64,000 bases of DNA from Gemmatimonadaceae bacterium (lineage in GTDB: Bacteria; Gemmatimonadota; Gemmatimonadetes; Gemmatimonadales; Gemmatimonadaceae). Position 1 is the stretch's first letter; each line of letters opens with the position of its first letter. Location of the stretch: contig JADLCY010000002.1 of assembly GCA_020846935.1 (NCBI GenBank), positions 372,001-436,000 of the forward strand, written 5' to 3'. Positions 1 to 64,000 of this stretch are shown here, in pieces. The position numbers were made by a program, and so were the translations under genes. Below the pieces are notes generated by a model. That model did not search any database and was not told where the DNA came from. It worked only from the letters and a program-made list of their open reading frames with translations.

Positions 1-209
1 ACCCAGTTACCATCGAGCATCAGCCAGCCCCACAGCGTCGCACCATACACACCACCGTGAAGCGCCCCATTGGCATCGCGAAGCGCGAGCGCGAGCGGTT
101 CCCAGTCACGGCGGCCAACGTCAGGTGGGTCCGCCTCGCGGATCCCGCGGCGCACCTCGGCGTCGATACCGGTACGTCCGTCATGCTCTTCAGTGATCTC
201 GAACGCCAT
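1..209 (-). CDS. GNAT-family N-acetyltransferase, N-terminal part (cut by left edge)
   Basis: Reading the minus strand from an ATG at 209 gives an open frame that runs off the window edge. It starts MAFEITEEHDGR and later reads LALALRDANGALHGGVYG followed by TLWGWLMLDGNW. The pattern of an alternating N-terminal strand, a 'G-x-L-x-G-G' strand and a 'WGWL-x-[IL]D-x-[LN]W' strand is typical of bacterial GNAT acetyltransferases that transfer acetyl from acetyl-CoA to a small-molecule or protein amine. The acetyl-CoA binding loop lies outside the window, so activity cannot be judged. No clear Shine-Dalgarno sequence precedes the ATG. The substrate is unknown. Confidence 0.7.
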   Translation of the reverse strand, partial: MAFEITEEHDGRTGIDAEVRRGIREADPPDVGRRDWEPLALALRDANGALHGGVYGATLWGWLMLDGNW

Positions 210-320
210 GGTCGGTGCGAGCCGAAGCGGCTCGTCGCGGTGACGAGAAGTCGTGACTGTTTCGGGCGCCAACGAGAGGCCCCAGGTCTTCTTCGGCGAG
301 CGGGCGGACACCCGGATCGA

Positions 321-553
321 TCAACGACTCATTCGATCAGCGATCCTCGCGCGAACGATGTCCCACGCCTCCCGACGCTCAGGATTGGCTTCCAGTTCCG
401 CGCGCCGACGCTCCAGTTCAGCCAGGTCCGCATCGCTCAGCGTGAGCGTCGCGGCACCGGCGTCCTCCACGATACCTCCCATAGGTCCTCCACCACCTGG
501 AGGCGCTCAGCCATCGTGCGAGGGCGGTAGTCAAAGCCGGCGTCTGCGCTCAT
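321..553 (-). pseudogene. Frameshifted addiction-module (CHP02574-type) antitoxin
   Basis: Two overlapping minus-strand frames together look like one small antitoxin of the putative addiction-module family. The first frame, from ATG 553 or 514, reads MAERLQVVEDLWE, matching the family's N-terminal 'xxRLxLVEDLWDSI'. The second frame, open 482-321, reads VEDAGAATLTLSDADLAELE and then EANPERREAWDIVRARI, matching the family's C-terminal 'LDRRLAxxExNPxxxxxWExVRxRI'. Restoring one base near 473-480 would join them through a normal LWESIVED-like segment. The gene therefore appears to carry a single-base deletion, either real decay or a sequencing error. No intact RelE/ParE toxin follows; the partial GNAT gene comes next. 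A stray frame just downstream (VRPLAEEDLGPL) might be a remnant of something else. Confidence 0.6.
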
Positions 554-614
554 GGACGGGAAGCTGCCGAGTATCAGCCGTCATCGGCAAGCCCAGGCTG
601 GCGGCGCCGGGGCC

Positions 615-657
615 ATACAGCCCGCGCCTTGTACCGGGCTGTATCGCGCCCTATCCT
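615..657 (+). promoter_or_regulatory. Palindromic operator and probable promoter of vapBC
   Basis: ATACAGCCCG at 615-624 and CGGGCTGTAT at 635-644 form a perfect 10-bp inverted repeat with a 10-bp spacer. A weak promoter overlaps it: TTGTAC at 629-634, 17 bp, then TATCCT at 652-657, which would start transcription just ahead of the vapB ATG at 684. VapB-type antitoxins generally autoregulate by binding such palindromes with VapC. The palindrome is seen directly; its operator role is inferred from position and family behaviour. Confidence 0.6.
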
Positions 658-683
658 TCGCAAGACCCCCTCGCCCCCTCCCG

Positions 684-902
684 ATGCCATCCACACGCCC
701 CCTGCTCAAGCGCAAGAACATGCTCATGGACCAGCACAAGCTCGACGCTGCGCGGCGCGCACTGGGGGCGGCCACAGAAACCGCCGCCGTCGATGCGGCC
801 CTCGACCTGGTCGTGTTCAGGACGGAGGTCTTCGATGGGCTCGACCAACTCGTGGCGGCCGGTGGCTTGGCGTCGGTCGAGACCGTGCGGCGCACCAGGT
901 GA
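684..902 (+). CDS. vapB: VapB-like antitoxin
   Basis: Small antitoxin of 72 residues that should bind and neutralise the PIN-domain toxin encoded next. The segment RKNMLMDQHKLDAARRALG followed by TETAAVDAALDLVV is the ribbon-helix-helix type DNA-binding pattern of VapB antitoxins, with the usual 'T-E-T-x-A-V-D-x-A-L' helix at about residues 31-40. The C-terminal tail presumably contacts VapC. The start at 684 is chosen because it lies downstream of the promoter/operator at 615-657. An ATG at 720 (MLMDQ) is also possible, while a farther upstream in-frame ATG at 552 would place the operator inside the gene. The stop codon overlaps the vapC start in a GTGA junction, implying translational coupling. 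Confidence 0.8.
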   Translation: MPSTRPLLKRKNMLMDQHKLDAARRALGAATETAAVDAALDLVVFRTEVFDGLDQLVAAGGLASVETVRRTR

Positions 903-1339
903 TCTACACCCTCGACACCAACGTCGTCGTCGACGCGCTGCGTCAACCCAGCGAGATGGAACAGTTGAAGGCGTTCCTCGCGTGGGCCCTCCCCGTCACG
1001 GTTCTTTCGAGCGTGGTCGTGGCAGAACTCGCCGCCGGTGCGCGTACGGAACGCGCTCGCCGTGCCCTCGACGAGGGACTGGTGGGCGCATTCGACCGCC
1101 GCGCGCGCATCCACGCCCCATCGCGTCGCGCGTGGCATCGAACCGGCGCGGCCCTCGGACGGATCGGCGCGAGCGGCGTGAGTGCGAGTCGCCAGAATGA
1201 CATGTTGCTCGCGTTTCAGGCCCGTGAGGTCGGATGGATGCTCATCACGCGCGACCAGGACTTCGCGGCACTTCGGTCCGTCGTGCGTGGCCTCAAGGTG
1301 GCAGCGTCTTTCCCCATGCGACCGACCTCTCGGGGCTGA
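899..1339 (+). CDS. vapC: VapC-like PIN-domain ribonuclease toxin
   Basis: Toxin of 146 residues with a PIN domain, a metal-dependent endoribonuclease fold; family members cleave tRNA or rRNA. The acidic cluster is visible: D6 in TLDTN, E43 in VAEL, D101 in RQNDMLLA and D119/D121 in TRDQDF. It starts at a GTG whose last two bases begin the vapB stop (GTGA, 4-bp overlap), the normal antitoxin-then-toxin order. The length fits intact VapC proteins and all catalytic positions are present, so this module looks functional, unlike the two damaged toxin-antitoxin loci nearby. The RNA target cannot be read from sequence. Confidence 0.88.
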   Translation: MIYTLDTNVVVDALRQPSEMEQLKAFLAWALPVTVLSSVVVAELAAGARTERARRALDEGLVGAFDRRARIHAPSRRAWHRTGAALGRIGASGVSASRQNDMLLAFQAREVGWMLITRDQDFAALRSVVRGLKVAASFPMRPTSRG

Positions 1340-1622
1340 CTGAACGCCTGCTCAGCAACGAGCGGATGAAACAGGGCGAGCGAAGCGAGCACACAACTCC
1401 CCGCTCGTCAGTCTGCTGCAATGGATTGGGACGACGCGAGCCGCGCTGGTCCCGCAACCGCCCTCGGTGAGCAGATCCCCCAAAGCCACACCTCACGCAA
1501 CGCCCCCCACCGAGGGGTCGATGCCAAGGAGCCAGAGAATGTGGTGAGCCGCGGGACGACCGGATTGCGCCCTACCCTCAGGATGAGGCTGGTCGTCAAT
1601 CCCCCCTGCCCCGGACTTCCGC

Positions 1623-4139
1623 ATGAAGCGCGCGCTCGTCGCCGTCACCCTGTGCGTTGCCTTCACGAGCCCCGTGGCGGGTCAGGACTCGGAAGCCCGC
1701 GTCGTGATCGCGACCAGCGGCGGAATCTCGCTGGGATCGTACCAGGCCGGTGTGAACTGGGGACTCGTTGAGCTGCTGCGACGCACCCAGGTGGACGACT
1801 CGCTGCGCGCAATGGTGAGGGCATCGGGCACGGCACTCCCCTCCCTGGTGGGCCTCAGCGGCGCGTCGGCAGGAACGATCAACGCGCTGATGTCGGCGAT
1901 CCACTACTGCACCGCGGGTGGGGAAATCCGGCCCGAAGCCTCGCTCTACTGGAAGACGTGGGTCGACGTGGGCTGGCGCCAGCTCATCCCGAACGGGAGC
2001 CGAGTGCGACCGGGCGAACTGGGACTCATCGACCGTCAGTACTTCGAGACGGTACTCCTGGATCGGCTGCGCGCCGCGCTCGGCGAACGTGGGCGCCCGG
2101 GCTGTTCATTGCAGGTGGCTGGTTCGCTCACGCGACAGCGTGCGATCACCGAAGAGGTGTTCGACCACGTGAGCATCGCCGTACAGCGACACGTGGGCAC
2201 GTACGGACTCGCGGTGAACGACTCGGGCGGGATGGAGCTGCGGCAGGCATCCCTGCAGCTGCGAAACGATCGGGGCCTCGGCGTGCAGATCTCGCCGGCC
2301 GCTGGCGGCGCCACCGATCGGCTCGGCGTGGAGCAGGTCTTCGAGCTGGCGCGCGCATCGAGTTCGATCCCGTTCGTCTTTGCGCCGATCTCGTTGAGCT
2401 ACTATCGCTCCAACGATCTGGACAGCGCCGGCGTGTGCCCGGCCGGGCGCGAACGTCGCATTGGATGCGCAGTACCGCAGCAGGCCCGCTTCGTCGACGG
2501 TGGCGCGTTCGACAACCGGCCGATCTCGATCGCCGACCGCCTGCTGCTGGCGTCGCAGGTGGCCTCGCCGCCGACGACGCGCACGTTCTTCCACACGATC
2601 TTCATCGTGCCAAGCGCGTTGCGCACCGGCGAGGTGGCCGCGGCCGATACCACCACCGAACGCGCCGGTGGCACGCTGGCCGCCACGCAGTTCCTGGGCG
2701 GCATGTGGCGCTCGGCCGCTGAATACGAGCTGCACGCTTATGCACGCAACCGCTCGGTAGACTCCGAGCACCGCATCGCGGTGGCGGACACGGTGGACGT
2801 GACGAGTCGCGCGTACCCGATCTTCGGAGAGACGCTGGCCCACTTTGGCGCCTTTCTGGCGCGCCCCTTTCGCGAGCACGACTTCTACGTGGGCGTGTAC
2901 GACGCGCTCAACTTCAGTGCTGACCGCCTCTGTTCCGCCGCCACGTCGCCCACCGCACGATCACTCACCGAATACCGGGCGCAGTGCCATGCGAAGGCGT
3001 TCCATCAGCTCATGCATCGCGTCGACGTGGGCTGCACGGGCCACGTGATGGTCGAGCGCTTCTACGTCCGTGAGCACCACCTGCGCGTGGGCGACGCCAG
3101 CGAGGCCGACGCCGGCTGCGCGGGCAACGTCGACGATCGGCGGCGGATCGCCATGCTGCTCTCGATCACCGACGCCTTCGGCGAAACGCACCGCGCCCGA
3201 CGGCTCTGCCCGGAGAGCTTCAATCCGTTCGAGTCCCTGATGTGCACGAGCGGCATCGCCGCGTTCACGGACCTCGTCAGGCAGCGCGCCCTGGCCGACT
3301 CGGCGCGGGCATGGATCGGCGGCAAACCGGCCTGTCGCCAGGGCTACGTGCCGGTGGATTCGGCCTCGGCGGCCTGTTTCGTCGACGACTACTTCCTGCG
3401 ATTCATCGCCAACCCGCACGACTTCATCAAGCGCCTCGCGTTCCTCGCGCTGCAGCGGGCCGCCGCGGTCGAACGCGTCGCGCAGAAGTCCGAGGGCGTG
3501 AACTACGCCGATGCCCGACTCGGTCTCGCCAATCCCATCCTCCGCAGCCTCCTCGGAACGCCGACCACATCGGGGTTCGAGTGGGATCAGTCGACCGTGC
3601 CGCGCGAATGCACCGATGGCAACCTCTTTCCCCGCCTGGGATCGTGCGGACTGGCGCAATCGTTCTTTCGACTGGCGGTGCCCTACTACGTGGCCGGCGG
3701 TTTCGGCAACACGATGATCGAGACCGGCGTGCGACCCGCGCTGCACCAGGACGCCGAGACGAGCATCGTGTTCCCGCTGTCGCTGCACCATGGGCGCATC
3801 GCGACGACCGATCTCGCCCCCGGGCAATCGCTGCCGCGGCGGCCGTGGTACTCCGCGGGTGTTGGCGTGATGTGGCGCAATCACACGCTGGCCATCAACG
3901 AATGCCTCACGGCCATGTCGTGGCGCGGCAAGGTGCCGTGGTCCAAAGAGGTCATCATCCCGCGCAATGAACGCGCCCTCTATCGCCTGCAATGCGACCT
4001 GTTCGCGTCGCGCCTGACGCTTGGCGTCACCACCACCAGGCTCTCGGGCAACGACGCCAGCAAGTGGACGCTGCTCGTCGGCCTGGCCGACCTCAACGGG
4101 CTGCTGTACTGGCTGCTCCCACACGAGCTGCGCAAGTGA
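1623..4139 (+). CDS. Secreted patatin-like phospholipase
   Basis: An 838-residue protein with a signal peptide (MKRALVAVTLCVAF, cleavage near PVAGQ) and an N-terminal patatin domain, a lipid acyl hydrolase using a Ser-Asp dyad. Visible elements are the glycine-rich oxyanion loop SGGISLGSYQAG (32-43), the nucleophile elbow G-A-S-A-G (Ser82) and the D-G-G motif in RFVDGGAFDN (Asp292). The roughly 500-residue C-terminal part, rich in Cys and aromatic residues, is not recognised. With the probable outer-membrane protein 35 bp downstream it probably forms a two-gene unit, suggesting an envelope or secreted lipase. Substrate is unknown; the catalytic dyad is intact. Confidence 0.85.
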   Translation: MKRALVAVTLCVAFTSPVAGQDSEARVVIATSGGISLGSYQAGVNWGLVELLRRTQVDDSLRAMVRASGTALPSLVGLSGASAGTINALMSAIHYCTAGGEIRPEASLYWKTWVDVGWRQLIPNGSRVRPGELGLIDRQYFETVLLDRLRAALGERGRPGCSLQVAGSLTRQRAITEEVFDHVSIAVQRHVGTYGLAVNDSGGMELRQASLQLRNDRGLGVQISPAAGGATDRLGVEQVFELARASSSIPFVFAPISLSYYRSNDLDSAGVCPAGRERRIGCAVPQQARFVDGGAFDNRPISIADRLLLASQVASPPTTRTFFHTIFIVPSALRTGEVAAADTTTERAGGTLAATQFLGGMWRSAAEYELHAYARNRSVDSEHRIAVADTVDVTSRAYPIFGETLAHFGAFLARPFREHDFYVGVYDALNFSADRLCSAATSPTARSLTEYRAQCHAKAFHQLMHRVDVGCTGHVMVERFYVREHHLRVGDASEADAGCAGNVDDRRRIAMLLSITDAFGETHRARRLCPESFNPFESLMCTSGIAAFTDLVRQRALADSARAWIGGKPACRQGYVPVDSASAACFVDDYFLRFIANPHDFIKRLAFLALQRAAAVERVAQKSEGVNYADARLGLANPILRSLLGTPTTSGFEWDQSTVPRECTDGNLFPRLGSCGLAQSFFRLAVPYYVAGGFGNTMIETGVRPALHQDAETSIVFPLSLHHGRIATTDLAPGQSLPRRPWYSAGVGVMWRNHTLAINECLTAMSWRGKVPWSKEVIIPRNERALYRLQCDLFASRLTLGVTTTRLSGNDASKWTLLVGLADLNGLLYWLLPHELRK

Positions 4140-4174
4140 TCGCGCGCGTCCTGCAAACCACTCCATCCCTGACC

Positions 4175-5239
4175 ATGCGCAAGGCGCTCGTCGGCTTCCT
4201 CGCCCTCTCGCTGCTGCCCGCGTCCGCTCGCGCGCAGGACCTCGGCTTTCTCGGGTCCGTGTTCTCGCGCGTGCAGCGACTCACGCTGTTCCTGCAGTCG
4301 GCCGATCCTCGTCAGGCGGGCTTCCTCGATCGCAGCGGCGCGGGGTGTATCACGCTCCCCATGTGCGGTGCGGGGACCGAGGTGCTCATCGACCTCGATT
4401 CGCGCAGCCGGTTCATCGATCTCGAACTCGGGTTTGCAGCCGGCTACCTGCGGCCGGTGCGCAGCAAGCCGTCGGGCGACATGGACATCCGCGCCTCACT
4501 GCGATCGCTGCCCGTGATCTCCACCCACGCCACGTTCATGCGCGAGGGCTGGATCCGCCCCTACTTCACCGGCTCGTTCGGGCTCGTGGACCTGTGGAAC
4601 GCGCGCGTGCACACGGCGCAGGGCAAGCAGAGCGAGGTGAAGGCGTCGACGTTCGAGTATGGCGTGTCGGTGGGTGCGGGGATCGCGCCGCCGTTCACCA
4701 ACGCGCGGTTGCTGATCGAGTTCGGGCATCGTGCGCGCAACTTCTCGAGCGTGGGCTATACCCTCACCGATCCGCTGCCGACGTCGTTTCCGCGGGAGAT
4801 CAACCTCAGCACGTGGCAGACCACCATTGGCTGGCAGTTCGACCTGCGGCCGCTCAGCCGGGCGCCCGCGCACGCCGGCATGTGGATGCTCTCGCGTGTG
4901 GACGGCCTTGCGCTGCCCGCAACGTTGCGTCAGGACCGTGGCACGCCCGACGGCGTTCGCGAGGAGCTGGTGAGTGCCTACCTGGATCTGAGCGCGGAGC
5001 GGGATGCGTATTCGCTGCAGCTGGTCACACGGCTGACGACGGTCGGGCCCACGGGTGCAGTGGTGGAGCAGCGATTCGCCGAGCCGGTGCGCGAGACGGG
5101 AACGTGGGAGGCCACCAAGGGTGGTGTGCGACTCACACAGGGCGGCGTATCGCAGGTGGCCACACGAAGCGACGACGAGCTGATGCTGGCGCATGCGGGC
5201 ACGGGGCGGCGCCTGTTCTTCCGCAAGGTGCAGCGGTAG
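4175..5239 (+). CDS. Secreted hypothetical protein, probable outer-membrane beta-barrel
   Basis: A 354-residue protein with a signal peptide (MRKALVGFLALSLLPASARAQ). The mature part has alternating amphipathic strands ending in aromatic residues, such as FIDLELGFAAGYLRP, FTGSFGLVDLW and QTTIGWQFDLRP, the look of an outer-membrane barrel over roughly residues 60-230. A second, soluble-looking region follows (YLDLSAERDAYSLQLVTRLT onward) and the protein ends in a charged segment rather than a terminal aromatic. The ATG at 4175 is chosen because it begins the signal peptide; the frame is open further upstream inside the patatin gene. Closely spaced behind the patatin gene, so probably co-transcribed. 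No named family is recognised. Confidence 0.75.
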   Translation: MRKALVGFLALSLLPASARAQDLGFLGSVFSRVQRLTLFLQSADPRQAGFLDRSGAGCITLPMCGAGTEVLIDLDSRSRFIDLELGFAAGYLRPVRSKPSGDMDIRASLRSLPVISTHATFMREGWIRPYFTGSFGLVDLWNARVHTAQGKQSEVKASTFEYGVSVGAGIAPPFTNARLLIEFGHRARNFSSVGYTLTDPLPTSFPREINLSTWQTTIGWQFDLRPLSRAPAHAGMWMLSRVDGLALPATLRQDRGTPDGVREELVSAYLDLSAERDAYSLQLVTRLTTVGPTGAVVEQRFAEPVRETGTWEATKGGVRLTQGGVSQVATRSDDELMLAHAGTGRRLFFRKVQR

Positions 5240-5477
5240 CTCTCGGTACCGGCGAGCCCGGCGATGGCAACCAGCCTGAAGGTGAAGCGTCTCTTCGGAG
5301 TATGTGCTTCATGAGTGGAAGAAGACGTGTTCGCGCTCGACTTGCGAGCGCATTCTCGCAGCGCTGACGACGCGGGGTGGCTGGTGCCGCTGCGGGATAG
5401 CACGCGCTTCGCCGGCTCGTTCACCAATGTGCGCGCGACCTCATCGCGCTTATTGAGCACTTTGTCGCCCAAGACAA

Positions 5478-5830
5478 CTACTCGTGTTGGCTGGCCCGAT
5501 CGCTGATCTCCACCAACGCCTCGCCCGACTCGAGCAGGGTGCGCGCCCGAGGCCAGGCTGTTCGCAACAATGTGCGCAGGGCGGCGTTGCTGGTATTCCC
5601 GCAGGTGAGCCACACGATGGATGGCGGCGGTCCGTGACGCCCCAGCAAGGTCACAAAGTCCGCATCCTTCGTCAGCACCACGGCTCGGGCGGTCCGGGCG
5701 GCCGCAAAGATGATCGGATCCTCCGCCCCTTCAGATTGAGGTCGCGGATCGCGAACGCCTCGACGGCGAACTCCGCCCGCAACCAGGTCGCCAACGCGAG
5801 CGCGACTTGCGCATCGATCCAGATGACCAC
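5478..5830 (-). pseudogene. Frameshifted DUF5615-type PIN-like toxin
   Basis: The C-terminal two thirds read KGAEDPIIFAAARTARAV, then TKDADF and IVWLTCGNTSN, a close match to DUF5615 PIN-like proteins, the usual partners of DUF433 antitoxins. The N-terminal part lies in another frame: from GTG 5830 it reads VVIWIDAQVALALATWLRAE and ends in AIRDLNL, the expected N-terminus with the first PIN aspartate (WIDAQ). The frames break at about 5726-5735, where one extra base would restore 'RDLNLxGAEDP'. Without that base no full-length toxin is made. The gene begins 21 nt after the DUF433 stop, in the same frame. Either the toxin has been inactivated or there is a one-base sequence error. Confidence 0.72.
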
Positions 5831-5851
5831 GGGGCGCCGGCGAGAAACGCC

Positions 5852-6085
5852 CTAGGCCGCGAGCACCGGATGGTCCAGCTTTCGACTCGCGAACCGCAGG
5901 CACGCCGCGACGTCCGCTGGCTCAAGGTCTGGGAGCTCCGCCACGACCTCGCTCGCCGAAAGCCCCGAGGCCAACAGGTCCAGCACGTCGATCACTCGAA
6001 TCCGCATCCCGCGCACACACGGCCGCCCTCCGCACTGGTCGGGGTTCACCGTGATGCGGTCCATCAATTCGACCGTCTGGCCCAT
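5852..6085 (-). CDS. DUF433-domain antitoxin
   Basis: A 77-residue protein with the complete DUF433 signature: DRITVNPDQCGGRPCVRGMR, then IRVIDVLDLLASGLSASEVV and the conserved ELPDLEPADVAACLRFA. This is a winged-helix-like domain found in antitoxins paired with DUF5615 PIN-like toxins. The start is given at ATG 6085; an internal ATG (MDRITV, residue 8) is equally likely, since most relatives begin close to D-R-I. The cognate toxin lies directly downstream but is frameshifted, so this may be an orphan antitoxin now. No obvious operator palindrome was found upstream. Confidence 0.82.
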   Translation of the reverse strand: MGQTVELMDRITVNPDQCGGRPCVRGMRIRVIDVLDLLASGLSASEVVAELPDLEPADVAACLRFASRKLDHPVLAA

Positions 6086-6317
6086 GGGTTCGCTCGGGAG
6101 AAGCAGGACCTCGGAACTTACCCAGCCTCGCTCGGTGGCGTGAGCGGCTCTGTACGAAATCCCCCAGTCTTACGCAGTAGCGATTGCCAGAATCTACGCA
6201 CCTGCAGACGAGCCCACGGCCCTCGGGGGCTTCGAAAGGGCGGTGACCGACGTGCGGGAGGCCTTTGGTCGGAATCACGGCTCCTCGGACCATGGCTACG
6301 TGTCACGGGAGTGTGTC

Positions 6318-7988
6318 CTAATGAGAAGGCGAGGGCGTCGGCGGGCTGGCGCGCGCACCGAGCATGGCACGCAGCTCGTCGTCCAGCTCGCCGGTCAGCT
6401 GCCACCGGATGAGCGCAATCGGGATCTGCCCCGCGGCCACCAGCTCGTGCATGAACGTGCCCACGTCGAATCGCTCCCCAAGCTGTCGCATGCGGACCTG
6501 CATGATCTTCTCCACCTCGATCTTGCCGATCACGTAACTCACGCCGTAGGCCGGCTGCTGCAGGTAGAGGTGCTGCTCGCCCCAGACCAGGTTGCCGTCG
6601 AGGGCAAGCCAGCCGCGCGGCGTGTTTTGCGACGCGTACGCGGCCGCCTGGTCGATGGACCATTCGTTGGCGTGCATCCTCAGGTCGCCCATCGCGCGCG
6701 CGGCGCGTTCGGCGAGCAGAATGAGGATCAACTCGCGCGATCGGGGCGACGCGTCGAACAGCCCGGCCCCCATCATCATCTCCTCCCAACCCGTGGCCAG
6801 TCCCTCGGTGCGCGCATTGAACACGTTGTAGAGGAGCGCACCGTTCCGGATCGGATTGCCGTAACCGGCCGCCATGGCGCCCTTGTCGAACCAGTGGAAT
6901 CCGTGGGTGCGCATCACGACCGGATCCCGGTAGTCGACTTCGGTAAAGAACTCGCGGCGGGCGTCGCTGAACCGTCCAATGCGCGCGCGGAGCCGCGCCT
7001 CGAGGTCAGGGTTCGTGGCGACGAGCTGACGCGAACGCAGGAAGGCCATGTAGTCGCTCACCGCCCGGTTGAAGCGCCGCTCATGTTCTGCCTGGCTCCC
7101 CACCAGGGCCTGTGTCGGCCGTCCACGATTCCGTACCTCCTCGAGCGCGAGGTACGCATACGCGCGCGCCAGCTCGCGCTGCATGAGCGTGACCTCGTCC
7201 TTCCACGTGTAGGGCAGGAGCTGCACGTTGGTCAGGTACCAGTCGTAGTTGTCGCGGCCCACGCCCGACGGCCCGGTCTTCGATGGCGCCTGGGCGTCCA
7301 GCCAGGCCGCGAGCGAGTCCGTGGCGGCGAGCGCCGCGCGGGCGCTGGCAGCGAGCGACGACTGCTCCGGCGTGAGCGTCGCAATGAAGGCGGTGAGGTC
7401 GCTCGACTGACTCCGGATGCTCCTGGTGCCCCAGACCCAGAGGTCCTTCTGGTTCCCCGTGAGGTTCGTCCGGGCCTGGCGCATGAGGCCCGGGATGCGC
7501 CGGAGCCCCGAGTCGATCGCCAGGGTCGCCGCGGCCGAAAGCGGGGTCGGATGGCTCCACAGCTCAACGCCCCCCCACGCAAACGGGCCTTCCCGCGCCG
7601 GCTGGTCGCTCTCGTCCGGAAAGAACGTCACGTAGTACGCCGGATTGTTCTGCCACGGCCGCAACACGCGATGATCGAAGTCGAACCCGTTCAGCTCGGC
7701 GCGCAGGATGTGGTAGTCCACCTGCTGCGCCACGCTCCATCCGGTCGTATCGAACGCGGCAAGCCGTCGCAGATAGGCGGCGAGCCCCTCGTGCTGCGCC
7801 GTCATTGCCGCGGCGGAGTAGTCCGGGACTCCCGCGACCATGGTCGGGCGCTGGAACGCTCGCCAGTCACCAAACAGCGCGACGAGATCCTCGTGTCGCG
7901 TGGGTCGCTCAGTGGGTACGGCGGGCGGCGCACCGCCGCCGCAACCGGTGGCCAGCGTGAGGACGACAAGCGGGAGGATGTATCGCAT
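6318..7988 (-). CDS. DUF885-family lipoprotein
   Basis: A 556-residue lipoprotein: the N-terminus MRYILPLVVLTLATGCGGG carries a lipobox (L-A-T-G-C). The rest has the alpha-helical DUF885 layout, including DYHILRAELNGFDFD, the central RTNLTGNQKDLWVWG helix and a C-terminal YVIGKIEVEKIM followed by FMHELVAAGQIPIALI, matching the family's 'GxxxIxxLR…FHDxxLxxGxxPLxxL' ending. DUF885 proteins are thought to be zinc-peptidase-like enzymes. The usual 'HExxPGH' stretch is not visible: the position before GLATGWEEMM reads LYNVFNAR, so catalysis may be altered or lost. It sits alone on the minus strand, upstream of the DUF433 module. Confidence 0.75.
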   Translation of the reverse strand: MRYILPLVVLTLATGCGGGAPPAVPTERPTRHEDLVALFGDWRAFQRPTMVAGVPDYSAAAMTAQHEGLAAYLRRLAAFDTTGWSVAQQVDYHILRAELNGFDFDHRVLRPWQNNPAYYVTFFPDESDQPAREGPFAWGGVELWSHPTPLSAAATLAIDSGLRRIPGLMRQARTNLTGNQKDLWVWGTRSIRSQSSDLTAFIATLTPEQSSLAASARAALAATDSLAAWLDAQAPSKTGPSGVGRDNYDWYLTNVQLLPYTWKDEVTLMQRELARAYAYLALEEVRNRGRPTQALVGSQAEHERRFNRAVSDYMAFLRSRQLVATNPDLEARLRARIGRFSDARREFFTEVDYRDPVVMRTHGFHWFDKGAMAAGYGNPIRNGALLYNVFNARTEGLATGWEEMMMGAGLFDASPRSRELILILLAERAARAMGDLRMHANEWSIDQAAAYASQNTPRGWLALDGNLVWGEQHLYLQQPAYGVSYVIGKIEVEKIMQVRMRQLGERFDVGTFMHELVAAGQIPIALIRWQLTGELDDELRAMLGARASPPTPSPSH

Positions 7989-8039
7989 GGCTCGGACGGT
8001 GTGGACCCGGCGCCAAGTCGCTCCGCGCCGGGTATGTCG

Positions 8040-8507
8040 TCAGGCGTCGCAGACGGGTGTGCGTTCCCTGGACGGGCGTGCGCTGTCGCGCCGCGTGACG
8101 GGCATGCGGCTGTCGGGAACCTGACCCACGAACACGACGCACGAGCGCCCCGGAAGAGCGCGGTGGGTGGCGCGGCCGGTCCAGCCGCGGCCGGTCACGT
8201 ACATCAACTCCAGGGTGACGCCGGTTTCCGGCTGCACGGTTACACCGCCGGTGCCGCTTCGTCGGAGTGCGCGACCATAGCGCTCATGATTGCCAAACCA
8301 TGCATCCTGCGCCTCGACGAGCGCGCGGAGCGCGCTGGTCATGTGCTGCCTCGCCGTTGTCGTATCGCGCGCGGCCGGGCCGCCGGATGCGCCGTGCAAC
8401 GTGGCAACCTGCGCCGGAGCGGAGCGCGGCGCCCACGCGGTGCACGCGGCGGCCAGTGCCATCGCGAGGGTCGCGGCGCTGCGTCGGTGCGACACGCCGT
8501 TCACCAT
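8040..8507 (-). CDS. Secreted small protein with pilin-like tail domain
   Basis: A 155-residue exported protein. Starting at ATG 8507 gives a signal sequence with hydrophobic core LAMALAAACTAW and a probable cleavage at SAPAQ. The mature part contains ALRALVEAQDAWFGNHERYG, then TGVTLELMYVTGRGWTGRATH and LPGRSCVVFVG, ending in a Cys near the C-terminus (TPVCDA). This helix plus 'G-W-x-A-x-A-T-H' strand with a Cys pair resembles the globular part of pilin-like proteins common in this phylum. Whether it is assembled into a fibre is unknown, because the N-terminal pilin helix with Glu5 is absent. It lies between the NHL propeller and DUF885 genes on the same strand. Confidence 0.6.
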   Translation of the reverse strand: MVNGVSHRRSAATLAMALAAACTAWAPRSAPAQVATLHGASGGPAARDTTTARQHMTSALRALVEAQDAWFGNHERYGRALRRSGTGGVTVQPETGVTLELMYVTGRGWTGRATHRALPGRSCVVFVGQVPDSRMPVTRRDSARPSRERTPVCDA

Positions 8508-8541
8508 CGGCGCGCGAGGTCGCCGCACCGCGCCGCCATGC

Positions 8542-9723
8542 CTAACGCTTTGGCCACGGGACGCCCTGCACCCGTGCGACCGAGCCCACGCCCTTGTACG
8601 TGAACTTCTGCAGGCGCTTCCCCTCGTACGTCTCGGTCGTGAAGATGTTGCCCTTCGAGTCCGTGGCGATGCTGTGCACGGCGAAGAACTGGCCGGGCTG
8701 CCGCCCGCCGTCGCCGAACTCGGTGAGGATCTGCAGCGTCTTGCGCTCGATCACGTACACCTTCTCGTTGCGGCCGTCGGCGAGGTAGAGGTATTTCTGC
8801 TCTCGGTCGCGCGAGAAGGCGATGTCCCACACCGAGCCGTCACCTCGCGTGCGCGGTGCGATGCGCACCTCGCGCACGAACTTGCCGTCGCGCTGGAACA
8901 CCTGGATGCGGTCGTTCGGGCGGTCACACACGTACACCAGACCGTCGCTGGACGGATCGGCGCAATGCACCGGATTGCGGAACTGGCGGATGAGGGGCGC
9001 ATCCGGGTTGTAGGGCCCCATGTTCGTGTCCTTGGGAGCTTCCCCGTACGCTCCCCAGAATCGCTTGAGGGCGCCGGTGCTCATGTCGATGACCGCCACG
9101 CGCTTGTTGGCGTACCCGTCGGCGACGTAGGCCTCGTTGTTCCTTGCGTCGAACGAGATCTTGGCCACGCGGCCGAAGCTCGTCGTGCTGCTGCTGTTGA
9201 TCGGTTGCCTGGCCTTGCCGTATTGCGCCAGGAACTTTCCGTCGTGCGTGAACTTGAGGATGTGCGAGTCGCCGGCCCCGTTGCCGCCGATCCAGACGTT
9301 GTCCTTGTCGTCCAGCGAGATGCCGTGGTTCGATGCCGGCCAGTCGTAGCCGTCGCCCGGGCCGCCCCACGCGCGCACCAGATTCCCCTCGGGATCGAAC
9401 TCCACGATCGGCGGCGCCGCGATGCAGCACTCGCCGATCGGATTCGCGCCGCCACCGCCGGCCTCGGTCCGCTGGTTGAGCGTCGAGTCGCCCCGATGGA
9501 TGATGAACACGTGGTCCTTCGAGTCGACCCCCACGCCGATCACCGAGCCCAGGATCCAGTGGTTTGGGAGCGGCCGGGGCCAATGCGGGTCGACCTCGAA
9601 GCGCGGAGCCTGCACCTGCTGCGTGCGCGAGGCAGATGCCTGAAGGCGGGCCTGGCCTACGCCGAGTGCCACAATGGCCCCGACCAGGATCATTCCGGTC
9701 AGAACCGTGCGACGGTGAGTCAT
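8542..9723 (-). CDS. Exported NHL-repeat beta-propeller protein
   Basis: A 393-residue protein beginning MTHRRTVLTGMILVGAIVAL, a signal or anchor sequence. It carries repeated NHL-type blades: VGVDSKDHVFIIHRG, ISLDDKDNVWIGGNG, ISFDARNNEAYVADGY and IATDSKGNIFTTETY. An unusual Cys pair (GECCIAAPP) sits in the first quarter. Such propellers resemble peptidyl-alpha-hydroxyglycine alpha-amidating lyases but in bacteria mostly have unknown binding or scaffold roles. The start at 9723 is chosen for the signal peptide; the frame is open farther upstream on the opposite side of the HupE-like gene. The TAG stop lies inside a GCCTAACG octamer (8540-8547). Confidence 0.8.
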   Translation of the reverse strand: MTHRRTVLTGMILVGAIVALGVGQARLQASASRTQQVQAPRFEVDPHWPRPLPNHWILGSVIGVGVDSKDHVFIIHRGDSTLNQRTEAGGGGANPIGECCIAAPPIVEFDPEGNLVRAWGGPGDGYDWPASNHGISLDDKDNVWIGGNGAGDSHILKFTHDGKFLAQYGKARQPINSSSTTSFGRVAKISFDARNNEAYVADGYANKRVAVIDMSTGALKRFWGAYGEAPKDTNMGPYNPDAPLIRQFRNPVHCADPSSDGLVYVCDRPNDRIQVFQRDGKFVREVRIAPRTRGDGSVWDIAFSRDREQKYLYLADGRNEKVYVIERKTLQILTEFGDGGRQPGQFFAVHSIATDSKGNIFTTETYEGKRLQKFTYKGVGSVARVQGVPWPKR

Positions 9724-9928
9724 GCCTGCGTCTCCAGCTGGAGGGTCTCGGGTCCGACCGCCAATGGGCAGGCCGGTCGCGCCGCTAACTAACCCCCAGG
9801 ACGATGCGACGTCCAGTGCGACGGGCGGTCGCTCACCGGCAACGACTCGAAAGGTGGCGAAGGGCCGCACGTTCGCCGATGTTCTGCCGTGTCCTGGTTG
9901 CGCTCCACTTCGCCCCACTGTCGCTCGA

Positions 9929-11290
9929 ATGCCGGCTCGCTCGACGCTGCCCCGCACGCTCATTGTCGCCCTTCGCCATGTTCTGCTGCTCGTCATCGCG
10001 TTGGGCGCGACCGCGATTGCCGCGCACGAGATCCCGAGCCGTGTCACCGTCTTCGCGTATGTGAAGCCCGAGGGCCAGCGCCTGCAGCTGCTGCTGCGCG
10101 TACCGCTCGCGGCCATGCGCGACATGGAGTTTCCGGAACGCGGCGCCGGCTACCTCGACATTCCCAGGCTCGAGCCCTTCCTCCGCGACGCGGTCCAGCT
10201 CTGGATCTCCGACCAGCTCCATTTCACCGAAGACGGTCGTGAGCTGGGCGCCGAGGAGGTCGCGGCGATCCGGGTCTCGCTGCCATCCGATCGTGCGTTC
10301 GAGTCATTCGGGACCGCGCTCGCCCAGGTCCGTGGACCACGCCTCGGCGACGACGTGGACATTCCGTGGCAGCAGGCCATGCTCGACGTGCTGCTCGAGG
10401 TTCCCATCACGTCGGACAGTGCGCGCTTCGCCTTCAACCCGTCGCTGGCCGGCCTCGGGATCCAGACCACGACGGTGCTGCGGTTTCTGCCGCCGGGGGG
10501 CGCAGTCCGGGCGTTCCAGTACATCGGCAACCCCGGCGTCGTCGAACTGGATCCGGGATGGTGGCAGGCCGCGTCGCAGTTCGTCGTCCTGGGGTTCGAG
10601 CACATCCTGGACGGCATCGACCACCTGCTGTTCGTGTTGTGTCTGGTGATCCCGGTACGTCGGCTGCGGCCACTCGTGGCGATCGTGACCGCGTTCACCG
10701 TCGCGCACTCGATCACGCTCGTGTCGGCGGCGGCAGGCCTGGCGCCTGACGCGCTCTGGTTCCCGCCGCTGGTGGAGACGCTGATTGCGTTGTCGATCGT
10801 CTGGATGGCGTTCGAGAACATCGTGGGTGTGCGCCTCGAACATCGCTGGAAGTTTGCGTTCGGCTTTGGGCTGGTGCACGGCTTCGGGTTTTCCTTTGCG
10901 CTCCGGGAGTCCCTCCAGTTCTCGGGCGACCACCTGCTGGCCTCGCTGCTTGCGTTCAACGTGGGCGTTGAGCTGGGACAGCTGCTCGTGGTGCTCATCG
11001 CGATCCCCGTGCTCGCCTTCACCTTCCGGCGCATCGTGGACGAGCGCATGGGCACGATTCTGCTGTCGGCGCTCGTGGCCCACACGGCCTGGCACTGGAT
11101 GCTCGACCGTGGCAGCTCACTTGGCGATTACGACTGGCAGCTCCCGGCCTGGGACGCGCAGCTTGCGATCACGGTCATGCGCGTCGCCATGCTCGTGCTC
11201 GTCGTGGGGCTGGTGGCGTGGGCGTTGCACGGGCTCGTGCGTCGCTTCGCGCCGCCAGCCGTGGGCCGCGACGTGGCGAGGTCGGGATGA
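9929..11290 (+). CDS. HupE/UreJ-like (HupE_UreJ_2) membrane protein
   Basis: A 453-residue membrane protein. After a signal-like N-terminus (LRHVLLLVIALGATAIAAHE) comes a soluble domain of about 170 residues exposed outside the membrane. Residues from about 205 onward form 6-7 hydrophobic helices with the HupE/UreJ signature: VLGFEHILDGIDHLLFVLCL, FTVAHSITLV, KFAFGFGLVHGFGFSF and FNVGVELGQL. The conserved histidines in these helices are the likely metal ligands; HupE and UreJ are associated with nickel uptake, whereas this longer subclass has no settled substrate. Divergent from the NHL propeller gene. No hydrogenase or urease genes are visible in the window. Confidence 0.82.
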   Translation: MPARSTLPRTLIVALRHVLLLVIALGATAIAAHEIPSRVTVFAYVKPEGQRLQLLLRVPLAAMRDMEFPERGAGYLDIPRLEPFLRDAVQLWISDQLHFTEDGRELGAEEVAAIRVSLPSDRAFESFGTALAQVRGPRLGDDVDIPWQQAMLDVLLEVPITSDSARFAFNPSLAGLGIQTTTVLRFLPPGGAVRAFQYIGNPGVVELDPGWWQAASQFVVLGFEHILDGIDHLLFVLCLVIPVRRLRPLVAIVTAFTVAHSITLVSAAAGLAPDALWFPPLVETLIALSIVWMAFENIVGVRLEHRWKFAFGFGLVHGFGFSFALRESLQFSGDHLLASLLAFNVGVELGQLLVVLIAIPVLAFTFRRIVDERMGTILLSALVAHTAWHWMLDRGSSLGDYDWQLPAWDAQLAITVMRVAMLVLVVGLVAWALHGLVRRFAPPAVGRDVARSG

Positions 11291-11390
11291 TCGTCATCCG
11301 CATGCCGACTACGGCGCCATCGCGCATACGCGCGACCTCACGTCAGGCAGCACACACCACTGTATGTGACCACCGAGACCACGGTTGACG

Positions 11391-12404
11391 ATGTCGCTCA
11401 GAACTCTTGCCACCATCGGCTGGATCTGCTTTGGGCTCGACGTGCTGTTCGTGCTCGTGCTGTTCGTCACGAGGAACGTGGGCGACGACGCTGCGGGGCG
11501 CGGCATGGCGCGCGGCTTCGCGATGGTGCTCGGACCGATCGTGTTGGCACTCGGCGCGGGGTTGTACTGGGCCCAACGCAGCGGCTCGTTCGGGGGCGTG
11601 CTCACCAGCACACTGCTGGTCGGTCTCCCGTTCCTGTGGATGGCAACAAACGTGGCGATGGGCCCTGTCGGTGCCATCGAGCGGGCCGTGGAGCGCAGGG
11701 GGCTCGGCAAGTTCAACGACCCAAGGCTTACGCAGATGGCATCGGCGATCGAGAAGGGCGACACCGCAGCTTTGGCCGCGCTCGCCCACACACGCACGGT
11801 CGACTGGAACGCGCGCGACCGGAAGGGCCGCACGATCCTCGGTATCGCGGCTGACAGGGCGAGCAGGCCCGGCGCTGGCGCCGACGGTGCGGCAACGGTG
11901 CGCATCCTGGTGGAGACCGGCGCACCCTACCGCGACGATGCCGTGATCGAGGGCGGCCGGCTGTTCTCCGAGGTGGTGTACAACTCCGGCGACCAGTACC
12001 TCGAGCTGATGGACGTACTGCTCACCGCTGGCGCCAACCCGAATGACACGGAGAGTTACGACGGTCGCCCGCTGCTGTTGCACCACAACATGACCGTCGG
12101 GAAGGCCAGGGTGTTGATGCGCCATGGCGCCGAGCTCGTCGGCATTCGCGATTCACGCGAGGATCGCCCGGGATGGAACGCGCTGATGAACGCGGCGTAC
12201 ATGCGCAACTGGCCGCTGGCCCTGTTCTACCTGCAGTCCGGCTGCGACCCGCGATTCAGGGCTACCGACGGCAAGTCGGTCATCGACGCCATCTCTGACG
12301 CGGAGCGGGAAGAGAGCGCAAGCGGAGGCAGTCGGTTCGACGACGACGACTACCGCACCTTCCGCGACAGCCTGGACGCGCGACTCGGAGCCGCGCGTCC
12401 GTAG
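11391..12404 (+). CDS. Membrane protein with ankyrin-like repeats
   Basis: A 337-residue protein starting MSLRTLATIGWICFG. Three hydrophobic segments fall in the first 105 residues (GWICFGLDVLFVLVLFV, GFAMVLGPIVLALGAGLYW and GVLTSTLLVGLPFLW). The remaining part is cytosolic-looking and built of ankyrin-type helical pairs: MASAIEKGDTAALAALAH, LMDVLLTAGANPNDTESYDG, KARVLMRHGAELVG and GWNALMNAAYMRNWPLALFY. Ankyrin repeats mediate protein contacts, so the role is probably scaffolding at the inner membrane; no partner can be named. ATG 11391 is preferred over a TTG six bases upstream. It is convergent with the S9 peptidase gene, with only 13 bp between the stops. Confidence 0.7.
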   Translation: MSLRTLATIGWICFGLDVLFVLVLFVTRNVGDDAAGRGMARGFAMVLGPIVLALGAGLYWAQRSGSFGGVLTSTLLVGLPFLWMATNVAMGPVGAIERAVERRGLGKFNDPRLTQMASAIEKGDTAALAALAHTRTVDWNARDRKGRTILGIAADRASRPGAGADGAATVRILVETGAPYRDDAVIEGGRLFSEVVYNSGDQYLELMDVLLTAGANPNDTESYDGRPLLLHHNMTVGKARVLMRHGAELVGIRDSREDRPGWNALMNAAYMRNWPLALFYLQSGCDPRFRATDGKSVIDAISDAEREESASGGSRFDDDDYRTFRDSLDARLGAARP

Positions 12405-12417
12405 CCGTTGGCAACCG

Positions 12418-14742
12418 CTACATGCTGGGCGGTGGCGCGATGGTGAAATCTGCCGGGGGCCGCGACCCCAGCAGGTTCTCCACGAAGTAGTCCCACGTAC
12501 GACGGATGATGTACGGGTGACCGGTGAGGTTGTGGTCCGCGTCAGGCAGCACCAGCAGGTCGAACGACTTGTTCGCCTTCACCAGGGCATCCACCAGCGC
12601 GATCGTATGCGCGGGATGCACGTTGTCGTCCATGTCGCCGTGAATGAGGAACAGTTTGCCCTTGAGGTTTGATGCGAACGTCTTGTTCGCGGCCTGGGCA
12701 TAGTTGTCCGTTCCTTTCGCCGAGTCACGCTGGAAGATTCCCTGGAATCTCTCGCCCCAACCGTGGTAGTAGGTGCGATTGTCGTGGTTGCCCGCCGTGG
12801 AGACGGCCACACGATAGAAGTCCGGGAACCTGAGCATGGCGTCGGTGGACGAGAACCCGCCGCCCGAGTGGCCGTAGATGCCGACGCGCGTGAGGTCCAT
12901 CCAGCGGTGTCGCGCGCCCAGCTGTTTGATCGCCGCCACGTGATCGGCGATCCCGTTGTCGCCCAGGTCACCGAAGTAGCGCGTGTAGATCGCCTTGGCG
13001 CGCCCCGTGTTGCCCAGCGCATCGATCGATACCACGATGAAGCCCAGTTCGGCGAGCGCCTGTACCTGGCCCATCGTGGAGTACGAGAAGGCAGCGCGCG
13101 TAGGGAAGAAGTCGCGTGGCACCGGGGAAATGAGCGGCCCGGGGTAGATGTGGTCGATGACCGGGTAGGATGTGGTCGAATCGAAGTTCGACGGCTTCCA
13201 GATCACGCCGGTGATTTCGGTGACTCCGTCACGCGCTTTCGCCCGAAAGACCTCTCCGGGCCGCCAGCCCGTGGCGCGCAGCGCGCCGATGTCGGCGCGC
13301 TCGAGTTCCTTGACCACGCGCCCATCAGCCGCGCGAACGACCGTCACCGGTGGCGAGTCGACCCGCGAATACGTGTCGATGAAGTACTTGCCGCCGGGTA
13401 CCGGCGTGATCTCGTGGTTCCCGTCTTCGGGAGTCAGCAGCGTCAGGCCCGAGCCATCGAGTCCCGCCGAGTAGAGCGACGCGTGCTCCGGGTGCCGATT
13501 GCTCTCGCGGCCACGAGCGGTGAAGTACACCCGACCGAGTGCCTCATCGACCGCGTGCACCGCCGTCACCACCCAATCGCCGCTCGTGATCTGATGCTTC
13601 ACCGCGCCATCGGGCCCCAGGTGATAGAGGTGGCCCCAGCCATCGCGCTCGGAAAACCAGATCACGTCTCCGCCGCGCAGCGGTCGCCAGTTCGTGGCGC
13701 CGTTGGTGATGTCGACGCTTCCCGCGACATAGGTCGATGCACTGTCGGCGGTGAGCAATCGCGGCGCACCGCCTCCCGCATCGGCCACGTACAGTCGCAC
13801 CCGCTTGGGGCCGCGGTTCACGTGCGTGAAGTACACGCGATCGGATGACGGCGCCCACTGTACCGCCCGGCCACCGAAACTGAAGAACGACATCATCGGC
13901 TGCGGCGCCACCTCGATGCGGCGGCTCGCGCGCTGTGCGACATCGACGATGTAGTACTCGACCTGCTGTACCGCCGAGTCACCCGGGAGCGCGTATGGAT
14001 ATGCGTACGCCATCGGCCGCGACGTCGTGGAGGAATAGAGGGAGAACGTCGCCACGCCGCGCTCGTCGATGCGTGAGACCACGAGACGGCGCGAGTCCGG
14101 CGACCACGTCACCTGCGGCGTATTCGGGATCCTGTTCCTGATCTGGGAGGGAGACGGCGAGCCGACGCCGTAGGCGTACCCGGGAGCTCCGTCGGTCGTG
14201 AGCGCCACGGAGTCGCTGCCGCCAACGCGACGTACCCAGAGGTTGTTGCCGGACGCGAACGCATCCCATTGCGCGTCTGGCGATCGGACGTACCGGCGAC
14301 GATCCGGAAGTGTGTCCGCCTTCATGCAGGCGTACGACGTCAGGTCACAGGTGAATGCCCGTTTGCCGATGCGCAGATGGATGCGGCGCTCGTCGCGACC
14401 ATCGTCCGCGAAGTCGAACCGCTGGAACGGCAGCGCGGTGGCCGCCACGGACGAGTCGGCGGCACGAGAGAGAGACGCGGCGATCCGGACGTTGTCGAAC
14501 AACGGTTGTCGCTGCCCCGTCGCTGGCGTCACCGTAACAAACTCCGCGCCACGCGGAGTCATCACGCGATACCAGAAACGTGTGCTGTCGCGATACCACT
14601 GCGGCGTCACCTGGTCGCCGGTGACATGACGCAGCGCATTCCAGGTGAGTCGCTGCTCGGCGCGCTGGTAGTCGGCGAGCGTGGATTGGGCCATCGCCAG
14701 GCCGGGGATGGCGAGGAGTGCGGCAGGAACGAGACGATGCAT
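12418..14742 (-). CDS. Secreted S9-family (DPP-IV-like) prolyl oligopeptidase
   Basis: A 774-residue secreted serine peptidase. Signal peptide MHRLVPAALLAIPGLAMAQ, then an N-terminal eight-bladed DPP-IV propeller (for example VTWSPDSRRLVVSRIDERG) and a C-terminal alpha/beta-hydrolase domain. Catalytic residues are visible: nucleophile Ser626 in GIYGHSGGGFSS, Asp in HGDMDDNVHP and His in PDADHNLTGH. The family removes N-terminal X-Pro or X-Ala dipeptides or cleaves short peptides. The start at 14742 coincides with the signal peptide. It follows the CocE-like hydrolase gene on the same strand, and a paralogue with the same architecture lies at 43826-46141. Confidence 0.9.
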   Translation of the reverse strand: MHRLVPAALLAIPGLAMAQSTLADYQRAEQRLTWNALRHVTGDQVTPQWYRDSTRFWYRVMTPRGAEFVTVTPATGQRQPLFDNVRIAASLSRAADSSVAATALPFQRFDFADDGRDERRIHLRIGKRAFTCDLTSYACMKADTLPDRRRYVRSPDAQWDAFASGNNLWVRRVGGSDSVALTTDGAPGYAYGVGSPSPSQIRNRIPNTPQVTWSPDSRRLVVSRIDERGVATFSLYSSTTSRPMAYAYPYALPGDSAVQQVEYYIVDVAQRASRRIEVAPQPMMSFFSFGGRAVQWAPSSDRVYFTHVNRGPKRVRLYVADAGGGAPRLLTADSASTYVAGSVDITNGATNWRPLRGGDVIWFSERDGWGHLYHLGPDGAVKHQITSGDWVVTAVHAVDEALGRVYFTARGRESNRHPEHASLYSAGLDGSGLTLLTPEDGNHEITPVPGGKYFIDTYSRVDSPPVTVVRAADGRVVKELERADIGALRATGWRPGEVFRAKARDGVTEITGVIWKPSNFDSTTSYPVIDHIYPGPLISPVPRDFFPTRAAFSYSTMGQVQALAELGFIVVSIDALGNTGRAKAIYTRYFGDLGDNGIADHVAAIKQLGARHRWMDLTRVGIYGHSGGGFSSTDAMLRFPDFYRVAVSTAGNHDNRTYYHGWGERFQGIFQRDSAKGTDNYAQAANKTFASNLKGKLFLIHGDMDDNVHPAHTIALVDALVKANKSFDLLVLPDADHNLTGHPYIIRRTWDYFVENLLGSRPPADFTIAPPPSM

Positions 14743-14808
14743 ATGGAGTGGGCGAGGAGTCGAGCTAACGTTAGGCGTTGTGCAACGCGAAGCCAAACAC
14801 CAACGCAC

Positions 14809-14834
14809 GACGGCGCCCCACTGAGGGCGCCGTC
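14809..14834 (-). terminator. Strong hairpin between CocE-like and S9 genes
   Basis: GACGGCGCCC and GGGCGCCGTC form a perfect 10-bp stem around a 6-nt loop (CACTGA), just downstream of the CocE-like stop codon at 14856. The minus-strand tail after the stem has only scattered T residues, so termination may be weak or need other factors. The stem core matches the two hairpins at 21277-21302 and 21371-21404. Confidence 0.55.
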
Positions 14835-14855
14835 TGGTCGGGCGTGCACGGGCGT

Positions 14856-16826
14856 CTACATCGCCGGCTTGCGTTTCACGACCGTGATCCGGAGTTCCGC
14901 AGGGTACTGCTTCGAGTGATGCACGACGTTCGTCGCCACGACGCCGGTCTTCTCGTCGTAGTTGTTCCCGCCCGTGTTGAGGTTGCGATCGAAGCGCGGG
15001 AAGTTGGAACTCGAGACCTCGATGCGCAGCCGGTGGCCCGCCGCGAACCAGTTGCTGGTCGTCAACGGGCCAAGCTTCACTTTGTACACCTTGCCCTTCT
15101 CCATGAAGACGACCTTGTCGTAACCCTCCCGGTAGCGCACGCGCTGGATCGTCTCGTCGAGGTTGTAGGCACGGCCGTCGGGATACACGTCGAGCAGCTT
15201 GACCGTGAAGTCGGTGTCCTTCACGTCCGACGACACGTAGAGGTCGAGTTCCACGGGCCCGCTCAGCTCCATGCCTTCCTTGAGCGGTTCCGTCGAGTAC
15301 ACGAGAATGTCCTTGCGCTCCTCCATCTTCTGCTGGTCGAGCGCACCACCCACCACGGCGTTGCCCGTGCAGCACACGTTGCCACCGTACGATGGCACCG
15401 GATTCATCGGGTCGTAGGTGAACGTGTCCGGGGTGTCCTTCGCCGGCGGCTGGTCGGTGAGCCGACCGTCACCCTGGCGCGAGTTGGCATTCCCGCCGCT
15501 CGCCAGGAAGTAGCGCAGGGTCTCCGCACCCTTCGGCGGCCACGACTCCGAGGTCTGCCACTTGTTCATCCCCATCGTGAAGTAGCGAACCTTGGGCAGC
15601 GTGTCGAGCAACCCGGTGTTTTCACCCTTGAGGAAGTGGTCGAACCACCCGTAGGTGAGCGCGTCGTAGTCGAGTCGCGCATCGCCGACGCTCCGCTCGC
15701 CCACGATCGTGTTTTCCGTTGCCCGCTTGTAGGCACAGTGCAGCGTCGGCGCGATCACCGCGTACTGCTGGTTGGCCACCTCGGGGCTCGCCGTCTTCCG
15801 CACGTGGTTGAACGTCGCGAGGTTGGGCCCCACCGACACGTCGTACCAGGACATCAGCCAGAGCCCGGGAACGTTGATGCGCATGTCGTCGTGGAACAGT
15901 CCGCCCTTGTACCACGCCGGATCGTTCGGGGTGCGCCTGATCATCGCGCCGCCCGTCGCGATCCCCGGCATCGAGTCGGCAAAGATGCCTCGCGGGCCAT
16001 CCACCGCACGCAGGATGTCCATCTCGGGCAGGTGCCGCAGCGCCTTGGACCAGTCCACCGGTGGCGACTGCTGCGAGAGATCGAACGATTTGGAGAAGCG
16101 GACCAGCTCCTCCTGCGACAATCCTCGAGGTGGCATGGGGCGGTTCTGGTTCTGCTCTCCGTAGAGCCATGCGATGAAGAGCATCTGAACAGCACCACCA
16201 CGATACCAGTTGCCCTGCTCGTAGTACGGTCCGACGCGCCCCACGCCGGCGCCGAACCCCTGCGGAACGATCGCGGCAAGTCCCTTGGGGCCCTGCGCCG
16301 CCACGGCCATCTGCCACTCCGCCGTCGATGAACATCCGATCAGGCCGACCTTGCCGTTGGACCATGGCTGACTGGAGATCCAGTCGATCTCGTCCACGCC
16401 ATCGGTGAGCGGAGGGCCGAGGATGTCGTAGTTGCCCTCCGAAAAGAAGTGGCCGCGCTCGTTCATGTCGACGTACGCGTACCCGCGCTTGACCGCATCG
16501 AGGCGGGCGGTCATGTCGGCCGGCGCGCCAAGTCGCACGTCCCACCAGTTGAAGTTGTACGGCGTGCGCACGAAGATCGTCGGCACACCCTTCGTCGCAT
16601 TGCGGGGACGATACACGTCCGCCTGCATCCGCACCCCGTCGCGCATGCTCACCATGAGCTTGCGATCGACGATGGCGAATCGCTGCAATTCGGCTTCGAG
16701 TGAGTCGCGGCGCGCGCGGAGTTGGGCCTGGGCCTGAGCATTCTGCGGCGGCTGCGCAGCGGACCAGGCCGGTACCGTGAGCGCTGCCAGGGCGAGGGTA
16801 ACGATGGAGCGGTTCAGCATGGCCAT
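14856..16826 (-). CDS. Secreted CocE/NonD-family alpha/beta hydrolase
   Basis: A 656-residue secreted hydrolase. After the signal peptide ([20 protein letters not shown]) come the X-Pro dipeptidyl-peptidase S15/CocE landmarks: [19 protein letters not shown], the core [19 protein letters not shown], and the nucleophile loop [13 protein letters not shown] in place of the more usual GxSYxG. The C-terminal jelly-roll domain typical of the family follows ([19 protein letters not shown] and [19 protein letters not shown]). Members hydrolyse esters or amides such as acyl-peptides. The ATG at 16826 or the one six bases later both suit; a GGGGG run precedes them. It lies directly upstream of the S9 peptidase gene, suggesting a shared catabolic role. 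Confidence 0.88.
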
Positions 16827-16887
16827 CCCCCGGAGTGGAGTCGTGTCCCAGAGAGGCAACGCGCGACGACGCCGTACTGTTCGACCC

Positions 16888-17205
16888 TCAGCGTCTCCCG
16901 CCCACGGCCGCCCGGTTGCCGCTGGCGAGACTCAGCAGCTCGCGACTCTCGAGGATGCGCCCGTTGGCGCCGTCGCCGCAGGCCGTGACCTCGAACATCG
17001 CTTCGCCGATCGAGCGCGCCTCGATCGACACCTTGATCGGGAGAAGGGGGGCGTTCGTCACCCGGTAGCGCGTGGTGAACTCCTCTGAACTCTCGACGGG
17101 GATGACGCCCGCCGGACGATACGCCACCACGCGCAGCTGCGTCTCCTCGGCCATCGCCCTGAGTTCGCGCTCTGCCCGCGCCTTCTCCCGTTTCCTGGCA
17201 GACAT
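16888..17205 (-). CDS. Hypothetical protein
   Basis: A 105-residue soluble protein that I cannot assign to a family. It opens with a strongly charged helix ([20 protein letters not shown]) and continues with strands such as [17 protein letters not shown] and [20 protein letters not shown], then [10 protein letters not shown]-like sequence and a Cys (EVTACGDG). Codon use fits a coding region on this strand. It lies 61 bp upstream of the CocE-like gene in the same direction. No Shine-Dalgarno sequence is obvious before ATG 17205, so an internal start (MAEETQ, residue 18) is possible. Confidence 0.5.
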
Positions 17206-17308
17206 GGAGAAGAGTCGGGAAGCGTGCTGGCTTCGGACGTCGGATCGGGATCCGGCGCGGCTCTGGCTCTACGCACGCGAACCCGGGATTCGAGCCGGAC
17301 TCGCCGCG

Positions 17309-18595
17309 CTACATGATCGGTCGGCCACTCTCCTTGAGCACCTTGCCGGACTGCATCACGAACGACACCCGCTCGGTCGCGGTGATGTCCTGCAGGGGGT
17401 TCCCCGGTACCGCGACCAGATCCGCCAGCATACCAGCGGCGATCGAGCCACGATCCTTGAGTCCCAGCAGGTCGGCCGCGTGCAACGTCCCCGAACGGAG
17501 CGCCTCGGCCGGCGTCATGCCGAGCTTCACGTACACCGCGAACTCGCGCGCATTTTCGCCATGCGGAAACACGCCGGCATCGGTGCCGAAGGCGATCCTG
17601 ACCCTGGCCGCGATCGCCTTCCGCACGCTCGCGCGCGCGAGCGGCAGGATCGTCTCGGCCTTGCTCCTCACCAGCGCGGGAAGGACCGGAAGGTTGATGC
17701 GGTCAACGAGGTAGCTCGTGGGAACGAGGTACGTCCCGCGCTCCTTCATGAGCGCGATCGCTTCGTCGTCCAGCAGCGATCCGTGCTCGATGGAGGCGAC
17801 ACCGGCCCGGATGGCCGCCTTGATGCCCTCGGTGCCATGCGCGTGCGCGGCCACCTTCACCCCGTGCCGCGAAGCCTCGTTGACCATCGCCTCGAGTTCC
17901 TCGGCGGTGTATTGCTGGGCGCCAACCGGCCCTTCGAGCGACAGCACGCCGGCGGTCGCGCACGTCTTGATCACCTGCGCTCCGTGCTTGATCTGGTAGC
18001 GCACAGCCTCCACGACCTCCCACGGACCGTTCGCCACGCCACCCTTCGAATCCTGCTCGAGCACGCCGGGAGCGTAGCCGGTCACGTCACAGTGACCACC
18101 GGTGATGCCGAGAGCATTGCGTGACGGAACGATGTGCGGCGCGGTGACGTCGCCGCGCTCGACCGCCTTACCTAACGCCACGGTCACGCTGCCGCCGAAA
18201 TCACGCACCGTGGTGAAGCCCGCCAGCACGGTCGTTCGGCCGTGTTTCGCCGCCTTGTAGGCCGCGTCGACTTCCGTTTCGGTGACCGGTCCCAGCTGCA
18301 TGTCCGGGCCGAGTTCGCCGGCCAGGTGCGTGTGCGCATCGATGAAGCCCGGCAAGAGCGTGACATCACCGAGGTCGACGATGCGCGCACCCGCGGGCAG
18401 GGTCTGCGGGTTCACGCTCGCGATGCGTGTGCCCTGCACAACGATGCGCGCGTTCTCCACGATTTGCCCGGTCGTGACATCGACCATGCGCGCCGCCCGG
18501 ACGACGATGGGCGCGGCAGGCGGCGTGGCGGCCTGGGCGAACGTGAGCTGGGGCGCGAGGGCCGCGGAGGCGAGCAGGAACCGGCGAATCGACAT
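17309..18595 (-). CDS. Secreted metal-dependent amidohydrolase (imidazolonepropionase-like)
   Basis: A 428-residue exported member of the amidohydrolase superfamily. Signal peptide MSIRRFLLASAALAPQLTFAQ, then the TIM-barrel metal sites: GFIDAHTHLAG (HxH), a lysine in HGAQVIKTCATAG, VAAHAHGTEG, SIEHGSLLDDEA and the aspartate of FGTDAGVFPHG. It belongs to the Xaa-Pro dipeptidase/imidazolonepropionase-like subgroup, whose members usually cleave dipeptides or cyclic amides. A signal peptide places it outside the cytoplasm, consistent with the peptidases nearby. All metal-binding motifs are intact; the substrate is not readable from sequence. Confidence 0.9.
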   Translation of the reverse strand: MSIRRFLLASAALAPQLTFAQAATPPAAPIVVRAARMVDVTTGQIVENARIVVQGTRIASVNPQTLPAGARIVDLGDVTLLPGFIDAHTHLAGELGPDMQLGPVTETEVDAAYKAAKHGRTTVLAGFTTVRDFGGSVTVALGKAVERGDVTAPHIVPSRNALGITGGHCDVTGYAPGVLEQDSKGGVANGPWEVVEAVRYQIKHGAQVIKTCATAGVLSLEGPVGAQQYTAEELEAMVNEASRHGVKVAAHAHGTEGIKAAIRAGVASIEHGSLLDDEAIALMKERGTYLVPTSYLVDRINLPVLPALVRSKAETILPLARASVRKAIAARVRIAFGTDAGVFPHGENAREFAVYVKLGMTPAEALRSGTLHAADLLGLKDRGSIAAGMLADLVAVPGNPLQDITATERVSFVMQSGKVLKESGRPIM

Positions 18596-18725
18596 GGGTC
18601 TGGTGTAGGGGGGAACCGGGGGATTGCCCGCGGACGACCGCGGCTCTGTTGCACCTGATCAAGTGAGAGCCTCAGCACCGGCGAGGCTCCACACGGTGAA
18701 TGCTCCTCACGGGATGAAGGCTGCC

Positions 18726-18751
18726 AACGGCAGCTGGCAGCAGCTGCCGTT
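18726..18751. terminator. Perfect inverted repeat downstream of hicA
   Basis: AACGGCAGCTG (18726-18736) and CAGCTGCCGTT (18741-18751) make an 11-bp perfect stem with a GCAG loop. It sits between the end of hicA and the start of the amidohydrolase gene. On the plus strand the stem is followed by TTGTC; on the minus strand, the direction of hicBA transcription, the following bases are not T-rich. It could be a poor terminator or an operator ahead of the amidohydrolase gene. Confidence 0.4.
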
Positions 18752-18783
18752 TGTCAGACATAGATCTCACGCACCCGCCTGGC

Positions 18784-18987
18784 CTACAGATCCTCTGGCC
18801 TGAGTCCAGTGTGCCGCGCCACGCGCGCCATCATCCGAGGCCCAACTTCTTCCGCGTCATGAAACGCAAACACGTAGTCCGGCCAGCCCTCGCGCCACAG
18901 CGTCATATGGGACCCGGATTGCCGCTTGACTGCCCAACGAATCCGAAGCAGCGCCGCCAGCAGCCGGCGTGCTTTTCGGCGCCCCAC
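18784..18987 (-). CDS. hicA: HicA-like mRNA interferase toxin
   Basis: A 67-residue toxin with the HicA double-stranded-RNA-binding-like fold. The catalytic signature is present: WAVKRQSGSHMTLWREG, where His27 follows the conserved G-S, and the C-terminal EVGPRMMARVARHTGL matches the family's 'ELxxGxLxxIxRQxGL'. HicA cleaves mRNA without ribosomes and is held inactive by HicB. The GTG at 18987 is chosen because it follows the hicB stop by 4 nt and gives a canonical N-terminus (GRRKARRLLAALLRI). The order hicB then hicA is the reverse of the classic hicAB arrangement but is known. Nothing suggests inactivation. Confidence 0.85.
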   Translation of the reverse strand: MGRRKARRLLAALLRIRWAVKRQSGSHMTLWREGWPDYVFAFHDAEEVGPRMMARVARHTGLRPEDL

Positions 18988-18991
18988 GTGC

Positions 18992-19198
18992 TCACGCGGC
19001 CTGGAATGATAGATCCAGCAACTCCGGTACCGCCTCGCCATGCTCCAGCTTCTCGGCCAGGACGCGCAGGGCCACGGCCTGCACACGGGCCACGGCGTCT
19101 GTGCGAGTGGTTCCATAAGCCATGACCCCGGGCAACGTCGGCACCTCCGCAAGCCAGCGGCCGTCCGCCTCGGGCTCTATCTCAATGATGAGCTTCAT
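18992..19198 (-). CDS. hicB: HicB-like antitoxin
   Basis: A 68-residue antitoxin with the partial-RNase-H HicB fold: KLIIEIEPEADGRWLAEVP followed by LPGVMAYGTTRTDAVARVQA, matching 'DGxWxAxVPxLPGxxxxGxTxxEAxxxxxxA'. It ends in a short tail (PELLDLSFQAA) with no added DNA-binding domain, so autoregulation would need HicA or another factor. The start at 19198 is preceded by GGGAGGATCCG, a good ribosome-binding site six bases upstream. It is translated just ahead of hicA, the usual way to secure antitoxin supply. Confidence 0.85.
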   Translation of the reverse strand: MKLIIEIEPEADGRWLAEVPTLPGVMAYGTTRTDAVARVQAVALRVLAEKLEHGEAVPELLDLSFQAA

Positions 19199-19571
19199 CG
19201 GATCCTCCCTGTGCGCGAAAGCTGTCGGGGCCGTCCGGCGCGCGCCAGCCTTCTGGCTGCGGGCCCAGCGGGCCGACGCCGGAGTTACGACCACCAAAGG
19301 GCCTTCGCCTGGAGGCGGCGGCGCTTCTCGCGCCGACCGCGCGCGACCACTGCGTCATTGCCCGACGCGGGCATGAGGCTGCGACAACCGCTCCACTCTG
19401 AGCGTGTCACTAAATCGGGCTGGTGCATCTCAACGCGGCGCGCCCCTGCCGCAGCCTGACAAGCGCGACAACTTCTCGCGGCGACGCCCCGCGTTTTCGG
19501 ATGCAACGGATGACCTGCCAGGCCACACGAGCCACGGCGCGCCGGCCAACCTGTTGGCGCGCACAGCCCGC
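19199..19571. other. Gene-free interval upstream of hicBA
   Basis: No convincing gene was found in these 373 bases. Short frames are open but have no family resemblance. The interval should hold the hicBA promoter and the 3' end of the osmC transcription unit. A small inverted repeat, CAGCC-TTCT-GGCTG (about 19247-19260), lies some 50 bp ahead of hicB and is a weak candidate operator. No terminator with a T-tract was seen. Confidence 0.4.
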
Positions 19572-20033
19572 TCAGGCCTGCGGCACGGTGGGCACGACGG
19601 TGACTTCCACGTGAATCGCTTCGCGCACGCTGGCCGTCACCGTGCAGAAATCCTCGAAGACTTCGACGCAGCGGCCGAGCCGCGCGTGCTGGTCCGCGGG
19701 CACTACCGGCTCCAGCAGAACTCGAAACCCGGTGACACGCAGACGCCCGCGTTCACTGCGCGCCACCGTGCCCTCGACCTTGGTCCGAACGCCATGCAGA
19801 TCCACGCGGCTCTTGCGCAGGCAATGCGCCAGGCTCGCCGCGAGACAACTGCCAACGGATGCCGCCAGGAGCCGCGTGGGACTCGCACCCGATCCCTGAC
19901 CCAATGGCGCCGGCTCGTCGATCAGGACGGGCGCGATGTCGGGGGAGTCGTCGAAGGTGGCGTGCTGCGCAAAGCCTTCGCCGAGATCGAGCGATACGGT
20001 GAACGTCTTTTCGTGCACGGGAACGGCCGTCAT
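19572..20033 (-). CDS. OsmC/Ohr-family peroxide-reducing protein
   Basis: A 153-residue OsmC-family protein. The two redox-active cysteines sit in their usual contexts: the first in LLAASVGSCLAASLAHCL and the second in FEDFCTVTASVREAI. The N-terminal SLDLGEGFAQHATFDD strand and the glycine-proline segment before the first helix also fit. Family members reduce organic hydroperoxides with thiols and act as homodimers in the cytoplasm. The ATG at 20033 (MTAVPVHEKTF) is preferred; the frame is open upstream but without similarity. It is divergent from the HAF-repeat lipoprotein gene, and no regulator lies next to it. Confidence 0.85.
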   Translation of the reverse strand: MTAVPVHEKTFTVSLDLGEGFAQHATFDDSPDIAPVLIDEPAPLGQGSGASPTRLLAASVGSCLAASLAHCLRKSRVDLHGVRTKVEGTVARSERGRLRVTGFRVLLEPVVPADQHARLGRCVEVFEDFCTVTASVREAIHVEVTVVPTVPQA

Positions 20034-20281
20034 GCGTCCTGCCCTCCGCGGCGGATGTTCCGCATGCACGCGTCCGCCGGTCAACGTGCACAAGAGCGTC
20101 CAGTGTCCGCTCGCGACGTTGGCGCCGCAAGTCGCGCATGGGTTTGCCCGATGCCGAAAGATGAATGGCGCCGTACCACGTGGCCGTCGGGCGGACCGGC
20201 ACCCATTGGTCGGGCATTGGATGACATCGGTGAGAAACTCCGACGGCGCCTGGCGTTACTCGGACGACCTTACCCGTACTC

Positions 20282-21262
20282 ATGCGCATTCGCTCGGTCC
20301 TCGCCCTCACCCTCCTCGTCACCCTCGCCTGCTCGGAGCCCACGGCCTCGCCGTCGAGCCTGGTCACCACGCCTGCCGCAGCGCTGCTGCCGCCGTGGTC
20401 GTACAATGGGCCCAAGGTTCCGTTTCCCGGCCAGCACTCCGAGCTCCTCGACGTGAACGATCGCGGGCACATGGTCGGCTTCGCGGGCGACGACGCGGTT
20501 CTCCTGGATCTGCATGGCGGCACGTATTGGCTCAACAAAGCCGGCGGCACGCGCGCGGAAGCGCGAGCGGTCAATGCCTCGGCAGCAGCCGCAGGATGGG
20601 TGTATGGGACCTGGCAGAACCCGGCGATCTGGCTGCGACCGACGTCCGCTCCCATCCTGCGGCCCGAGTTCGGCTGGGTGTGGGACATGAACGACCGCGC
20701 CGAGGCCGTGGGTTCGATCAACGTGAACGGCGTGTACCAGGCGTTCTACTGGGAGGCCACGACCGGCACGTTCACCGTGTTGCCGATGCCACGGGGGGCC
20801 ACGTGGACGCAGGCCACGGGCATCAACAACGACCGCGTCGTCGTCGGCCTGAGCGGTTCGGGCGGCGTGATGTGGCGCCTGCGTTCCACAGGTTGGGTTG
20901 TTACGCGTCTCAAGGGGATCGATCCATGGGCGGTGGACGCCGGCTATGGCACGGTGGGCACGGACCGCAACGGCCGGCCGGCGTGGGGCAATCCGCATCT
21001 CGCGCGCATCATGGGGGCCGGTGGCATCGCCAACGGTATTCATCCAGGCGGCACGATCTCCGGGGGCATGAGCGCTGTGCTTTACGGCACCATGGACGCG
21101 TTTGTCGCCGATCGCAGTGGTGCAATCACGTTCCTGCCCGCGCCGGCCGGCGCGCAGGGTGCGCAGGCGTACAACAGCGCGACGTGCGGCCTGGTGGTCG
21201 GCAGCAGCTACAACCCCGCGATCTTCGCCAACCAGGCCGTGTACTGGGATCCGGGCTGCTGA
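20282..21262 (+). CDS. Secreted HAF-repeat-type lipoprotein
   Basis: A 326-residue lipoprotein: lipobox in LALTLLVTLACSEPT. The body repeats a strand-rich unit with the flavour of HAF extracellular repeats: LDVNDRGHMVGFAGDDAVLL, WVWDMNDRAEAVGSINVNG and ATGINNDRVVVGLSGSGG, each with an 'N-D-R-x-x-x-V-G' core. Cysteines near the C-terminus (SATCGLVVG and the final GC) may form a disulfide. Function is unknown; HAF-repeat proteins are extracellular and probably structural or binding. No ribosome-binding site is obvious before ATG 20282. Transcription ends at the hairpin immediately downstream. Confidence 0.68.
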   Translation: MRIRSVLALTLLVTLACSEPTASPSSLVTTPAAALLPPWSYNGPKVPFPGQHSELLDVNDRGHMVGFAGDDAVLLDLHGGTYWLNKAGGTRAEARAVNASAAAAGWVYGTWQNPAIWLRPTSAPILRPEFGWVWDMNDRAEAVGSINVNGVYQAFYWEATTGTFTVLPMPRGATWTQATGINNDRVVVGLSGSGGVMWRLRSTGWVVTRLKGIDPWAVDAGYGTVGTDRNGRPAWGNPHLARIMGAGGIANGIHPGGTISGGMSAVLYGTMDAFVADRSGAITFLPAPAGAQGAQAYNSATCGLVVGSSYNPAIFANQAVYWDPGC

Positions 21263-21276
21263 ACTCGACAACAATG

Positions 21277-21302
21277 AACGGCGCCCGTCACAGGGCGCCG
21301 TT
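21277..21302 (+). terminator. Rho-independent terminator after the HAF lipoprotein gene
   Basis: AACGGCGCCC and GGGCGCCGTT form a perfect 10-bp stem with a 6-nt loop (GTCACA), followed by TTCGTTT. It starts 14 bp after the stop codon at 21262, the ideal position for ending this plus-strand gene. Confidence 0.8.
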
Positions 21303-21370
21303 TTCGTTTGCAGCGCTGATGCCCGTTGCGGAGCAGCGGGTACGACCTCCGGACGCGCAGATCGACCGTT

Positions 21371-21404
21371 ACAGAAACGGCGCCCGTGTGAGGCGCCGTT
21401 CTGT
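21371..21404 (-). terminator. Terminator hairpin for the converging oxidoreductase operon
   Basis: AACGGCGCC and GGCGCCGTT pair around CGTGTGA, extended by ACAG/CTGT with one bulged A. It lies 26 bp beyond the end of the IorB-like gene, and in that direction the stem is followed by a T/C-rich stretch. Its stem is nearly the same as the hairpin 70 bp away that serves the converging gene. Confidence 0.65.
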
Positions 21405-21429
21405 CACCTACGTGCCGCGGAGGCCACGT

Positions 21430-23667
21430 TCAGGCCTTCCAGCTCAGGTCGTGCTTCGAGAGCGGCAGGGTCCGAACACGTTTTCCCGTCGCCTGCTTGA
21501 TGGCGCGGCAGAGCGCAGGCACCACCGGCGGCAACGCAGGCTCGCCCAGGCCCGTGGGCGCAAACTCGGTGATGCGGAAATGCACTTCGACCGGCGGTGA
21601 CTCGCGGAGCCGGATCAGCGGGAACCGATTGAAGTTGGTCTGCACCGCGCGGCCATTCTCGATGGTGATCTCCTGGCCCAGGGCCTCGGCGATCCCGTCG
21701 ATCACGGCGCCCTGCGTCTGATTCTCCGCGTTCGAGGGATTGATGACGACACTTCCGATGTCGCCGGCAACCCAGACCTTGTCCACCTTGAGTTCGCCGT
21801 CCTTTGCGACCGTCGCCTGCACGACTTCGGCGAAGTGTCCACGATGGGAGTAGTGGAACGCAACACCCATCCCAGTGCCTTTCGGTAGCGGCTTCCCCCA
21901 GCCGGACTTCTCGCGGACGAGTTCGAGCACGCCGATCATGCGCCGCGCGTCGAGCAGGTTCTGTGGACCCTGCTGACCCTGGGCAGGCGCCGGGTCCGGC
22001 ACGGCCTGGTTGGAGAGGATGTCGATGCGGAACTGCAGCGGATCCTTGCCGGCCGCCTCGGCCATCTCGTCGATGAACGACTGCACGGCGTAGGCGATGC
22101 CGTTGCTGCCGGGGGCGCGCAGCGCGCCCGTGGGCACGCCGAGCGGCATGACCGAGGCGTCGAGCGCAAAGTTGGGGACGAAGCGCGCCGGGAAGTCCGC
22201 CCCACCCATGCCCGCACTCGGCGCAAAGTTGTTGCCTTCACCGAACGAGACGAAGTGGTCGCGCCAGCCCACGAGCTTGCCGCTCCCGTCGACCGCGCCG
22301 GTGAAGTAGTGCCATCCCGCGGATCGGTACTGATCGTAGGTCATGTCGTCTTCACGTGACCAGACCAGCTTGACCGGCACGCCAACTTCCTTCGCGATGG
22401 CCGCAGCTTCCACCATCGGTTCGTTGTACAGACGCCGGCCAAAGCCACCGCCCATGCGGGTGAGGTGGACCGTGATCGCCTCTTCCGGGATGCCTAACGT
22501 GCGCGCGACGAGCGTTCGGCCGCCGGCGGGAGTCTGACTCGGGCACCAGATCTCCATCTTGCCGTTGGACCAGTGCGCGGTGCAGTTCTGCGGTTCGAGC
22601 GTGGCGTGCGAGATGAACGGGTAGTAGTACGCGGCCTTGACGACCTTCACGCCCGCCGCACCGAACGCGGCGGCCACATCCCCGTCCTTGCGGAGGGAGC
22701 GCTGAGGCGCCTGCGCGGCCAGTGCCTCGCTCTGTGCCTGGAACCCGGCGCTCGACTGCGACGCCGTGGCGCCTTCATTCCAGGTGACCTTGAGCTGCTT
22801 GCGCGCGGACTGCGCCGTCCACCAGCTGTCCGCAACGATCGCCACGCCTCCCACGAGGCCGGCCAGGTTGCTGGTGCCTTCGAGGATGAACGCGTGTTTC
22901 ACCCCCGGGATCGCCTTGATGGCATCGAGATTGGCTGACGTCGCCTTGCCCGCGAACACCGGGCATTTCTGATACACGGCGTACAGCATGCCCGGGACCG
23001 TGACGTCGATGCCGAACAGCGGCTTGCCGGTCACGATCGCCGGGACGTCGACGCCGCGCGTGGTCTTGCCGATGATCGTGAAGTCCTTGGGATCCTTGAG
23101 CGCGACCGTGTTCAGCGCCGGCGCCGTCATGGTCGCCGCCCTGGCCAGCAGCTCCGTGTACGGGGCCTGCTTGCCCGAGGCCCGGTGATGCACCACACCG
23201 GCCGCGGTCGTGCACTCGCTCGCCGGAACACCCCACGTTTCGGCGGCGGCGGCGACAAGGACGGCGCGACCTGCGGCGCCCACGCGACGCATGGGCAACC
23301 AGTTCGTTGGCGTTGCCGTCGACCCTCCGGCGAACTGCGCCTCGAACTTCGTGGTGTCCAGGTCGCCCTGCACCACGCGGACGTTCTTCCACTCCACGTC
23401 GAGTTCTTCGGCGATCAGCATCGGGAGCATGTTCTTCACGCCCTGACCGATCTCCGGGTTCTTGCCGACGATGGTGACGATGCCGTCCGGCGTCATGCGG
23501 ATGAACGCGTTCGGCGCGAAGTCCGCGAGGGCGGTGCCACGTGTGCCGGACGCGAAGGCCTCGGCAGCACTCGCTCCCTCGATGTAGGTACCGAGCAGCA
23601 GACCGCCGCCGGCGATGGCACTCACGCGGAGGAACTCACGTCGATCGGCGCGGAACATGGTGGTCAT
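21430..23667 (-). CDS. Tat-exported xanthine-dehydrogenase-family molybdopterin subunit (IorB-like)
   Basis: A 745-residue large subunit of a molybdenum hydroxylase, closest in layout to isoquinoline 1-oxidoreductase beta. The N-terminus [19 protein letters not shown] is a twin-arginine-type signal (here D-R-R-E-F-L). Cofactor regions include [40 protein letters not shown] and [19 protein letters not shown]. The enzyme would oxidise an N-heterocycle or aldehyde and pass electrons to the [2Fe-2S] subunit encoded 12 bp upstream, then probably to a cytochrome. The single large-subunit form without an FAD subunit fits the IorAB class. Substrate is unknown. It ends at the terminator just downstream. 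Confidence 0.88.
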
Positions 23668-23679
23668 GGTCGGTTCCTC

Positions 23680-24171
23680 CTACTCGTCGCGGCTGCCGTT
23701 GGCAGCCCCGTCGGTGGTCGCGGTGCCCGCCGCGGTGTGGATGGCAGCGCGGATGCGCGTGTACGTCCCGCACCGGCAGAGGTTGCCGTTCATCGCCGAA
23801 TCAATGTCCGCATCGGTGGGCCGAGGCTTCTTCGCGAGTAACGCGGCCGCCGACATGATCTGGCCGGCCTGGCAGTACCCGCATTGTGGCACGTCGTGCT
23901 GGATCCAGGCCTGCTGCAACGCGTGGCCACCGTCCGGCGTGAGGCCCTCGATGGTGACGACGTCCGCGCCCGCGAGGCGCGAGGCCGGCAACTGGCACGA
24001 CTTGGTGGCGACGCCCTTCACGTGCACCGTGCACGCGCCGCATTGCGCAATCCCGCACCCGAACTTGGTGCCCTTGAGGTCGAGCACGTCCCGCAGGATC
24101 CAGAGCAGCGGCATATCGGCCGCGACATCGACGGTCGTGGGTTTCCCATTGACCTTGAACGAGACCTTCAT
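23680..24171 (-). CDS. (2Fe-2S)-binding small subunit (IorA-like)
   Basis: A 163-residue iron-sulfur protein with two clusters. The plant-ferredoxin-type site is [15 protein letters not shown] with a fourth Cys in ATKSCQLP. The second, all-helical cluster uses [11 protein letters not shown] and [11 protein letters not shown]. It starts at ATG 24171 ([16 protein letters not shown]), the normal N-terminus. It pairs with the molybdopterin subunit encoded 12 bp downstream, giving the electron path Mo to Fe-S I to Fe-S II. It has no signal peptide of its own, so it should be co-exported with the Tat-bearing partner. Confidence 0.9.
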
Positions 24172-24263
24172 GGTGACTCCTTGGCCGGCGGTTGGCTGGA
24201 CGGCAGACCGGAACGATACGGTCCGGGGAGCCGCCCGGACCAGAGGCACAACGCAACCGGGCC

Positions 24264-24306
24264 GAAAAAAAGCGCTGCCGACCGGCGTCAACCGATCCGC
24301 AGCGCT
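24264..24306 (-). terminator. Rho-independent terminator of the NHL propeller gene
   Basis: On the minus strand AGCGCTGC and GCAGCGCT form an 8-bp stem around a 20-nt loop and are followed directly by seven T residues. It begins 16 bp after the stop codon at 24322. This is the clearest intrinsic terminator in the window. Confidence 0.85.
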
Positions 24307-24321
24307 CGACCCCGGGTCACC

Positions 24322-25344
24322 CTATTTCTTCACGTACCGCTTGAGGGCCTTGGGACCCACCTCGGCGCCATAGATCACCCCGTTCCGGTCGACCGCCACG
24401 CCTTCCGCCGCGCTGGTGCTCGGCGGGTTCTCGGCCGGATCCGGGATAAAGAACTTCACTTCTCCGGTCCTTGCCGACCCGATCCGCATGCCACGCTTCC
24501 AGTCGGTTCGGGTACGCGAGACCGACCCGGACTCCGAGTCCGCTGCATACAGGTTGTCGCTCGCGTCGATCCAGATGCCGCTGGGGCGCGAGAACTGATA
24601 CCACTCGTCGAGGACCGTGCCCTTCGTGTCGTAGATGACAATGCGGTTGTTGCTCCGGTCGCCAACAAACAACCGACCCTGCGAGTCCATGGCCATGGTG
24701 TGCGGCTGGTCCAGCTGCCCGCGGCCAGACCCCTTCGTGCCCCACGCGGCGAGGAACTTTCCCGTGCGGTCGAACCGAATGATGCGCGCGTTGGCATCGG
24801 CCGCGGACGAGTGACCCTCGGCTACATAGATGTCGCCGTTGGGCGCCACGAGCACGTCGTTCGGCTGCCAGAAATAGTCGGCGCCCTTGCCGCCGCCGGG
24901 TTTGCCCAGGGTCATCAGGAGCTTGCCGTCGGGGCTGAACTTGAAGACCTGATGGCCCTTGGGCGGCAGTGAGTCCGGCCGACGACCGATGCAGGCACAA
25001 TCCACGACCCACACGTTGCCCTCGCGGTCCACCTCGATGCCGTGCGGAAAAATGAACATGCCCTTGCCGAACGCCTTCACGAGCTTGCCGTCGGCGTCAA
25101 AGTGCAGAATGGGGTCGAGGTCGGAATCGGCGCACGAGTTCTGGCCGCAGCGTTCGAACACCCAGACGCTGCGGCCATCGGGCGCGATCGAGACCGCACT
25201 CGTGGAGCCCCAGGTGCGACCCTCGGGCATCTTCGCCCAGCTCTCGACCGTCACGTAGGGATTGGGCAGATCGTTCACCGGCTTCACCTGCGCAGCGAGC
25301 GGCGCGGCGGCGAGGGCGCTGAGGACGAGGCTGTGTCGAAGCAT
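24322..25344 (-). CDS. Secreted NHL-repeat beta-propeller protein
   Basis: A 340-residue exported propeller. Signal peptide MLRHSLVLSALAAAPLAAQ, then six-bladed NHL repeats such as VSIAPDGRSVWVFERCG, IEVDREGNVWVVDCACIG, VLVAPNGDIYVAEGHSS and MAMDSQGRLFVGDRSNNRIV. Four cysteines occur in the first third (ERCGQNSC and VVDCAC), probably as disulfides. The fold and the acidic blade edges recall peptidylglycine alpha-amidating lyases, but lyase activity is not established for bacterial members. The start at 25344 matches the signal peptide. It lies ahead of the oxidoreductase pair but is separated from it by a strong terminator, so it is its own unit. Confidence 0.82.
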   Translation of the reverse strand: MLRHSLVLSALAAAPLAAQVKPVNDLPNPYVTVESWAKMPEGRTWGSTSAVSIAPDGRSVWVFERCGQNSCADSDLDPILHFDADGKLVKAFGKGMFIFPHGIEVDREGNVWVVDCACIGRRPDSLPPKGHQVFKFSPDGKLLMTLGKPGGGKGADYFWQPNDVLVAPNGDIYVAEGHSSAADANARIIRFDRTGKFLAAWGTKGSGRGQLDQPHTMAMDSQGRLFVGDRSNNRIVIYDTKGTVLDEWYQFSRPSGIWIDASDNLYAADSESGSVSRTRTDWKRGMRIGSARTGEVKFFIPDPAENPPSTSAAEGVAVDRNGVIYGAEVGPKALKRYVKK

Positions 25345-25556
25345 TCGGGCGGCCGGGACCGGGACGAGGACGGGGGGAAGTTCGAGCACGGGAGGGAGTT
25401 GGGCAACGGGTGCGGGCCGCAGCGGCCCGAGCGAGGAGCGGCCGCGCTCGCCCTCCCTCGGGTGCCGGAACCGGGAACCGCCGCGGCCGTGCCGAGAACC
25501 ACGGCGTCGCGTGCGGCCGGCGCGGTGCCGTCAGCGAAGCCAATTTGACCTCGGCG

Positions 25557-25808
25557 CTATTCCTGAGCCCGGCCCCCGGGTTGGCGCAATGTGCGAACCA
25601 TGCCCACCACGCTGACCAGGGACCACGTCCCCTCCAGCAGCACAAACCCCCACTGGCGCTCGAGCAGCGCAATCACGGTGAGGATGCCCGCGCCGACGGC
25701 GTTGAGGAGCTGGAACGCGCGCGAGTCGCTCGCCATGCGCCCAAGCTGATTGGCGGCGAACGGCACGAGAATGAGGAGTGCGCCGAAGAGCGAGATGGCC
25801 TGCCTCAT
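25557..25808 (-). CDS. CBU_0592-family small membrane protein
   Basis: An 83-residue membrane protein with three hydrophobic helices. The sequence LFGALLILVPFAANQLGRM, then AFQLLNAVGAGILTVIALLE and RQWGFVLLEGTWSLVS is a textbook match to the CBU_0592 family, defined only by sequence. The 'L-L-N-x-x-G-A' and 'Q-W-G-F-x-L-L-E-x-x-W' motifs are conserved. The function is unknown. It follows the sulfotransferase gene by 15 bp on the same strand and is probably co-transcribed. Confidence 0.8.
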   Translation of the reverse strand: MRQAISLFGALLILVPFAANQLGRMASDSRAFQLLNAVGAGILTVIALLERQWGFVLLEGTWSLVSVVGMVRTLRQPGGRAQE

Positions 25809-25823
25809 GTCGTTGGTCCGCGC

Positions 25824-26945
25824 CTAACGCTTCGGCTCCGGCACGACATCGGGATAGTACCGGGCCAGCGGGAAGTCGCTGGCCGCCATCTCCTGCGCCA
25901 CCCACGCCGCCACACGCGCGCGGATATCGGCTGGCACGTTCTTGTAGCGGTCGGCCGTCCCCGCGACGAACAGTTCCGCGTTCGTCTGGAGGATGTGCGG
26001 CGGATGCATCTCGAAGTTGTCCTGGTGTTCCTGCATGTAGGCAAAGCCGCACTTGCGCACCACGGCGACCAGCTCCGAGTCACTCAACGGAGCCACATCC
26101 AGGAACTCCGCGACGCGCCTGGTGACCGCGCCGAGGTCGCGCTTCATGTCTTCGAAGAAGACGAACAGCACATTGGGATGCTGTTTGGACCGGTCCCACC
26201 AGCCCTTCACGTGATCCGGCCACGTGCCCCACCACATGAGGTCGCGGGACGTGTACCACGCTTCGAAGGCCGGCAGTTCCGGCGACATACCGCCGACGTT
26301 CGTGTCGACGAAGTCGATGCAGCTCGCGAAGCACGAGACCGGGTGCCGCGCCACGTAGATGTATTTCGCGCGCGCATTGAACGGGCAGAGCGCCACCGGC
26401 ATGTGCGTCTTGATGATGCGCGAGGGGCGTTCGGTACCGATCGGGGAGGCGAGGGCCATGGGCACGCTCTTTCGCCCTTCGAGCCACGGGGAGAGCGCGT
26501 ACATCGCCTTCCCCGTTTCCACGAGGTCGCCGTGGCCGCGGTTCAGTACCTCGTACACCACGTTCTGCATCCACGTCGTGCCGCACTTCATCTGCGTGAC
26601 GACAAACACGTCTTCGGGTCGCGGCTCATACGCCTTGGCGGCGGCAAAGCTCTCGACGCTGCAGCTGCCGGTCGGTCCCGACACGCCATCCAGCTGAATG
26701 CGAGCGCGGGCGAAGTCCAGGCGTGCGAGCCGAGCGTTGAGGCGGAGCATCGGCGCGAGACGTCGCGCGTGGGCGCGGAGTTGCGCCTTGAAGGCGGCGC
26801 GGCCCGCCGGGGGAAGGCCGTAGTAGTTGAGCCCGACGGTCTGCTCGTCTTCCCACTTGAGCACCGTGGCCAGGTACACGCCGTACCCGATGTACACCAC
26901 GAACAGCAAGACGAGGATGCCGACGATCCACCAGACGATGGTCAT
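25824..26945 (-). CDS. Membrane-anchored sulfotransferase
   Basis: A 373-residue protein with an N-terminal transmembrane helix (WWIVGILVLLFVVYIGYGVY) and a PAPS-dependent sulfotransferase domain from about residue 105. The 5'-phosphosulfate loop reads VVTQMKCGTTWMQ, the 3'-phosphate strand reads YIYVARHPVSCFAS, and a candidate catalytic His lies in RIIKTHMPVALCPF. The family transfers sulfonate from PAPS to a hydroxyl or amine of a lipid, sugar or small molecule. The resemblance to eukaryotic-type Sulfotransfer_1 enzymes is evident, and the anchor suggests a membrane lipid or envelope acceptor. The TAG stop lies within a GCCTAACG octamer (25822-25829). Confidence 0.85.
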   Translation of the reverse strand: MTIVWWIVGILVLLFVVYIGYGVYLATVLKWEDEQTVGLNYYGLPPAGRAAFKAQLRAHARRLAPMLRLNARLARLDFARARIQLDGVSGPTGSCSVESFAAAKAYEPRPEDVFVVTQMKCGTTWMQNVVYEVLNRGHGDLVETGKAMYALSPWLEGRKSVPMALASPIGTERPSRIIKTHMPVALCPFNARAKYIYVARHPVSCFASCIDFVDTNVGGMSPELPAFEAWYTSRDLMWWGTWPDHVKGWWDRSKQHPNVLFVFFEDMKRDLGAVTRRVAEFLDVAPLSDSELVAVVRKCGFAYMQEHQDNFEMHPPHILQTNAELFVAGTADRYKNVPADIRARVAAWVAQEMAASDFPLARYYPDVVPEPKR

Positions 26946-27017
26946 GGCCTGAACGGGGACGGGGTCGCAGGCCCGTCGCGGACGCGGCGGGCGCGCGGGA
27001 AACTTAGCGTCGGGGCG

Positions 27018-27584
27018 CTATTCGCCGGATCCCAGCACGGCGACCATCACCCGATCCGTCTGACGATCGGGACCTACCCAGTAGTCGGTCGACCCACGAT
27101 CCTCGTAGCCGCTCTTGCGGTAGAAGGCGATGGCACGCGCGTTGTGCTCCCACACACCGAGCCAGAGCGCCGAGCCACCGAGTTCGCGCGCGGCGCGGCG
27201 CACTTCGGACATGAGTCGCGGTGCGAGACCACGCCCGTGCCATGGCCGATCCACATAGAAGCGGTGCAGTTCGATCGCATCGGTGATCGCCGCACACTCC
27301 GGCGGCGACGCGCGACGAACCTGCGCAAAGCCGAGCAGGCTGCCTTCGTGTTCAATGAGGATGGTGATGGTGTCAGGATCGACAAGTTCGCGCTCCTGCT
27401 GCGCGGTCCCGTACGCCGCCGCTTCGTGTGCGTCGAGGTCGGCGGCGCTCGCCGAATGCCCAAAGGTCTCGCGAAACGTGCGAGCGGCGAACGCGGCCAG
27501 CGCAGCGGCGTCCCGCGGTTCGCCGCGACGAAAGCTGCCGATCGGTCCCGCGGGCTCGTGCACAATCAGCCTTGCGACATTCAC
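27018..27584 (-). CDS. GNAT-family N-acetyltransferase
   Basis: A 188-residue acetyltransferase. The acetyl-CoA pyrophosphate loop is clear in RPWHGRGLAPRLMSEV, preceded by the central strand ELHRFYVD and followed by LWLGVWEHNARAIAFYRKSG and a final YEDRGSTDYWVG. This arrangement is that of RimI-like GNATs; the acceptor is unknown. It begins at a GTG that overlaps the DUF6544 stop (GTGA), making it the last gene of a three-gene overlapping series. No other start gives the normal N-terminus. Confidence 0.85.
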   Translation of the reverse strand: MNVARLIVHEPAGPIGSFRRGEPRDAAALAAFAARTFRETFGHSASAADLDAHEAAAYGTAQQERELVDPDTITILIEHEGSLLGFAQVRRASPPECAAITDAIELHRFYVDRPWHGRGLAPRLMSEVRRAARELGGSALWLGVWEHNARAIAFYRKSGYEDRGSTDYWVGPDRQTDRVMVAVLGSGE

Positions 27585-28477
27585 CGGCGTGCGTCGGCGC
27601 CCGCGCCAGCGGGGCGCACGGCCTCGGCCGGCACCGCGTACGCCGCAACCCGTCCGCGCCAATACGCCTGCGGACCTGCCTGGAGGAGCCACGCCACTTC
27701 GCCAGCGCCCGGGACCGTCACGCCGTCTCGCTCAGACCAGTCGAACCACCGACCTTCCCAGGGCGTCGGCTCCATGGCTCCGTTCACCGCTCGACCGCGA
27801 CTGGCCGAGTACACGCGTGTCACCAGCCCAGTGCTCGCATCGAAGAAGAAGTCGAGCGAGGCGGTGGTCGGCCCTGACGTGACGGAGGCGCGTGCACTCG
27901 AATCGGTGAGCGCGGTCCATCGCACCCCGTTCTCGGGGAGCAGCGCGGTCGGAATCCAGACGGATTCAGCAAGCCAACGCTGAAGCGCCGCGACGGAGAG
28001 TTCGGGACTGTCCGCCATGTTCACCACGCGAATGACCCCGTGAATGCTGCCAAACATCGAACCCGCGCCGTCGACGAACGCGTCCCGCACGCGGACCGTG
28101 ATGCCGGGACCCATCGAAATACGCGCATCCCACAGGAACCCTGCAGGCTGCGACACGATGTCGTGCATCGCCGAGAACGCGCCCCAGACGTCGCGCTCCG
28201 GTCGGGTGAGGAACGTGCCCTCCTCCTCGACGCGTACACGGGAAATCACCGGACGCCCCTCACGGAGCACCGTGCGCAGGTACCGCTGCACGGGCCCCGG
28301 CAGCGAGTCGAACGCCGCCCCGAACGAGACCGTGCCAGGGTCTGCGCGACTCCCGACCATGAGCTGCGCGCGCACATCGTCAGAAACGCCGTTCCAGCGC
28401 GCGCTGGCGACAAGCAGAAGGATCGCCAGGCCGGCGATCATCACCAAGAAGAGAAACCCGACTGTCTTCACGATCAT
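27581..28477 (-). CDS. DUF6544-family membrane-anchored protein
   Basis: A 298-residue protein with an N-terminal transmembrane helix (TVGFLFLVMIAGLAILLLVA). It then carries family features: LPGPVQRYLRTVLREGRPVI, RVRVEEEGTFL, FLWDARISMGPG, VRDAFVDGAGSMFGSIHGV and RWLAESVWIPTALLP, the layout of DUF6544/DUF6920 proteins. No catalytic role is known for the family. The ATG at 28477 shares one base with the stop of the upstream sortilin-like gene (TGATG), and the gene overlaps the downstream GNAT by 4 bp, so all three should be translated together. Confidence 0.75.
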   Translation of the reverse strand: MIVKTVGFLFLVMIAGLAILLLVASARWNGVSDDVRAQLMVGSRADPGTVSFGAAFDSLPGPVQRYLRTVLREGRPVISRVRVEEEGTFLTRPERDVWGAFSAMHDIVSQPAGFLWDARISMGPGITVRVRDAFVDGAGSMFGSIHGVIRVVNMADSPELSVAALQRWLAESVWIPTALLPENGVRWTALTDSSARASVTSGPTTASLDFFFDASTGLVTRVYSASRGRAVNGAMEPTPWEGRWFDWSERDGVTVPGAGEVAWLLQAGPQAYWRGRVAAYAVPAEAVRPAGAGADARR

Positions 28478-31400
28478 CAACTTATCGGGCCACGCAAGCG
28501 GGCGACGATGTTCGGCACGTTGCGCGAACGGAGCAGCGCATTGAACGCGGCGACATCACGCGAGAACAACGTGTCGAGCGCGCCGAGGTGTCCTTCGAGT
28601 TCGCCGTGCAGGATGCCTTTCACCTCCACGTGCTGCGACGTCGGACGGTGGTCGCTCGCCGCCATGCCGTTGGCGAGGTAGCCAAGTTTGGAGATCAGCT
28701 TCGCAGCGAAACGCACGCCGTCCTGGCCGTCGCCGGTCATGCGCAGCTCCACCAGATTCAGCTCGAGATCGATGAGCTTCTGCGCCAGCGAATCCGCGGC
28801 CCGGCGTACCGTAGCGTCGTCAACGGATCGCTGGATCGCCTCGAGCTGCACGCGCACCGACTCGATGCGATGCACGGCGTCCGCGGCCTCGTTGAGGTCG
28901 CGACCGAGGCCCGTGAGTTCGCGGACCTGCTCGGCGATGTCGCCCTCCGTGCCGCCGGAGTGCGGATCCTTGAGGACGACGAGTGGCTGCGTTTCTTCGC
29001 GCCCGTCCACAATGAGCTTTACGGTATACGTCCCCGGTGGCGCGAGAATGCTCAGGCGATTGGTGCCGGGCGCGACGCGACCCTCCGGGCCCGGCACAAT
29101 GTGCGGCGCGTACATGGGGCTCGTCTGCAGGCGGACTTCGGCAGACGGTTCGTAGCGGAGATCCCAATACACGCGGTTCACACCGGCGGCCCTGGTCCCG
29201 GCCAGGGTGCGGACGGTGGCGCCCTGCGCATCGGTGATCACCACGCGGACCGGTCGCGATGCCGGCGTCTTGAGATAGTAGTTGATCGACGCGCCGTACC
29301 GCGGGTTTTCGCCCGTGGTCGGGTCGTCATAGGTGGTGGATGGCGCGGTGATTGGTCGAAAGCGATACGCATCCCGCACCGTAAACAGATGCGACGCGCT
29401 GGCGAGGACCTGGGGAGTCAGCAGCCTCAGGGGCGTGATGTCGTCCATGATCCAGAAGCCGCGACCATACGTGGATACGACCAGATCGTTGAAGTGCTCC
29501 TGCACGACGATGCCGGAGACGGGGGCGCGTGGCATGTCGTTCTGCAGGGGCTGCCACAGGTCGCCTTCGTCAAAGGAGACGTAGATCCCGTTCTCCGTCC
29601 CCGCGTAGAGCAGACCGCGCCGCACGGGATCCTCGATGATGATCTTTGCGTAGCTGAGCATGCTCTTCGGGATCCCGTTCACCACGAGCGACCAGGTGCG
29701 TCCGTAGTCGCGCGTCCGGTAGATGTAGGGATCGCGATTGTTCACCTGATGAAAGTCGATCGTGATCCATGCCGTGCCCGCGTCCCAGCGCGAAGGAGCG
29801 ATGCTGCGCACCGAGCCCCACGGCGGAAGATTGGGGATGTTGCGCGTCAGGTTGGTCCACGTCGCGCCGTTGTCGCGCGTGAGCTGCACGAGACCGTCGT
29901 TGGTGCCCACCCAGATCAGTCCCTTCTCGCGCGGCGATTCGGCGATGCCATACACCACGCCCGCATACTCCACGCCGATGTTGTCGGGCGTGAGCCCGCC
30001 GGACACGCCCATGCGACTGCGATCATTCAGCGTCAGGTCGGGCGAGATCACCTGCCAGCTCTGTCCGCCGTCCTGCGTGCGGTGCACGTGCTGGCTCCCG
30101 ACGTAGATCGTGTTGTTGTCGTGCGGCGAGATCTGTAGCGGCGCGTCCCACACGAACCGATAGCGCACACCGGAGGCCGGCCCGTTGGACTGGTTCGGCC
30201 ACACCTCGACGTTCCGGAACTGGCGGCGGTCCTCTTCGAAGCGCACGACGATGCCGCCCACCATGCCGGAACCGGAAGCCGTGGACCAGATCAGGTTGCT
30301 GTTCTTGGGGTCCGGCGTTGCCCACCCGCTTTCGCCGCCGCCAACGGAGTGCCACATCCCGCGGGAGATCCCGCCCCCTCCACCGAACCCCTGCACTCGG
30401 CTGTTAGAGGGGCCGCGGTAGGACGGCTCGTCCTGCTTGTTGCCGAGGACGTTGTAGGGGATCTCGTTGTCCACGGTGACGTGGTAGATCTGCGCGTTGG
30501 CCAGCCGCTGCCTGAACCACGTGCGGCCACGGTTCTGCGTGATCGACAGACCCTGGTCGTGGGCCACGATCATCCGCTGAGCATTGGTCGGATCGATCCA
30601 GATGTCGTGGTGATCGCCGCCGGGCGCCTGGGCACGCGGGAGCACCGTGAGGGTGCGGCCACCGTCGATCGACTTCGCGTACGAGGCCGTCAGGAAATAC
30701 GTCTCGTCCGGATCGTCGGGCGCGACGGCCATCCGCGAGTAGTAGTGGGCGCGGCCCATGGCGTTGCGGTCGCGCGTGGTGAGGGTCCACGCGTTCCCAC
30801 CGTCATCGCTCCGCCACAGTTGGCCGGATTCGGTGTCGCGGCCCTCCCAGGGAATGCCGTCGCCCGTCTCGATGAGGGCATACACGCGATCGGGATTCGA
30901 CGCGGAGATCGCCACGGCCACCTTGCCCACCGGCTTCGTCGGCAGGCCACGGCCGGTGAGGCGGGACCAGGTGACGCCGCCATCGCGGGAGACAAACAGG
31001 CCGCTGCCTGGGCCTCCGCTCGTGCGACCCCACGTATGGATCTCGATCTGCCACATGCCGGCGAACAGCACACGCGGATTGCGCGCATCCATCGCAAGAT
31101 CGGAGCAGCCGGTGTTCTCGTCGACGAACAGGACCTTCGTCCACGACGCGCCTCCGTCGGTCGACCGGAAGATGCCGCGCTCCGGCTGTGGTCCGTAGGC
31201 GTGGCCGAGCGCGCAAGCCATGACCACATCAGGGTTGGTGGGATGGACCACGATGCGTGCGATGCGTCCGGTGCGCTCGAGCCCCATGCGCGTCCACGTT
31301 CGACCCGCATCGACCGACTTGTAGATGCCCTGCCCCACCGAGATGTGGGAGCGGATGTGCGCTTCACCCGTGCCCGCCCACACCACGTTGGGATCGGATC

Positions 31401-31698
31401 GCGCGATGGCGAGCGCGCCGATGGATTGCACCTCCTCACGGTCGAACATCGGGTCCCAGTTCACGCCGCCGTCGGTGGTCTTCCACACGCCGCCCGACGC
31501 CGAACCGACGTAGTAGGTGAGGTGGTCGCCGGGAATGCCGACCGCTGAGGTGAAGCGGTTGCCCTCGGGACCGATGGTCCGCCAGTGAAATGCGGCGAAG
31601 GCTTCAGCGGGAATGCGCGCCGCTGTCGGCTGCGCGGGCCCGAGCATGGGCGCCAGGGACAACACACACGCCACCGGAACACGCATCGTCCACCGCAT
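28477..31698 (-). CDS. Secreted sortilin/VPS10-like BNR-repeat protein
   Basis: A 1073-residue exported protein. Signal peptide VPVACVLSLAPMLGPAQP, followed by two consecutive beta-propellers of BNR/Asp-box blades: ASGGVWKTTDGGVNWDPM, QGIYKSVDAGRTWTRMG, RGIFRSTDGGASWTKVL and further 'S-x-D-G-G-x-x-W' repeats across about 700 residues. A C-terminal region with a 'PGTYTVKLIVDGREETQPL' strand motif and helices (RVQLEAIQRSVDDATVRRAA) follows. Such proteins are annotated as sortilin-like or glycosyl-hydrolase-like; no enzymatic residues can be assigned with confidence. It leads an overlapping operon with DUF6544 and GNAT. A paralogue is cut by the right edge of the window. Confidence 0.85.
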   Translation of the reverse strand: MRWTMRVPVACVLSLAPMLGPAQPTAARIPAEAFAAFHWRTIGPEGNRFTSAVGIPGDHLTYYVGSASGGVWKTTDGGVNWDPMFDREEVQSIGALAIARSDPNVVWAGTGEAHIRSHISVGQGIYKSVDAGRTWTRMGLERTGRIARIVVHPTNPDVVMACALGHAYGPQPERGIFRSTDGGASWTKVLFVDENTGCSDLAMDARNPRVLFAGMWQIEIHTWGRTSGGPGSGLFVSRDGGVTWSRLTGRGLPTKPVGKVAVAISASNPDRVYALIETGDGIPWEGRDTESGQLWRSDDGGNAWTLTTRDRNAMGRAHYYSRMAVAPDDPDETYFLTASYAKSIDGGRTLTVLPRAQAPGGDHHDIWIDPTNAQRMIVAHDQGLSITQNRGRTWFRQRLANAQIYHVTVDNEIPYNVLGNKQDEPSYRGPSNSRVQGFGGGGGISRGMWHSVGGGESGWATPDPKNSNLIWSTASGSGMVGGIVVRFEEDRRQFRNVEVWPNQSNGPASGVRYRFVWDAPLQISPHDNNTIYVGSQHVHRTQDGGQSWQVISPDLTLNDRSRMGVSGGLTPDNIGVEYAGVVYGIAESPREKGLIWVGTNDGLVQLTRDNGATWTNLTRNIPNLPPWGSVRSIAPSRWDAGTAWITIDFHQVNNRDPYIYRTRDYGRTWSLVVNGIPKSMLSYAKIIIEDPVRRGLLYAGTENGIYVSFDEGDLWQPLQNDMPRAPVSGIVVQEHFNDLVVSTYGRGFWIMDDITPLRLLTPQVLASASHLFTVRDAYRFRPITAPSTTYDDPTTGENPRYGASINYYLKTPASRPVRVVITDAQGATVRTLAGTRAAGVNRVYWDLRYEPSAEVRLQTSPMYAPHIVPGPEGRVAPGTNRLSILAPPGTYTVKLIVDGREETQPLVVLKDPHSGGTEGDIAEQVRELTGLGRDLNEAADAVHRIESVRVQLEAIQRSVDDATVRRAADSLAQKLIDLELNLVELRMTGDGQDGVRFAAKLISKLGYLANGMAASDHRPTSQHVEVKGILHGELEGHLGALDTLFSRDVAAFNALLRSRNVPNIVARLRGPIS

Positions 31699-31960
31699 GA
31701 CGAACTCTCCGCGAGAGGATGGCGCCTACGCTACCGGCCCGCGCTGTGCGCGGATAGGGGCGCCACGGCGCGGCGAGCAGGCGCTGCGGCCGCGGGCAGG
31801 GCATGGATCGGATCCCCGCTCGCGGCCGTTCTTCCGAACGCTTTCGTGCCGGCAGGCACTGGTTGGCGACGCGTTTGCCGTCCACCAGGACGCCGCCACC
31901 GGTCGCCCATTCGGTATTCGCCCCTTACGGTGCCCTGCTGCGAGGCCGGCGAGCGGACGA

Positions 31961-33379
31961 TCAGCTCGCCGCGCGCCCGCTCGGCAGGCCGATGTCGATC
32001 GTGCGCCACTTGCCGCGCCGGAACCGCGCCACCGTGAGCGCGGCGCGCGTCATGTGGCCGACCACGATCGCGATCCAGATGCCCGTGGCGCTGAGTCCGG
32101 TGGTGGCCTGCAGCACGGCACAGATGCCGAGCGGCACGCCGATCTGCGAAATGATCGAGATGTAGAGGGGGCCCTTGGTGTCGCCAGTCCCCTGAAGCCC
32201 GCCCGTGAACGTGAGCGCGACGGTAATGAACAGGCCCGACAGGCTGAGCCAGCGCAGCAGTTCGCGACCGATGCCCACGACGAGCGCGTCCTGCATGCCG
32301 AAGATGCCGTACAGCTGGTTGGGGATCGCGAGAAAGAACAGGCCGACAAACGCAGCAATGCCGAGTCCGAACCGGGCCGCGATGTTGACGGCGCGCTCGG
32401 CGCGATCGGGCTGATTGGCGCCGAGGTTTTGCCCGGCGACGGCGGCGGCGGCGCCCATGAGCCCGACCGAGGTCCAGGTAATGAAAGAGAACAGCTCCGT
32501 GTACCCGATCGCGTAGGCCGCCTGCGTCTGGGCGCTGAGCGGCAGCGAGCCGATGAAACGCAGCAGCATGATCCCGGCGATGTTCATGGCGATCCCCTGG
32601 AGCCCGGTGGGCAGGCCAAAGCGGAAGATCTGCCGGATGATCACCCAGTCGGGGCGCCAGTCCATGCCACGGTGCCAGGCGACGACGAGGCGCCCCGAGA
32701 GCAGGAGCGCAAAGCCCGTCCCGCTGACGAGGACGCCGGCGATGACGGTGCCCACGGCAGCGCCAACCGTGCCTAACGCGGGGAGCGGGCCGAGTCCGGT
32801 GATGAGCGCCACGTTGAGCCCGATGTTGAGCGCGGTCATGGCCACGCCGAGCCGGAGGGGCGTGCGCGCATCACCGGCCGCCCGCAGGGCGCCGCCGAGC
32901 ATGAAGAACATCATCATCCCGATCCCGCCCACCAGCATCGTGCGCAGGAAGGGCAACGCCTCCTCGCGCACCTCCGCCGTCGCGTTCACCAGCTCGAGCA
33001 GCCACGGCGCCGCGAACCAGCCGATGGGCGCGAGCACGAGCAGCGAGAGCATCAGCGAGGCGAGGAAGCCCTGATACACCACGCGGTTCACCGTCTCGTG
33101 GTCGCCGGCTCCCGTCGCGCGCGACACGAGCACGCCCATGCCCGTGTACAGCGACATCACGAACACGATCACCACGATGAAGATCTGCAGCGAGACGCCA
33201 ACCGCGGCGTTGCCGGTGAAACCCACGTAGTGGCCCACGAGTGCGTGGTCGACGACGCCCTGCATGCCGCCGATCACGTTCTGCAGCACCGTGGGCCACG
33301 CGAGCTTTCCGACGGCCGCGGCGATCGGACCTTCCACGATCGAACGATCGAACGACTTCTGTCTGGGTTTCTGGGTCAT
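31961..33379 (-). CDS. MATE-family efflux transporter
   Basis: A 472-residue multidrug and toxic-compound extrusion transporter with about 12 transmembrane helices in two homologous halves. Typical MATE segments are LAWPTVLQNVIGGMQGVVD, GALRAAGDARTPLRLG, the mid-loop QIFRFGLPTGLQGIAMNI and GGLQGTGDTKGPLYI. It would export small cationic compounds using a sodium or proton gradient. ATG 33379 (MTQKPRQKSFDRS) gives the standard cytoplasmic N-terminus. It is divergent from the DUF6259 gene, with a 170-bp intergenic space. No regulator is adjacent. One LG pair is encoded TTA-GGC within a CGTTAGGC octamer. Confidence 0.9.
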   Translation of the reverse strand: MTQKPRQKSFDRSIVEGPIAAAVGKLAWPTVLQNVIGGMQGVVDHALVGHYVGFTGNAAVGVSLQIFIVVIVFVMSLYTGMGVLVSRATGAGDHETVNRVVYQGFLASLMLSLLVLAPIGWFAAPWLLELVNATAEVREEALPFLRTMLVGGIGMMMFFMLGGALRAAGDARTPLRLGVAMTALNIGLNVALITGLGPLPALGTVGAAVGTVIAGVLVSGTGFALLLSGRLVVAWHRGMDWRPDWVIIRQIFRFGLPTGLQGIAMNIAGIMLLRFIGSLPLSAQTQAAYAIGYTELFSFITWTSVGLMGAAAAVAGQNLGANQPDRAERAVNIAARFGLGIAAFVGLFFLAIPNQLYGIFGMQDALVVGIGRELLRWLSLSGLFITVALTFTGGLQGTGDTKGPLYISIISQIGVPLGICAVLQATTGLSATGIWIAIVVGHMTRAALTVARFRRGKWRTIDIGLPSGRAAS

Positions 33380-33549
33380 GCGGGCATGAGGACCGGGCGC
33401 GGCGATGCGGGACGTCCGCGCGGCCATGCCGCGGATCGGCGGGGAAAGCAACATCCGAGGCACGGCAGATTGAAGGGCAGTCCCCTCCTTGCGTCGCGCG
33501 AACCTGCCCCCGACAGACACGCGCCCCGTCCGCACGCTATGCTGTCGAC

Positions 33550-35874
33550 ATGCGTCGTGTACTCACTTTCGTGCTCCTGCTGGCCCCGGTGGCCACCCTG
33601 GCCCAGACCGCCACTCCTCGTCTCCGGAGGCCGGGGATCGTCCTCACACTCTCGCCCGACGACGGACACCTCATCGAACTCTCGGACGGCGAGCGTCGCG
33701 CGCTCGCGGGCGCCGCACGGGACTCGGTTGGCCTGTGGCTCCTCGATCGCGCACCTGGCGCCACGCCGATCGCCGCGCAAGCGGCCGGCCGCTTCACCTG
33801 GCGTCGCACGGGTCAGGGCCTTGAGCTCACATGGGACCGCTTTGCGGCGCCCGCCACGAGGCTGCGCGTCGTCGCGACCGTGCGGCTTCGTCGCGACTCG
33901 ACCAGCGCGTGGCGCATCCGGCTCGACGGCATCGACGGGCTCGATGTCGAAGGCGTGCATTTCCCGCGGATCACGGGGATCGCCGCGTCCGGCGATGGGG
34001 AGGAACTCGCCGTACCACAATGGATGGGCCAGCGCACGCGCGAACTTCGGCGATTGCTCGCGGGCCCTGATGGTCTGGGCCGTCGCCTCGAGTGGAGCTA
34101 TCCGGGGCAGTTGTCACTGCAGGCACTGTCGTTCACGACCAGCGCTGGTCGAGGGCTCTACCTCGCCGCCGATGACACCGCCGCGTATCGCAAGAGCTTC
34201 GCGTTCTGGGGGACGCGTGACGGCCGCGTCGGCTACGACATGGTGCACGTGCCATCAGATCCGGCCAAGCGCTCGACCTACGCGCCGACCTACGCCGCGA
34301 TCGTCGGCGTGACCCAAGACGGCTGGTTTGCCGCGGCGGAGCGCTATCGCTCGTGGGGAACGCGGCAGTACTGGGCTCGCGAGAGTCGACTGGCGAACGG
34401 CACGTCGCCGGCATGGGTGCGTGAGACGGGAATCTGGGTATGGAACCGTGGCCGCTCGCCGGTAGTGCTCGAGCCGGCCGCCGCGCTCCAGCGTGACGCT
34501 GGTCTGCCGGTTTCCGTGTTCTGGCATTGGTGGCACGGTGGCCCATACGACACGAGCTTCCCCGATTACCTCCCGCCCCGCGAGGGCGCCGAGGCGTTCA
34601 CGCAGGCCGTCGCGAAGGCGCACGAGGAGAAGCTCCACGCCATCGTGTACATGAACCAGCGGCTCTGGTGCGTGAACACGCCGAGCTGGGTACGCGAGGG
34701 CGCCGAACGTTTTGCTGTGCGCGAGCGCGATGGGACGGTGCGGCGCGAGACGTACAACGTGTTCGATCCGCAGCCCTGCGCGCCGATGGACATCGCCACA
34801 TCGTTCTGGCGCGACAAGTACGCGGGCATCGCAGTCACCGTAGTGCACCAGTACGGCATCGACGGACTCTACATGGATCAGGCGGTCCTGAGCCTGTTGT
34901 GCTGGAGTCCGGACCACGGCCATCCGGTGGGCGGTGGGCACTACTGGATGGACGGCTTTCGCTCGCTCGCGCGTGACCTGCGGCGGCGAACCGCGGGCAA
35001 GCCACTCGCGTACGCCGGCGAGGGTGGTGGTGAAAGCTGGCTCCCCGACCTCGACGCCTTCCTCACGTTGCAGGTGAGCCAGGAGCGCTACATCGATCCG
35101 GCCAGCGGCTGGGAGGTCATTCCGTTCTTCCAGGCCGTGTATCACCCGTATGCCCTGACGTACGGTACCTACGGGTCACTCACCTGGCCGCCATACGACG
35201 ACCTGTGGCCCGACAGCACGCGTCCGGCGAACGCGATGACGCTGCTCGACCTGAAGTATCGCTCGCAGTACTACCTGGAGCAGGCGCGCATGTTCGTCTG
35301 GGGCATGCAGCCAACGATCGCGAACTTTCTGCCGGAGCAGCTCTCGGCGCGTCGCCGACAGATCGACTACCTCGAGCACCTCGCTCGATTGCGTTACGAC
35401 CTGCTCGACTTCTTCCAGCGCGGGACGATGCTGCGCGCACCGCGCCTTGGGGTGAGCGAGCGGACGATCCTGATGTCGCGCGTGTCGATCTACGCCGCGC
35501 GGCGCGGCGGCGCATCCGAAGCCACGGTGCGAACGCCGGACGTGCTCTCGGGCGCCTGGCGCGCACGCGATGGGCGTGTCGCCCTCGCGCTCGCGAGCAT
35601 CTCCGAAGACACCGTCACGTTCACGCTCGACCTCGACCCGTCGGCGTTTGGGCTGCCGCGTTCTGTGTCGATCACCCGGCACGATGCCACGGGCCGTCAC
35701 GCCGTCGAAAGCCTGGGTAACGGTCCGCGCACGATGACGCTGCACCTCGCTCCGCTCCAGGCGATGGTGCTGGAACTACGTCCTCGTCGCCAGGGTTCCG
35801 GCGCGCGCCAGGCACCTCCGGGCGCGACGACGGGTATCACCGACGAGCTGGGGGTCAAGCCGGCTCCTCGCTGA
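33550..35874 (+). CDS. Secreted DUF6259 glycoside-hydrolase-like protein
   Basis: A 774-residue secreted protein. Signal peptide MRRVLTFVLLLAPVATLAQ, an N-terminal beta-sandwich (residues about 25-260), then a TIM-barrel-like region: LPVSVFWHWWHGGPYDTSFP, HAIVYMNQRLWCVN and YGIDGLYMDQAVLSLLCW. The DxD-like acid in GLYMDQ is a candidate catalytic residue. The arrangement matches DUF6259 proteins, proposed to act on polysaccharides. A C-terminal beta domain completes it. ATG 33550 is chosen for the signal peptide. No transporter or sugar regulator lies nearby, so the substrate is unknown. Confidence 0.78.
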   Translation: MRRVLTFVLLLAPVATLAQTATPRLRRPGIVLTLSPDDGHLIELSDGERRALAGAARDSVGLWLLDRAPGATPIAAQAAGRFTWRRTGQGLELTWDRFAAPATRLRVVATVRLRRDSTSAWRIRLDGIDGLDVEGVHFPRITGIAASGDGEELAVPQWMGQRTRELRRLLAGPDGLGRRLEWSYPGQLSLQALSFTTSAGRGLYLAADDTAAYRKSFAFWGTRDGRVGYDMVHVPSDPAKRSTYAPTYAAIVGVTQDGWFAAAERYRSWGTRQYWARESRLANGTSPAWVRETGIWVWNRGRSPVVLEPAAALQRDAGLPVSVFWHWWHGGPYDTSFPDYLPPREGAEAFTQAVAKAHEEKLHAIVYMNQRLWCVNTPSWVREGAERFAVRERDGTVRRETYNVFDPQPCAPMDIATSFWRDKYAGIAVTVVHQYGIDGLYMDQAVLSLLCWSPDHGHPVGGGHYWMDGFRSLARDLRRRTAGKPLAYAGEGGGESWLPDLDAFLTLQVSQERYIDPASGWEVIPFFQAVYHPYALTYGTYGSLTWPPYDDLWPDSTRPANAMTLLDLKYRSQYYLEQARMFVWGMQPTIANFLPEQLSARRRQIDYLEHLARLRYDLLDFFQRGTMLRAPRLGVSERTILMSRVSIYAARRGGASEATVRTPDVLSGAWRARDGRVALALASISEDTVTFTLDLDPSAFGLPRSVSITRHDATGRHAVESLGNGPRTMTLHLAPLQAMVLELRPRRQGSGARQAPPGATTGITDELGVKPAPR

Positions 35875-35978
35875 CCGGTTCCGGTACACCCGGGGCCTGT
35901 CGCGGTACCCGCTGAACTCGTTGCTCGCGGCGCATCACGCCGCGCGCTACCATAGGACGTTCCTTTCGGAGGCTTTCC

Positions 35979-37070
35979 GTGCACACGCTGCGCGTCGTCG
36001 TGCTGGCGTGCCTCGCCATGCTCCCGGCGACGGTGCGCGCGCAGGATACGTTCGACAACGTCGAGCGCATCGTGGCGGTGGGCGACGTGCACGGGGACTA
36101 CGAACAGTTTGTCCTGGTGCTGCGGGAGGCCGGCGTGATCGACAGCAAGGCCCGTTGGACCGGCGGACGCACCTTCCTGGTCCAGACGGGCGACGTGCTG
36201 GATCGCGGTCCGGCGTCACGCAAAGTGATGGACCTGCTGATGGCCCTCTCGGGCCCGGCCCGGAAGGCCGGCGGGCGCGTCATCCCGTTGATCGGCAACC
36301 ACGAGGCCATGAACATCCTCGGCGACCTGCGCTACGTGTCGGCCGGTGAGTACGCGTCGTACAAGTCGGGCAACTGGTCCGCGCTGCAGGAGCGGGCGTG
36401 GCAGGTGTTGTCGGACTCTGCGCGGCGTGGCGATAGTGCCTATCGCAAGATGTGGTTCGACGAACATCCACCGGGCTGGGTCGAGCAGCGGTTTGCCTTC
36501 GAAGGCAACGGGAAGTACGGCACCTGGATCCGGACGCACGACGCGGTGATCCGGATCAACGACATGCTGTTCCTGCACGGCGGCCTGTCATCGAAGTACT
36601 CCGGCATGAGCCTGGACGAACTGAACACCGCGGTGCGCGCCGCGCTCGCCGGCGACAAGGCTCCACCGCCCGACAATATCGCCGAAGATTCGCTGGGGCC
36701 CCTGTGGTACCGCGGCCTCGCCACGGGGGACGAGGCGATGCTCGCGCCACTGGTGGACACGCTGCTGCAGCGGTTTGGGGTGAAGCATATCGTCATCGGT
36801 CACACCGTGACGCCCGGGACCGTGATGCCCCGATTCGGCGGCAAGGTCATCATGATCGACGTCGGGCTGTCAGCGGTTTACGGTGGCACCCCGGCATTCC
36901 TCGTAGTGGAACGCGGCGCGGCGTTCGTGATGCACCGTGGCACCCGGCTCGACCTGCCGCTGGTCGGCGACCTGTTCCCCTACCTCAAGGCTGCCGCGGC
37001 GCTCGATCCGCCGGGATCGCGACTCCAGCAGTACGTCGAGCAGCTCGCAGCCGTGCGCGGCGCACGCTAG
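35979..37070 (+). CDS. Secreted calcineurin-like metallophosphoesterase
   Basis: A 363-residue exported phosphatase. GTG 35979 is preceded by GGAGG (35968-35972) at ideal spacing and opens the signal sequence LRVVVLACLAMLPATVRAQ. The metal-binding blocks of the PPP-like metallophosphoesterases are complete: VAVGDVHGDY, VQTGDVLDRG, LIGNHEAMN and IVIGHTVTPG. This Shewanella-phosphatase-like subgroup contains secreted protein or small-molecule phosphatases. An insert (residues about 110-180) follows GNHE. Its secretion is unusual for a protein phosphatase-type fold and suggests an envelope substrate. Confidence 0.88.
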   Translation: MHTLRVVVLACLAMLPATVRAQDTFDNVERIVAVGDVHGDYEQFVLVLREAGVIDSKARWTGGRTFLVQTGDVLDRGPASRKVMDLLMALSGPARKAGGRVIPLIGNHEAMNILGDLRYVSAGEYASYKSGNWSALQERAWQVLSDSARRGDSAYRKMWFDEHPPGWVEQRFAFEGNGKYGTWIRTHDAVIRINDMLFLHGGLSSKYSGMSLDELNTAVRAALAGDKAPPPDNIAEDSLGPLWYRGLATGDEAMLAPLVDTLLQRFGVKHIVIGHTVTPGTVMPRFGGKVIMIDVGLSAVYGGTPAFLVVERGAAFVMHRGTRLDLPLVGDLFPYLKAAAALDPPGSRLQQYVEQLAAVRGAR

Positions 37071-37300
37071 ACCTCCGCTGCGCTGCAGGCGACACACATT
37101 GCACGCAACTCACGCATGTCTGACTGCTCCGTGCAGGATGGTTCCTGCGGGGTCCGAAACCACGGCACAGCTCAACTCCAGTTGAGCCCGTCGCCGCCGA
37201 CTGAGTGCGTCAACAAACTGGCTATTGACGCGGTGTCGCATACATCCCATCGTGGCGGCGCTGGCCTGTGCCTGGGCTATACCTGACTCCCGAGCAGCTT

Positions 37301-37308
37301 AAGGAGGT
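37301..37308 (+). promoter_or_regulatory. Full-consensus Shine-Dalgarno sequence for a 30-codon gene
   Basis: AAGGAGGT at 37301-37308 is a perfect anti-16S match placed four bases before ATG 37313. It is the best ribosome-binding site noticed in the window and is the main argument that the very short gene after it is real. Confidence 0.75.
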
Positions 37309-37312
37309 ACGT

Positions 37313-37405
37313 ATGTCGAAGCATCTCGTTCTGCTCCCGATCCTCTTTCAATGGGCGTGCCTTGGCCAGGATTGCATCGGCCTCGACTGCTGCTGGATCG
37401 CGTAG
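37313..37405 (+). CDS. Cys-rich 30-residue peptide (candidate secreted or modified peptide)
   Basis: A 30-codon gene behind a perfect Shine-Dalgarno sequence. The product has a basic then hydrophobic N-terminus (MSKHLVLLPILF) resembling a short signal or leader. Its C-terminus reads CLGQDCIGLDCCWIA, made of two pentads C-[LI]-G-x-D followed by CCWIA, with four cysteines spaced C-x4-C-x4-C-C. A weak lipobox-like Q-W-A-C precedes the first Cys. It is 44 bp ahead of the 6-bladed propeller gene and should be co-transcribed with it. No family is recognised. It may be an exported disulfide-bonded or modified peptide handled by its neighbours; that is inference from context. It could also be a regulatory leader peptide. 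Confidence 0.55.
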   Translation: MSKHLVLLPILFQWACLGQDCIGLDCCWIA

Positions 37406-37449
37406 TGACGGACAGTCTCAGGTCGCTCTGCCAGAGGTGACGGGATCTG

Positions 37450-38472
37450 ATGAAGAACGGCCGTTCGTACATGTGCCTGGCGCTTTGCAGCACCCTTCTC
37501 TCAGCACGAGCTACGGGAGCCCAAGCGTCCCGGCTGGCTCAACACTTCACCTTTGGGCCCAGAGTGGACCTGGAGGAGCCTAAAGGCGTCCTGAACGTGG
37601 CGGTGGCCGCATCAAACGACGCACGCGGCGGGGTGCTCGTCGTCGATGCACGCGAGTCCCAGGTGAGGAGGTACGACCTCAACGGAAGGCTGCTCATGTA
37701 CTTTGGAAGGGCCGGCGGGGGACCAGGTGAGTTTCCCGGTCCTCCGTTGGCCGCGATTCGACTTCCCGACAACCGGATCGCCGTCGGAGATGCTGAAGGA
37801 GGTATTTCCGTGTTCAGCGCATCCGGTACCATCGTGCGGCGCGTCAGAGTCTCGCCTTCGCCGATTTACTCAATGGTGGCCATTGGGCAGACCATCTTTG
37901 TCTCCACGCAGAGGATGGTTCATGGCCGACTGCTGTTGCTCCACCGCTGGGGCCCTGAAAGCGACAGTCTGGCTGGGAGCTTCTTCGAGCCCCCTGTAGT
38001 GCGGAACGCCTCGCGTCGCATCGTCGCCACCACTGGGGGCGCGTTCGTTGCCGCCAGAGCAGATACCCTGGTCGTCACGTTTTCGCTCGCCGACTCGTTG
38101 TACCTCTTCCCGGGCACCGCGCAGGTTCCGATCAAGCGGCCACTCTCGCTCCGCTCATTCTCATATCACGTGGGCGAGGCACCAAACAGCGGACCGCTTT
38201 CTCCGGAGTTCCGGTCGTGGTTGCAAACGGGGGCACGGGTCGAGCGGGCGTTTTCGTCGTCCGACGGTGCCCTCTACGTGCAATACCTCCGGTTTGGCTC
38301 ATATGGACCGGACTGGCACTTGGCCCGCCTCTCACCGAGTGGAACGGTGACCATGGACACCGAGACCGGTGCTCAGCTCTTGTTCGTTTCGCCGATGGGC
38401 CTTGTTTTCACCGACCCTGTGACCGGGTCTCCGAGTGTGTGGCAGGTGGCATCGCCCCGAGTTCGACCGTGA
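37450..38472 (+). CDS. Secreted 6-bladed beta-propeller protein
   Basis: A 340-residue protein with a signal peptide (RSYMCLALCSTLLSARATGAQ). It has the signature of the 6-bladed beta-propeller group: GVLVVDARESQVRRYDLNGR, LMYFGRAGGGPGEFPGPP and LPDNRIAVGDAEGGISVFSA. Enzymatic function is not known for the family; in Bacteroidetes such propellers are often encoded beside short Cys-containing exported peptides, which fits the preceding gene. The stop overlaps the next start (GTGA). The region has visibly lower GC than its surroundings (37861-37920 is 52% GC), suggesting acquisition. Confidence 0.72.
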   Translation: MKNGRSYMCLALCSTLLSARATGAQASRLAQHFTFGPRVDLEEPKGVLNVAVAASNDARGGVLVVDARESQVRRYDLNGRLLMYFGRAGGGPGEFPGPPLAAIRLPDNRIAVGDAEGGISVFSASGTIVRRVRVSPSPIYSMVAIGQTIFVSTQRMVHGRLLLLHRWGPESDSLAGSFFEPPVVRNASRRIVATTGGAFVAARADTLVVTFSLADSLYLFPGTAQVPIKRPLSLRSFSYHVGEAPNSGPLSPEFRSWLQTGARVERAFSSSDGALYVQYLRFGSYGPDWHLARLSPSGTVTMDTETGAQLLFVSPMGLVFTDPVTGSPSVWQVASPRVRP

Positions 38473-38942
38473 GCCCTCCGACGAAGCTGCTCGTGTGCTG
38501 GCTGGCGGTCCTTTCGATGGCCTGCAGGTCGAATGCGCCATTCGAGGACCTTGACGCGCACCTGGTCGGCGCGGGAAGAACCGTCGTCTGGATCACGAGC
38601 GAACACGACTGCTTTGGATGCAGTACGCCTCTTGCTCTCCTTCGACAAGCGAGTCACGACCTGCCGCAGCTGCGAATACTCATTCTCGCTGTCGATGGCG
38701 ACACCAGCATGTTCCGGGAGATGGTTACGAGAGAGCGGATTCGTGCCCGCGTTGGCCGAGTGGACCTGTCGTCTTCCTTCAGCAAGTTGCGAGCGCAGGC
38801 TCCGCTGCTCCTCGTGCTTGATGGTCGAGAGCTGCTGGCGATGGCGCGCACGGACGTACCACTGTCGCCCAACCTCACGAGCGCCATGATGGCGCTTGCG
38901 AGCCAGAACCTCGACTCAGCATCATCGGGAACACCGCACTGA
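38469..38942 (+). CDS. Thioredoxin-like CxxC lipoprotein
   Basis: A 157-residue lipoprotein starting at a GTG that overlaps the propeller stop. Lipobox at LLVCWLAVLSMACRS. The mature domain has a thioredoxin-like beginning: RTVVWITSEHDCFGCSTPL, with the redox motif C-F-G-C at the end of the first strand, then the helix LALLRQASHDLPQL and strand RILILAVDGD. The C-terminal half keeps LRAQAPLLLVLDGRELL, equivalent to the cis-Pro strand (P in QAPLL). A membrane-tethered periplasmic thiol oxidoreductase would suit a Cys-rich peptide two genes upstream. The next gene overlaps it by one base (TGATG). Confidence 0.65.
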   Translation: MSPPTKLLVCWLAVLSMACRSNAPFEDLDAHLVGAGRTVVWITSEHDCFGCSTPLALLRQASHDLPQLRILILAVDGDTSMFREMVTRERIRARVGRVDLSSSFSKLRAQAPLLLVLDGRELLAMARTDVPLSPNLTSAMMALASQNLDSASSGTPH

Positions 38943-39355
38943 TGTCACCGACTCTTCGGCGAACCCTGTCCTGGCTGCTCTGCGTGGCGACAGCCGTGGC
39001 GCACTCGTCGGCCGCACAAACAGGCCCAGCCCCGGGCTACCTCGGGGCGATCATTGCAGCGTGCGCACGACCGGATTGCACCGCTGAGCAACGGATGGGG
39101 CGCGTTATGCGCATCGACCCGCACTCCCCCGCCGCCGCCGCCGGCCTCCAGGTTGGGGACACGGTAGAGGCAATCAACGGCCAGGAGCTCTCCGGGGTTC
39201 CACTCCCGGAGCTGCTGCGGTACAAAGCCGGGCAAGTTGTATCACTTCGGGTCCGCCGAGCGGGCAAGTCCCTCGTCGTCAGGGCGACTACGGTGCAGCG
39301 GACTCCGGAACTCGAAGCTCGTCTCGGGGCGCGCCCGCCATCACGGCGTCCCTGA
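38942..39355 (+). CDS. Secreted PDZ-domain protein
   Basis: A 137-residue protein with a signal peptide (LSWLLCVATAVAHSSAAQ) and a single PDZ domain: GYLGAIIAACARPDCTAEQ, then VMRIDPHSPAAAAGLQVGDT and VEAINGQELSGVPLPELLRY, ending RVRRAGKSLVVRATTV. PDZ domains bind C-terminal peptides; no protease domain is attached, so this is a free-standing binding or adaptor protein. It is the last gene of the overlapping four-gene set and might recognise the short peptide C-terminus (WIA), which is speculation. A Cys pair (AACARPDC) may form a disulfide. Confidence 0.75.
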   Translation: MSPTLRRTLSWLLCVATAVAHSSAAQTGPAPGYLGAIIAACARPDCTAEQRMGRVMRIDPHSPAAAAGLQVGDTVEAINGQELSGVPLPELLRYKAGQVVSLRVRRAGKSLVVRATTVQRTPELEARLGARPPSRRP

Positions 39356-39556
39356 GCTTTGGTTGGTCCGCGAGCTCATCGCCAGCATCGAGCAGTTTGT
39401 TTCGCCCTGCAACGCGACTGCCAGCCCTTCCTCTGAACGCGACAAGTCGCCGTGTCCTTGTCGAGGTGGAACGACTTCCGAAGAAGGGCCCAGCGACGTC
39501 ACACTGATCATCCGCTGCCCGCGCGCCGACCTCACCTGGCCGCAGTGGGGCGTCCC

Positions 39557-41626
39557 TCAGAACCTCACGCCGAGCCGCACCTGACGGGGCTCGACCGGGT
39601 GGAAGTGCACGTCTTCAATTCCGCCCGCGGGTTCGCCGGCCAGGCGCGAGGCATAGTAGTACTGGATGTCGCGGGCCCTGGCGTTCAGCAGGTTGAGCAC
39701 GCTGAGCTGCAGGCGCATGCGCGGGAGTTCGATGCCAACCTCGCCGTTCATGAGCGTGGTCCCGGTCGCACGGACGCTATTGTCCTCGATCAACGGATAC
39801 GCGCCGAAATGCCGGAGCCGCAGGCTCGCAAACGGCCCGCGGCCGAGTCCGCCCCAGGTGGCACCGGCGGCGATGACGTTCTCGAGCGCGCCGGGAATCC
39901 GGTTGGCGTCAGCCCCTACACCAACAAAGCGAGCGCGGGCAAGGGAGACGTCCGCATCGAACGACAGCGGCGCGATGGGCCGATAGAAGTTCGCGAACGT
40001 GATGCCGGAACGCCGACTGCGATCCGATGGCTCCGTCGTGCCACCGTCGCCCACAAAGACCAGTTCGCTCGCCAGTTCCAGCGCCCACACGGTCACAGTC
40101 GAACGCAGACCCGTCACCGGCGTCGCGCGCAGGCCGAGCTCGACACCGCGTGAACGCACCAGGGGATCCACGCGCGTGGCCTGGTCGCCGCTGTTGGGAT
40201 CCACCGTGATCGTCGTGCCGCGCGCATCGTTGCTGTGGAAGCCGAGTCCGCCGCTCAGGTACAGCTCCACGCGAGACGACGGCGTAAAGATCAACGACGC
40301 CTTGGGACTCGCGATCGCGTCCGTCGTGCGACCGGAATTCACGGGATCCCCGGTCACGCGGAACTGGTACGCGTCTCCGCGCAGCCCCACCACCGTCCGC
40401 AACTTCGGCGCCCAGCGCACCTCGGCCTCGCCGAAAAGCCCGGTGCCGGACTGGGTGACGTCGTCCTGCCGTACGGTCGACAGCCGCTGGCGATCGCGCG
40501 TCCGGTGCAGCCCGATGTCGTCCACCACGTCGGTGCGATGCTGCAGGCCCAGCGTGAGCGTCGCCTCCCGACCAAAGAGCCGGCCCTGCTGCTTGTGCTG
40601 CGCGTTCGCGCCGATCACGCTGCGACGTTCGCGTTGGTTGAACTGGTCGCCGTCGGTGGCGTCGTCGAGCAGGTACGTGAAGTTGGAGTAGAGGTCGAGC
40701 GTGGATCGAATGCCGTAGACCTGCACGACCTGTGTGGACGTTCCACCGAGGCGATTCCATGACCCCGAGAGGCTGTAGCGGTCCGATTCGCCACCGAGCG
40801 ATGGGTCGATCTGCCCGAAGCGGGATACCGATCCCGACTCCACGGCCCGCAACGGCAGTTGGTCGGATGCGTTCCATCGGTTGTTGTATCCCAGTCCAAG
40901 CACCGAAAAGCGCGACGTCGGCGCACCCCACGAGTAGCGCACCAGCCCGCTCGCTTTTCGCAGGCGCTGGTCCACCGACCACGGGCCATCATACGCCTTG
41001 CCCTCGCCACCAATCAGCAGCGTTCCCGGGCCAACGTCGCGTGATGCGCCCGCGGCGAGGCGCGAGTACCCCCACCGCCCGCCCTCCAGCGAGATGAACG
41101 GCCGGTCGAGGGACCTGGCCAGGTGAAACTCCGCACCGCCCGCGCTGCCAAAATCGCCTAACGAGGCGTGGTGCACGCCCAGCCGGTAGTCGATGTGCTC
41201 GACGAGTTCGGGAATGAGGAAGTTGAGGTCGGTGTAGCCCTGCCCGTGGGCGTGCGACGGATTGTTCACCGGCATGCCGTCGAGCCGCGTCTGGAAATCG
41301 GTGCCGTGGTCGAGATTGAAACCGCGAACGAAGAGCTGGTTCGCCTTGCCGTCGCCGGAGTGCTGCGTGACGATCATGCCGGGCACGGTCTCCAGCAGTT
41401 CGCCCTCGCGCATGAGGGGACGCAACCTGAAGTCCGACGCGCCGACACGGCCCTCGGACGCGCTCGACGCCACGCCTGAGAGGTCGTCGATACGCCCGGT
41501 GACCTTCACCGCGCCAAGCGATCGGGCACGTATCGAATCGGGAACGGTACGCCGCGTGGTGTCGGACTGCGCGGCAGCAGGCAACGCCGACAGGGTCGTC
41601 AGCGCCAGGAGGAGAATGGTGCGCAT
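39557..41626 (-). CDS. TonB-dependent outer-membrane receptor
   Basis: A 689-residue receptor with signal peptide MRTILLLALTTLSALPAAAQ. The plug domain is clear (GELLETVPGMIVTQHSGDG, NQLFVRGFNLDHGTDFQTRL, GMPVNNPSHAHGQGYTDLNF), followed by the barrel, which ends in a terminal phenylalanine (VRLGVRF). The 'R-G-F-N-L-D-H-G-T-D-F' and 'H-x-H-G-Q-G-Y' motifs mark a subclass that may import metal or metal complexes, since several His lie in the plug. There is no N-terminal carboxypeptidase-like or signalling domain, so it is not FecA-type. Its convergent neighbour is the PDZ gene; the nearest same-strand gene is a TerB-like protein. Confidence 0.9.
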   Translation of the reverse strand: MRTILLLALTTLSALPAAAQSDTTRRTVPDSIRARSLGAVKVTGRIDDLSGVASSASEGRVGASDFRLRPLMREGELLETVPGMIVTQHSGDGKANQLFVRGFNLDHGTDFQTRLDGMPVNNPSHAHGQGYTDLNFLIPELVEHIDYRLGVHHASLGDFGSAGGAEFHLARSLDRPFISLEGGRWGYSRLAAGASRDVGPGTLLIGGEGKAYDGPWSVDQRLRKASGLVRYSWGAPTSRFSVLGLGYNNRWNASDQLPLRAVESGSVSRFGQIDPSLGGESDRYSLSGSWNRLGGTSTQVVQVYGIRSTLDLYSNFTYLLDDATDGDQFNQRERRSVIGANAQHKQQGRLFGREATLTLGLQHRTDVVDDIGLHRTRDRQRLSTVRQDDVTQSGTGLFGEAEVRWAPKLRTVVGLRGDAYQFRVTGDPVNSGRTTDAIASPKASLIFTPSSRVELYLSGGLGFHSNDARGTTITVDPNSGDQATRVDPLVRSRGVELGLRATPVTGLRSTVTVWALELASELVFVGDGGTTEPSDRSRRSGITFANFYRPIAPLSFDADVSLARARFVGVGADANRIPGALENVIAAGATWGGLGRGPFASLRLRHFGAYPLIEDNSVRATGTTLMNGEVGIELPRMRLQLSVLNLLNARARDIQYYYASRLAGEPAGGIEDVHFHPVEPRQVRLGVRF

Positions 41627-41857
41627 CGAGAAGTCAGGTGGGGGCAGCAAGCTACCGAGGGATCGGGCGTGCGTGGCGCGATTGCTACGTGCGGCGCGGC
41701 GCTCCGGTTTGCCGGACCTCCCTCCGACGATGGCCGTTCGGCGCCGCGAGATGGCCGTCGGCGTTCGGGGCGTCAACGAGCGCGGGCACATGGGTGGCTC
41801 CGGCAGGTGTGCGCCCGACCAACCACCCGCAATCCGGCCGACGCGGCCAGGGTTGGC

Positions 41858-42736
41858 CTACGCGCCCGCGAGTCCTCGGCTCGCCAGCTCGCGGATCCGT
41901 GCTTCCACGCGCGGAAAGACCGTGTCGGCCTCGCCCTGGAATCGGGTGAACAACGCCTTGAGGTCGGCGGTGCTCAGCTTGCGGCCCTGCGCGTAGTACT
42001 GCTCGGCGGCGTGGCCGAGCGCATAGGTCGTGGCAAAGGTCACCGCCACGCCGGCGGCCGCGCCGGTGGCTCGGCCAAGCAGACCACCCAGCAGTCCGCG
42101 CCCGACGCCACCGAGCACGCGTCGCACGATGCCTTCCATCATGTGTCCGGCGGCACCGATCCCGAGCACGGCAACCAGATCCTTGGCCTGCGACATGTCG
42201 AACTGCTGCCCGTGACGCTGGCCGATCGAATACACCATGCGCAGCTGCAGCGGCAGGATTCCGATCGTCGACAGCCGGTGCGGGAGCAATTCGCACGCGC
42301 CGGCCATCATCGCCTGGTCGAGGATGAAGGCGTCGGTTTCCGGCCTTGCCGACGTTGACTCGGACTCCGCGCCCACGCGCGCGGCCGCCTGGAGCGCCTC
42401 AGTCGATGCGGCCACACCCGGCACGCCGCCCAGCGTCTTCATCAACTCGGTCAGGAACGCGGACTCGGCGGCGTTAGGCGGACCGTCGGCGTTGCAGACC
42501 GCCGCGGCCGCGTCGTAGGCCGCGAGGCGCGCCTCGTCGCTGGAGAGTGACGCCACGAGCGCGGCCACCGTGCCGCTGCCGGTGACCGTGGGCCGCAGAC
42601 GCGGATCATCGTTCGGGAGTCCGAGTCGCGTGGCGGCCGCGTGGATGTTCGCGCGCTCGGCGTCGCTCTGGACACCGTCGGCCGCGGCCGCGAGCGCGGC
42701 GAGGGCAATGATCGTCTGTGCGTCTGCGGCGTTCAT
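41858..42736 (-). CDS. TerB/DUF533-like protein
   Basis: A 292-residue protein with a TerB-like helical domain in its N-terminal half (IIALAALAAAADGVQSDAER, then ERANIHAAATRLGL and SAFLTELMKTLGG), rich in acidic and alanine residues. The middle has MMAGACELLPHRLSTIGILP and VAVLGIGAAGHMMEGIVRRV, and glycine-rich hydrophobic stretches (LLGGLLGRATGAAAGVAVTF) that may insert in membranes, as in DUF697/YcjF-type proteins. Its role is unknown. It is 13 bp downstream of the dienelactone hydrolase gene on the same strand, so the two probably share an mRNA. One start choice (ATG 42736) follows from similarity of the N-terminus. Confidence 0.65.
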   Translation of the reverse strand: MNAADAQTIIALAALAAAADGVQSDAERANIHAAATRLGLPNDDPRLRPTVTGSGTVAALVASLSSDEARLAAYDAAAAVCNADGPPNAAESAFLTELMKTLGGVPGVAASTEALQAAARVGAESESTSARPETDAFILDQAMMAGACELLPHRLSTIGILPLQLRMVYSIGQRHGQQFDMSQAKDLVAVLGIGAAGHMMEGIVRRVLGGVGRGLLGGLLGRATGAAAGVAVTFATTYALGHAAEQYYAQGRKLSTADLKALFTRFQGEADTVFPRVEARIRELASRGLAGA

Positions 42737-42749
42737 GGTCAGTCGTGTG

Positions 42750-43760
42750 CTACTTGAGGTTCTTGCGGAGGAAGGCAATGGTGCGCGGCCAGCCGTCGCG
42801 CGTTGCCGCCAGGTTCGCCGCCTCTTCGGCCGGGTCGCGTTGAGCGCGCGGGTCGTCCTGGGCGCGCAGGAACCCGTGAACGGCGCCCTCGTAGTTCACG
42901 CCCACGTAGTCCTTGCGCTGCGCCTTCATGATCGAGTCGATCGCCGGCATTGCCGCACCGATGCGAGCGTCTTTGGAGCCGTTGAGCAGCATGATCGGCG
43001 TGCGGATCTTCGCCAGGGAGTCCGCGACCGGCGACGCCGGGACCGCGGCCGTGGTGGCCGTTGCGGGCGAGCCGCCCGCCATGAACGGCGCCCCGTAGAA
43101 TGCCACACCGCCGGAGAAGCCCTTCACGCCACCGTTGACAGCGTGGGCGAACGTCGTCGAGCCGCCCCAGCAGTAGCCGATCACGCCGTATTTCTGCGTC
43201 GCGGCCGGTTGCATCATGGCGTAGCTGGCGGCGGCCGCGATGATGCGATTGCGCTCCTCGATGTTCACGCCGGCGATGAGGGCACGCGCCGTGTCACCTC
43301 GCAGCTCAACGGTGCTCGGTCCGCCACGGACGCGCGTCAGGAAGTCGGGCGCGATGGCGATGAACCCATCGGCCGCGACCTGATCGGCGACGCCACGCAC
43401 CCACGTGGCAAGCCCGAAGATCTCGTGCACGACCACGACCACGGGCGCCTTTTCCCGCGCCTCGGGGTAGACGATCCATGCCATGATGGAATCGGCCGAG
43501 CCCGGCGCCGAAGGAAACTTGACCCATTCACCGTGACGTGGGCTCGCGGCGAGTCGAGCCGCGGCGGCGTTGTTGCTCGCGGGCAATCCGGCCTGGCCCT
43601 GCTGGCTGAGGTCGAAGGTGCGCGGCGCCACCGGCGCCTGGAGGTCGGCCGCGTTCATGTGTGCGGCATGATCGTCGGCGGCCGACATCTCGGTCGCCGA
43701 GTATCGCTGCAACGTGCAGGCGGAGAGAATGACGGCAGCAAGAACGGCGGAATGGCGCAT
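42750..43760 (-). CDS. Dienelactone-hydrolase-family lipoprotein
   Basis: A 336-residue alpha/beta-hydrolase with a lipobox near the start (LAAVILSACTLQ). The dienelactone hydrolase triad is visible: nucleophile Cys in VIGYCWGGSTTF, Asp in LNGSKDARIG and His in YEGAVHGFLR; the oxyanion-region Glu lies in VVVVVHEIFGL. The family hydrolyses lactones and esters; lipoproteins of this type occur in many Gemmatimonadota-like genomes. The start at ATG 43760 gives the lipoprotein signal. It lies downstream of the second S9 peptidase, 65 bp away on the same strand. Confidence 0.85.
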   Translation of the reverse strand: MRHSAVLAAVILSACTLQRYSATEMSAADDHAAHMNAADLQAPVAPRTFDLSQQGQAGLPASNNAAAARLAASPRHGEWVKFPSAPGSADSIMAWIVYPEAREKAPVVVVVHEIFGLATWVRGVADQVAADGFIAIAPDFLTRVRGGPSTVELRGDTARALIAGVNIEERNRIIAAAASYAMMQPAATQKYGVIGYCWGGSTTFAHAVNGGVKGFSGGVAFYGAPFMAGGSPATATTAAVPASPVADSLAKIRTPIMLLNGSKDARIGAAMPAIDSIMKAQRKDYVGVNYEGAVHGFLRAQDDPRAQRDPAEEAANLAATRDGWPRTIAFLRKNLK

Positions 43761-43825
43761 GGCTGGTGAGCGCTGGGGTTGCCGTGAGGGTGAAGCAGGC
43801 GAACGGGAAGATGCAGGCCAACGCA

Positions 43826-46141
43826 CTATGGCACCACCCGCGGCTTGCCGATCTGGTACTCCTTTGGCGGCGTGGCACCCATCAGGTTGGTCACGAAATA
43901 GTCCCATCGGCGCCGCATCATGTAGTTGTTGTCGGCGCCAAAGCCGTGTCGCGCGTTGGGGAGGATCAACAGGTCGAAGTCCTTGCCGGCCTTGATCAAC
44001 TGCTCCACCACCAGGGTGGTGTTGTACGGCGGAACGTTGTCGTCCATGCCGCCGTGGGCGAGCAGCAGCTTGCCCTTGAGGTTCTTCGCGTACGTCTGGT
44101 TCGCCTCGGCCGCATAGTTGTCGGTGTTGCCGTTGCGGACGAGCAGCCCCTGATAGCGTTCACCCCAATCGTCTTCGTAGTTGCGGTTGTCGTGGTTGCC
44201 GGACTCCGCAATGCCCACGTCAAAGAAATCGGGCTGCCTGAACATCGCGGATGCGGTCGCAAACCCTCCGCCCGAGTGGCCCCAGATCCCCACTTTGTCG
44301 ATGTCGATGAACCGGTAGCGCTGCGCCAACTCCCGGATGCCGGCGACCTGGTCGGGAATGGTGTTGTCGCCCAGGTGACCGTAGTAGGCGTCGTGGAAGG
44401 CCTTCGAGCGACCGGGTGTGCCCATGCCGTCGATCGCGACGACGACGAACCCCAGCTCGGCCAGTGCCTGGTGGTCGCTGCGCGCGGGCGTGAACGTGCG
44501 CGGTCCCACGCTGCCGGCCTGCGGCCCCGGGTAGATGTAGTCGACGATCGGGTATTTCCGCGTGGAGTCCAGGTTCGACGGCGTGAACATCAGTCCATAG
44601 ATGTCGGTCGTGCCGTCGCGCGCCTTCATGCGGATGGGCGTGGGTGGCTTCCATCCTGTCGCCACGAGCCGGGAGATGTCCGACGTTTCGAGCGTTTGCA
44701 CGAGCCGGCCTGAGGCATCGCGTACGACGGCGACCGGCGGCGTGGTCGGCGTGGAGTAGACGTCGGTGAAATAGCGGCCGTCGGGTGCGATGCTCACCGT
44801 GTGGCTGGCGTCTTCGGGCGTGAGCAGCACCTGGTTTCGACCGTCGAAGCCGACCTTGTACAGGTGCTGGTAGTACGGGTCGCGGCCCGCTTCCTTGCCG
44901 TTCGCCGTGAACCAGATCGTGCGCGTTTTCTCGTCCACGCGCACGACGTCGCTCACGTTGCCGTCGCCACTCGTTATGCGGTGCTTGAGTGCGCCGGTGC
45001 CGAGATCGTAGAGGTAGAGGTTCACGAAGTTGTCGCGCTGTGACCACCAGATCAGTTCATTGGACGCCGGGAGCACCCGCCAGAGGTTCTCGGCGAGCGA
45101 GGCGTCGCCCACCTGCGTGGCGCTCTTCTCCTCGAACAGCGTGCGCACCGCGCCGGTCTGTGCGTCGGCCACACGGAAGGTGGCCGTCTTGTGATCGCGC
45201 GAGCTGGAGATGAAGGCGAGGTGTGACCCGTCGGGGTACCACTGCACGTCGCAGATCGCACCGCCGTCGCAGGCGACGTGGTCTGATACCGTCGAGCGGT
45301 GCGGGTCGGGCGGCATCTGCAGTCGGACCACGCGCGGGCGACCGTCCGCCCCGCGACTCACGATCACGCGCGAGATGCGGAAGATGACGGAGTCACCGGG
45401 GAGCGGGTATTTCCACGACTCGATGACGGGCGACCCGACGTTGGTGGCCACCAGGTGCATGTCGCGCACGCCGCGCCCGTCGTGCTGGAACGTTGCCAGT
45501 TGCCGCGAGTCCGGAGACCAGGTGGCCACCGGCGTGTCGGTGTGGACCCACCCCGCGTTGTTGGTGGCGTAGCCGAAGTCGCGGACGCCGTCGGTCGTGA
45601 GCTGCGACTCCTGGCCGCTGGCCATGTCGCGCGCCCAGAGATTGTAGTCGCGGATGAACACGGCCCACGTGCCGTCCGGCGACACGGTGGAATTTCGTGG
45701 AGGTGGCGCCGACTGGCCCGCCGCTGCGCATGTCGACGCAGCGAGGTCGCAGCGATAGCGGCGTCCCTGGATGGTGGTGGCGAGGCTGGCACCGTCCGGG
45801 GCCAGGTCGAACGCGGTGAATGGCAACCGATTGCCGTCGACCGGCGTGCCGGACGCGGTGGTCAGCGCCGCGGCGAGCCGTGCGTGGTCAAACGCCGGTA
45901 CGCGCGTCTTGCGGGTGGGGTTCACCAGATAGAATGCGCTGCCGCTGGCCGTCGTGGTCCGATAGTAGAAGCGCCCATCGGCGAGCCAGGTGGGGCGGCC
46001 CGCCGAGCCGGTGACGAGCGGCGCGACGTTCGGGGCGAGCAGGCGTTCAGCGCGCCCGTAGTCCTCATCGGTGAGCACACGGGCCGACTGGGCGAACAGC
46101 GGAATGGGCGCGAGAAACAGCGCAGCGCGAGCGAGACGCAT
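43826..46141 (-). CDS. Secreted S9-family (DPP-IV-like) prolyl oligopeptidase
   Basis: A 771-residue secreted serine peptidase, paralogous to the one at 12418-14742. Signal peptide MRLARAALFLAPIPLFAQ, an eight-bladed DPP-IV propeller (APDGASLATTIQGRRYRC and WSPDSRQLATFQHDGRG) and a hydrolase domain with Ser in GIWGHSGGGFATAS, Asp in GGMDDNVPPY and His in PNARHGFGAD. Substrates should be X-Pro or X-Ala peptides. It starts at ATG 46141. The downstream lipoprotein hydrolase and TerB-like genes follow at short distances on the same strand. Confidence 0.9.
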   Translation of the reverse strand: MRLARAALFLAPIPLFAQSARVLTDEDYGRAERLLAPNVAPLVTGSAGRPTWLADGRFYYRTTTASGSAFYLVNPTRKTRVPAFDHARLAAALTTASGTPVDGNRLPFTAFDLAPDGASLATTIQGRRYRCDLAASTCAAAGQSAPPPRNSTVSPDGTWAVFIRDYNLWARDMASGQESQLTTDGVRDFGYATNNAGWVHTDTPVATWSPDSRQLATFQHDGRGVRDMHLVATNVGSPVIESWKYPLPGDSVIFRISRVIVSRGADGRPRVVRLQMPPDPHRSTVSDHVACDGGAICDVQWYPDGSHLAFISSSRDHKTATFRVADAQTGAVRTLFEEKSATQVGDASLAENLWRVLPASNELIWWSQRDNFVNLYLYDLGTGALKHRITSGDGNVSDVVRVDEKTRTIWFTANGKEAGRDPYYQHLYKVGFDGRNQVLLTPEDASHTVSIAPDGRYFTDVYSTPTTPPVAVVRDASGRLVQTLETSDISRLVATGWKPPTPIRMKARDGTTDIYGLMFTPSNLDSTRKYPIVDYIYPGPQAGSVGPRTFTPARSDHQALAELGFVVVAIDGMGTPGRSKAFHDAYYGHLGDNTIPDQVAGIRELAQRYRFIDIDKVGIWGHSGGGFATASAMFRQPDFFDVGIAESGNHDNRNYEDDWGERYQGLLVRNGNTDNYAAEANQTYAKNLKGKLLLAHGGMDDNVPPYNTTLVVEQLIKAGKDFDLLILPNARHGFGADNNYMMRRRWDYFVTNLMGATPPKEYQIGKPRVVP

Positions 46142-46241
46142 GGCGAGGGATTGGTGTGGTCGTCCCCTTCAAGATGCGCCCGGTCTCCGGGAGCCGCCAC
46201 GCGCGCGGGGGCGAAACGTGCTGCGTAGTGCGTGAAAAGCA

Positions 46242-46279
46242 GAACGGGACCGACCCGGCGGTGCGGATCGGTCCCGTTC
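46242..46279 (-). terminator. Rho-independent terminator of the Bor gene pair
   Basis: GAACGGGACCGA (46242-46253) and TCGGTCCCGTTC (46268-46279) form a perfect 12-bp stem with a 14-nt loop. On the minus strand the stem is followed by TGCTTTTC. It starts 13 bp beyond the stop codon at 46293, the right place to end the Bor operon. Confidence 0.8.
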
Positions 46280-46292
46280 CTCGTGTACTGGC

Positions 46293-46577
46293 TCAGCGAG
46301 CGCAGGTCACCTTTGGATGGATCGGCGTGAAGATGTTCCACGTCACCCAACCCACGAGAAGGTTGACGAAGCTGTGCTCGACCACGACGCGCGACACGCC
46401 GTTCGGGCAGGTCGGGCGGGTGTTGATCGTGTCCGGCGGCACGAGACCGTAGATCCAGGACTTCTGCCACGGGATGTCGATCGTGCGATCGCCCGCGGGC
46501 AGCCCGGTCTCCACGGTGGTGCGGTAGCAGGCGACGCTCCCGAGGAGCATCGCGCAGAGCAGTGCTTTCCGGATCAT
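46293..46577 (-). CDS. Bor-family lipoprotein
   Basis: A 94-residue lipoprotein (lipobox in LCAMLLGSVACYR) with the Bor signature: TTVETGLPAGDRTIDIPWQ, KSWIYGLVPPDTINTRPTC, VSRVVVEHSFVNLLVGWVT and NIFTPIHPKVTC. Bor is a lambda-encoded serum-resistance lipoprotein in enterobacteria; in other bacteria these small lipoproteins have no defined role. The ATG overlaps the stop of the upstream Bor-like gene (ATGA, 4 bp), so the pair are coupled. It is followed by the terminator at 46242-46279. Confidence 0.8.
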   Translation of the reverse strand: MIRKALLCAMLLGSVACYRTTVETGLPAGDRTIDIPWQKSWIYGLVPPDTINTRPTCPNGVSRVVVEHSFVNLLVGWVTWNIFTPIHPKVTCAR

Positions 46578-47020
46578 CGGGAGGCCTCCGTCGTGGTGGA
46601 TGCCACGTCCCACACGAGGGCGACCGCTTCGCCTCGCTCACGTGACAGATCTGCCGCGCGATGGAGCGCGTCGTTAGGTGAGGTTCCGAGTGGTACCTGA
46701 ATCATCCCCGGATCGATGGCCGCGCGACCGCCAGCGCAGGTCACCGTGACGTGCCACGGCACCCAGATGCCGAATGTGACCGCAGCGCCCAGCCAGTTCA
46801 TTACCGTGAACTTCGACGCGACCAGCGCCACGCCGCTTGGGCACTCCGCCCGCACGTTGATCGGCTTGGCCTCCACGAGGCCGAAGATCCATGTGGACGT
46901 CCACGGCTTGTCCACCACGGTAGCGCCGGGCGCCAGCCCAGTGTTCACCACCTGATGCCAACATGCGCTCAACAGCACGCACGCGGCGATCGTCATGCCC
47001 AACCTGACTCGTGTCAGCAC
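46574..47020 (-). CDS. Bor-like lipoprotein with C-terminal extension
   Basis: A 148-residue lipoprotein beginning at GTG 47020 behind GAAGGAGGGG. Lipobox in TIAACVLLSACWH. The first hundred residues repeat the Bor plan of its downstream neighbour: VVNTGLAPGATVVDKPWTST, WIFGLVEAKPINVRAECPSG and VTFGIWVPWHVTVTC. A 50-residue tail follows (IDPGMIQVPLGTSPNDALH and RGEAVALVWDVAS), with no counterpart in the shorter copy. The two are tandem duplicates that have diverged. Function unknown. Confidence 0.75.
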   Translation of the reverse strand: MLTRVRLGMTIAACVLLSACWHQVVNTGLAPGATVVDKPWTSTWIFGLVEAKPINVRAECPSGVALVASKFTVMNWLGAAVTFGIWVPWHVTVTCAGGRAAIDPGMIQVPLGTSPNDALHRAADLSRERGEAVALVWDVASTTTEASR

Positions 47021-47178
47021 AGCCCCTCCTTCGATGGCGTGAATACCAGCCCCTGCAGTGCCGCCATTCTTGTGGAGCCTACCGACGCTCGTCAACCCTG
47101 TTGCGCTCATGCACAGCCGGCAAAGCCCACCCGGTGAGGTCCATACGGGGCTGACGAGGTCGTTGGGCGGTTGGAACC

Positions 47179-47655
47179 CTATGCGTTCTCGAGCGCCTCG
47201 ATGTCCATCTTGTTCATGCCGAGCATCGCTTGCTGCACCCGCGTGGCCTTGGCGCGGTCGGGGTGGCCAAGCAACGCGGGCAACCGCGTCGGGACGATCT
47301 GCCAGGACAGGCCGAACTTGTCCTTGAGCCAGCCGCAGCGACTCTCCTTGCCACCGTCGGCGGTGAGTCGCGACCACAACTCATCGATCTCCTGCTGGGT
47401 CTCGCAGGTCACGACCATCGAGATCGCCTCGGTGAACTCGAACTGCGGACCGCCATTGAGTGCGTGGAACACCTGCCCGTGCAACTCGAAGGTGCCCGTG
47501 ATGACCGGACCCGTGGCGTCCGGCCCGCTGCCGTCGGTGCGCAGCAGGCTCAGGACACGGGCATCCTTGAACACGGACGTATAGAGCCGAATCGCTTCCT
47601 CGGCGTTGCCATTGAACCAGAGGAACGGGGTGATCTTTGGCGTGGGGCGGGTCAT
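47179..47655 (-). CDS. VOC-family (PhnB-like) protein
   Basis: A 158-residue vicinal-oxygen-chelate protein of the PhnB/3-demethylubiquinone-9 methyltransferase-like group. It starts KITPFLWFNGNAEEAIRLYT, with EAISMVVTCETQQEIDELW in the middle and CGWLKDKFGLSWQIVPTRLP near the end, all hallmarks of this group. The fold usually binds a metal or small ligand; no methyltransferase activity is implied. It comes 125 bp after the SRPBCC gene on the same strand and belongs functionally with the ArsR/SRPBCC pair, a common set. Confidence 0.88.
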   Translation of the reverse strand: MTRPTPKITPFLWFNGNAEEAIRLYTSVFKDARVLSLLRTDGSGPDATGPVITGTFELHGQVFHALNGGPQFEFTEAISMVVTCETQQEIDELWSRLTADGGKESRCGWLKDKFGLSWQIVPTRLPALLGHPDRAKATRVQQAMLGMNKMDIEALENA

Positions 47656-47780
47656 GGTGAGGCTCCTGGTATCGAGAAGGGTGATTGGGCTTGAGTGCCT
47701 TCACCCTTCAGTCGGAGCCGAAGCTGGCGTCTCGACATGCCCCAGGCCAGCACACCGCTCCCCGGCATTCGCAACCTCCC

Positions 47781-48278
47781 TTACGCCACCCCGAGCCCGC
47801 TCACGACGTCTTCCAGCCGGTTGAACGAGACCTGCATCCCGCCTTCCATGCCGGAGTTGATGTGGGCGTCGCGGTGTTCCCTGATGGTGTGCTGTACCAG
47901 GGTGGTCATCGTAGTTACCCCGTCCTTCTCCACCAGCGTCATCGTGTTCAGGGCCCCGGCGTCGGGAAAGCCTTCGAAGACCTCGGTCGTCACCAGCCGG
48001 GTCGGGGCCGCGATCTCCCGGTACTCACCATGAAAGCCCACCTCGTATCCGTTGGCTTCTCGCGTCACGTAGCGCCAGGATCCGCCCACGCGCAGGTCGA
48101 TCTCGCACACCAGCCACTCCGATGATTCGAAGCCCCACCAGCGCTTGACCAGTTCGGGCGTGGTGGTCGCCTTGAAGACGAGCGCGGCAGGCGCGTCAAA
48201 CTGCCGCGTGATGAGGATCTCGGTGTCTGACGGCAGCGTGACCGTAGCGGAACCGTGGCGATTGCGAGTGGCAGTCAT
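47781..48278 (-). CDS. SRPBCC/AHSA1-type lipid-binding-fold protein
   Basis: A 165-residue START/AHSA1-like protein: EILITRQFDAPAALVFKATT, PELVKRWWGFESSEWLVCEI, GGSWRYVTREANGYEVGFHG and VTTMTTLVQHTI. The fold makes a deep hydrophobic pocket for lipids or aromatic compounds; the ligand is unknown. Its ATG overlaps the stop of the ArsR gene by 4 bp (ATGA), so translation is coupled. ArsR plus SRPBCC is a well-known pairing, with the repressor sensing something linked to this protein. Confidence 0.88.
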   Translation of the reverse strand: MTATRNRHGSATVTLPSDTEILITRQFDAPAALVFKATTTPELVKRWWGFESSEWLVCEIDLRVGGSWRYVTREANGYEVGFHGEYREIAAPTRLVTTEVFEGFPDAGALNTMTLVEKDGVTTMTTLVQHTIREHRDAHINSGMEGGMQVSFNRLEDVVSGLGVA

Positions 48279-48616
48279 GGCGTGTTCTCCGGGGAGTTGA
48301 GCTCGGCGAGGAGGTCGTCGAGGCGGTCGAGGCGGGCGTTCCAGGTGCGGGCGAACGGCAACACCCAGTCGTGGATCGGCTTGAGGGCGGGCCCGTTCAC
48401 GCGATACCAGCGGTGCCTCCCCTCGTTGCGCACGTGCACGAGCCCCACGGTGCGCAGCACGCCGAGGTGCTTGGAGACCTGCGGCTGCGTCATGCCAAGC
48501 CGCAGGACCAATTCGCTCACCGTGACCTCATCGGTCCCGATGGTGGCGAGCATCTCGCGTCGGCCGGCCTCGGCGATGGCGTTGAACGCGTCGGCGGTGG
48601 TGGGTGTCCGTGCCAT
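48275..48616 (-). CDS. ArsR-type winged-helix transcriptional repressor
   Basis: A 113-residue regulator. The winged-helix core reads DAFNAIAEAGRREMLATIG, then VTVSELVLRLGMTQPQVSKH and LGVLRTVGLVHVRNEGRHRW, i.e. helix-turn-helix and the wing; YRVNGPALKPIHDWV is the C-terminal dimer helix. No metal-binding CxC is present at the usual ArsR site, so it probably senses something other than arsenite or uses protein interaction. The ATG at 48616 lies five bases from a perfect -10 box, so the mRNA is probably leaderless. The operator/promoter at 48622-48649 is the likely target of autoregulation. Confidence 0.9.
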   Translation of the reverse strand: MARTPTTADAFNAIAEAGRREMLATIGTDEVTVSELVLRLGMTQPQVSKHLGVLRTVGLVHVRNEGRHRWYRVNGPALKPIHDWVLPFARTWNARLDRLDDLLAELNSPENTP

Positions 48617-48621
48617 GGCGC

Positions 48622-48649
48622 ATTATATACCGATATAGGTATATATCAA
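48622..48649 (-). promoter_or_regulatory. Consensus promoter fused to a palindromic operator for the ArsR operon
   Basis: On the minus strand TTGATA (48649-48644), a 16-bp spacer and TATAAT (48627-48622) form a near-perfect sigma-70-type promoter. The inverted repeat TATATACC-N6-GGTATATA (48624-48645) spans the spacer and both hexamers, so a dimer bound here would block RNA polymerase. The -10 is five bases from the ArsR ATG, implying a leaderless message. AT content is far above the surrounding sequence. Confidence 0.8.
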
Positions 48650-48780
48650 GCGGTATCGCTCCCGATCCGTTTGGTGGGGCGCTACCGACGGGAGCCCCGC
48701 GCCGGAGTTCACATTGTGGGTCCGCTCACGCCGGCGGTGATTCGGTCGCGCCGCTGGCACTCGCCAGGAGAGCCGCCCCC

Positions 48781-51213
<2,433 letters not shown>

Positions 51214-51219
51214 CTGGGC

Positions 51220-51846
51220 TCAGCTCCGTGACTGCATGGTGAGCGACCACGCGTCGCGCACGGTGGGGCCAAGCTCTCGGCGCAGCCAGGCTTTGGCGAC
51301 CGACCATTGACGTCGCACGGTGCGCTCGGACGAGCCGAGTACGGTGGCGATCTCGCTGTTGGACAGGCCGCCAAAGAAGCGGAGGTGTACGATCCGCACG
51401 CCGTCGGGGTTGAACGCGGCGAGGCGCTGGAGGGCATCGTCGATGGCGAGGAGTTCCTCCGCTTGATCGTCGTCGATCGTGATGGGCTGGTCGGCGTCGT
51501 CCAGCGGGACGTGATCCAGCGTGCCTCCGCGCTTGTCGCGCAACCGCCGCCGTGCATGGTCGATGAGCACACGGCGCATGGCTTCCGAGGCCACGGCAAA
51601 GAAGTGGTCGCGGCCCTGCCACGCGACGCGCGTCTGGCCCGCCAGCTTGAGATAGGCCTCGTGCACGAGGCCGGTGGTGCTCAGGCTGTGCCCGGCCGGC
51701 TCGTGACGAAGGCGCTGGTGCGCGAGCTCGTTGAGCTGGACATACAGCAGCTCGACGAGCTGGCCAAAGGCCTCGCCACTGCCACCGGAGGCTGCGTGCA
51801 GGAGGCGGGTGATGTCACCTGGGGGAGCGGCTTCCGATGGGCACAT
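51220..51846 (-). CDS. Kinase-linked ECF-type sigma factor
   Basis: A 208-residue sigma factor. Region 2 runs around FGQLVELLYVQLNELAHQRL and LVHEAYLKLAGQTRVAWQGR, and region 4 is LQRLAAFNPDGVRIVHLRFF, then GGLSNSEIATVLGSSERTVR and RQWSVAKAWLRREL. The 'FFAVASEAMRRVLIDHARRR' segment is typical of the ECF group found beside Ser/Thr kinases in several phyla. No anti-sigma factor is encoded nearby; instead the kinase gene follows 6 bp downstream, and phosphorylation presumably controls it. ATG 51846 gives a normal N-terminus. Confidence 0.9.
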   Translation of the reverse strand: MCPSEAAPPGDITRLLHAASGGSGEAFGQLVELLYVQLNELAHQRLRHEPAGHSLSTTGLVHEAYLKLAGQTRVAWQGRDHFFAVASEAMRRVLIDHARRRLRDKRGGTLDHVPLDDADQPITIDDDQAEELLAIDDALQRLAAFNPDGVRIVHLRFFGGLSNSEIATVLGSSERTVRRQWSVAKAWLRRELGPTVRDAWSLTMQSRS

Positions 51847-52182
51847 CGACAGGTGGCGGACGGTGTGCCCGTAGCTTATTGCGCCCTGCCGTCGGCGGTA
51901 GCCCGGCGTCGGCACCCGGCCATGACTCCACGGGTCTGCTCGGCAAGGAAGCGAACGTGGGTCCAGCGCGTGCGGGGTATCGGGCATGGTTCCGGTCGGC
52001 GGCGGTGGCACTGGACTACGCGCCGAGTGCTGGGGCGTGCGGCCACACCCGGGCGGCGACGTCCAGGTCGGGGGGTCGCGGGCGTCGCCGTGACGGTCCG
52101 TTCCTGCCGTCGGGTTGTAGGGTTCTGGCCGGCGGCGGCGCCGTCCTGTATGTTCGCGGTCTTGAACGCCGGGAGGGCCCGC
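51847..52182. other. Divergent intergenic region between sigma factor and second kinase
   Basis: These 336 bases separate two divergently read signalling genes. No gene with family similarity was found; the plus strand is open here in the frame of the second kinase but the sequence looks non-coding (Arg, Gly and Ala only, no motifs). Promoters for both genes should lie here. GGGAGGG at 52171-52177 is a likely ribosome-binding site for GTG 52183; ATG 52150 in the same frame is the alternative. Confidence 0.45.
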
Positions 52183-54909
52183 GTGGTCGATCGGGTGTTG
52201 GGAGTACCGTCGCCGTTCGCGGACCGTTACGCCGTCGTGCGTGAGCTCGGTCGCGGGGCGAGCGCGGTGGTGATCCTGGCTCGCGACCTCGTCCATGATC
52301 GCGAGGTGGCGCTCAAGGTTTTGTCCGCCGAGTACGCCAGCGTGCTCGGGTCCGAGCGCTTCCAGCGCGAAGTCCGCCTGGACCGTCGCCTTCAGCACCC
52401 CTACGTGATCCCGATCCTCGACTCGGGGGAGTGGGAGGGTTGGCTCTACCTCGTGATGCCGGTGGTCGAGGGCAGCGCGCTGCGCGCGCACCTCACGTCC
52501 CTGCGGCAGCTGCCCGTGGACGACGCGGTGCGTTACGCGCAGGAGATCGCCGATGCCCTGCAGCACGCGCATGACCACGGCGTGATCCATCGCGATGTGA
52601 AACCGGAGAACATCCTGCTGTCGGGCGGGCACGCGTGCCTGGCTGACTTCGGGATCGCCCGGGCGCTGGTACCGGCCACCGGCGACGACATCACCACCAC
52701 CGGGGTGATCCTGGGCACGCCGGCGTACATGAGCCCGGAGCAGGCCGCGGGTGATGCGCTCGATGGCCGGACCGATCAGTACGCCCTGGCATGCGTGCTG
52801 TTCGAAATGCTTGCCGGCATACCGCCATTTGTGGGCCCGTCGTCGCAGTCCATCATGCAGCAACGACTGGCCCGCCCTGCTCCGTCGGTGCAGGACTATC
52901 GACCGGCGGTGAGACGCGGACTCGCCCTCGTGATTGCGCGTGCCCTCTCCATGGCGCCGGCTGATCGGTTTCCAAACATGCGCGCCATGGCCGAGGCCCT
53001 GCACGCCGCGACGTCGCCGTCGCCGTACGGCATCGAGGCCGTAGCGCAGACACCGGTACGCCGCGGACCTGGCGTGCGCCGACTCGCTTTCGGCGCGGCC
53101 GCGCTGATCTCGGTCGGCGTCGCCACCTGGCTCGCCTGGAGGCCGGAGCGGGCGCGCGATCTCGTCCCGCAGGGCGGCGCGGTGGCTCTTCTCGGCGAAC
53201 CCGACGGAGCCAACGCGGAGGCAGCCCGCTTCTTCGTGCGCGGGCGCGCCGCGCTCGACACGGGAGACCTCGATAGCGCCGCTGCGGCTTTCTCACGATC
53301 GGCGGCAGCCGACCCCCTCTTCGCGCGGGCCGATCTGTGGCAGGCGCAGGTCATGCAGTGGAACCCGACGTACCGCTCATCAGCCGAATGGATGGGACCG
53401 GCCAGGCGCGCCAGCCGCGGGCGCCTGTCCACACGCGATTCGCTCCACGCCGTCGGACTCGTCGCGTTGGGCGATCGACGCTTTCCCGAGGCATGTGAAG
53501 CATTCGGCGCGCTGGTTCGTGCGGATTCGCAGAGCTTCGTTGGGTGGTTCGGACTGGGCGAGTGCCGCCGACTCGACCGCGCGGTCGAGCGTGACCGTGC
53601 AAGTCCATCGGGTTGGCGCTTCCGCGCCGAGCTGTCGGAGGCAATCCGGGCGTACGCCGAAGCGCTGGCCATCGCCCCTGGCGAAGCAATGGGCCCCGCC
53701 TTCTCCCGGGCACAGCAGGTGTTCCTCAGCTCCGCGTCGAGGGTACGGCCGGGCCGAGCCGTGATGCCGGATACGGGCGACTTCTTCGCCTACCCTTCGC
53801 TCCGCAACGACACAGTGGCGTTTGTCCCGTTTCGCTCCGGCGCTGGGGCGTCACTCGATCCGGCGACGAGCCAACAGGAGTTGACAGGTGCATGGCGCGC
53901 CGTCGGCGACCAGGAACTCGCGTTCGTGCGCCAATGGATACAACGCATGCCTGCGAGCCCTTACGCGAGGCTCGCACTCGCGCTCGCCCTCGAGGACGCC
54001 GCGCCACTCCGTGTTCATGACAGCACCGCGACTGACGCTCGCAGTGTCCTTCATGAGGCGCGGGCCCGAAATCCGGATGCACGAGTTGCCCTGCAACTCG
54101 CCGCCGCCGAAGTGCGCGTCCTGGTCAAGGCGGGCCGATGGGCCGAGGCTGGCCGCCTCGCGGATTCGCTGGTGCGACAGCCCCCCGCCACCGACTATGG
54201 CATTCTCGCGGCGCTCGCCGTGCTGCTGGGGAGCGAGCGAGCAGCGAGTGCCTTCCTCCGCCAAGGGTGGCGTGAACCGGCACGCGCGCGGGACGAGCAT
54301 CTGACGGACGTCCCCGATGCGGTGCTCGACGCACTGGCCCCGCTTGCTGCGGCCGTGTTGACCGGTGCATGCGAGAGTGCCCACCTGGACTCACTCGAGC
54401 ACAACGTCACGGATCGCATCAATACCCTAGTTGAACCGCGCCAACAGGCTGCGGTCCGGGCCGGCATCATCGATGATCTCCTCGTGCAGTCGGCACCGTG
54501 CACCAGCGGCGGGAGCATGCGCGGCGTCCGTGGCGCCGCGTCCGTGTCCGTAACGCACCGGCTGGCCGCGGCGGCGGGCAACGGCAATCGGCGCGCCGCG
54601 CTCGCCGCCCTGCACTGGATCGATGCACAGCGCGTTGCGACGAACCGCGCAAACATCTCGTGGGATGCCGTCGCGCTTGAAGGCTGGGCGCTCGCCGCAC
54701 TCGGCGACTCGACCCACGCCGCGGCGCGACTCGATAGCGCGCTTCGCGTGCTGCCTTACACCACCACGTTGCTCACGTCGCATGCGCGCCTCACCGGCGG
54801 ACTGCGGCGCACACTGCGCCTCCGTAGCGACCTCGCTCGACTTGCCGGCGACAGCGCGACTCACGCTCGATGGCGGGACGCCCTCCGTGATCTCACGGGG
54901 TGGCCGTAG
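52183..54909 (+). CDS. Ser/Thr protein kinase with TPR-like C-terminus
   Basis: A 908-residue transmembrane kinase. GTG 52183 is preceded by GGGAGGG; ATG 52150 is possible. Kinase landmarks: glycine loop ELGRGASA (21-28), Lys45 in VALKVL, catalytic HRDVKPEN (136-143), DFG (155-157) and GTPAYMSPEQ. A single transmembrane helix (FGAAALISVGVATWLAW) follows at about residue 300, then a 600-residue helical-repeat region with TPR-like units such as FFVRGRAALDTGDLDSAAAA and LDGALRVLPY-like ends. It diverges from the ECF/kinase pair, an arrangement that suggests a paralogous, perhaps competing, signalling input. The secreted protein gene downstream may be in the same unit. Confidence 0.9.
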   Translation: MVDRVLGVPSPFADRYAVVRELGRGASAVVILARDLVHDREVALKVLSAEYASVLGSERFQREVRLDRRLQHPYVIPILDSGEWEGWLYLVMPVVEGSALRAHLTSLRQLPVDDAVRYAQEIADALQHAHDHGVIHRDVKPENILLSGGHACLADFGIARALVPATGDDITTTGVILGTPAYMSPEQAAGDALDGRTDQYALACVLFEMLAGIPPFVGPSSQSIMQQRLARPAPSVQDYRPAVRRGLALVIARALSMAPADRFPNMRAMAEALHAATSPSPYGIEAVAQTPVRRGPGVRRLAFGAAALISVGVATWLAWRPERARDLVPQGGAVALLGEPDGANAEAARFFVRGRAALDTGDLDSAAAAFSRSAAADPLFARADLWQAQVMQWNPTYRSSAEWMGPARRASRGRLSTRDSLHAVGLVALGDRRFPEACEAFGALVRADSQSFVGWFGLGECRRLDRAVERDRASPSGWRFRAELSEAIRAYAEALAIAPGEAMGPAFSRAQQVFLSSASRVRPGRAVMPDTGDFFAYPSLRNDTVAFVPFRSGAGASLDPATSQQELTGAWRAVGDQELAFVRQWIQRMPASPYARLALALALEDAAPLRVHDSTATDARSVLHEARARNPDARVALQLAAAEVRVLVKAGRWAEAGRLADSLVRQPPATDYGILAALAVLLGSERAASAFLRQGWREPARARDEHLTDVPDAVLDALAPLAAAVLTGACESAHLDSLEHNVTDRINTLVEPRQQAAVRAGIIDDLLVQSAPCTSGGSMRGVRGAASVSVTHRLAAAAGNGNRRAALAALHWIDAQRVATNRANISWDAVALEGWALAALGDSTHAAARLDSALRVLPYTTTLLTSHARLTGGLRRTLRLRSDLARLAGDSATHARWRDALRDLTGWP

Positions 54910-54956
54910 GACCACCGGGCTTCGTCCAGGCCCACTCAGTCGAGGAGGAGGGAGTC

Positions 54957-56003
54957 ATGCATTCGCGCCATGCGACACCGACGCTCGCCCTGCTGGCCAC
55001 GCTTGGTCTCGAGGGCGCCGTGCCCACCGTGCCTCAACCAGCCTGCGCGCCCAATGGGAGCGCCGCATATCACGGCGCGCTCGAGCGGCCCCTGACCGGA
55101 ACCGGATCCTACGACTACAGCGGCTTCCGAAGCTTTGTGGAGAGCCGCACGTGGCTGGCGGAGGCCGGCGTCTCGCGCGTTCGCCGCCGGGGTGACTGTG
55201 GCCCGCGCTGCATCTACGCCGGTTCGCGCAACCGACGGGAGGACGAACCCACATCGTATGCTCTTGCGTCGAACCACCCCATATGCGATGCGGGAAGGAT
55301 CTCCATTCCCGACTTGCCGGCGAACGGCGTGCTGATCGGGCGCCTCAGGTATGACGGTGAACGCGGAACCGCGTCGGCCGCCGGCGACGCCAGCTTCAAC
55401 CTGACCTCGCGCCGTCCCATCACGACCACCAGGCGGCTGCGGGAGCACTACGTCGTGGTAACACCCGGCAAGCAACTCGTTGACAAGTCGACGTACGCGA
55501 TCTGGCGCATCGTTGCCATCTGGGACACCACTCGAAGCGGCCGGGGCGAGTTTGCGGTGGTCGACTCTGGTTTGTTCCGTGTGTGCCTGCCAACGCACAT
55601 GACAAGGAGTGGCGAGGTCCTCGCCAGCTTCCGAAGCTGCGCCGAGGTTGCCGAGCTGCACGCGCTCTCGCGCCTCACCGCAGTGCAGCAGCGTGTCTTG
55701 CCGACGTTTCAGGGAGACTCCGCCCTGCGCCAGGCGAGCACCTTTTCGCTCCTCGTTCGCGGTGACTCCGCAGCGCTCGATGCGCTGGCGCTGGTGCCGG
55801 ACTCGGTGAAGTTCGGGCGCGTGCCTGGTGATGATGCCCCCGAGGCCGAGGACGACCGACCGCACGGGCCGTTTGCCTCCGCGACCTGGCGCAACCCGTC
55901 GGTGAGGCGCCGGCTGCTGGCCGGGCGCTACGGAGAACTGCACGCGGACGCGCCGCTCTGGTACACGTGTGTGAACGGCTGCTGCACGGGAGAGCCCTGG
56001 TAG
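54957..56003 (+). CDS. Secreted hypothetical protein
   Basis: A 348-residue protein not assigned to any family. GGAGGAGGGA precedes ATG 54957, a very good ribosome-binding site. The N-terminus (THALALLATLGLEGAV-like; here TPTLALLATLGLEG) is a likely signal peptide. The mature part contains several Cys (PQPACAPNG, RGDCGPRCIYAG, HPICDAG and VCLPTHM) and ends CVNGCCTGEPW, suggesting disulfides and an extracytoplasmic location. It follows the second kinase by 47 bp and could be part of that system, for example a periplasmic ligand or target, but nothing in its sequence shows this. Confidence 0.6.
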   Translation: MHSRHATPTLALLATLGLEGAVPTVPQPACAPNGSAAYHGALERPLTGTGSYDYSGFRSFVESRTWLAEAGVSRVRRRGDCGPRCIYAGSRNRREDEPTSYALASNHPICDAGRISIPDLPANGVLIGRLRYDGERGTASAAGDASFNLTSRRPITTTRRLREHYVVVTPGKQLVDKSTYAIWRIVAIWDTTRSGRGEFAVVDSGLFRVCLPTHMTRSGEVLASFRSCAEVAELHALSRLTAVQQRVLPTFQGDSALRQASTFSLLVRGDSAALDALALVPDSVKFGRVPGDDAPEAEDDRPHGPFASATWRNPSVRRRLLAGRYGELHADAPLWYTCVNGCCTGEPW

Positions 56004-56109
56004 CCCGGTGGATGCGGGCTGCGGTGCAGAGGAACGTTCTGTCCCACCGACACGCGCGCTGGTCCTGCGCGCGGCTCAGCTTGCACCCCTCATTCCAGAC
56101 GAGGTCGTG

Positions 56110-57048
56110 ATGCGCCGTACGATCCTGTGGCTGTCGCTCTTCACGTTGGTCGCGCCACTCGGCGCGCAAGCGCCGGGCCAGGGGGCCGTGCTCGTCACCG
56201 GCGCGTCGAGCGGCATCGGACGGAAGATCACTGAGGCCCTTGCCGCACGCGGCTCCTACGTGTACGCGGGAGCACGGAAGGCCGAGGACATCGCGGAGCT
56301 GAGCCGGATCCCGAACGTGCAGGGCATTCGGCTCGACGTCACGATCCCCGGCGATATCGCCGCCGCGGTGGAAACGGTGCGCCGCGGGGGCCGCGGCCTC
56401 CACGGCGTCGTCAACAATGCCGGCATCGCCGTCGTCGGCCCGCTCATCGAACACGACGACCGCGAGTTGCTCGATCTCTTTGCCGTGAACACCTTCGGCC
56501 CGTTCCGCATCACCAGGGCCTTTGCCCAGATGCTCATCGAGTCGAAGGGCCGCGTCGTCACGATCAGTTCGATCTCGGGCATCCTCTCCGGCCCGTTCCT
56601 CGGCGCGTACAGCATGAGCAAACATGCGGTGGAAGCCTTCGGCGACGCGTTAGGCGCGGAGATGGCCCGGTTCGGTGTGCACTCGGCGCTCATCGAGCCG
56701 GGGAACTACCGCTCGGACATCGGGCGGAACACGCTGGCGCAGGTCGAGACGGCCATGGCCCGATCGAAGGGAACGCCATTCGAACAGAATATGCGCAACA
56801 TGGCCACGGCGATGGGCATGTACGACTCCTACCCCGAGCCCGACGCGGTGGCCGCGGCGGCCGTGCACGCGCTCTTCGACCCCAGCCCCCGGGTACGCTA
56901 CATGGTTGTGCCTGCGGCGCGACAGGCCGAAGTCACGATCCGCAAGGCCATCGACGAGCTTGTGCAGCTGAACGCGGGCCACCAGTTCACCTACGACCGG
57001 GAAACGCTGATCCGGATGCTCGACGAGTCGCTGGCAAGAAACCGTTAG
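56110..57048 (+). CDS. Short-chain dehydrogenase/reductase with a signal-like N-terminus
   Basis: A 312-residue SDR. The Rossmann nucleotide motif is TGASSGIG (30-37), followed by NNAG in LHGVVNNAGIAVVG, Ser in VVTISSISGIL and the catalytic Tyr/Lys in YSMSK. It would reduce or oxidise an alcohol/ketone with NAD(P)H. Unexpectedly the first 20 residues (MRRTILWLSLFTLVAPLGAQ) look like a cleavable signal peptide; SDRs are cytoplasmic, so either the protein is exported or the true start is internal, though no downstream start preserves the nucleotide fold. One LG pair uses TTA-GGC within a CGTTAGGC octamer. No pathway partner lies beside it. Confidence 0.82.
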   Translation: MRRTILWLSLFTLVAPLGAQAPGQGAVLVTGASSGIGRKITEALAARGSYVYAGARKAEDIAELSRIPNVQGIRLDVTIPGDIAAAVETVRRGGRGLHGVVNNAGIAVVGPLIEHDDRELLDLFAVNTFGPFRITRAFAQMLIESKGRVVTISSISGILSGPFLGAYSMSKHAVEAFGDALGAEMARFGVHSALIEPGNYRSDIGRNTLAQVETAMARSKGTPFEQNMRNMATAMGMYDSYPEPDAVAAAAVHALFDPSPRVRYMVVPAARQAEVTIRKAIDELVQLNAGHQFTYDRETLIRMLDESLARNR

Positions 57049-57187
57049 AGGCGACCATGAGTCGCTCGCTGTCCACGGGCGAAGGGTGCGGAGTGGAGTC
57101 TCCGACCCCTGCTCGTCCATCTCCGGAGCAGCGTCAGCAGCTGACACGGCGGAAGTCTCTACAGGTCCGACGCACGGGCCGCCCGAT

Positions 57188-58129
57188 TCAACGCTGATCG
57201 AACGCGACCTCGTATAGCCGCTCTTCGACCGGATTCCCGCCCGGCCCGCGTCGCATTCGCGTGAAGTACAGCATTCGACCGTCCGTGCTCACACTCGGCG
57301 CGAACTCGGCCAGCGCGGTGTTCACCCTCGGCCCGAGGTTGCGGGGCGGGCTCCAGCTCCGGCCACGTCGCTCGCTGACGTACAGATCCGAGTCGCCGAA
57401 TCCGTCGGGGCGCTCGGCGAGGAACACCAGCCACGACTCGTCGGGCGCAATGAACGGATTCGACGCCGTTTCGGGTGGCTCGTTGACCACCGTGAGCGTC
57501 TCCGGTGCGGCCCAACCCCCTCCCGCCAGCGGACGCGACCGCACGATCCATGACTTCCGCACCGGGACAGTCTGGGCCACGGTGAAGTAGAGCGTGCCGC
57601 TCCGCGTCACGGTGGCAAAGAACTCGCCACTCGTGGTGTTTATCGGTGCGGGGAGCCGCTGAGGCTCGCCCCATCCATTCGCTGCTCGATCGACATACCA
57701 GATGTCGAAGTCGGCGCGGGTGGAGTCGCGACCGGGCGCCGGCCGCACGGAGTTGAACCACACGCGCCGCCCATCGGGTGCGAACGCCGGGTCGATATCC
57801 CGCCAGCGACCGGAAAACGTCGCCGTGTCAGGCCGCTGCCACGTCCCGTCGGGGCCGCGACGTGATTCGAGAATGACCAGAGTTGGCGGCCCACCCGCGA
57901 CAGGAAACCGCCGCTCGACGGTCAGCAGCGTACCACCGTCGGGCGCGATCGACACCATGAACTGGTGCCCGGTCGACACGACGCCGGGCGCAACCTCGCG
58001 GGCCGGTTGCTCCGCAGGCGCCCTCGACTCCGGCGCGCTGCGCGTGCAGCCGCTGCCCGACATCAACGCAATGATTGCCCAGTGGGCGACCGCGCGTGCT
58101 TCTTTCCCCCTGCCGCCTCGTCGTGCCAT
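57188..58129 (-). CDS. PD40-repeat (TolB-like) lipoprotein
   Basis: A 313-residue lipoprotein; the lipobox lies in ALMSGSGCTRS. The body is a beta-propeller of PD40/WD40-like blades: VSIAPDGGTLLTVERR, DPAFAPDGRRVWFNSVR, NPFIAPDESWLVFLAER and APSVSTDGRMLYFTRMR. It resembles TolB-like propellers used as binding scaffolds; no enzyme function is implied. The C-terminal half carries the strongly repeated 'D-x-x-x-L/V-Y-F/V' blade ends. It is divergent from the LytTR regulator gene, which could control it. Confidence 0.82.
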   Translation of the reverse strand: MARRGGRGKEARAVAHWAIIALMSGSGCTRSAPESRAPAEQPAREVAPGVVSTGHQFMVSIAPDGGTLLTVERRFPVAGGPPTLVILESRRGPDGTWQRPDTATFSGRWRDIDPAFAPDGRRVWFNSVRPAPGRDSTRADFDIWYVDRAANGWGEPQRLPAPINTTSGEFFATVTRSGTLYFTVAQTVPVRKSWIVRSRPLAGGGWAAPETLTVVNEPPETASNPFIAPDESWLVFLAERPDGFGDSDLYVSERRGRSWSPPRNLGPRVNTALAEFAPSVSTDGRMLYFTRMRRGPGGNPVEERLYEVAFDQR

Positions 58130-58234
58130 GGCACCGTGCTCCGGGTTGCGCTTCGACGAGCGCTAGCTAGTGCTCCCACCGTGTGACTGGCAGTGGCGAG
58201 GGACGTACGAAACCATCCATGGGATGAGCGACCG

Positions 58235-59089
58235 ATGCATGTGATGCCAACGCGACGCGCACACGAGGGATTGCCGGGCATGCGCGTGCTGCTCGCCGGT
58301 GCAGTGCTCGGCATGGCCGCTCTCACACTCCAGATCCTCGTCGTCCACGGTCTCGGAGGTCGCGGCACACCGGTGTGGCACGCCGCTGGATGGGCCATCG
58401 CCACCATTGGCGTGTGGGTTCCCGTCACCATGTTTGCCTTCGTTCTTGCGCGCGGCATGGTGACCGGGCGTGGCAGGCCTGTAACCCGACTCCTCGGGAT
58501 GCTGGCACTCGCCTTCGGCTGTGTGATCGCCGCGTCCGCCCTGCGCGCGTTCATCGATCCGTTGTTGCCGCAGGCAGCGCAACAGACCGTGCCGAGCCTC
58601 GAGCTGTTCGGGCGCTTCCTCGCGCGTTGGAGCGGCCCCGGCCTGCTGATCGCGCTCGCCGTGGTTGCGCTGCCGTGGCTGACGGCCCGTTTCGACTCCG
58701 CGCCATCGACCGAACAGGCGACGCCGGTCACGTTCGCCGAGCGCATGGAGGGCAGCACCCTGAGCACCCTCGTCGTGCGTATTGGCGATCGATCGGTGCC
58801 AGTGGCGGTTGCGGACCTTCTCTGGATTTCCGCAGCCGGGAACTACGCCGAGCTGCACGGGCCGCGCGGCCGGCAGCTGGCGCGCATCACGATGTCGGAG
58901 CTGGAGCGTCGACTCGACCCGACTCGCTTCGTGCGTGTGCATCGCTCGTCGATCATCGCCCTCGACGCCGTCCGCGAGGTGCGACGGAACGGCGGATCGG
59001 TCGAGGTCGTGTTGTCCAACGGCCAGGCCATTGCCTTGAGTCGACTGGGTCGCAAGGCACTCGAAGAGCGGTTGGGTCGACGCGGCTGA
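58235..59089 (+). CDS. LytTR-type membrane-bound transcriptional regulator
   Basis: A 284-residue regulator with four transmembrane helices in its first half (VLLAGAVLGMAALTLQILVV, AIATIGVWVPVTMFAFVLA, LLGMLALAFGCVIAASALRA and GPGLLIALAVVALPWLTARF). The C-terminal half is a LytTR DNA-binding domain: DLLWISAAGNYAELHGPRGR, ITMSELERRLDPTRFVRVHR and SSIIALDAVREVRRNGGS. It lacks a response-regulator receiver, so it is a one-component membrane sensor, as in many phyla. Three starts are possible: GTG 58193, ATG 58235 (chosen, with GGGATGAG upstream) and ATG 58280. Confidence 0.82.
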   Translation: MHVMPTRRAHEGLPGMRVLLAGAVLGMAALTLQILVVHGLGGRGTPVWHAAGWAIATIGVWVPVTMFAFVLARGMVTGRGRPVTRLLGMLALAFGCVIAASALRAFIDPLLPQAAQQTVPSLELFGRFLARWSGPGLLIALAVVALPWLTARFDSAPSTEQATPVTFAERMEGSTLSTLVVRIGDRSVPVAVADLLWISAAGNYAELHGPRGRQLARITMSELERRLDPTRFVRVHRSSIIALDAVREVRRNGGSVEVVLSNGQAIALSRLGRKALEERLGRRG

Positions 59090-59189
59090 AGCCGGACCCT
59101 GGCGCACGGCGACTCCTCGAACCAGAATCGCCACGCGTCGGCGGCCGACCTGTTGTGCCGCTGACCTCACCCTCGGCATCGAGTAACTC

Positions 59190-60029
59190 GTGGAGAGCAG
59201 TTGGTCGCGGATCGAGGTCTCGCTCATCGTCGCCGACTACCTCTCCATGCTCGAGGACGAGGCGTCGGGGCGTCGGTACTCCAAGGCGGAGCACCGGCGT
59301 CAGTTGGGCCCCTTGCTCAACGGAAGGTCGCCCCAGGCGATCGAGTTCAAGCACTGCAATGTCAGCGCTGCGCTCAGGGACCTTGGCTTCCCATCGATCG
59401 ACGGCTACAAGCCGCGCTCCAACTACCAGCGTCAGCTGGTCGACGAGCTGCGAGATCAGCTCCAGCGGCATCCGTCGCTCCTGGACACGCTGACGCGTGT
59501 CGCGTCTTCGCCTGCCGTTGCGCCCGACGTACGCGACATTCTTTCGGTGGTTGTTCCCGCACCAAAGCGAGAACGATCGCCGGATAGTTGGCACGAGCGA
59601 CCAACCGTACTCGTAGCACCGGGAGCTTTCGCGGCAGCCGAGGCATCCAACAGGTCGCTTGGACAGACTGGTGAGGCGTTCGTGGTCGCCTTCGAGCGGG
59701 CGCGACTCTTCGCCGCCGGCCAACGACGGCTCGCCGATCGCGTCGAGCAGGTGAGCGTCACGCGAGGCGATGGGCTCGGCTATGACGTGCTCTCGTACGA
59801 GACGTCCGGGCGTGAGCGACTCATCGAGGTCAAGACCACGAAGTTCAGCCGGTACACGCCGTTCCTGATCACGCGCAACGAGGTGCGGTGCTCCGAGGAA
59901 CACGCCGAGCACTATTCGTTGTACCGCGTCTTCGACATGCGGGGCACACCGCGCATGTTCCAGCTCGACGGTGCCGTCTCTCAGACGGCGTTCCTCGATC
60001 CGGTGCAGTACCTGGGCCGCGCGCGGTAG
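59190..60029 (+). CDS. DUF3883-domain nuclease-like protein
   Basis: A 279-residue protein beginning at GTG 59190. The first 80 residues (VADYLSMLEDEASGRRYSKA, HRRQLGPLLNGRSPQAIEFK) match the N-terminal helical part seen in many DUF3883 proteins. The C-terminal part carries the DUF3883 core: LGQTGEAFVVAFERARL, GDGLGYDVLSYETSGRERL and IEVKTTKFSRYTPFLITRNE, with D, E and K in positions of a PD-(D/E)xK nuclease site. DUF3883 domains are found in restriction and other anti-phage systems. Alone here, so its role is unclear; no methyltransferase or helicase partner is visible. Confidence 0.82.
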   Translation: MESSWSRIEVSLIVADYLSMLEDEASGRRYSKAEHRRQLGPLLNGRSPQAIEFKHCNVSAALRDLGFPSIDGYKPRSNYQRQLVDELRDQLQRHPSLLDTLTRVASSPAVAPDVRDILSVVVPAPKRERSPDSWHERPTVLVAPGAFAAAEASNRSLGQTGEAFVVAFERARLFAAGQRRLADRVEQVSVTRGDGLGYDVLSYETSGRERLIEVKTTKFSRYTPFLITRNEVRCSEEHAEHYSLYRVFDMRGTPRMFQLDGAVSQTAFLDPVQYLGRAR

Positions 60030-60194
60030 CATCGCGGTTGGCATGACGCTGGGCGAATGACCGTGCGTGCGGTGCGTCTCGGCAGGCGAGCCGGCCCCCA
60101 AGGTGCGGCCACCTGGCGGCCCACCCTGTCGTGCCGAACACAGCCACGACAGGTATGGGGCGCGGCTCGCGAGCCGGCGCCGCCAGCCTGCTTG

Positions 60195-60554
60195 CTAGTG
60201 GTCGTCGTAGGGCCGCACTTCACACTCGCCTTCGAACGAAGGCCAGTGAACGCGGTGCAGGTCCATGAACCGGTTGGCCACTTCGAGCGCCTTTTCGCGC
60301 GACTCCACGTCGACCACGGCGAATCCGCCGATCACTTCCCTGGCTTCCGTGAACGGGCCGTCGGTGGTGCGGAGCTTGCCGCCCGCGAGTCGGATGCGGA
60401 ACCCGTGCGCGGTGCCCTTGAGACCCGCGGTCTCCTTGAGCGAGCCGTTGGCAAAGCTCTCGGTGACGAACGCGCCCATCGCTTCCATCAGCCCCGGGGG
60501 CACGGGCTCGGCGCGGTACGATTCGCTGTGCTTGATCATCATGAGGAACTTCAT
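60195..60554 (-). CDS. YciI/DGPF-domain protein
   Basis: A 119-residue protein starting at ATG 60554 with GGAG upstream. It has the YciI-like/DGPF family features: MKFLMMIKHSESYRAEP, then LRTTDGPFTEAREVIGGFAV with the characteristic D-G-P-F, and EVANRFMDLHRVHWPSFEGE. The fold is a ferredoxin-like barrel; many relatives sit near ECF sigma factors but none is adjacent here (the nearest lies about 9 kb away). Function is not established. Confidence 0.88.
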   Translation of the reverse strand: MKFLMMIKHSESYRAEPVPPGLMEAMGAFVTESFANGSLKETAGLKGTAHGFRIRLAGGKLRTTDGPFTEAREVIGGFAVVDVESREKALEVANRFMDLHRVHWPSFEGECEVRPYDDH

Positions 60555-60901
60555 GGCGTATCTCCGGAAGGGTCGTTGGAATTTGGTATCAGCCCGCCTG
60601 CGAAGGACTCCGCGGCAAGGGCCCTTACACCCTGACGTCGCGCGAGGGCGCCGGAAATCGACACGGCGGGCGAGCCTGGTGTCAGGCGGCTTCCGGCGAG
60701 GGGCCCGAGCCGGGGTCTCTCGTCGCCAGTGCCCGGTGGGCTGGGACGCGCCTCGGAGCTTGTTCCTTTGTCGCCAGTGCCCGGTGGGCGGTGGCGTGTG
60801 TCGGTGCATTGTCTCACGAATCTCCTGAACGCCCCAAACGCAAACGGCACGCCGGCCCGCAACTCCCGGACCGACGTGCCATTCGCTGATTGTCGCGCTG
60901 C
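60555..60901. repeat. Intergenic interval with a 20-bp direct repeat
   Basis: This interval has no convincing gene. It holds two exact copies of GTCGCCAGTGCCCGGTGGGC (60722-60741 and 60770-60789), 48 bp apart, and a hairpin near the right end (60846-60880). The repeat is bounded by different sequence on each side. It lies between the start of the YciI gene and the end of the second sortilin-like gene, both on the minus strand, so it must contain the YciI promoter and the terminator of the upstream gene. Confidence 0.6.
60846..60880 (-). terminator. Probable terminator of the second sortilin-like gene
   Basis: GGCACG and CGTGCC, with CGG/CCG pairing further in, form an imperfect stem on the minus strand, starting about 22 bp beyond the stop codon at 60902. 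The following minus-strand bases read GTTTGCGTTT. The stem has one mismatch per arm and a loop of about 15 nt. Confidence 0.55.
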
Positions 60902-63900
60902 CTACATCGCCACGTTGCTGCGCTGCGGCTTGATCTCTTCAGTGCTGGGTCGGAGTTCCTGCAGCCCGGCGGCACGGAGGATCGCGTTCAGCTTTGGCAG
61001 ATTTGCGTCCATCGAAGCCTTGATGGCCTTGAGGTGTACGTCCAGCTCGCCGGAGAGCGTGTTGAACACCTGTAGTTGCTGCTGCGTAGGGCGGTATTCG
61101 CCCTGCGACGCGTAGTTCGCTACGCCGGCGATTTCGTTGTTGAGCTTGATCGGGAAGTTCAGCGGATCCTGATTGCTCTCATTCTTCGTCTGGTAGGCCT
61201 CCTGCTCGGCGGCCGTCAGCTCGCCCATCATGCCATCCGCGAGCGCCTTGAACTCCTGCGCCGGCCCACCGGTGAGCTTGCCGGTCCGGTCGCCCACGTT
61301 CCAGCGCATGTTGCGCACCATGCGCACCGCATTGTTTGCCTCCGACGTCTTGTCGCGGATCGCGATGAGAAAACGGAACTGCGCCAGCAGATCGGCGTCG
61401 GTCGCCGTGGAGCGGGGATCCTTGCGCACGCGGAACGTCTGGACCTGCGTCGTGCCGCCGGCGGTCAGCCGCACCGAATACGTGCCTGGAGGTGCGACCG
61501 GTCCGGTCACGCTTCCCGCCCACATGATGAGGTTGTCGAACGTGACCGCGTCGGGATATCGGAGATTCCACGCAAACGTGTTGAGGCCTGCACGATTGGG
61601 CACTCGCGCGCGCTGAGGACCGAGGCCTGCGGTTGGGACCTGGGGTCGCGTCGCCACCACGCGCGATGCGCTGTCACGCGACAGCCCGCCGCGTGTGAGC
61701 GAATCGATTGCCGCCTCGCGCGCCTGCGCGCGCGTCACGCTGTCGGCCGCGGCCTCCGGGCTCTGCTCGCTCGAGAACGACTGGATCACTTCGCCCCGGG
61801 CATCCATGAAGTCCAGCGTCACGCGCTGGTTGGGCTGCCGCAGCGTGTAGTAGAGCACGGCGCCGCTGCGCGGGTTGGCGCCAACCTGATTGGCGCCGCC
61901 ACCGCCACCGCCGCCACCGAAGCCGCCGCCGCCCCATTGCGTGCGATAGGCGTCCACCGGCTTGTAGAGATGCGCGTCCGCCGTGATCAGATCCGGCGTG
62001 AGCTGGCGGAGCGACGAGATGTCGTCCAGCACCCAGAAGGAGCGCCCGTGCGCGGCCGCGATCAGGTCGTTGTCCTTGATGGCCAGATCGTGGATCGGGA
62101 CGAGCGGAAGGTTCTTGCGCAGCGACTGCCACTGCCGTCCGTCGTCGAACGACACGTACACGCCGCGCTCGGTGCCGGCGAACAGCAGGCCGCGACGCAC
62201 GGGGTCTTCACGGATCACACGCGCAAAGTGGTCGGGCGCGATGCCGTTCACGATCTTCGTCCAGGTCTTTCCGTAGTCCGTCGTACGGTAGAAGATCGGC
62301 GTCTTGTCGCCTAACGCGTAGCGGTTGGCGGCAACGTACGCCGTGCCAGCGGCATAGCGCGACGGCTCGATGATCGAAACGCGCGTAAAGTCGCCAATGT
62401 CGGGCGGCGTGACGTTGGTCCACTGCGCGCCGTTGTTCCGGCTGATGTAGATCAGTCCGTCGTCCGTGCCCGCCCACAGCAGTCCGGGCGTCACCGGCGA
62501 TTCGTCAAAGGCAAAGATGATTCCGTAGGTCTCCACGCCCGTCTGGTCCTTGGTGATCGGACCGCCGCTCGGCCCCATCGTCATCGGGTCACGCCGCGCC
62601 AGTTCCGGCGACGCCGCCGTCCAGCTCTCGCCTTCGTTCGTCGAGCGGAAGAGCTGCGAACCCGCGGCGTACAGCACGTTCGGGTTGTGGCGCGAGAACA
62701 CGATCGGGAACGTCCAGTTGAACCGGATCTTGATGTCCTCCGACGAGTGACCCATCGGGTTCCTCGGGTACACGGTGACGTCACGCGTGAAGCCCGTCTC
62801 GCGGTCGCGACGCTCGAGCGTGCCGCCGTAGCAGCCGGCGAACGTGATGTTCGGCCGCAGAGGGTGCGCCGCGATGTACCCCGATTCGCAGCCGCCGGCG
62901 TCATACCAGTCGGCCATCACGATCTGGCCGTCCTTCCGGCTCGGCCCGCACAGCGTCGAGTTGTCCTGCTGCGCGCCACAGATCTTGTAGGGCCACTCGT
63001 TGGTCGTGGAGATGTGGTAGAACTGCGCCGTCGGGAACTCCTGATCGGTCCACGTCTGCCCGCCGTTGTAGCTCACGTTCGCTCCACCGTCGTTCCCCTG
63101 CACCATGCGCTGCGGATTGTCCGGGGCGATCCACAGGTCGTGGTTGTCGCCGTGCGGGACGGTGATGGCCTGCGGGAACGTCCGCCCACCGTCGCGCGAA
63201 CGGAAGAAGCCGACGTTGAGGCCGTACACCACGTTGGTGTCCCGGGTGTCGGCGATGATGTGCGAGTAGTACCACGCCCGCTGTCGCAGCTTGCGCTCCC
63301 GATTGATGTAGGACCACGTCTGACCGGCATCACTCGAGCGGTACACACCGCCGGAGTCGTGTTCGATCAGCGCCCACACGAGACTCGGCTTCACGGGCGA
63401 TACGGCAATTCCGATCTTGCCGATCATCCCTTGCGGGAGCCCGCGGGCGGTCTTGTGCAGGTTGGCCCACGTGGTCCCGCCATCTGTTGTCTTGTAGATG
63501 CCCGAGTGGATCCCGCCCGATGACATGCCCCACGGCTTACGCCAGGCCTGCCACATCGCCGCGTAGACGACCTCGGGGTTCTGCAGGTCCATCGCGATGT
63601 CGATGACGCCGGTCGAATCGTTGACGTAGAGCACGCGATTGAAGGTCTGTCCACCGTCCGTGGTCTTGTAGACGCCGCGCGGCCCCGACTTGAACGGATC
63701 GCCGAACACGCCGATCCAGGCCACGCTGGCGTTGGTGGGATGGATGCGGATCGCCGAGATGTGCTCATCCTTGAAGCCGAGCAGTCGCCAGGTGCGCCCG
63801 CCGTCGTTCGTCTTCCACAGGCCATCGCCGGCCGCCACGTTCCCGCGGATGTCCGTCTCGCCGCCACCCACCCACACCACATCCGGGTTCTGCTGGTCGA

Positions 63901-64000
63901 CCGCGAGCGCTCCGATGCTTCCGCCGAAGTACCGATCGCTGGCTGGCGACCAGTTCATCCCGCCATCGGTCGTCTTGTAGACGCCACCGCCGGTCGTGCC
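60902..64000 (-). CDS. Secreted sortilin/VPS10-like BNR-repeat protein (cut by right edge)
   Basis: At least 1032 residues; the frame stays open to the window edge, so the N-terminus and signal peptide lie outside. Repeated Asp-box blades are obvious: GGVYKTTDGG at the edge, then GLWKTNDGGRTWRLLG, GVYKTTDGGQTFNRVLY, GIYKTTDGGTTWANLH and GVYRSSDAGQTWSYIN. A glycine-rich linker (GGGGFGGGGGGGGA-like; here GGGGFGGGGGGGG) precedes the C-terminal helical region. It is a paralogue of the protein at 28477-31698 with the same order of domains. No catalytic residues can be named. The putative terminator lies just downstream. Confidence 0.85.
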   Translation of the reverse strand, partial: GTTGGGVYKTTDGGMNWSPASDRYFGGSIGALAVDQQNPDVVWVGGGETDIRGNVAAGDGLWKTNDGGRTWRLLGFKDEHISAIRIHPTNASVAWIGVFGDPFKSGPRGVYKTTDGGQTFNRVLYVNDSTGVIDIAMDLQNPEVVYAAMWQAWRKPWGMSSGGIHSGIYKTTDGGTTWANLHKTARGLPQGMIGKIGIAVSPVKPSLVWALIEHDSGGVYRSSDAGQTWSYINRERKLRQRAWYYSHIIADTRDTNVVYGLNVGFFRSRDGGRTFPQAITVPHGDNHDLWIAPDNPQRMVQGNDGGANVSYNGGQTWTDQEFPTAQFYHISTTNEWPYKICGAQQDNSTLCGPSRKDGQIVMADWYDAGGCESGYIAAHPLRPNITFAGCYGGTLERRDRETGFTRDVTVYPRNPMGHSSEDIKIRFNWTFPIVFSRHNPNVLYAAGSQLFRSTNEGESWTAASPELARRDPMTMGPSGGPITKDQTGVETYGIIFAFDESPVTPGLLWAGTDDGLIYISRNNGAQWTNVTPPDIGDFTRVSIIEPSRYAAGTAYVAANRYALGDKTPIFYRTTDYGKTWTKIVNGIAPDHFARVIREDPVRRGLLFAGTERGVYVSFDDGRQWQSLRKNLPLVPIHDLAIKDNDLIAAAHGRSFWVLDDISSLRQLTPDLITADAHLYKPVDAYRTQWGGGGFGGGGGGGGANQVGANPRSGAVLYYTLRQPNQRVTLDFMDARGEVIQSFSSEQSPEAAADSVTRAQAREAAIDSLTRGGLSRDSASRVVATRPQVPTAGLGPQRARVPNRAGLNTFAWNLRYPDAVTFDNLIMWAGSVTGPVAPPGTYSVRLTAGGTTQVQTFRVRKDPRSTATDADLLAQFRFLIAIRDKTSEANNAVRMVRNMRWNVGDRTGKLTGGPAQEFKALADGMMGELTAAEQEAYQTKNESNQDPLNFPIKLNNEIAGVANYASQGEYRPTQQQLQVFNTLSGELDVHLKAIKASMDANLPKLNAILRAAGLQELRPSTEEIKPQRSNVAM

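What the first reader, a model, noticed from the sequence alone, without database searches (positions are those of the whole stretch)
37301..39355. Operon pairing a Cys-rich 30-residue peptide with a 6-bladed propeller, a CxxC lipoprotein and a PDZ protein
A perfect AAGGAGGT Shine-Dalgarno precedes a 30-codon gene whose product ends CLGQDCIGLDCCWIA, with a tandem C-[LI]-G-x-D pentad and four Cys. It is followed by a 6-bladed beta-propeller, a membrane-tethered CFGC thiol protein and a PDZ protein, joined by GTGA and TGATG overlaps. Seen: genes, motifs, overlaps. Known: in Bacteroidetes, NVEALA-type short Cys peptides are commonly encoded beside 6-bladed propellers. Inference: this could be an analogous Gemmatimonadota-type peptide export, oxidation and recognition system, with the lipoprotein oxidising the peptide and the PDZ protein binding its C-terminus.
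Basis: partly seen in the sequence, partly recalled or inferred. Interest (0 to 1): 0.78.

Follow-up and report, generated by a model that had tools for sequence, protein, structure and literature searches.

The report
Exported cysteine-rich peptide with propeller operon
A tiny four-cysteine peptide gene in a Gemmatimonadaceae genome heads an operon that looks like an unusual, minimal member of a previously undescribed gene set found across that family, in which secreted cysteine-rich peptides sit beside disulfide-forming enzymes and often a beta-propeller protein.

Summary
In detail: a perfect Shine-Dalgarno, a 30-codon ORF with 4 Cys, an NHL-type propeller, a CFGC protein and a PDZ protein, joined by GTGA and TGATG overlaps. 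This exact peptide and its lipoprotein are orphans (peptide pattern in 1 of 298 Gemmatimonadota genomes; lipoprotein in none of 36 relatives). The kind of operon is not an accident. In the same genome, 8 of 30 propellers have a signal-peptide, Cys-rich microprotein beside them; 378 kb of control DNA has no intergenic one. Two paralogous propellers carry the same trio (Cys peptide, propeller, CxxC lipoprotein). Across the family the usual neighbour is a DsbA subfamily lying between peptide and propeller: 22-25 of 30 such dsbA genes have the peptide beside them, against 4 of 87 dsbA genes from a broad scan. Mature peptides carry an even Cys number (27 of 28), share 6- and 8-Cys frameworks, and one tandem pair shows purifying selection on the mature part only. 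No Pfam or NCBIfam model matches them; none are NVEALA. Best reading: an exported disulfide-bonded peptide with its own thiol oxidase and periplasmic propeller, the window being a short divergent variant. Biological role untested. PDZ recognition of the peptide has no support.

The parts
37301..37308 (+). Shine-Dalgarno AAGGAGGT, GGAGG 5 nt from the ATG
   Evidence: sequence
37313..37405 (+). 30-aa Cys-rich peptide gene; K3, hydrophobic residues 5-15, then CLGQDCIGLDCCWIA (4 Cys, spacing C-x4-C-x4-CC)
   Evidence: passes the SP-Cys filter with 0 intergenic control hits in 378 kb; DNA pattern unique among 298 Gemmatimonadota genomes
37450..38472 (+). exported NHL-type propeller (340 aa), one of about 28 paralogues in the genome (GRxGxGPGEF signature)
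38469..38942 (+). putative lipoprotein with CFGC motif (157 aa, GTG start, GTGA overlap)
   Evidence: CxxC-lipoprotein counterparts beside paralogous propellers: L019 (CMSC) and L024 (CFSC)
38942..39355 (+). exported PDZ-domain protein (137 aa, TGATG overlap), no protease domain
   Evidence: not seen at other peptide loci

Best explanation
The operon makes a short exported peptide whose cysteines form disulfides outside the cytoplasm, together with a CxxC thiol protein that acts on it and a periplasmic six-bladed propeller that binds, displays or carries it. It is a divergent, minimal form of a Gemmatimonadaceae module whose usual order is Cys-rich peptide, then a dedicated DsbA-like oxidase, then a propeller or another surface/export partner. 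Shown by sequence comparison: the recurrent gene order, the signal-peptide-like leaders, the even Cys numbers and common frameworks in the family, the DsbA identity in the usual form, and purifying selection on one tandem pair. Inferred: that the window peptide is translated and exported, that the CFGC lipoprotein replaces DsbA, and that the propeller is the peptide's partner. The fast divergence with kept Cys framework makes a secreted, competition- or recognition-type peptide (bacteriocin-, defensin- or signal-like) the likeliest role; this last step is a guess.
For: SP-Cys microproteins are concentrated at propellers: 11 ORFs beside 8 of 30 propellers in this genome, against 0 intergenic in 378 kb of control. 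Thiol-oxidoreductase and Cys-peptide neighbours co-occur among 119 propellers: 10 both, 4 thiol only, 7 peptide only, 98 neither; Fisher p = 1.4e-7 (the window itself was scored thiol-negative for a technical reason, so the true table is slightly stronger). The same trio occurs twice more in this genome: L024 (57-aa 6-Cys peptide, propeller, CFSC lipoprotein) and L019 (propeller, CMSC lipoprotein with 4-nt overlap, two Cys peptides). Usual form: dsbA overlapping or adjoining the propeller start with the peptide upstream, in genomes G000, G002, G009, G027, G028, G195, G232; DsbA identity by Pfam PF13462/PF01323 and PDB hits. In 30 loci of the DsbA subfamily, 22-25 have the peptide beside dsbA, mostly directly upstream; dsbA genes taken from a scan of all prokaryotes 4 of 87. 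Mature Cys counts even in 27 of 28. Tandem peptide pair in G018: mature dN/dS about 0.31, leader about 1.1.
Against: The window peptide has no homologue, is far shorter than its analogues (30 vs 57-104 aa), has a short hydrophobic segment without a clear cleavage site, and does not fit the 6- or 8-Cys frameworks. The lipoprotein's thioredoxin fold is not supported statistically. The propeller is not obligatory in the module: other peptide-dsbA pairs are followed by CarboxypepD_reg-like or MacB/FtsX-like genes. Several peptides outside the dsbA-linked set (L019b, L120, L128) have odd Cys counts (sequences).
Confidence: 0.55

Rival explanations
1. The short ORF is a cis-acting leader: its run of Cys codons makes ribosomes stall when cysteine or charged tRNA-Cys is scarce and so controls the downstream thiol operon; the peptide itself does nothing.
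For: Position 44 nt upstream of the propeller, very small size, four Cys codons near the stop, thiol protein downstream. Cys-codon leader ORFs are known in mycobacteria (own knowledge).
Against: The propeller has its own SD. Analogous peptides in the family are 57-104 aa with clear signal peptides and even Cys counts, lie downstream as well as upstream of propellers (L019, L023, L037), and one tandem pair has a mature part under purifying selection, all of which point to product function.
Confidence: 0.15
2. The peptide is a small structural or cofactor-bearing subunit of a periplasmic enzyme with the propeller as large subunit, as in methylamine dehydrogenase (Cys-rich light chain, propeller heavy chain, MauD thioredoxin).
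For: Same kinds of parts: propeller, small Cys-rich exported protein, thioredoxin-like maturation protein; many peptides contain Trp.
Against: The propeller profile resembles NHL six-bladed propellers in the PDB search, with no amine dehydrogenase heavy chain among the hits. The peptide-dsbA pair often occurs without a propeller, and peptides diverge far more than a cofactor subunit would. MauE/MauG were not searched for.
Confidence: 0.12
3. The 30-codon ORF is a chance ORF or a decayed remnant, and only the propeller, lipoprotein and PDZ genes are functional.
For: No homologue in 297 other genomes; poor signal peptide; shortest of its kind; lower GC3 of the operon (0.71 vs 0.88 in the upstream gene) suggests recent arrival or fast change.
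Against: Consensus SD at ideal spacing; same filter gives 0 intergenic hits in 378 kb of control DNA and 0.2% in Markov versions of the gap; it sits where other propeller operons carry a Cys peptide.
Confidence: 0.18

Closest known systems
NVEALA peptides (PF14055) beside six-bladed propellers in Bacteroidetes
   Different: No sequence match; 6-10 Cys frameworks and a dedicated DsbA in Gemmatimonadaceae; different phylum
Disulfide-bonded bacteriocins with dedicated thiol oxidoreductases (sublancin/BdbB, pediocin PA-1/PedC; own knowledge)
   Same: Small Cys peptide and its own thiol-disulfide protein in one operon
   Different: Sec-type leaders rather than double-glycine leaders, propeller or CarboxypepD_reg partner, no bacteriocin model matched above a cut-off
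Methylamine dehydrogenase cluster (MauA, MauB, MauD; own knowledge)
   Same: Cys-rich small exported protein, propeller and thioredoxin-like protein
   Different: NHL-type propeller, very variable peptides, propeller often missing
DsbA / Thioredoxin_4 family oxidases (PF13462, PF01323; PDB 4pwp, 3eu3 BdbD)
   Same: The usual partner in the module is a clear DsbA (CPxC, membrane-anchored)
   Different: In the window its place may be taken by an unrelated CFGC lipoprotein

Membership tests
NVEALA (PF14055) | match to the NVEALA profile | tested here: not met
   no peptide among 17 matches; no hit over cut-off in the genome
NVEALA (PF14055) | gene beside a six-bladed propeller | tested here: met
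   peptide 44 nt upstream of an NHL-type propeller
Gemmatimonadaceae Cys-peptide / thiol-oxidase / propeller module (described here) | short ORF with SD, N-terminal hydrophobic leader and 4 or more later Cys beside the propeller | tested here: met
   leader is weak
Gemmatimonadaceae Cys-peptide / thiol-oxidase / propeller module (described here) | DsbA-subfamily gene in the operon | tested here: not met
   no DsbA match in the window operon; a CFGC lipoprotein is there instead
Gemmatimonadaceae Cys-peptide / thiol-oxidase / propeller module (described here) | 6- or 8-Cys framework in the mature peptide | tested here: not met
   window has C-x4-C-x4-CC only; frameworks
CxxC-lipoprotein variant (L019, L024, window) | propeller followed within 40 nt by a lipoprotein-like CxxC protein, with Cys peptides in the same gene set | tested here: met
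thioredoxin fold (CFGC lipoprotein) | significant profile or fold match | tested here: inconclusive
   hhalign probability under 1% but CxxC aligned with CPxC; Pfam AhpC-TSA E 0.27; model pLDDT 41
six-bladed NHL propeller | profile match to solved NHL propellers | tested here: met
   A1 against PDB, E to 8e-41; own model low confidence
PDZ domain | Pfam PDZ over cut-off | tested here: met
   PDZ_6 42.8 bits, cut-off 27

The most novel reading that the evidence does not exclude
Gemmatimonadaceae carry a large, fast-evolving, so far unannotated repertoire of exported disulfide-rich peptides, each with a dedicated DsbA or CxxC lipoprotein and a propeller or other surface partner, used in competition or recognition between cells; the window encodes a minimal 15-residue mature form.
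Probability: 0.45. Interest if true: 0.78.

Novelty: new variant of a known kind. Interest (0 to 1): 0.62.

Why it matters
If right, a widespread soil phylum with few cultured members has an overlooked class of secreted disulfide-bonded peptides with their own folding enzyme, detectable by a simple rule (small SP-Cys ORF just upstream of a particular DsbA subfamily). That gives a list of candidate antimicrobial or signalling peptides and a testable role for the many six-bladed propellers in these genomes, whose function is unknown.

Tried and rejected
Direct homology of the window propeller, lipoprotein and peptide in relatives: none at the thresholds used. Pfam and NCBIfam on the peptides: nothing. 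Profile comparison of the lipoprotein with DsbA and thioredoxin: not significant. Propellers sampled from other families of the phylum: peptides at only 1 of 54, so the association is mainly within the family (that sample is the best-scoring propellers, not a random one). Paper searches found nothing on NVEALA or on Cys peptide-DsbA operons. PDZ as peptide receptor: not recurrent.

Full report
Observation. AAGGAGGT lies at 37301-37308, the ATG at 37313, the TAG at 37403. The product is MSKHLVLLPILFQWACLGQDCIGLDCCWIA. The propeller (37450-38472), the CFGC protein (GTG at 38469) and the PDZ protein (38942-39355) follow, with GTGA and TGATG overlaps. The propeller's paralogue profile hits solved six-bladed NHL propellers. 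The PDZ assignment is over the Pfam cut-off. The CFGC protein has only a weak Pfam hint (AhpC-TSA, E 0.27).

The exact genes are orphans. The propeller has no match at E below 1e-12 in 59 relatives, four of them in the same genus, and the pattern-based scan of GTDB contigs found none. The lipoprotein has none in 36 relatives. The degenerate DNA pattern for CLGxDCxGxDCC occurs in this genome only, out of 298 in the phylum. The operon has lower GC and GC3 than its surroundings (63.5% vs 67.4% for the window; GC3 0.71 vs 0.88 in the upstream gene).

The kind of operon recurs within the genome. The genome has about 28 paralogous propellers with a GRxGxGPGEF signature. A filter for small ORFs (SD, hydrophobic N-terminus, at least four later Cys, intergenic) finds 11 on the propeller strand within 1.5 kb of propellers, touching 8 of 30 propeller frames, one on the opposite strand, and none in 378 kb of control regions on both strands (a few loci are counted twice because neighbouring propellers share a peptide). 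Two paralogues carry the same trio as the window: L024 (57-aa peptide with 6 Cys, propeller, CFSC lipoprotein) and L019 (propeller, CMSC lipoprotein overlapping by 4 nt, then two Cys peptides). L019 is also the closest paralogue of the window propeller.

The usual thiol partner is a DsbA. At L037 and L029 in this genome, and in G002, G009, G027 and G028, the gene just upstream of the propeller, usually overlapping or adjoining it, is a membrane-anchored DsbA with CPxC (PDB matches), and the Cys peptide lies just upstream of it. Across 119 propellers in the sampled genomes, having a thiol-oxidoreductase neighbour and having a Cys-peptide neighbour go together (10, 4, 7, 98; Fisher p = 1.4e-7). 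The window was counted as thiol-negative there because its lipoprotein frame opens far upstream, so the real association is a little stronger. Related sequences count as independent in this test and the thiol profiles were built partly from loci already seen to carry peptides, so the p-value is indicative.

The DsbA subfamily leads to the peptide family. A search with the DsbA alignment over 109 genomes of the family returned 30 best loci, most of them from genera not used to build the profile. In 22 (SD required) to 25 (SD not required) of them an exported Cys-rich peptide of about 60-104 aa sits near the dsbA gene, mostly 0-260 nt upstream. DsbA genes drawn by a scan of all GTDB species are the control: 4 of 87 have such a neighbour, and of these L249 and L313 are from MAGs titled Gemmatimonadaceae. 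Contig G195:C21 has the same length as JAICWO010000006.1 (288,580 bases), titled Gemmatimonadaceae bacterium, which names the family of the window by inference.

Properties of the peptides. Of 28 peptides examined, 27 have an even number of Cys after the leader. Two frameworks recur: eight Cys, about C-x2/3-C-x3..6-C-x7..9-C-x3/4-C-x4..8-C-x4..7-C-x5..12-C, and six Cys, C-x7/8-C-x11/12-C-x3-C-x7-C-x6/7-C (alignment A6 has C35, C45, C54, C59 and C66 invariant). A tandem pair in G018 has mature dN/dS about 0.31 and leader about 1.1, which is evidence that these small genes are translated and that the mature part is what matters, though it rests on one pair of 27 codons. No Pfam or NCBIfam model covers any of 17 tested.

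The propeller is one of several partners. Peptide-dsbA pairs are followed by a propeller in many loci, and in others by a CarboxypepD_reg-like protein or a MacB/FtsX-like permease (both identified by eye). Propellers sampled from other families of the phylum rarely have the peptides (1 of 54). So peptide plus thiol oxidase is the core, and the propeller is a frequent but replaceable partner.

Mechanism. Shown by sequence: gene order, leaders, Cys parity and frameworks, DsbA identity in the usual form. Follows from established knowledge: DsbA-type proteins introduce disulfides into exported proteins, and NHL propellers are binding platforms. Inferred: export by Sec, oxidation by the linked DsbA or, in the window, by the CFGC lipoprotein, and capture or display by the propeller. 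The role outside the cell is open. Fast divergence with a kept Cys framework, multiple copies and uneven presence between close relatives suggest competition or recognition, but no assay exists.

The window itself. Its peptide is the weakest member: 30 residues, a hydrophobic stretch of about 11 residues, no clear signal-peptidase or lipobox site (QWA before C16), C-x4-C-x4-CC spacing. It shares a CC pair near its end with the two L019 peptides. It may be a real minimal form, a regulatory leader or a remnant. The thioredoxin fold of the lipoprotein could not be shown. The PDZ protein has no counterpart at other peptide loci.

Verdict.

Noticed in passing
L330 (G018:C16) 2838-3277: Two tandem 60-aa peptides (ACCxTxFTSAxCCGxxCxSGWFNCSA) upstream of a DsbA and a MacB/FtsX-like permease; mature parts conserved, leaders not.
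   Followed up: partly
L224, L226-L229, L233-L235, L241, L243, L248 and L345-L348: Peptide-dsbA pairs in many loci without a propeller; in several the gene downstream of dsbA looks like a CarboxypepD_reg-domain protein (by eye, not tested against Pfam).
   Followed up: partly
G068, G081, G173 (same class, other family): Genomes with 340-420 first-look candidates for the propeller profile, an extreme expansion; the few loci examined lacked Cys peptides.
   Followed up: partly
L030 2747-3561: The dsbA upstream of a propeller is split over two frames and lacks CxxC (FSDFQPRT); its peptide has 11 Cys, the only odd count in the set of 28.
   Followed up: no
L297 (Archangiaceae MAG JAACJQ010000350.1): A myxobacterial dsbA gene with a 108-aa signal-peptide protein with 8 Cys 426 nt upstream; possible case outside Gemmatimonadota.
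   Followed up: no
L216 (G071, another family of the class): 72-aa signal-peptide ORF with 4 Cys, 460 nt from a propeller without a dsbA neighbour; the only such case among 54 propellers outside the main sample.
   Followed up: no
L025 (G000:C1:744500-752500), about 3717-4694: Integron-integrase-like gene about 300 nt from a propeller gene on the same strand; L019 has a transposase-like gene upstream of its propeller.
   Followed up: no
window 24322-25389 and 8542-9723 (minus strand): Two further, more distant propeller proteins in the window, without Cys peptides nearby.
   Followed up: partly
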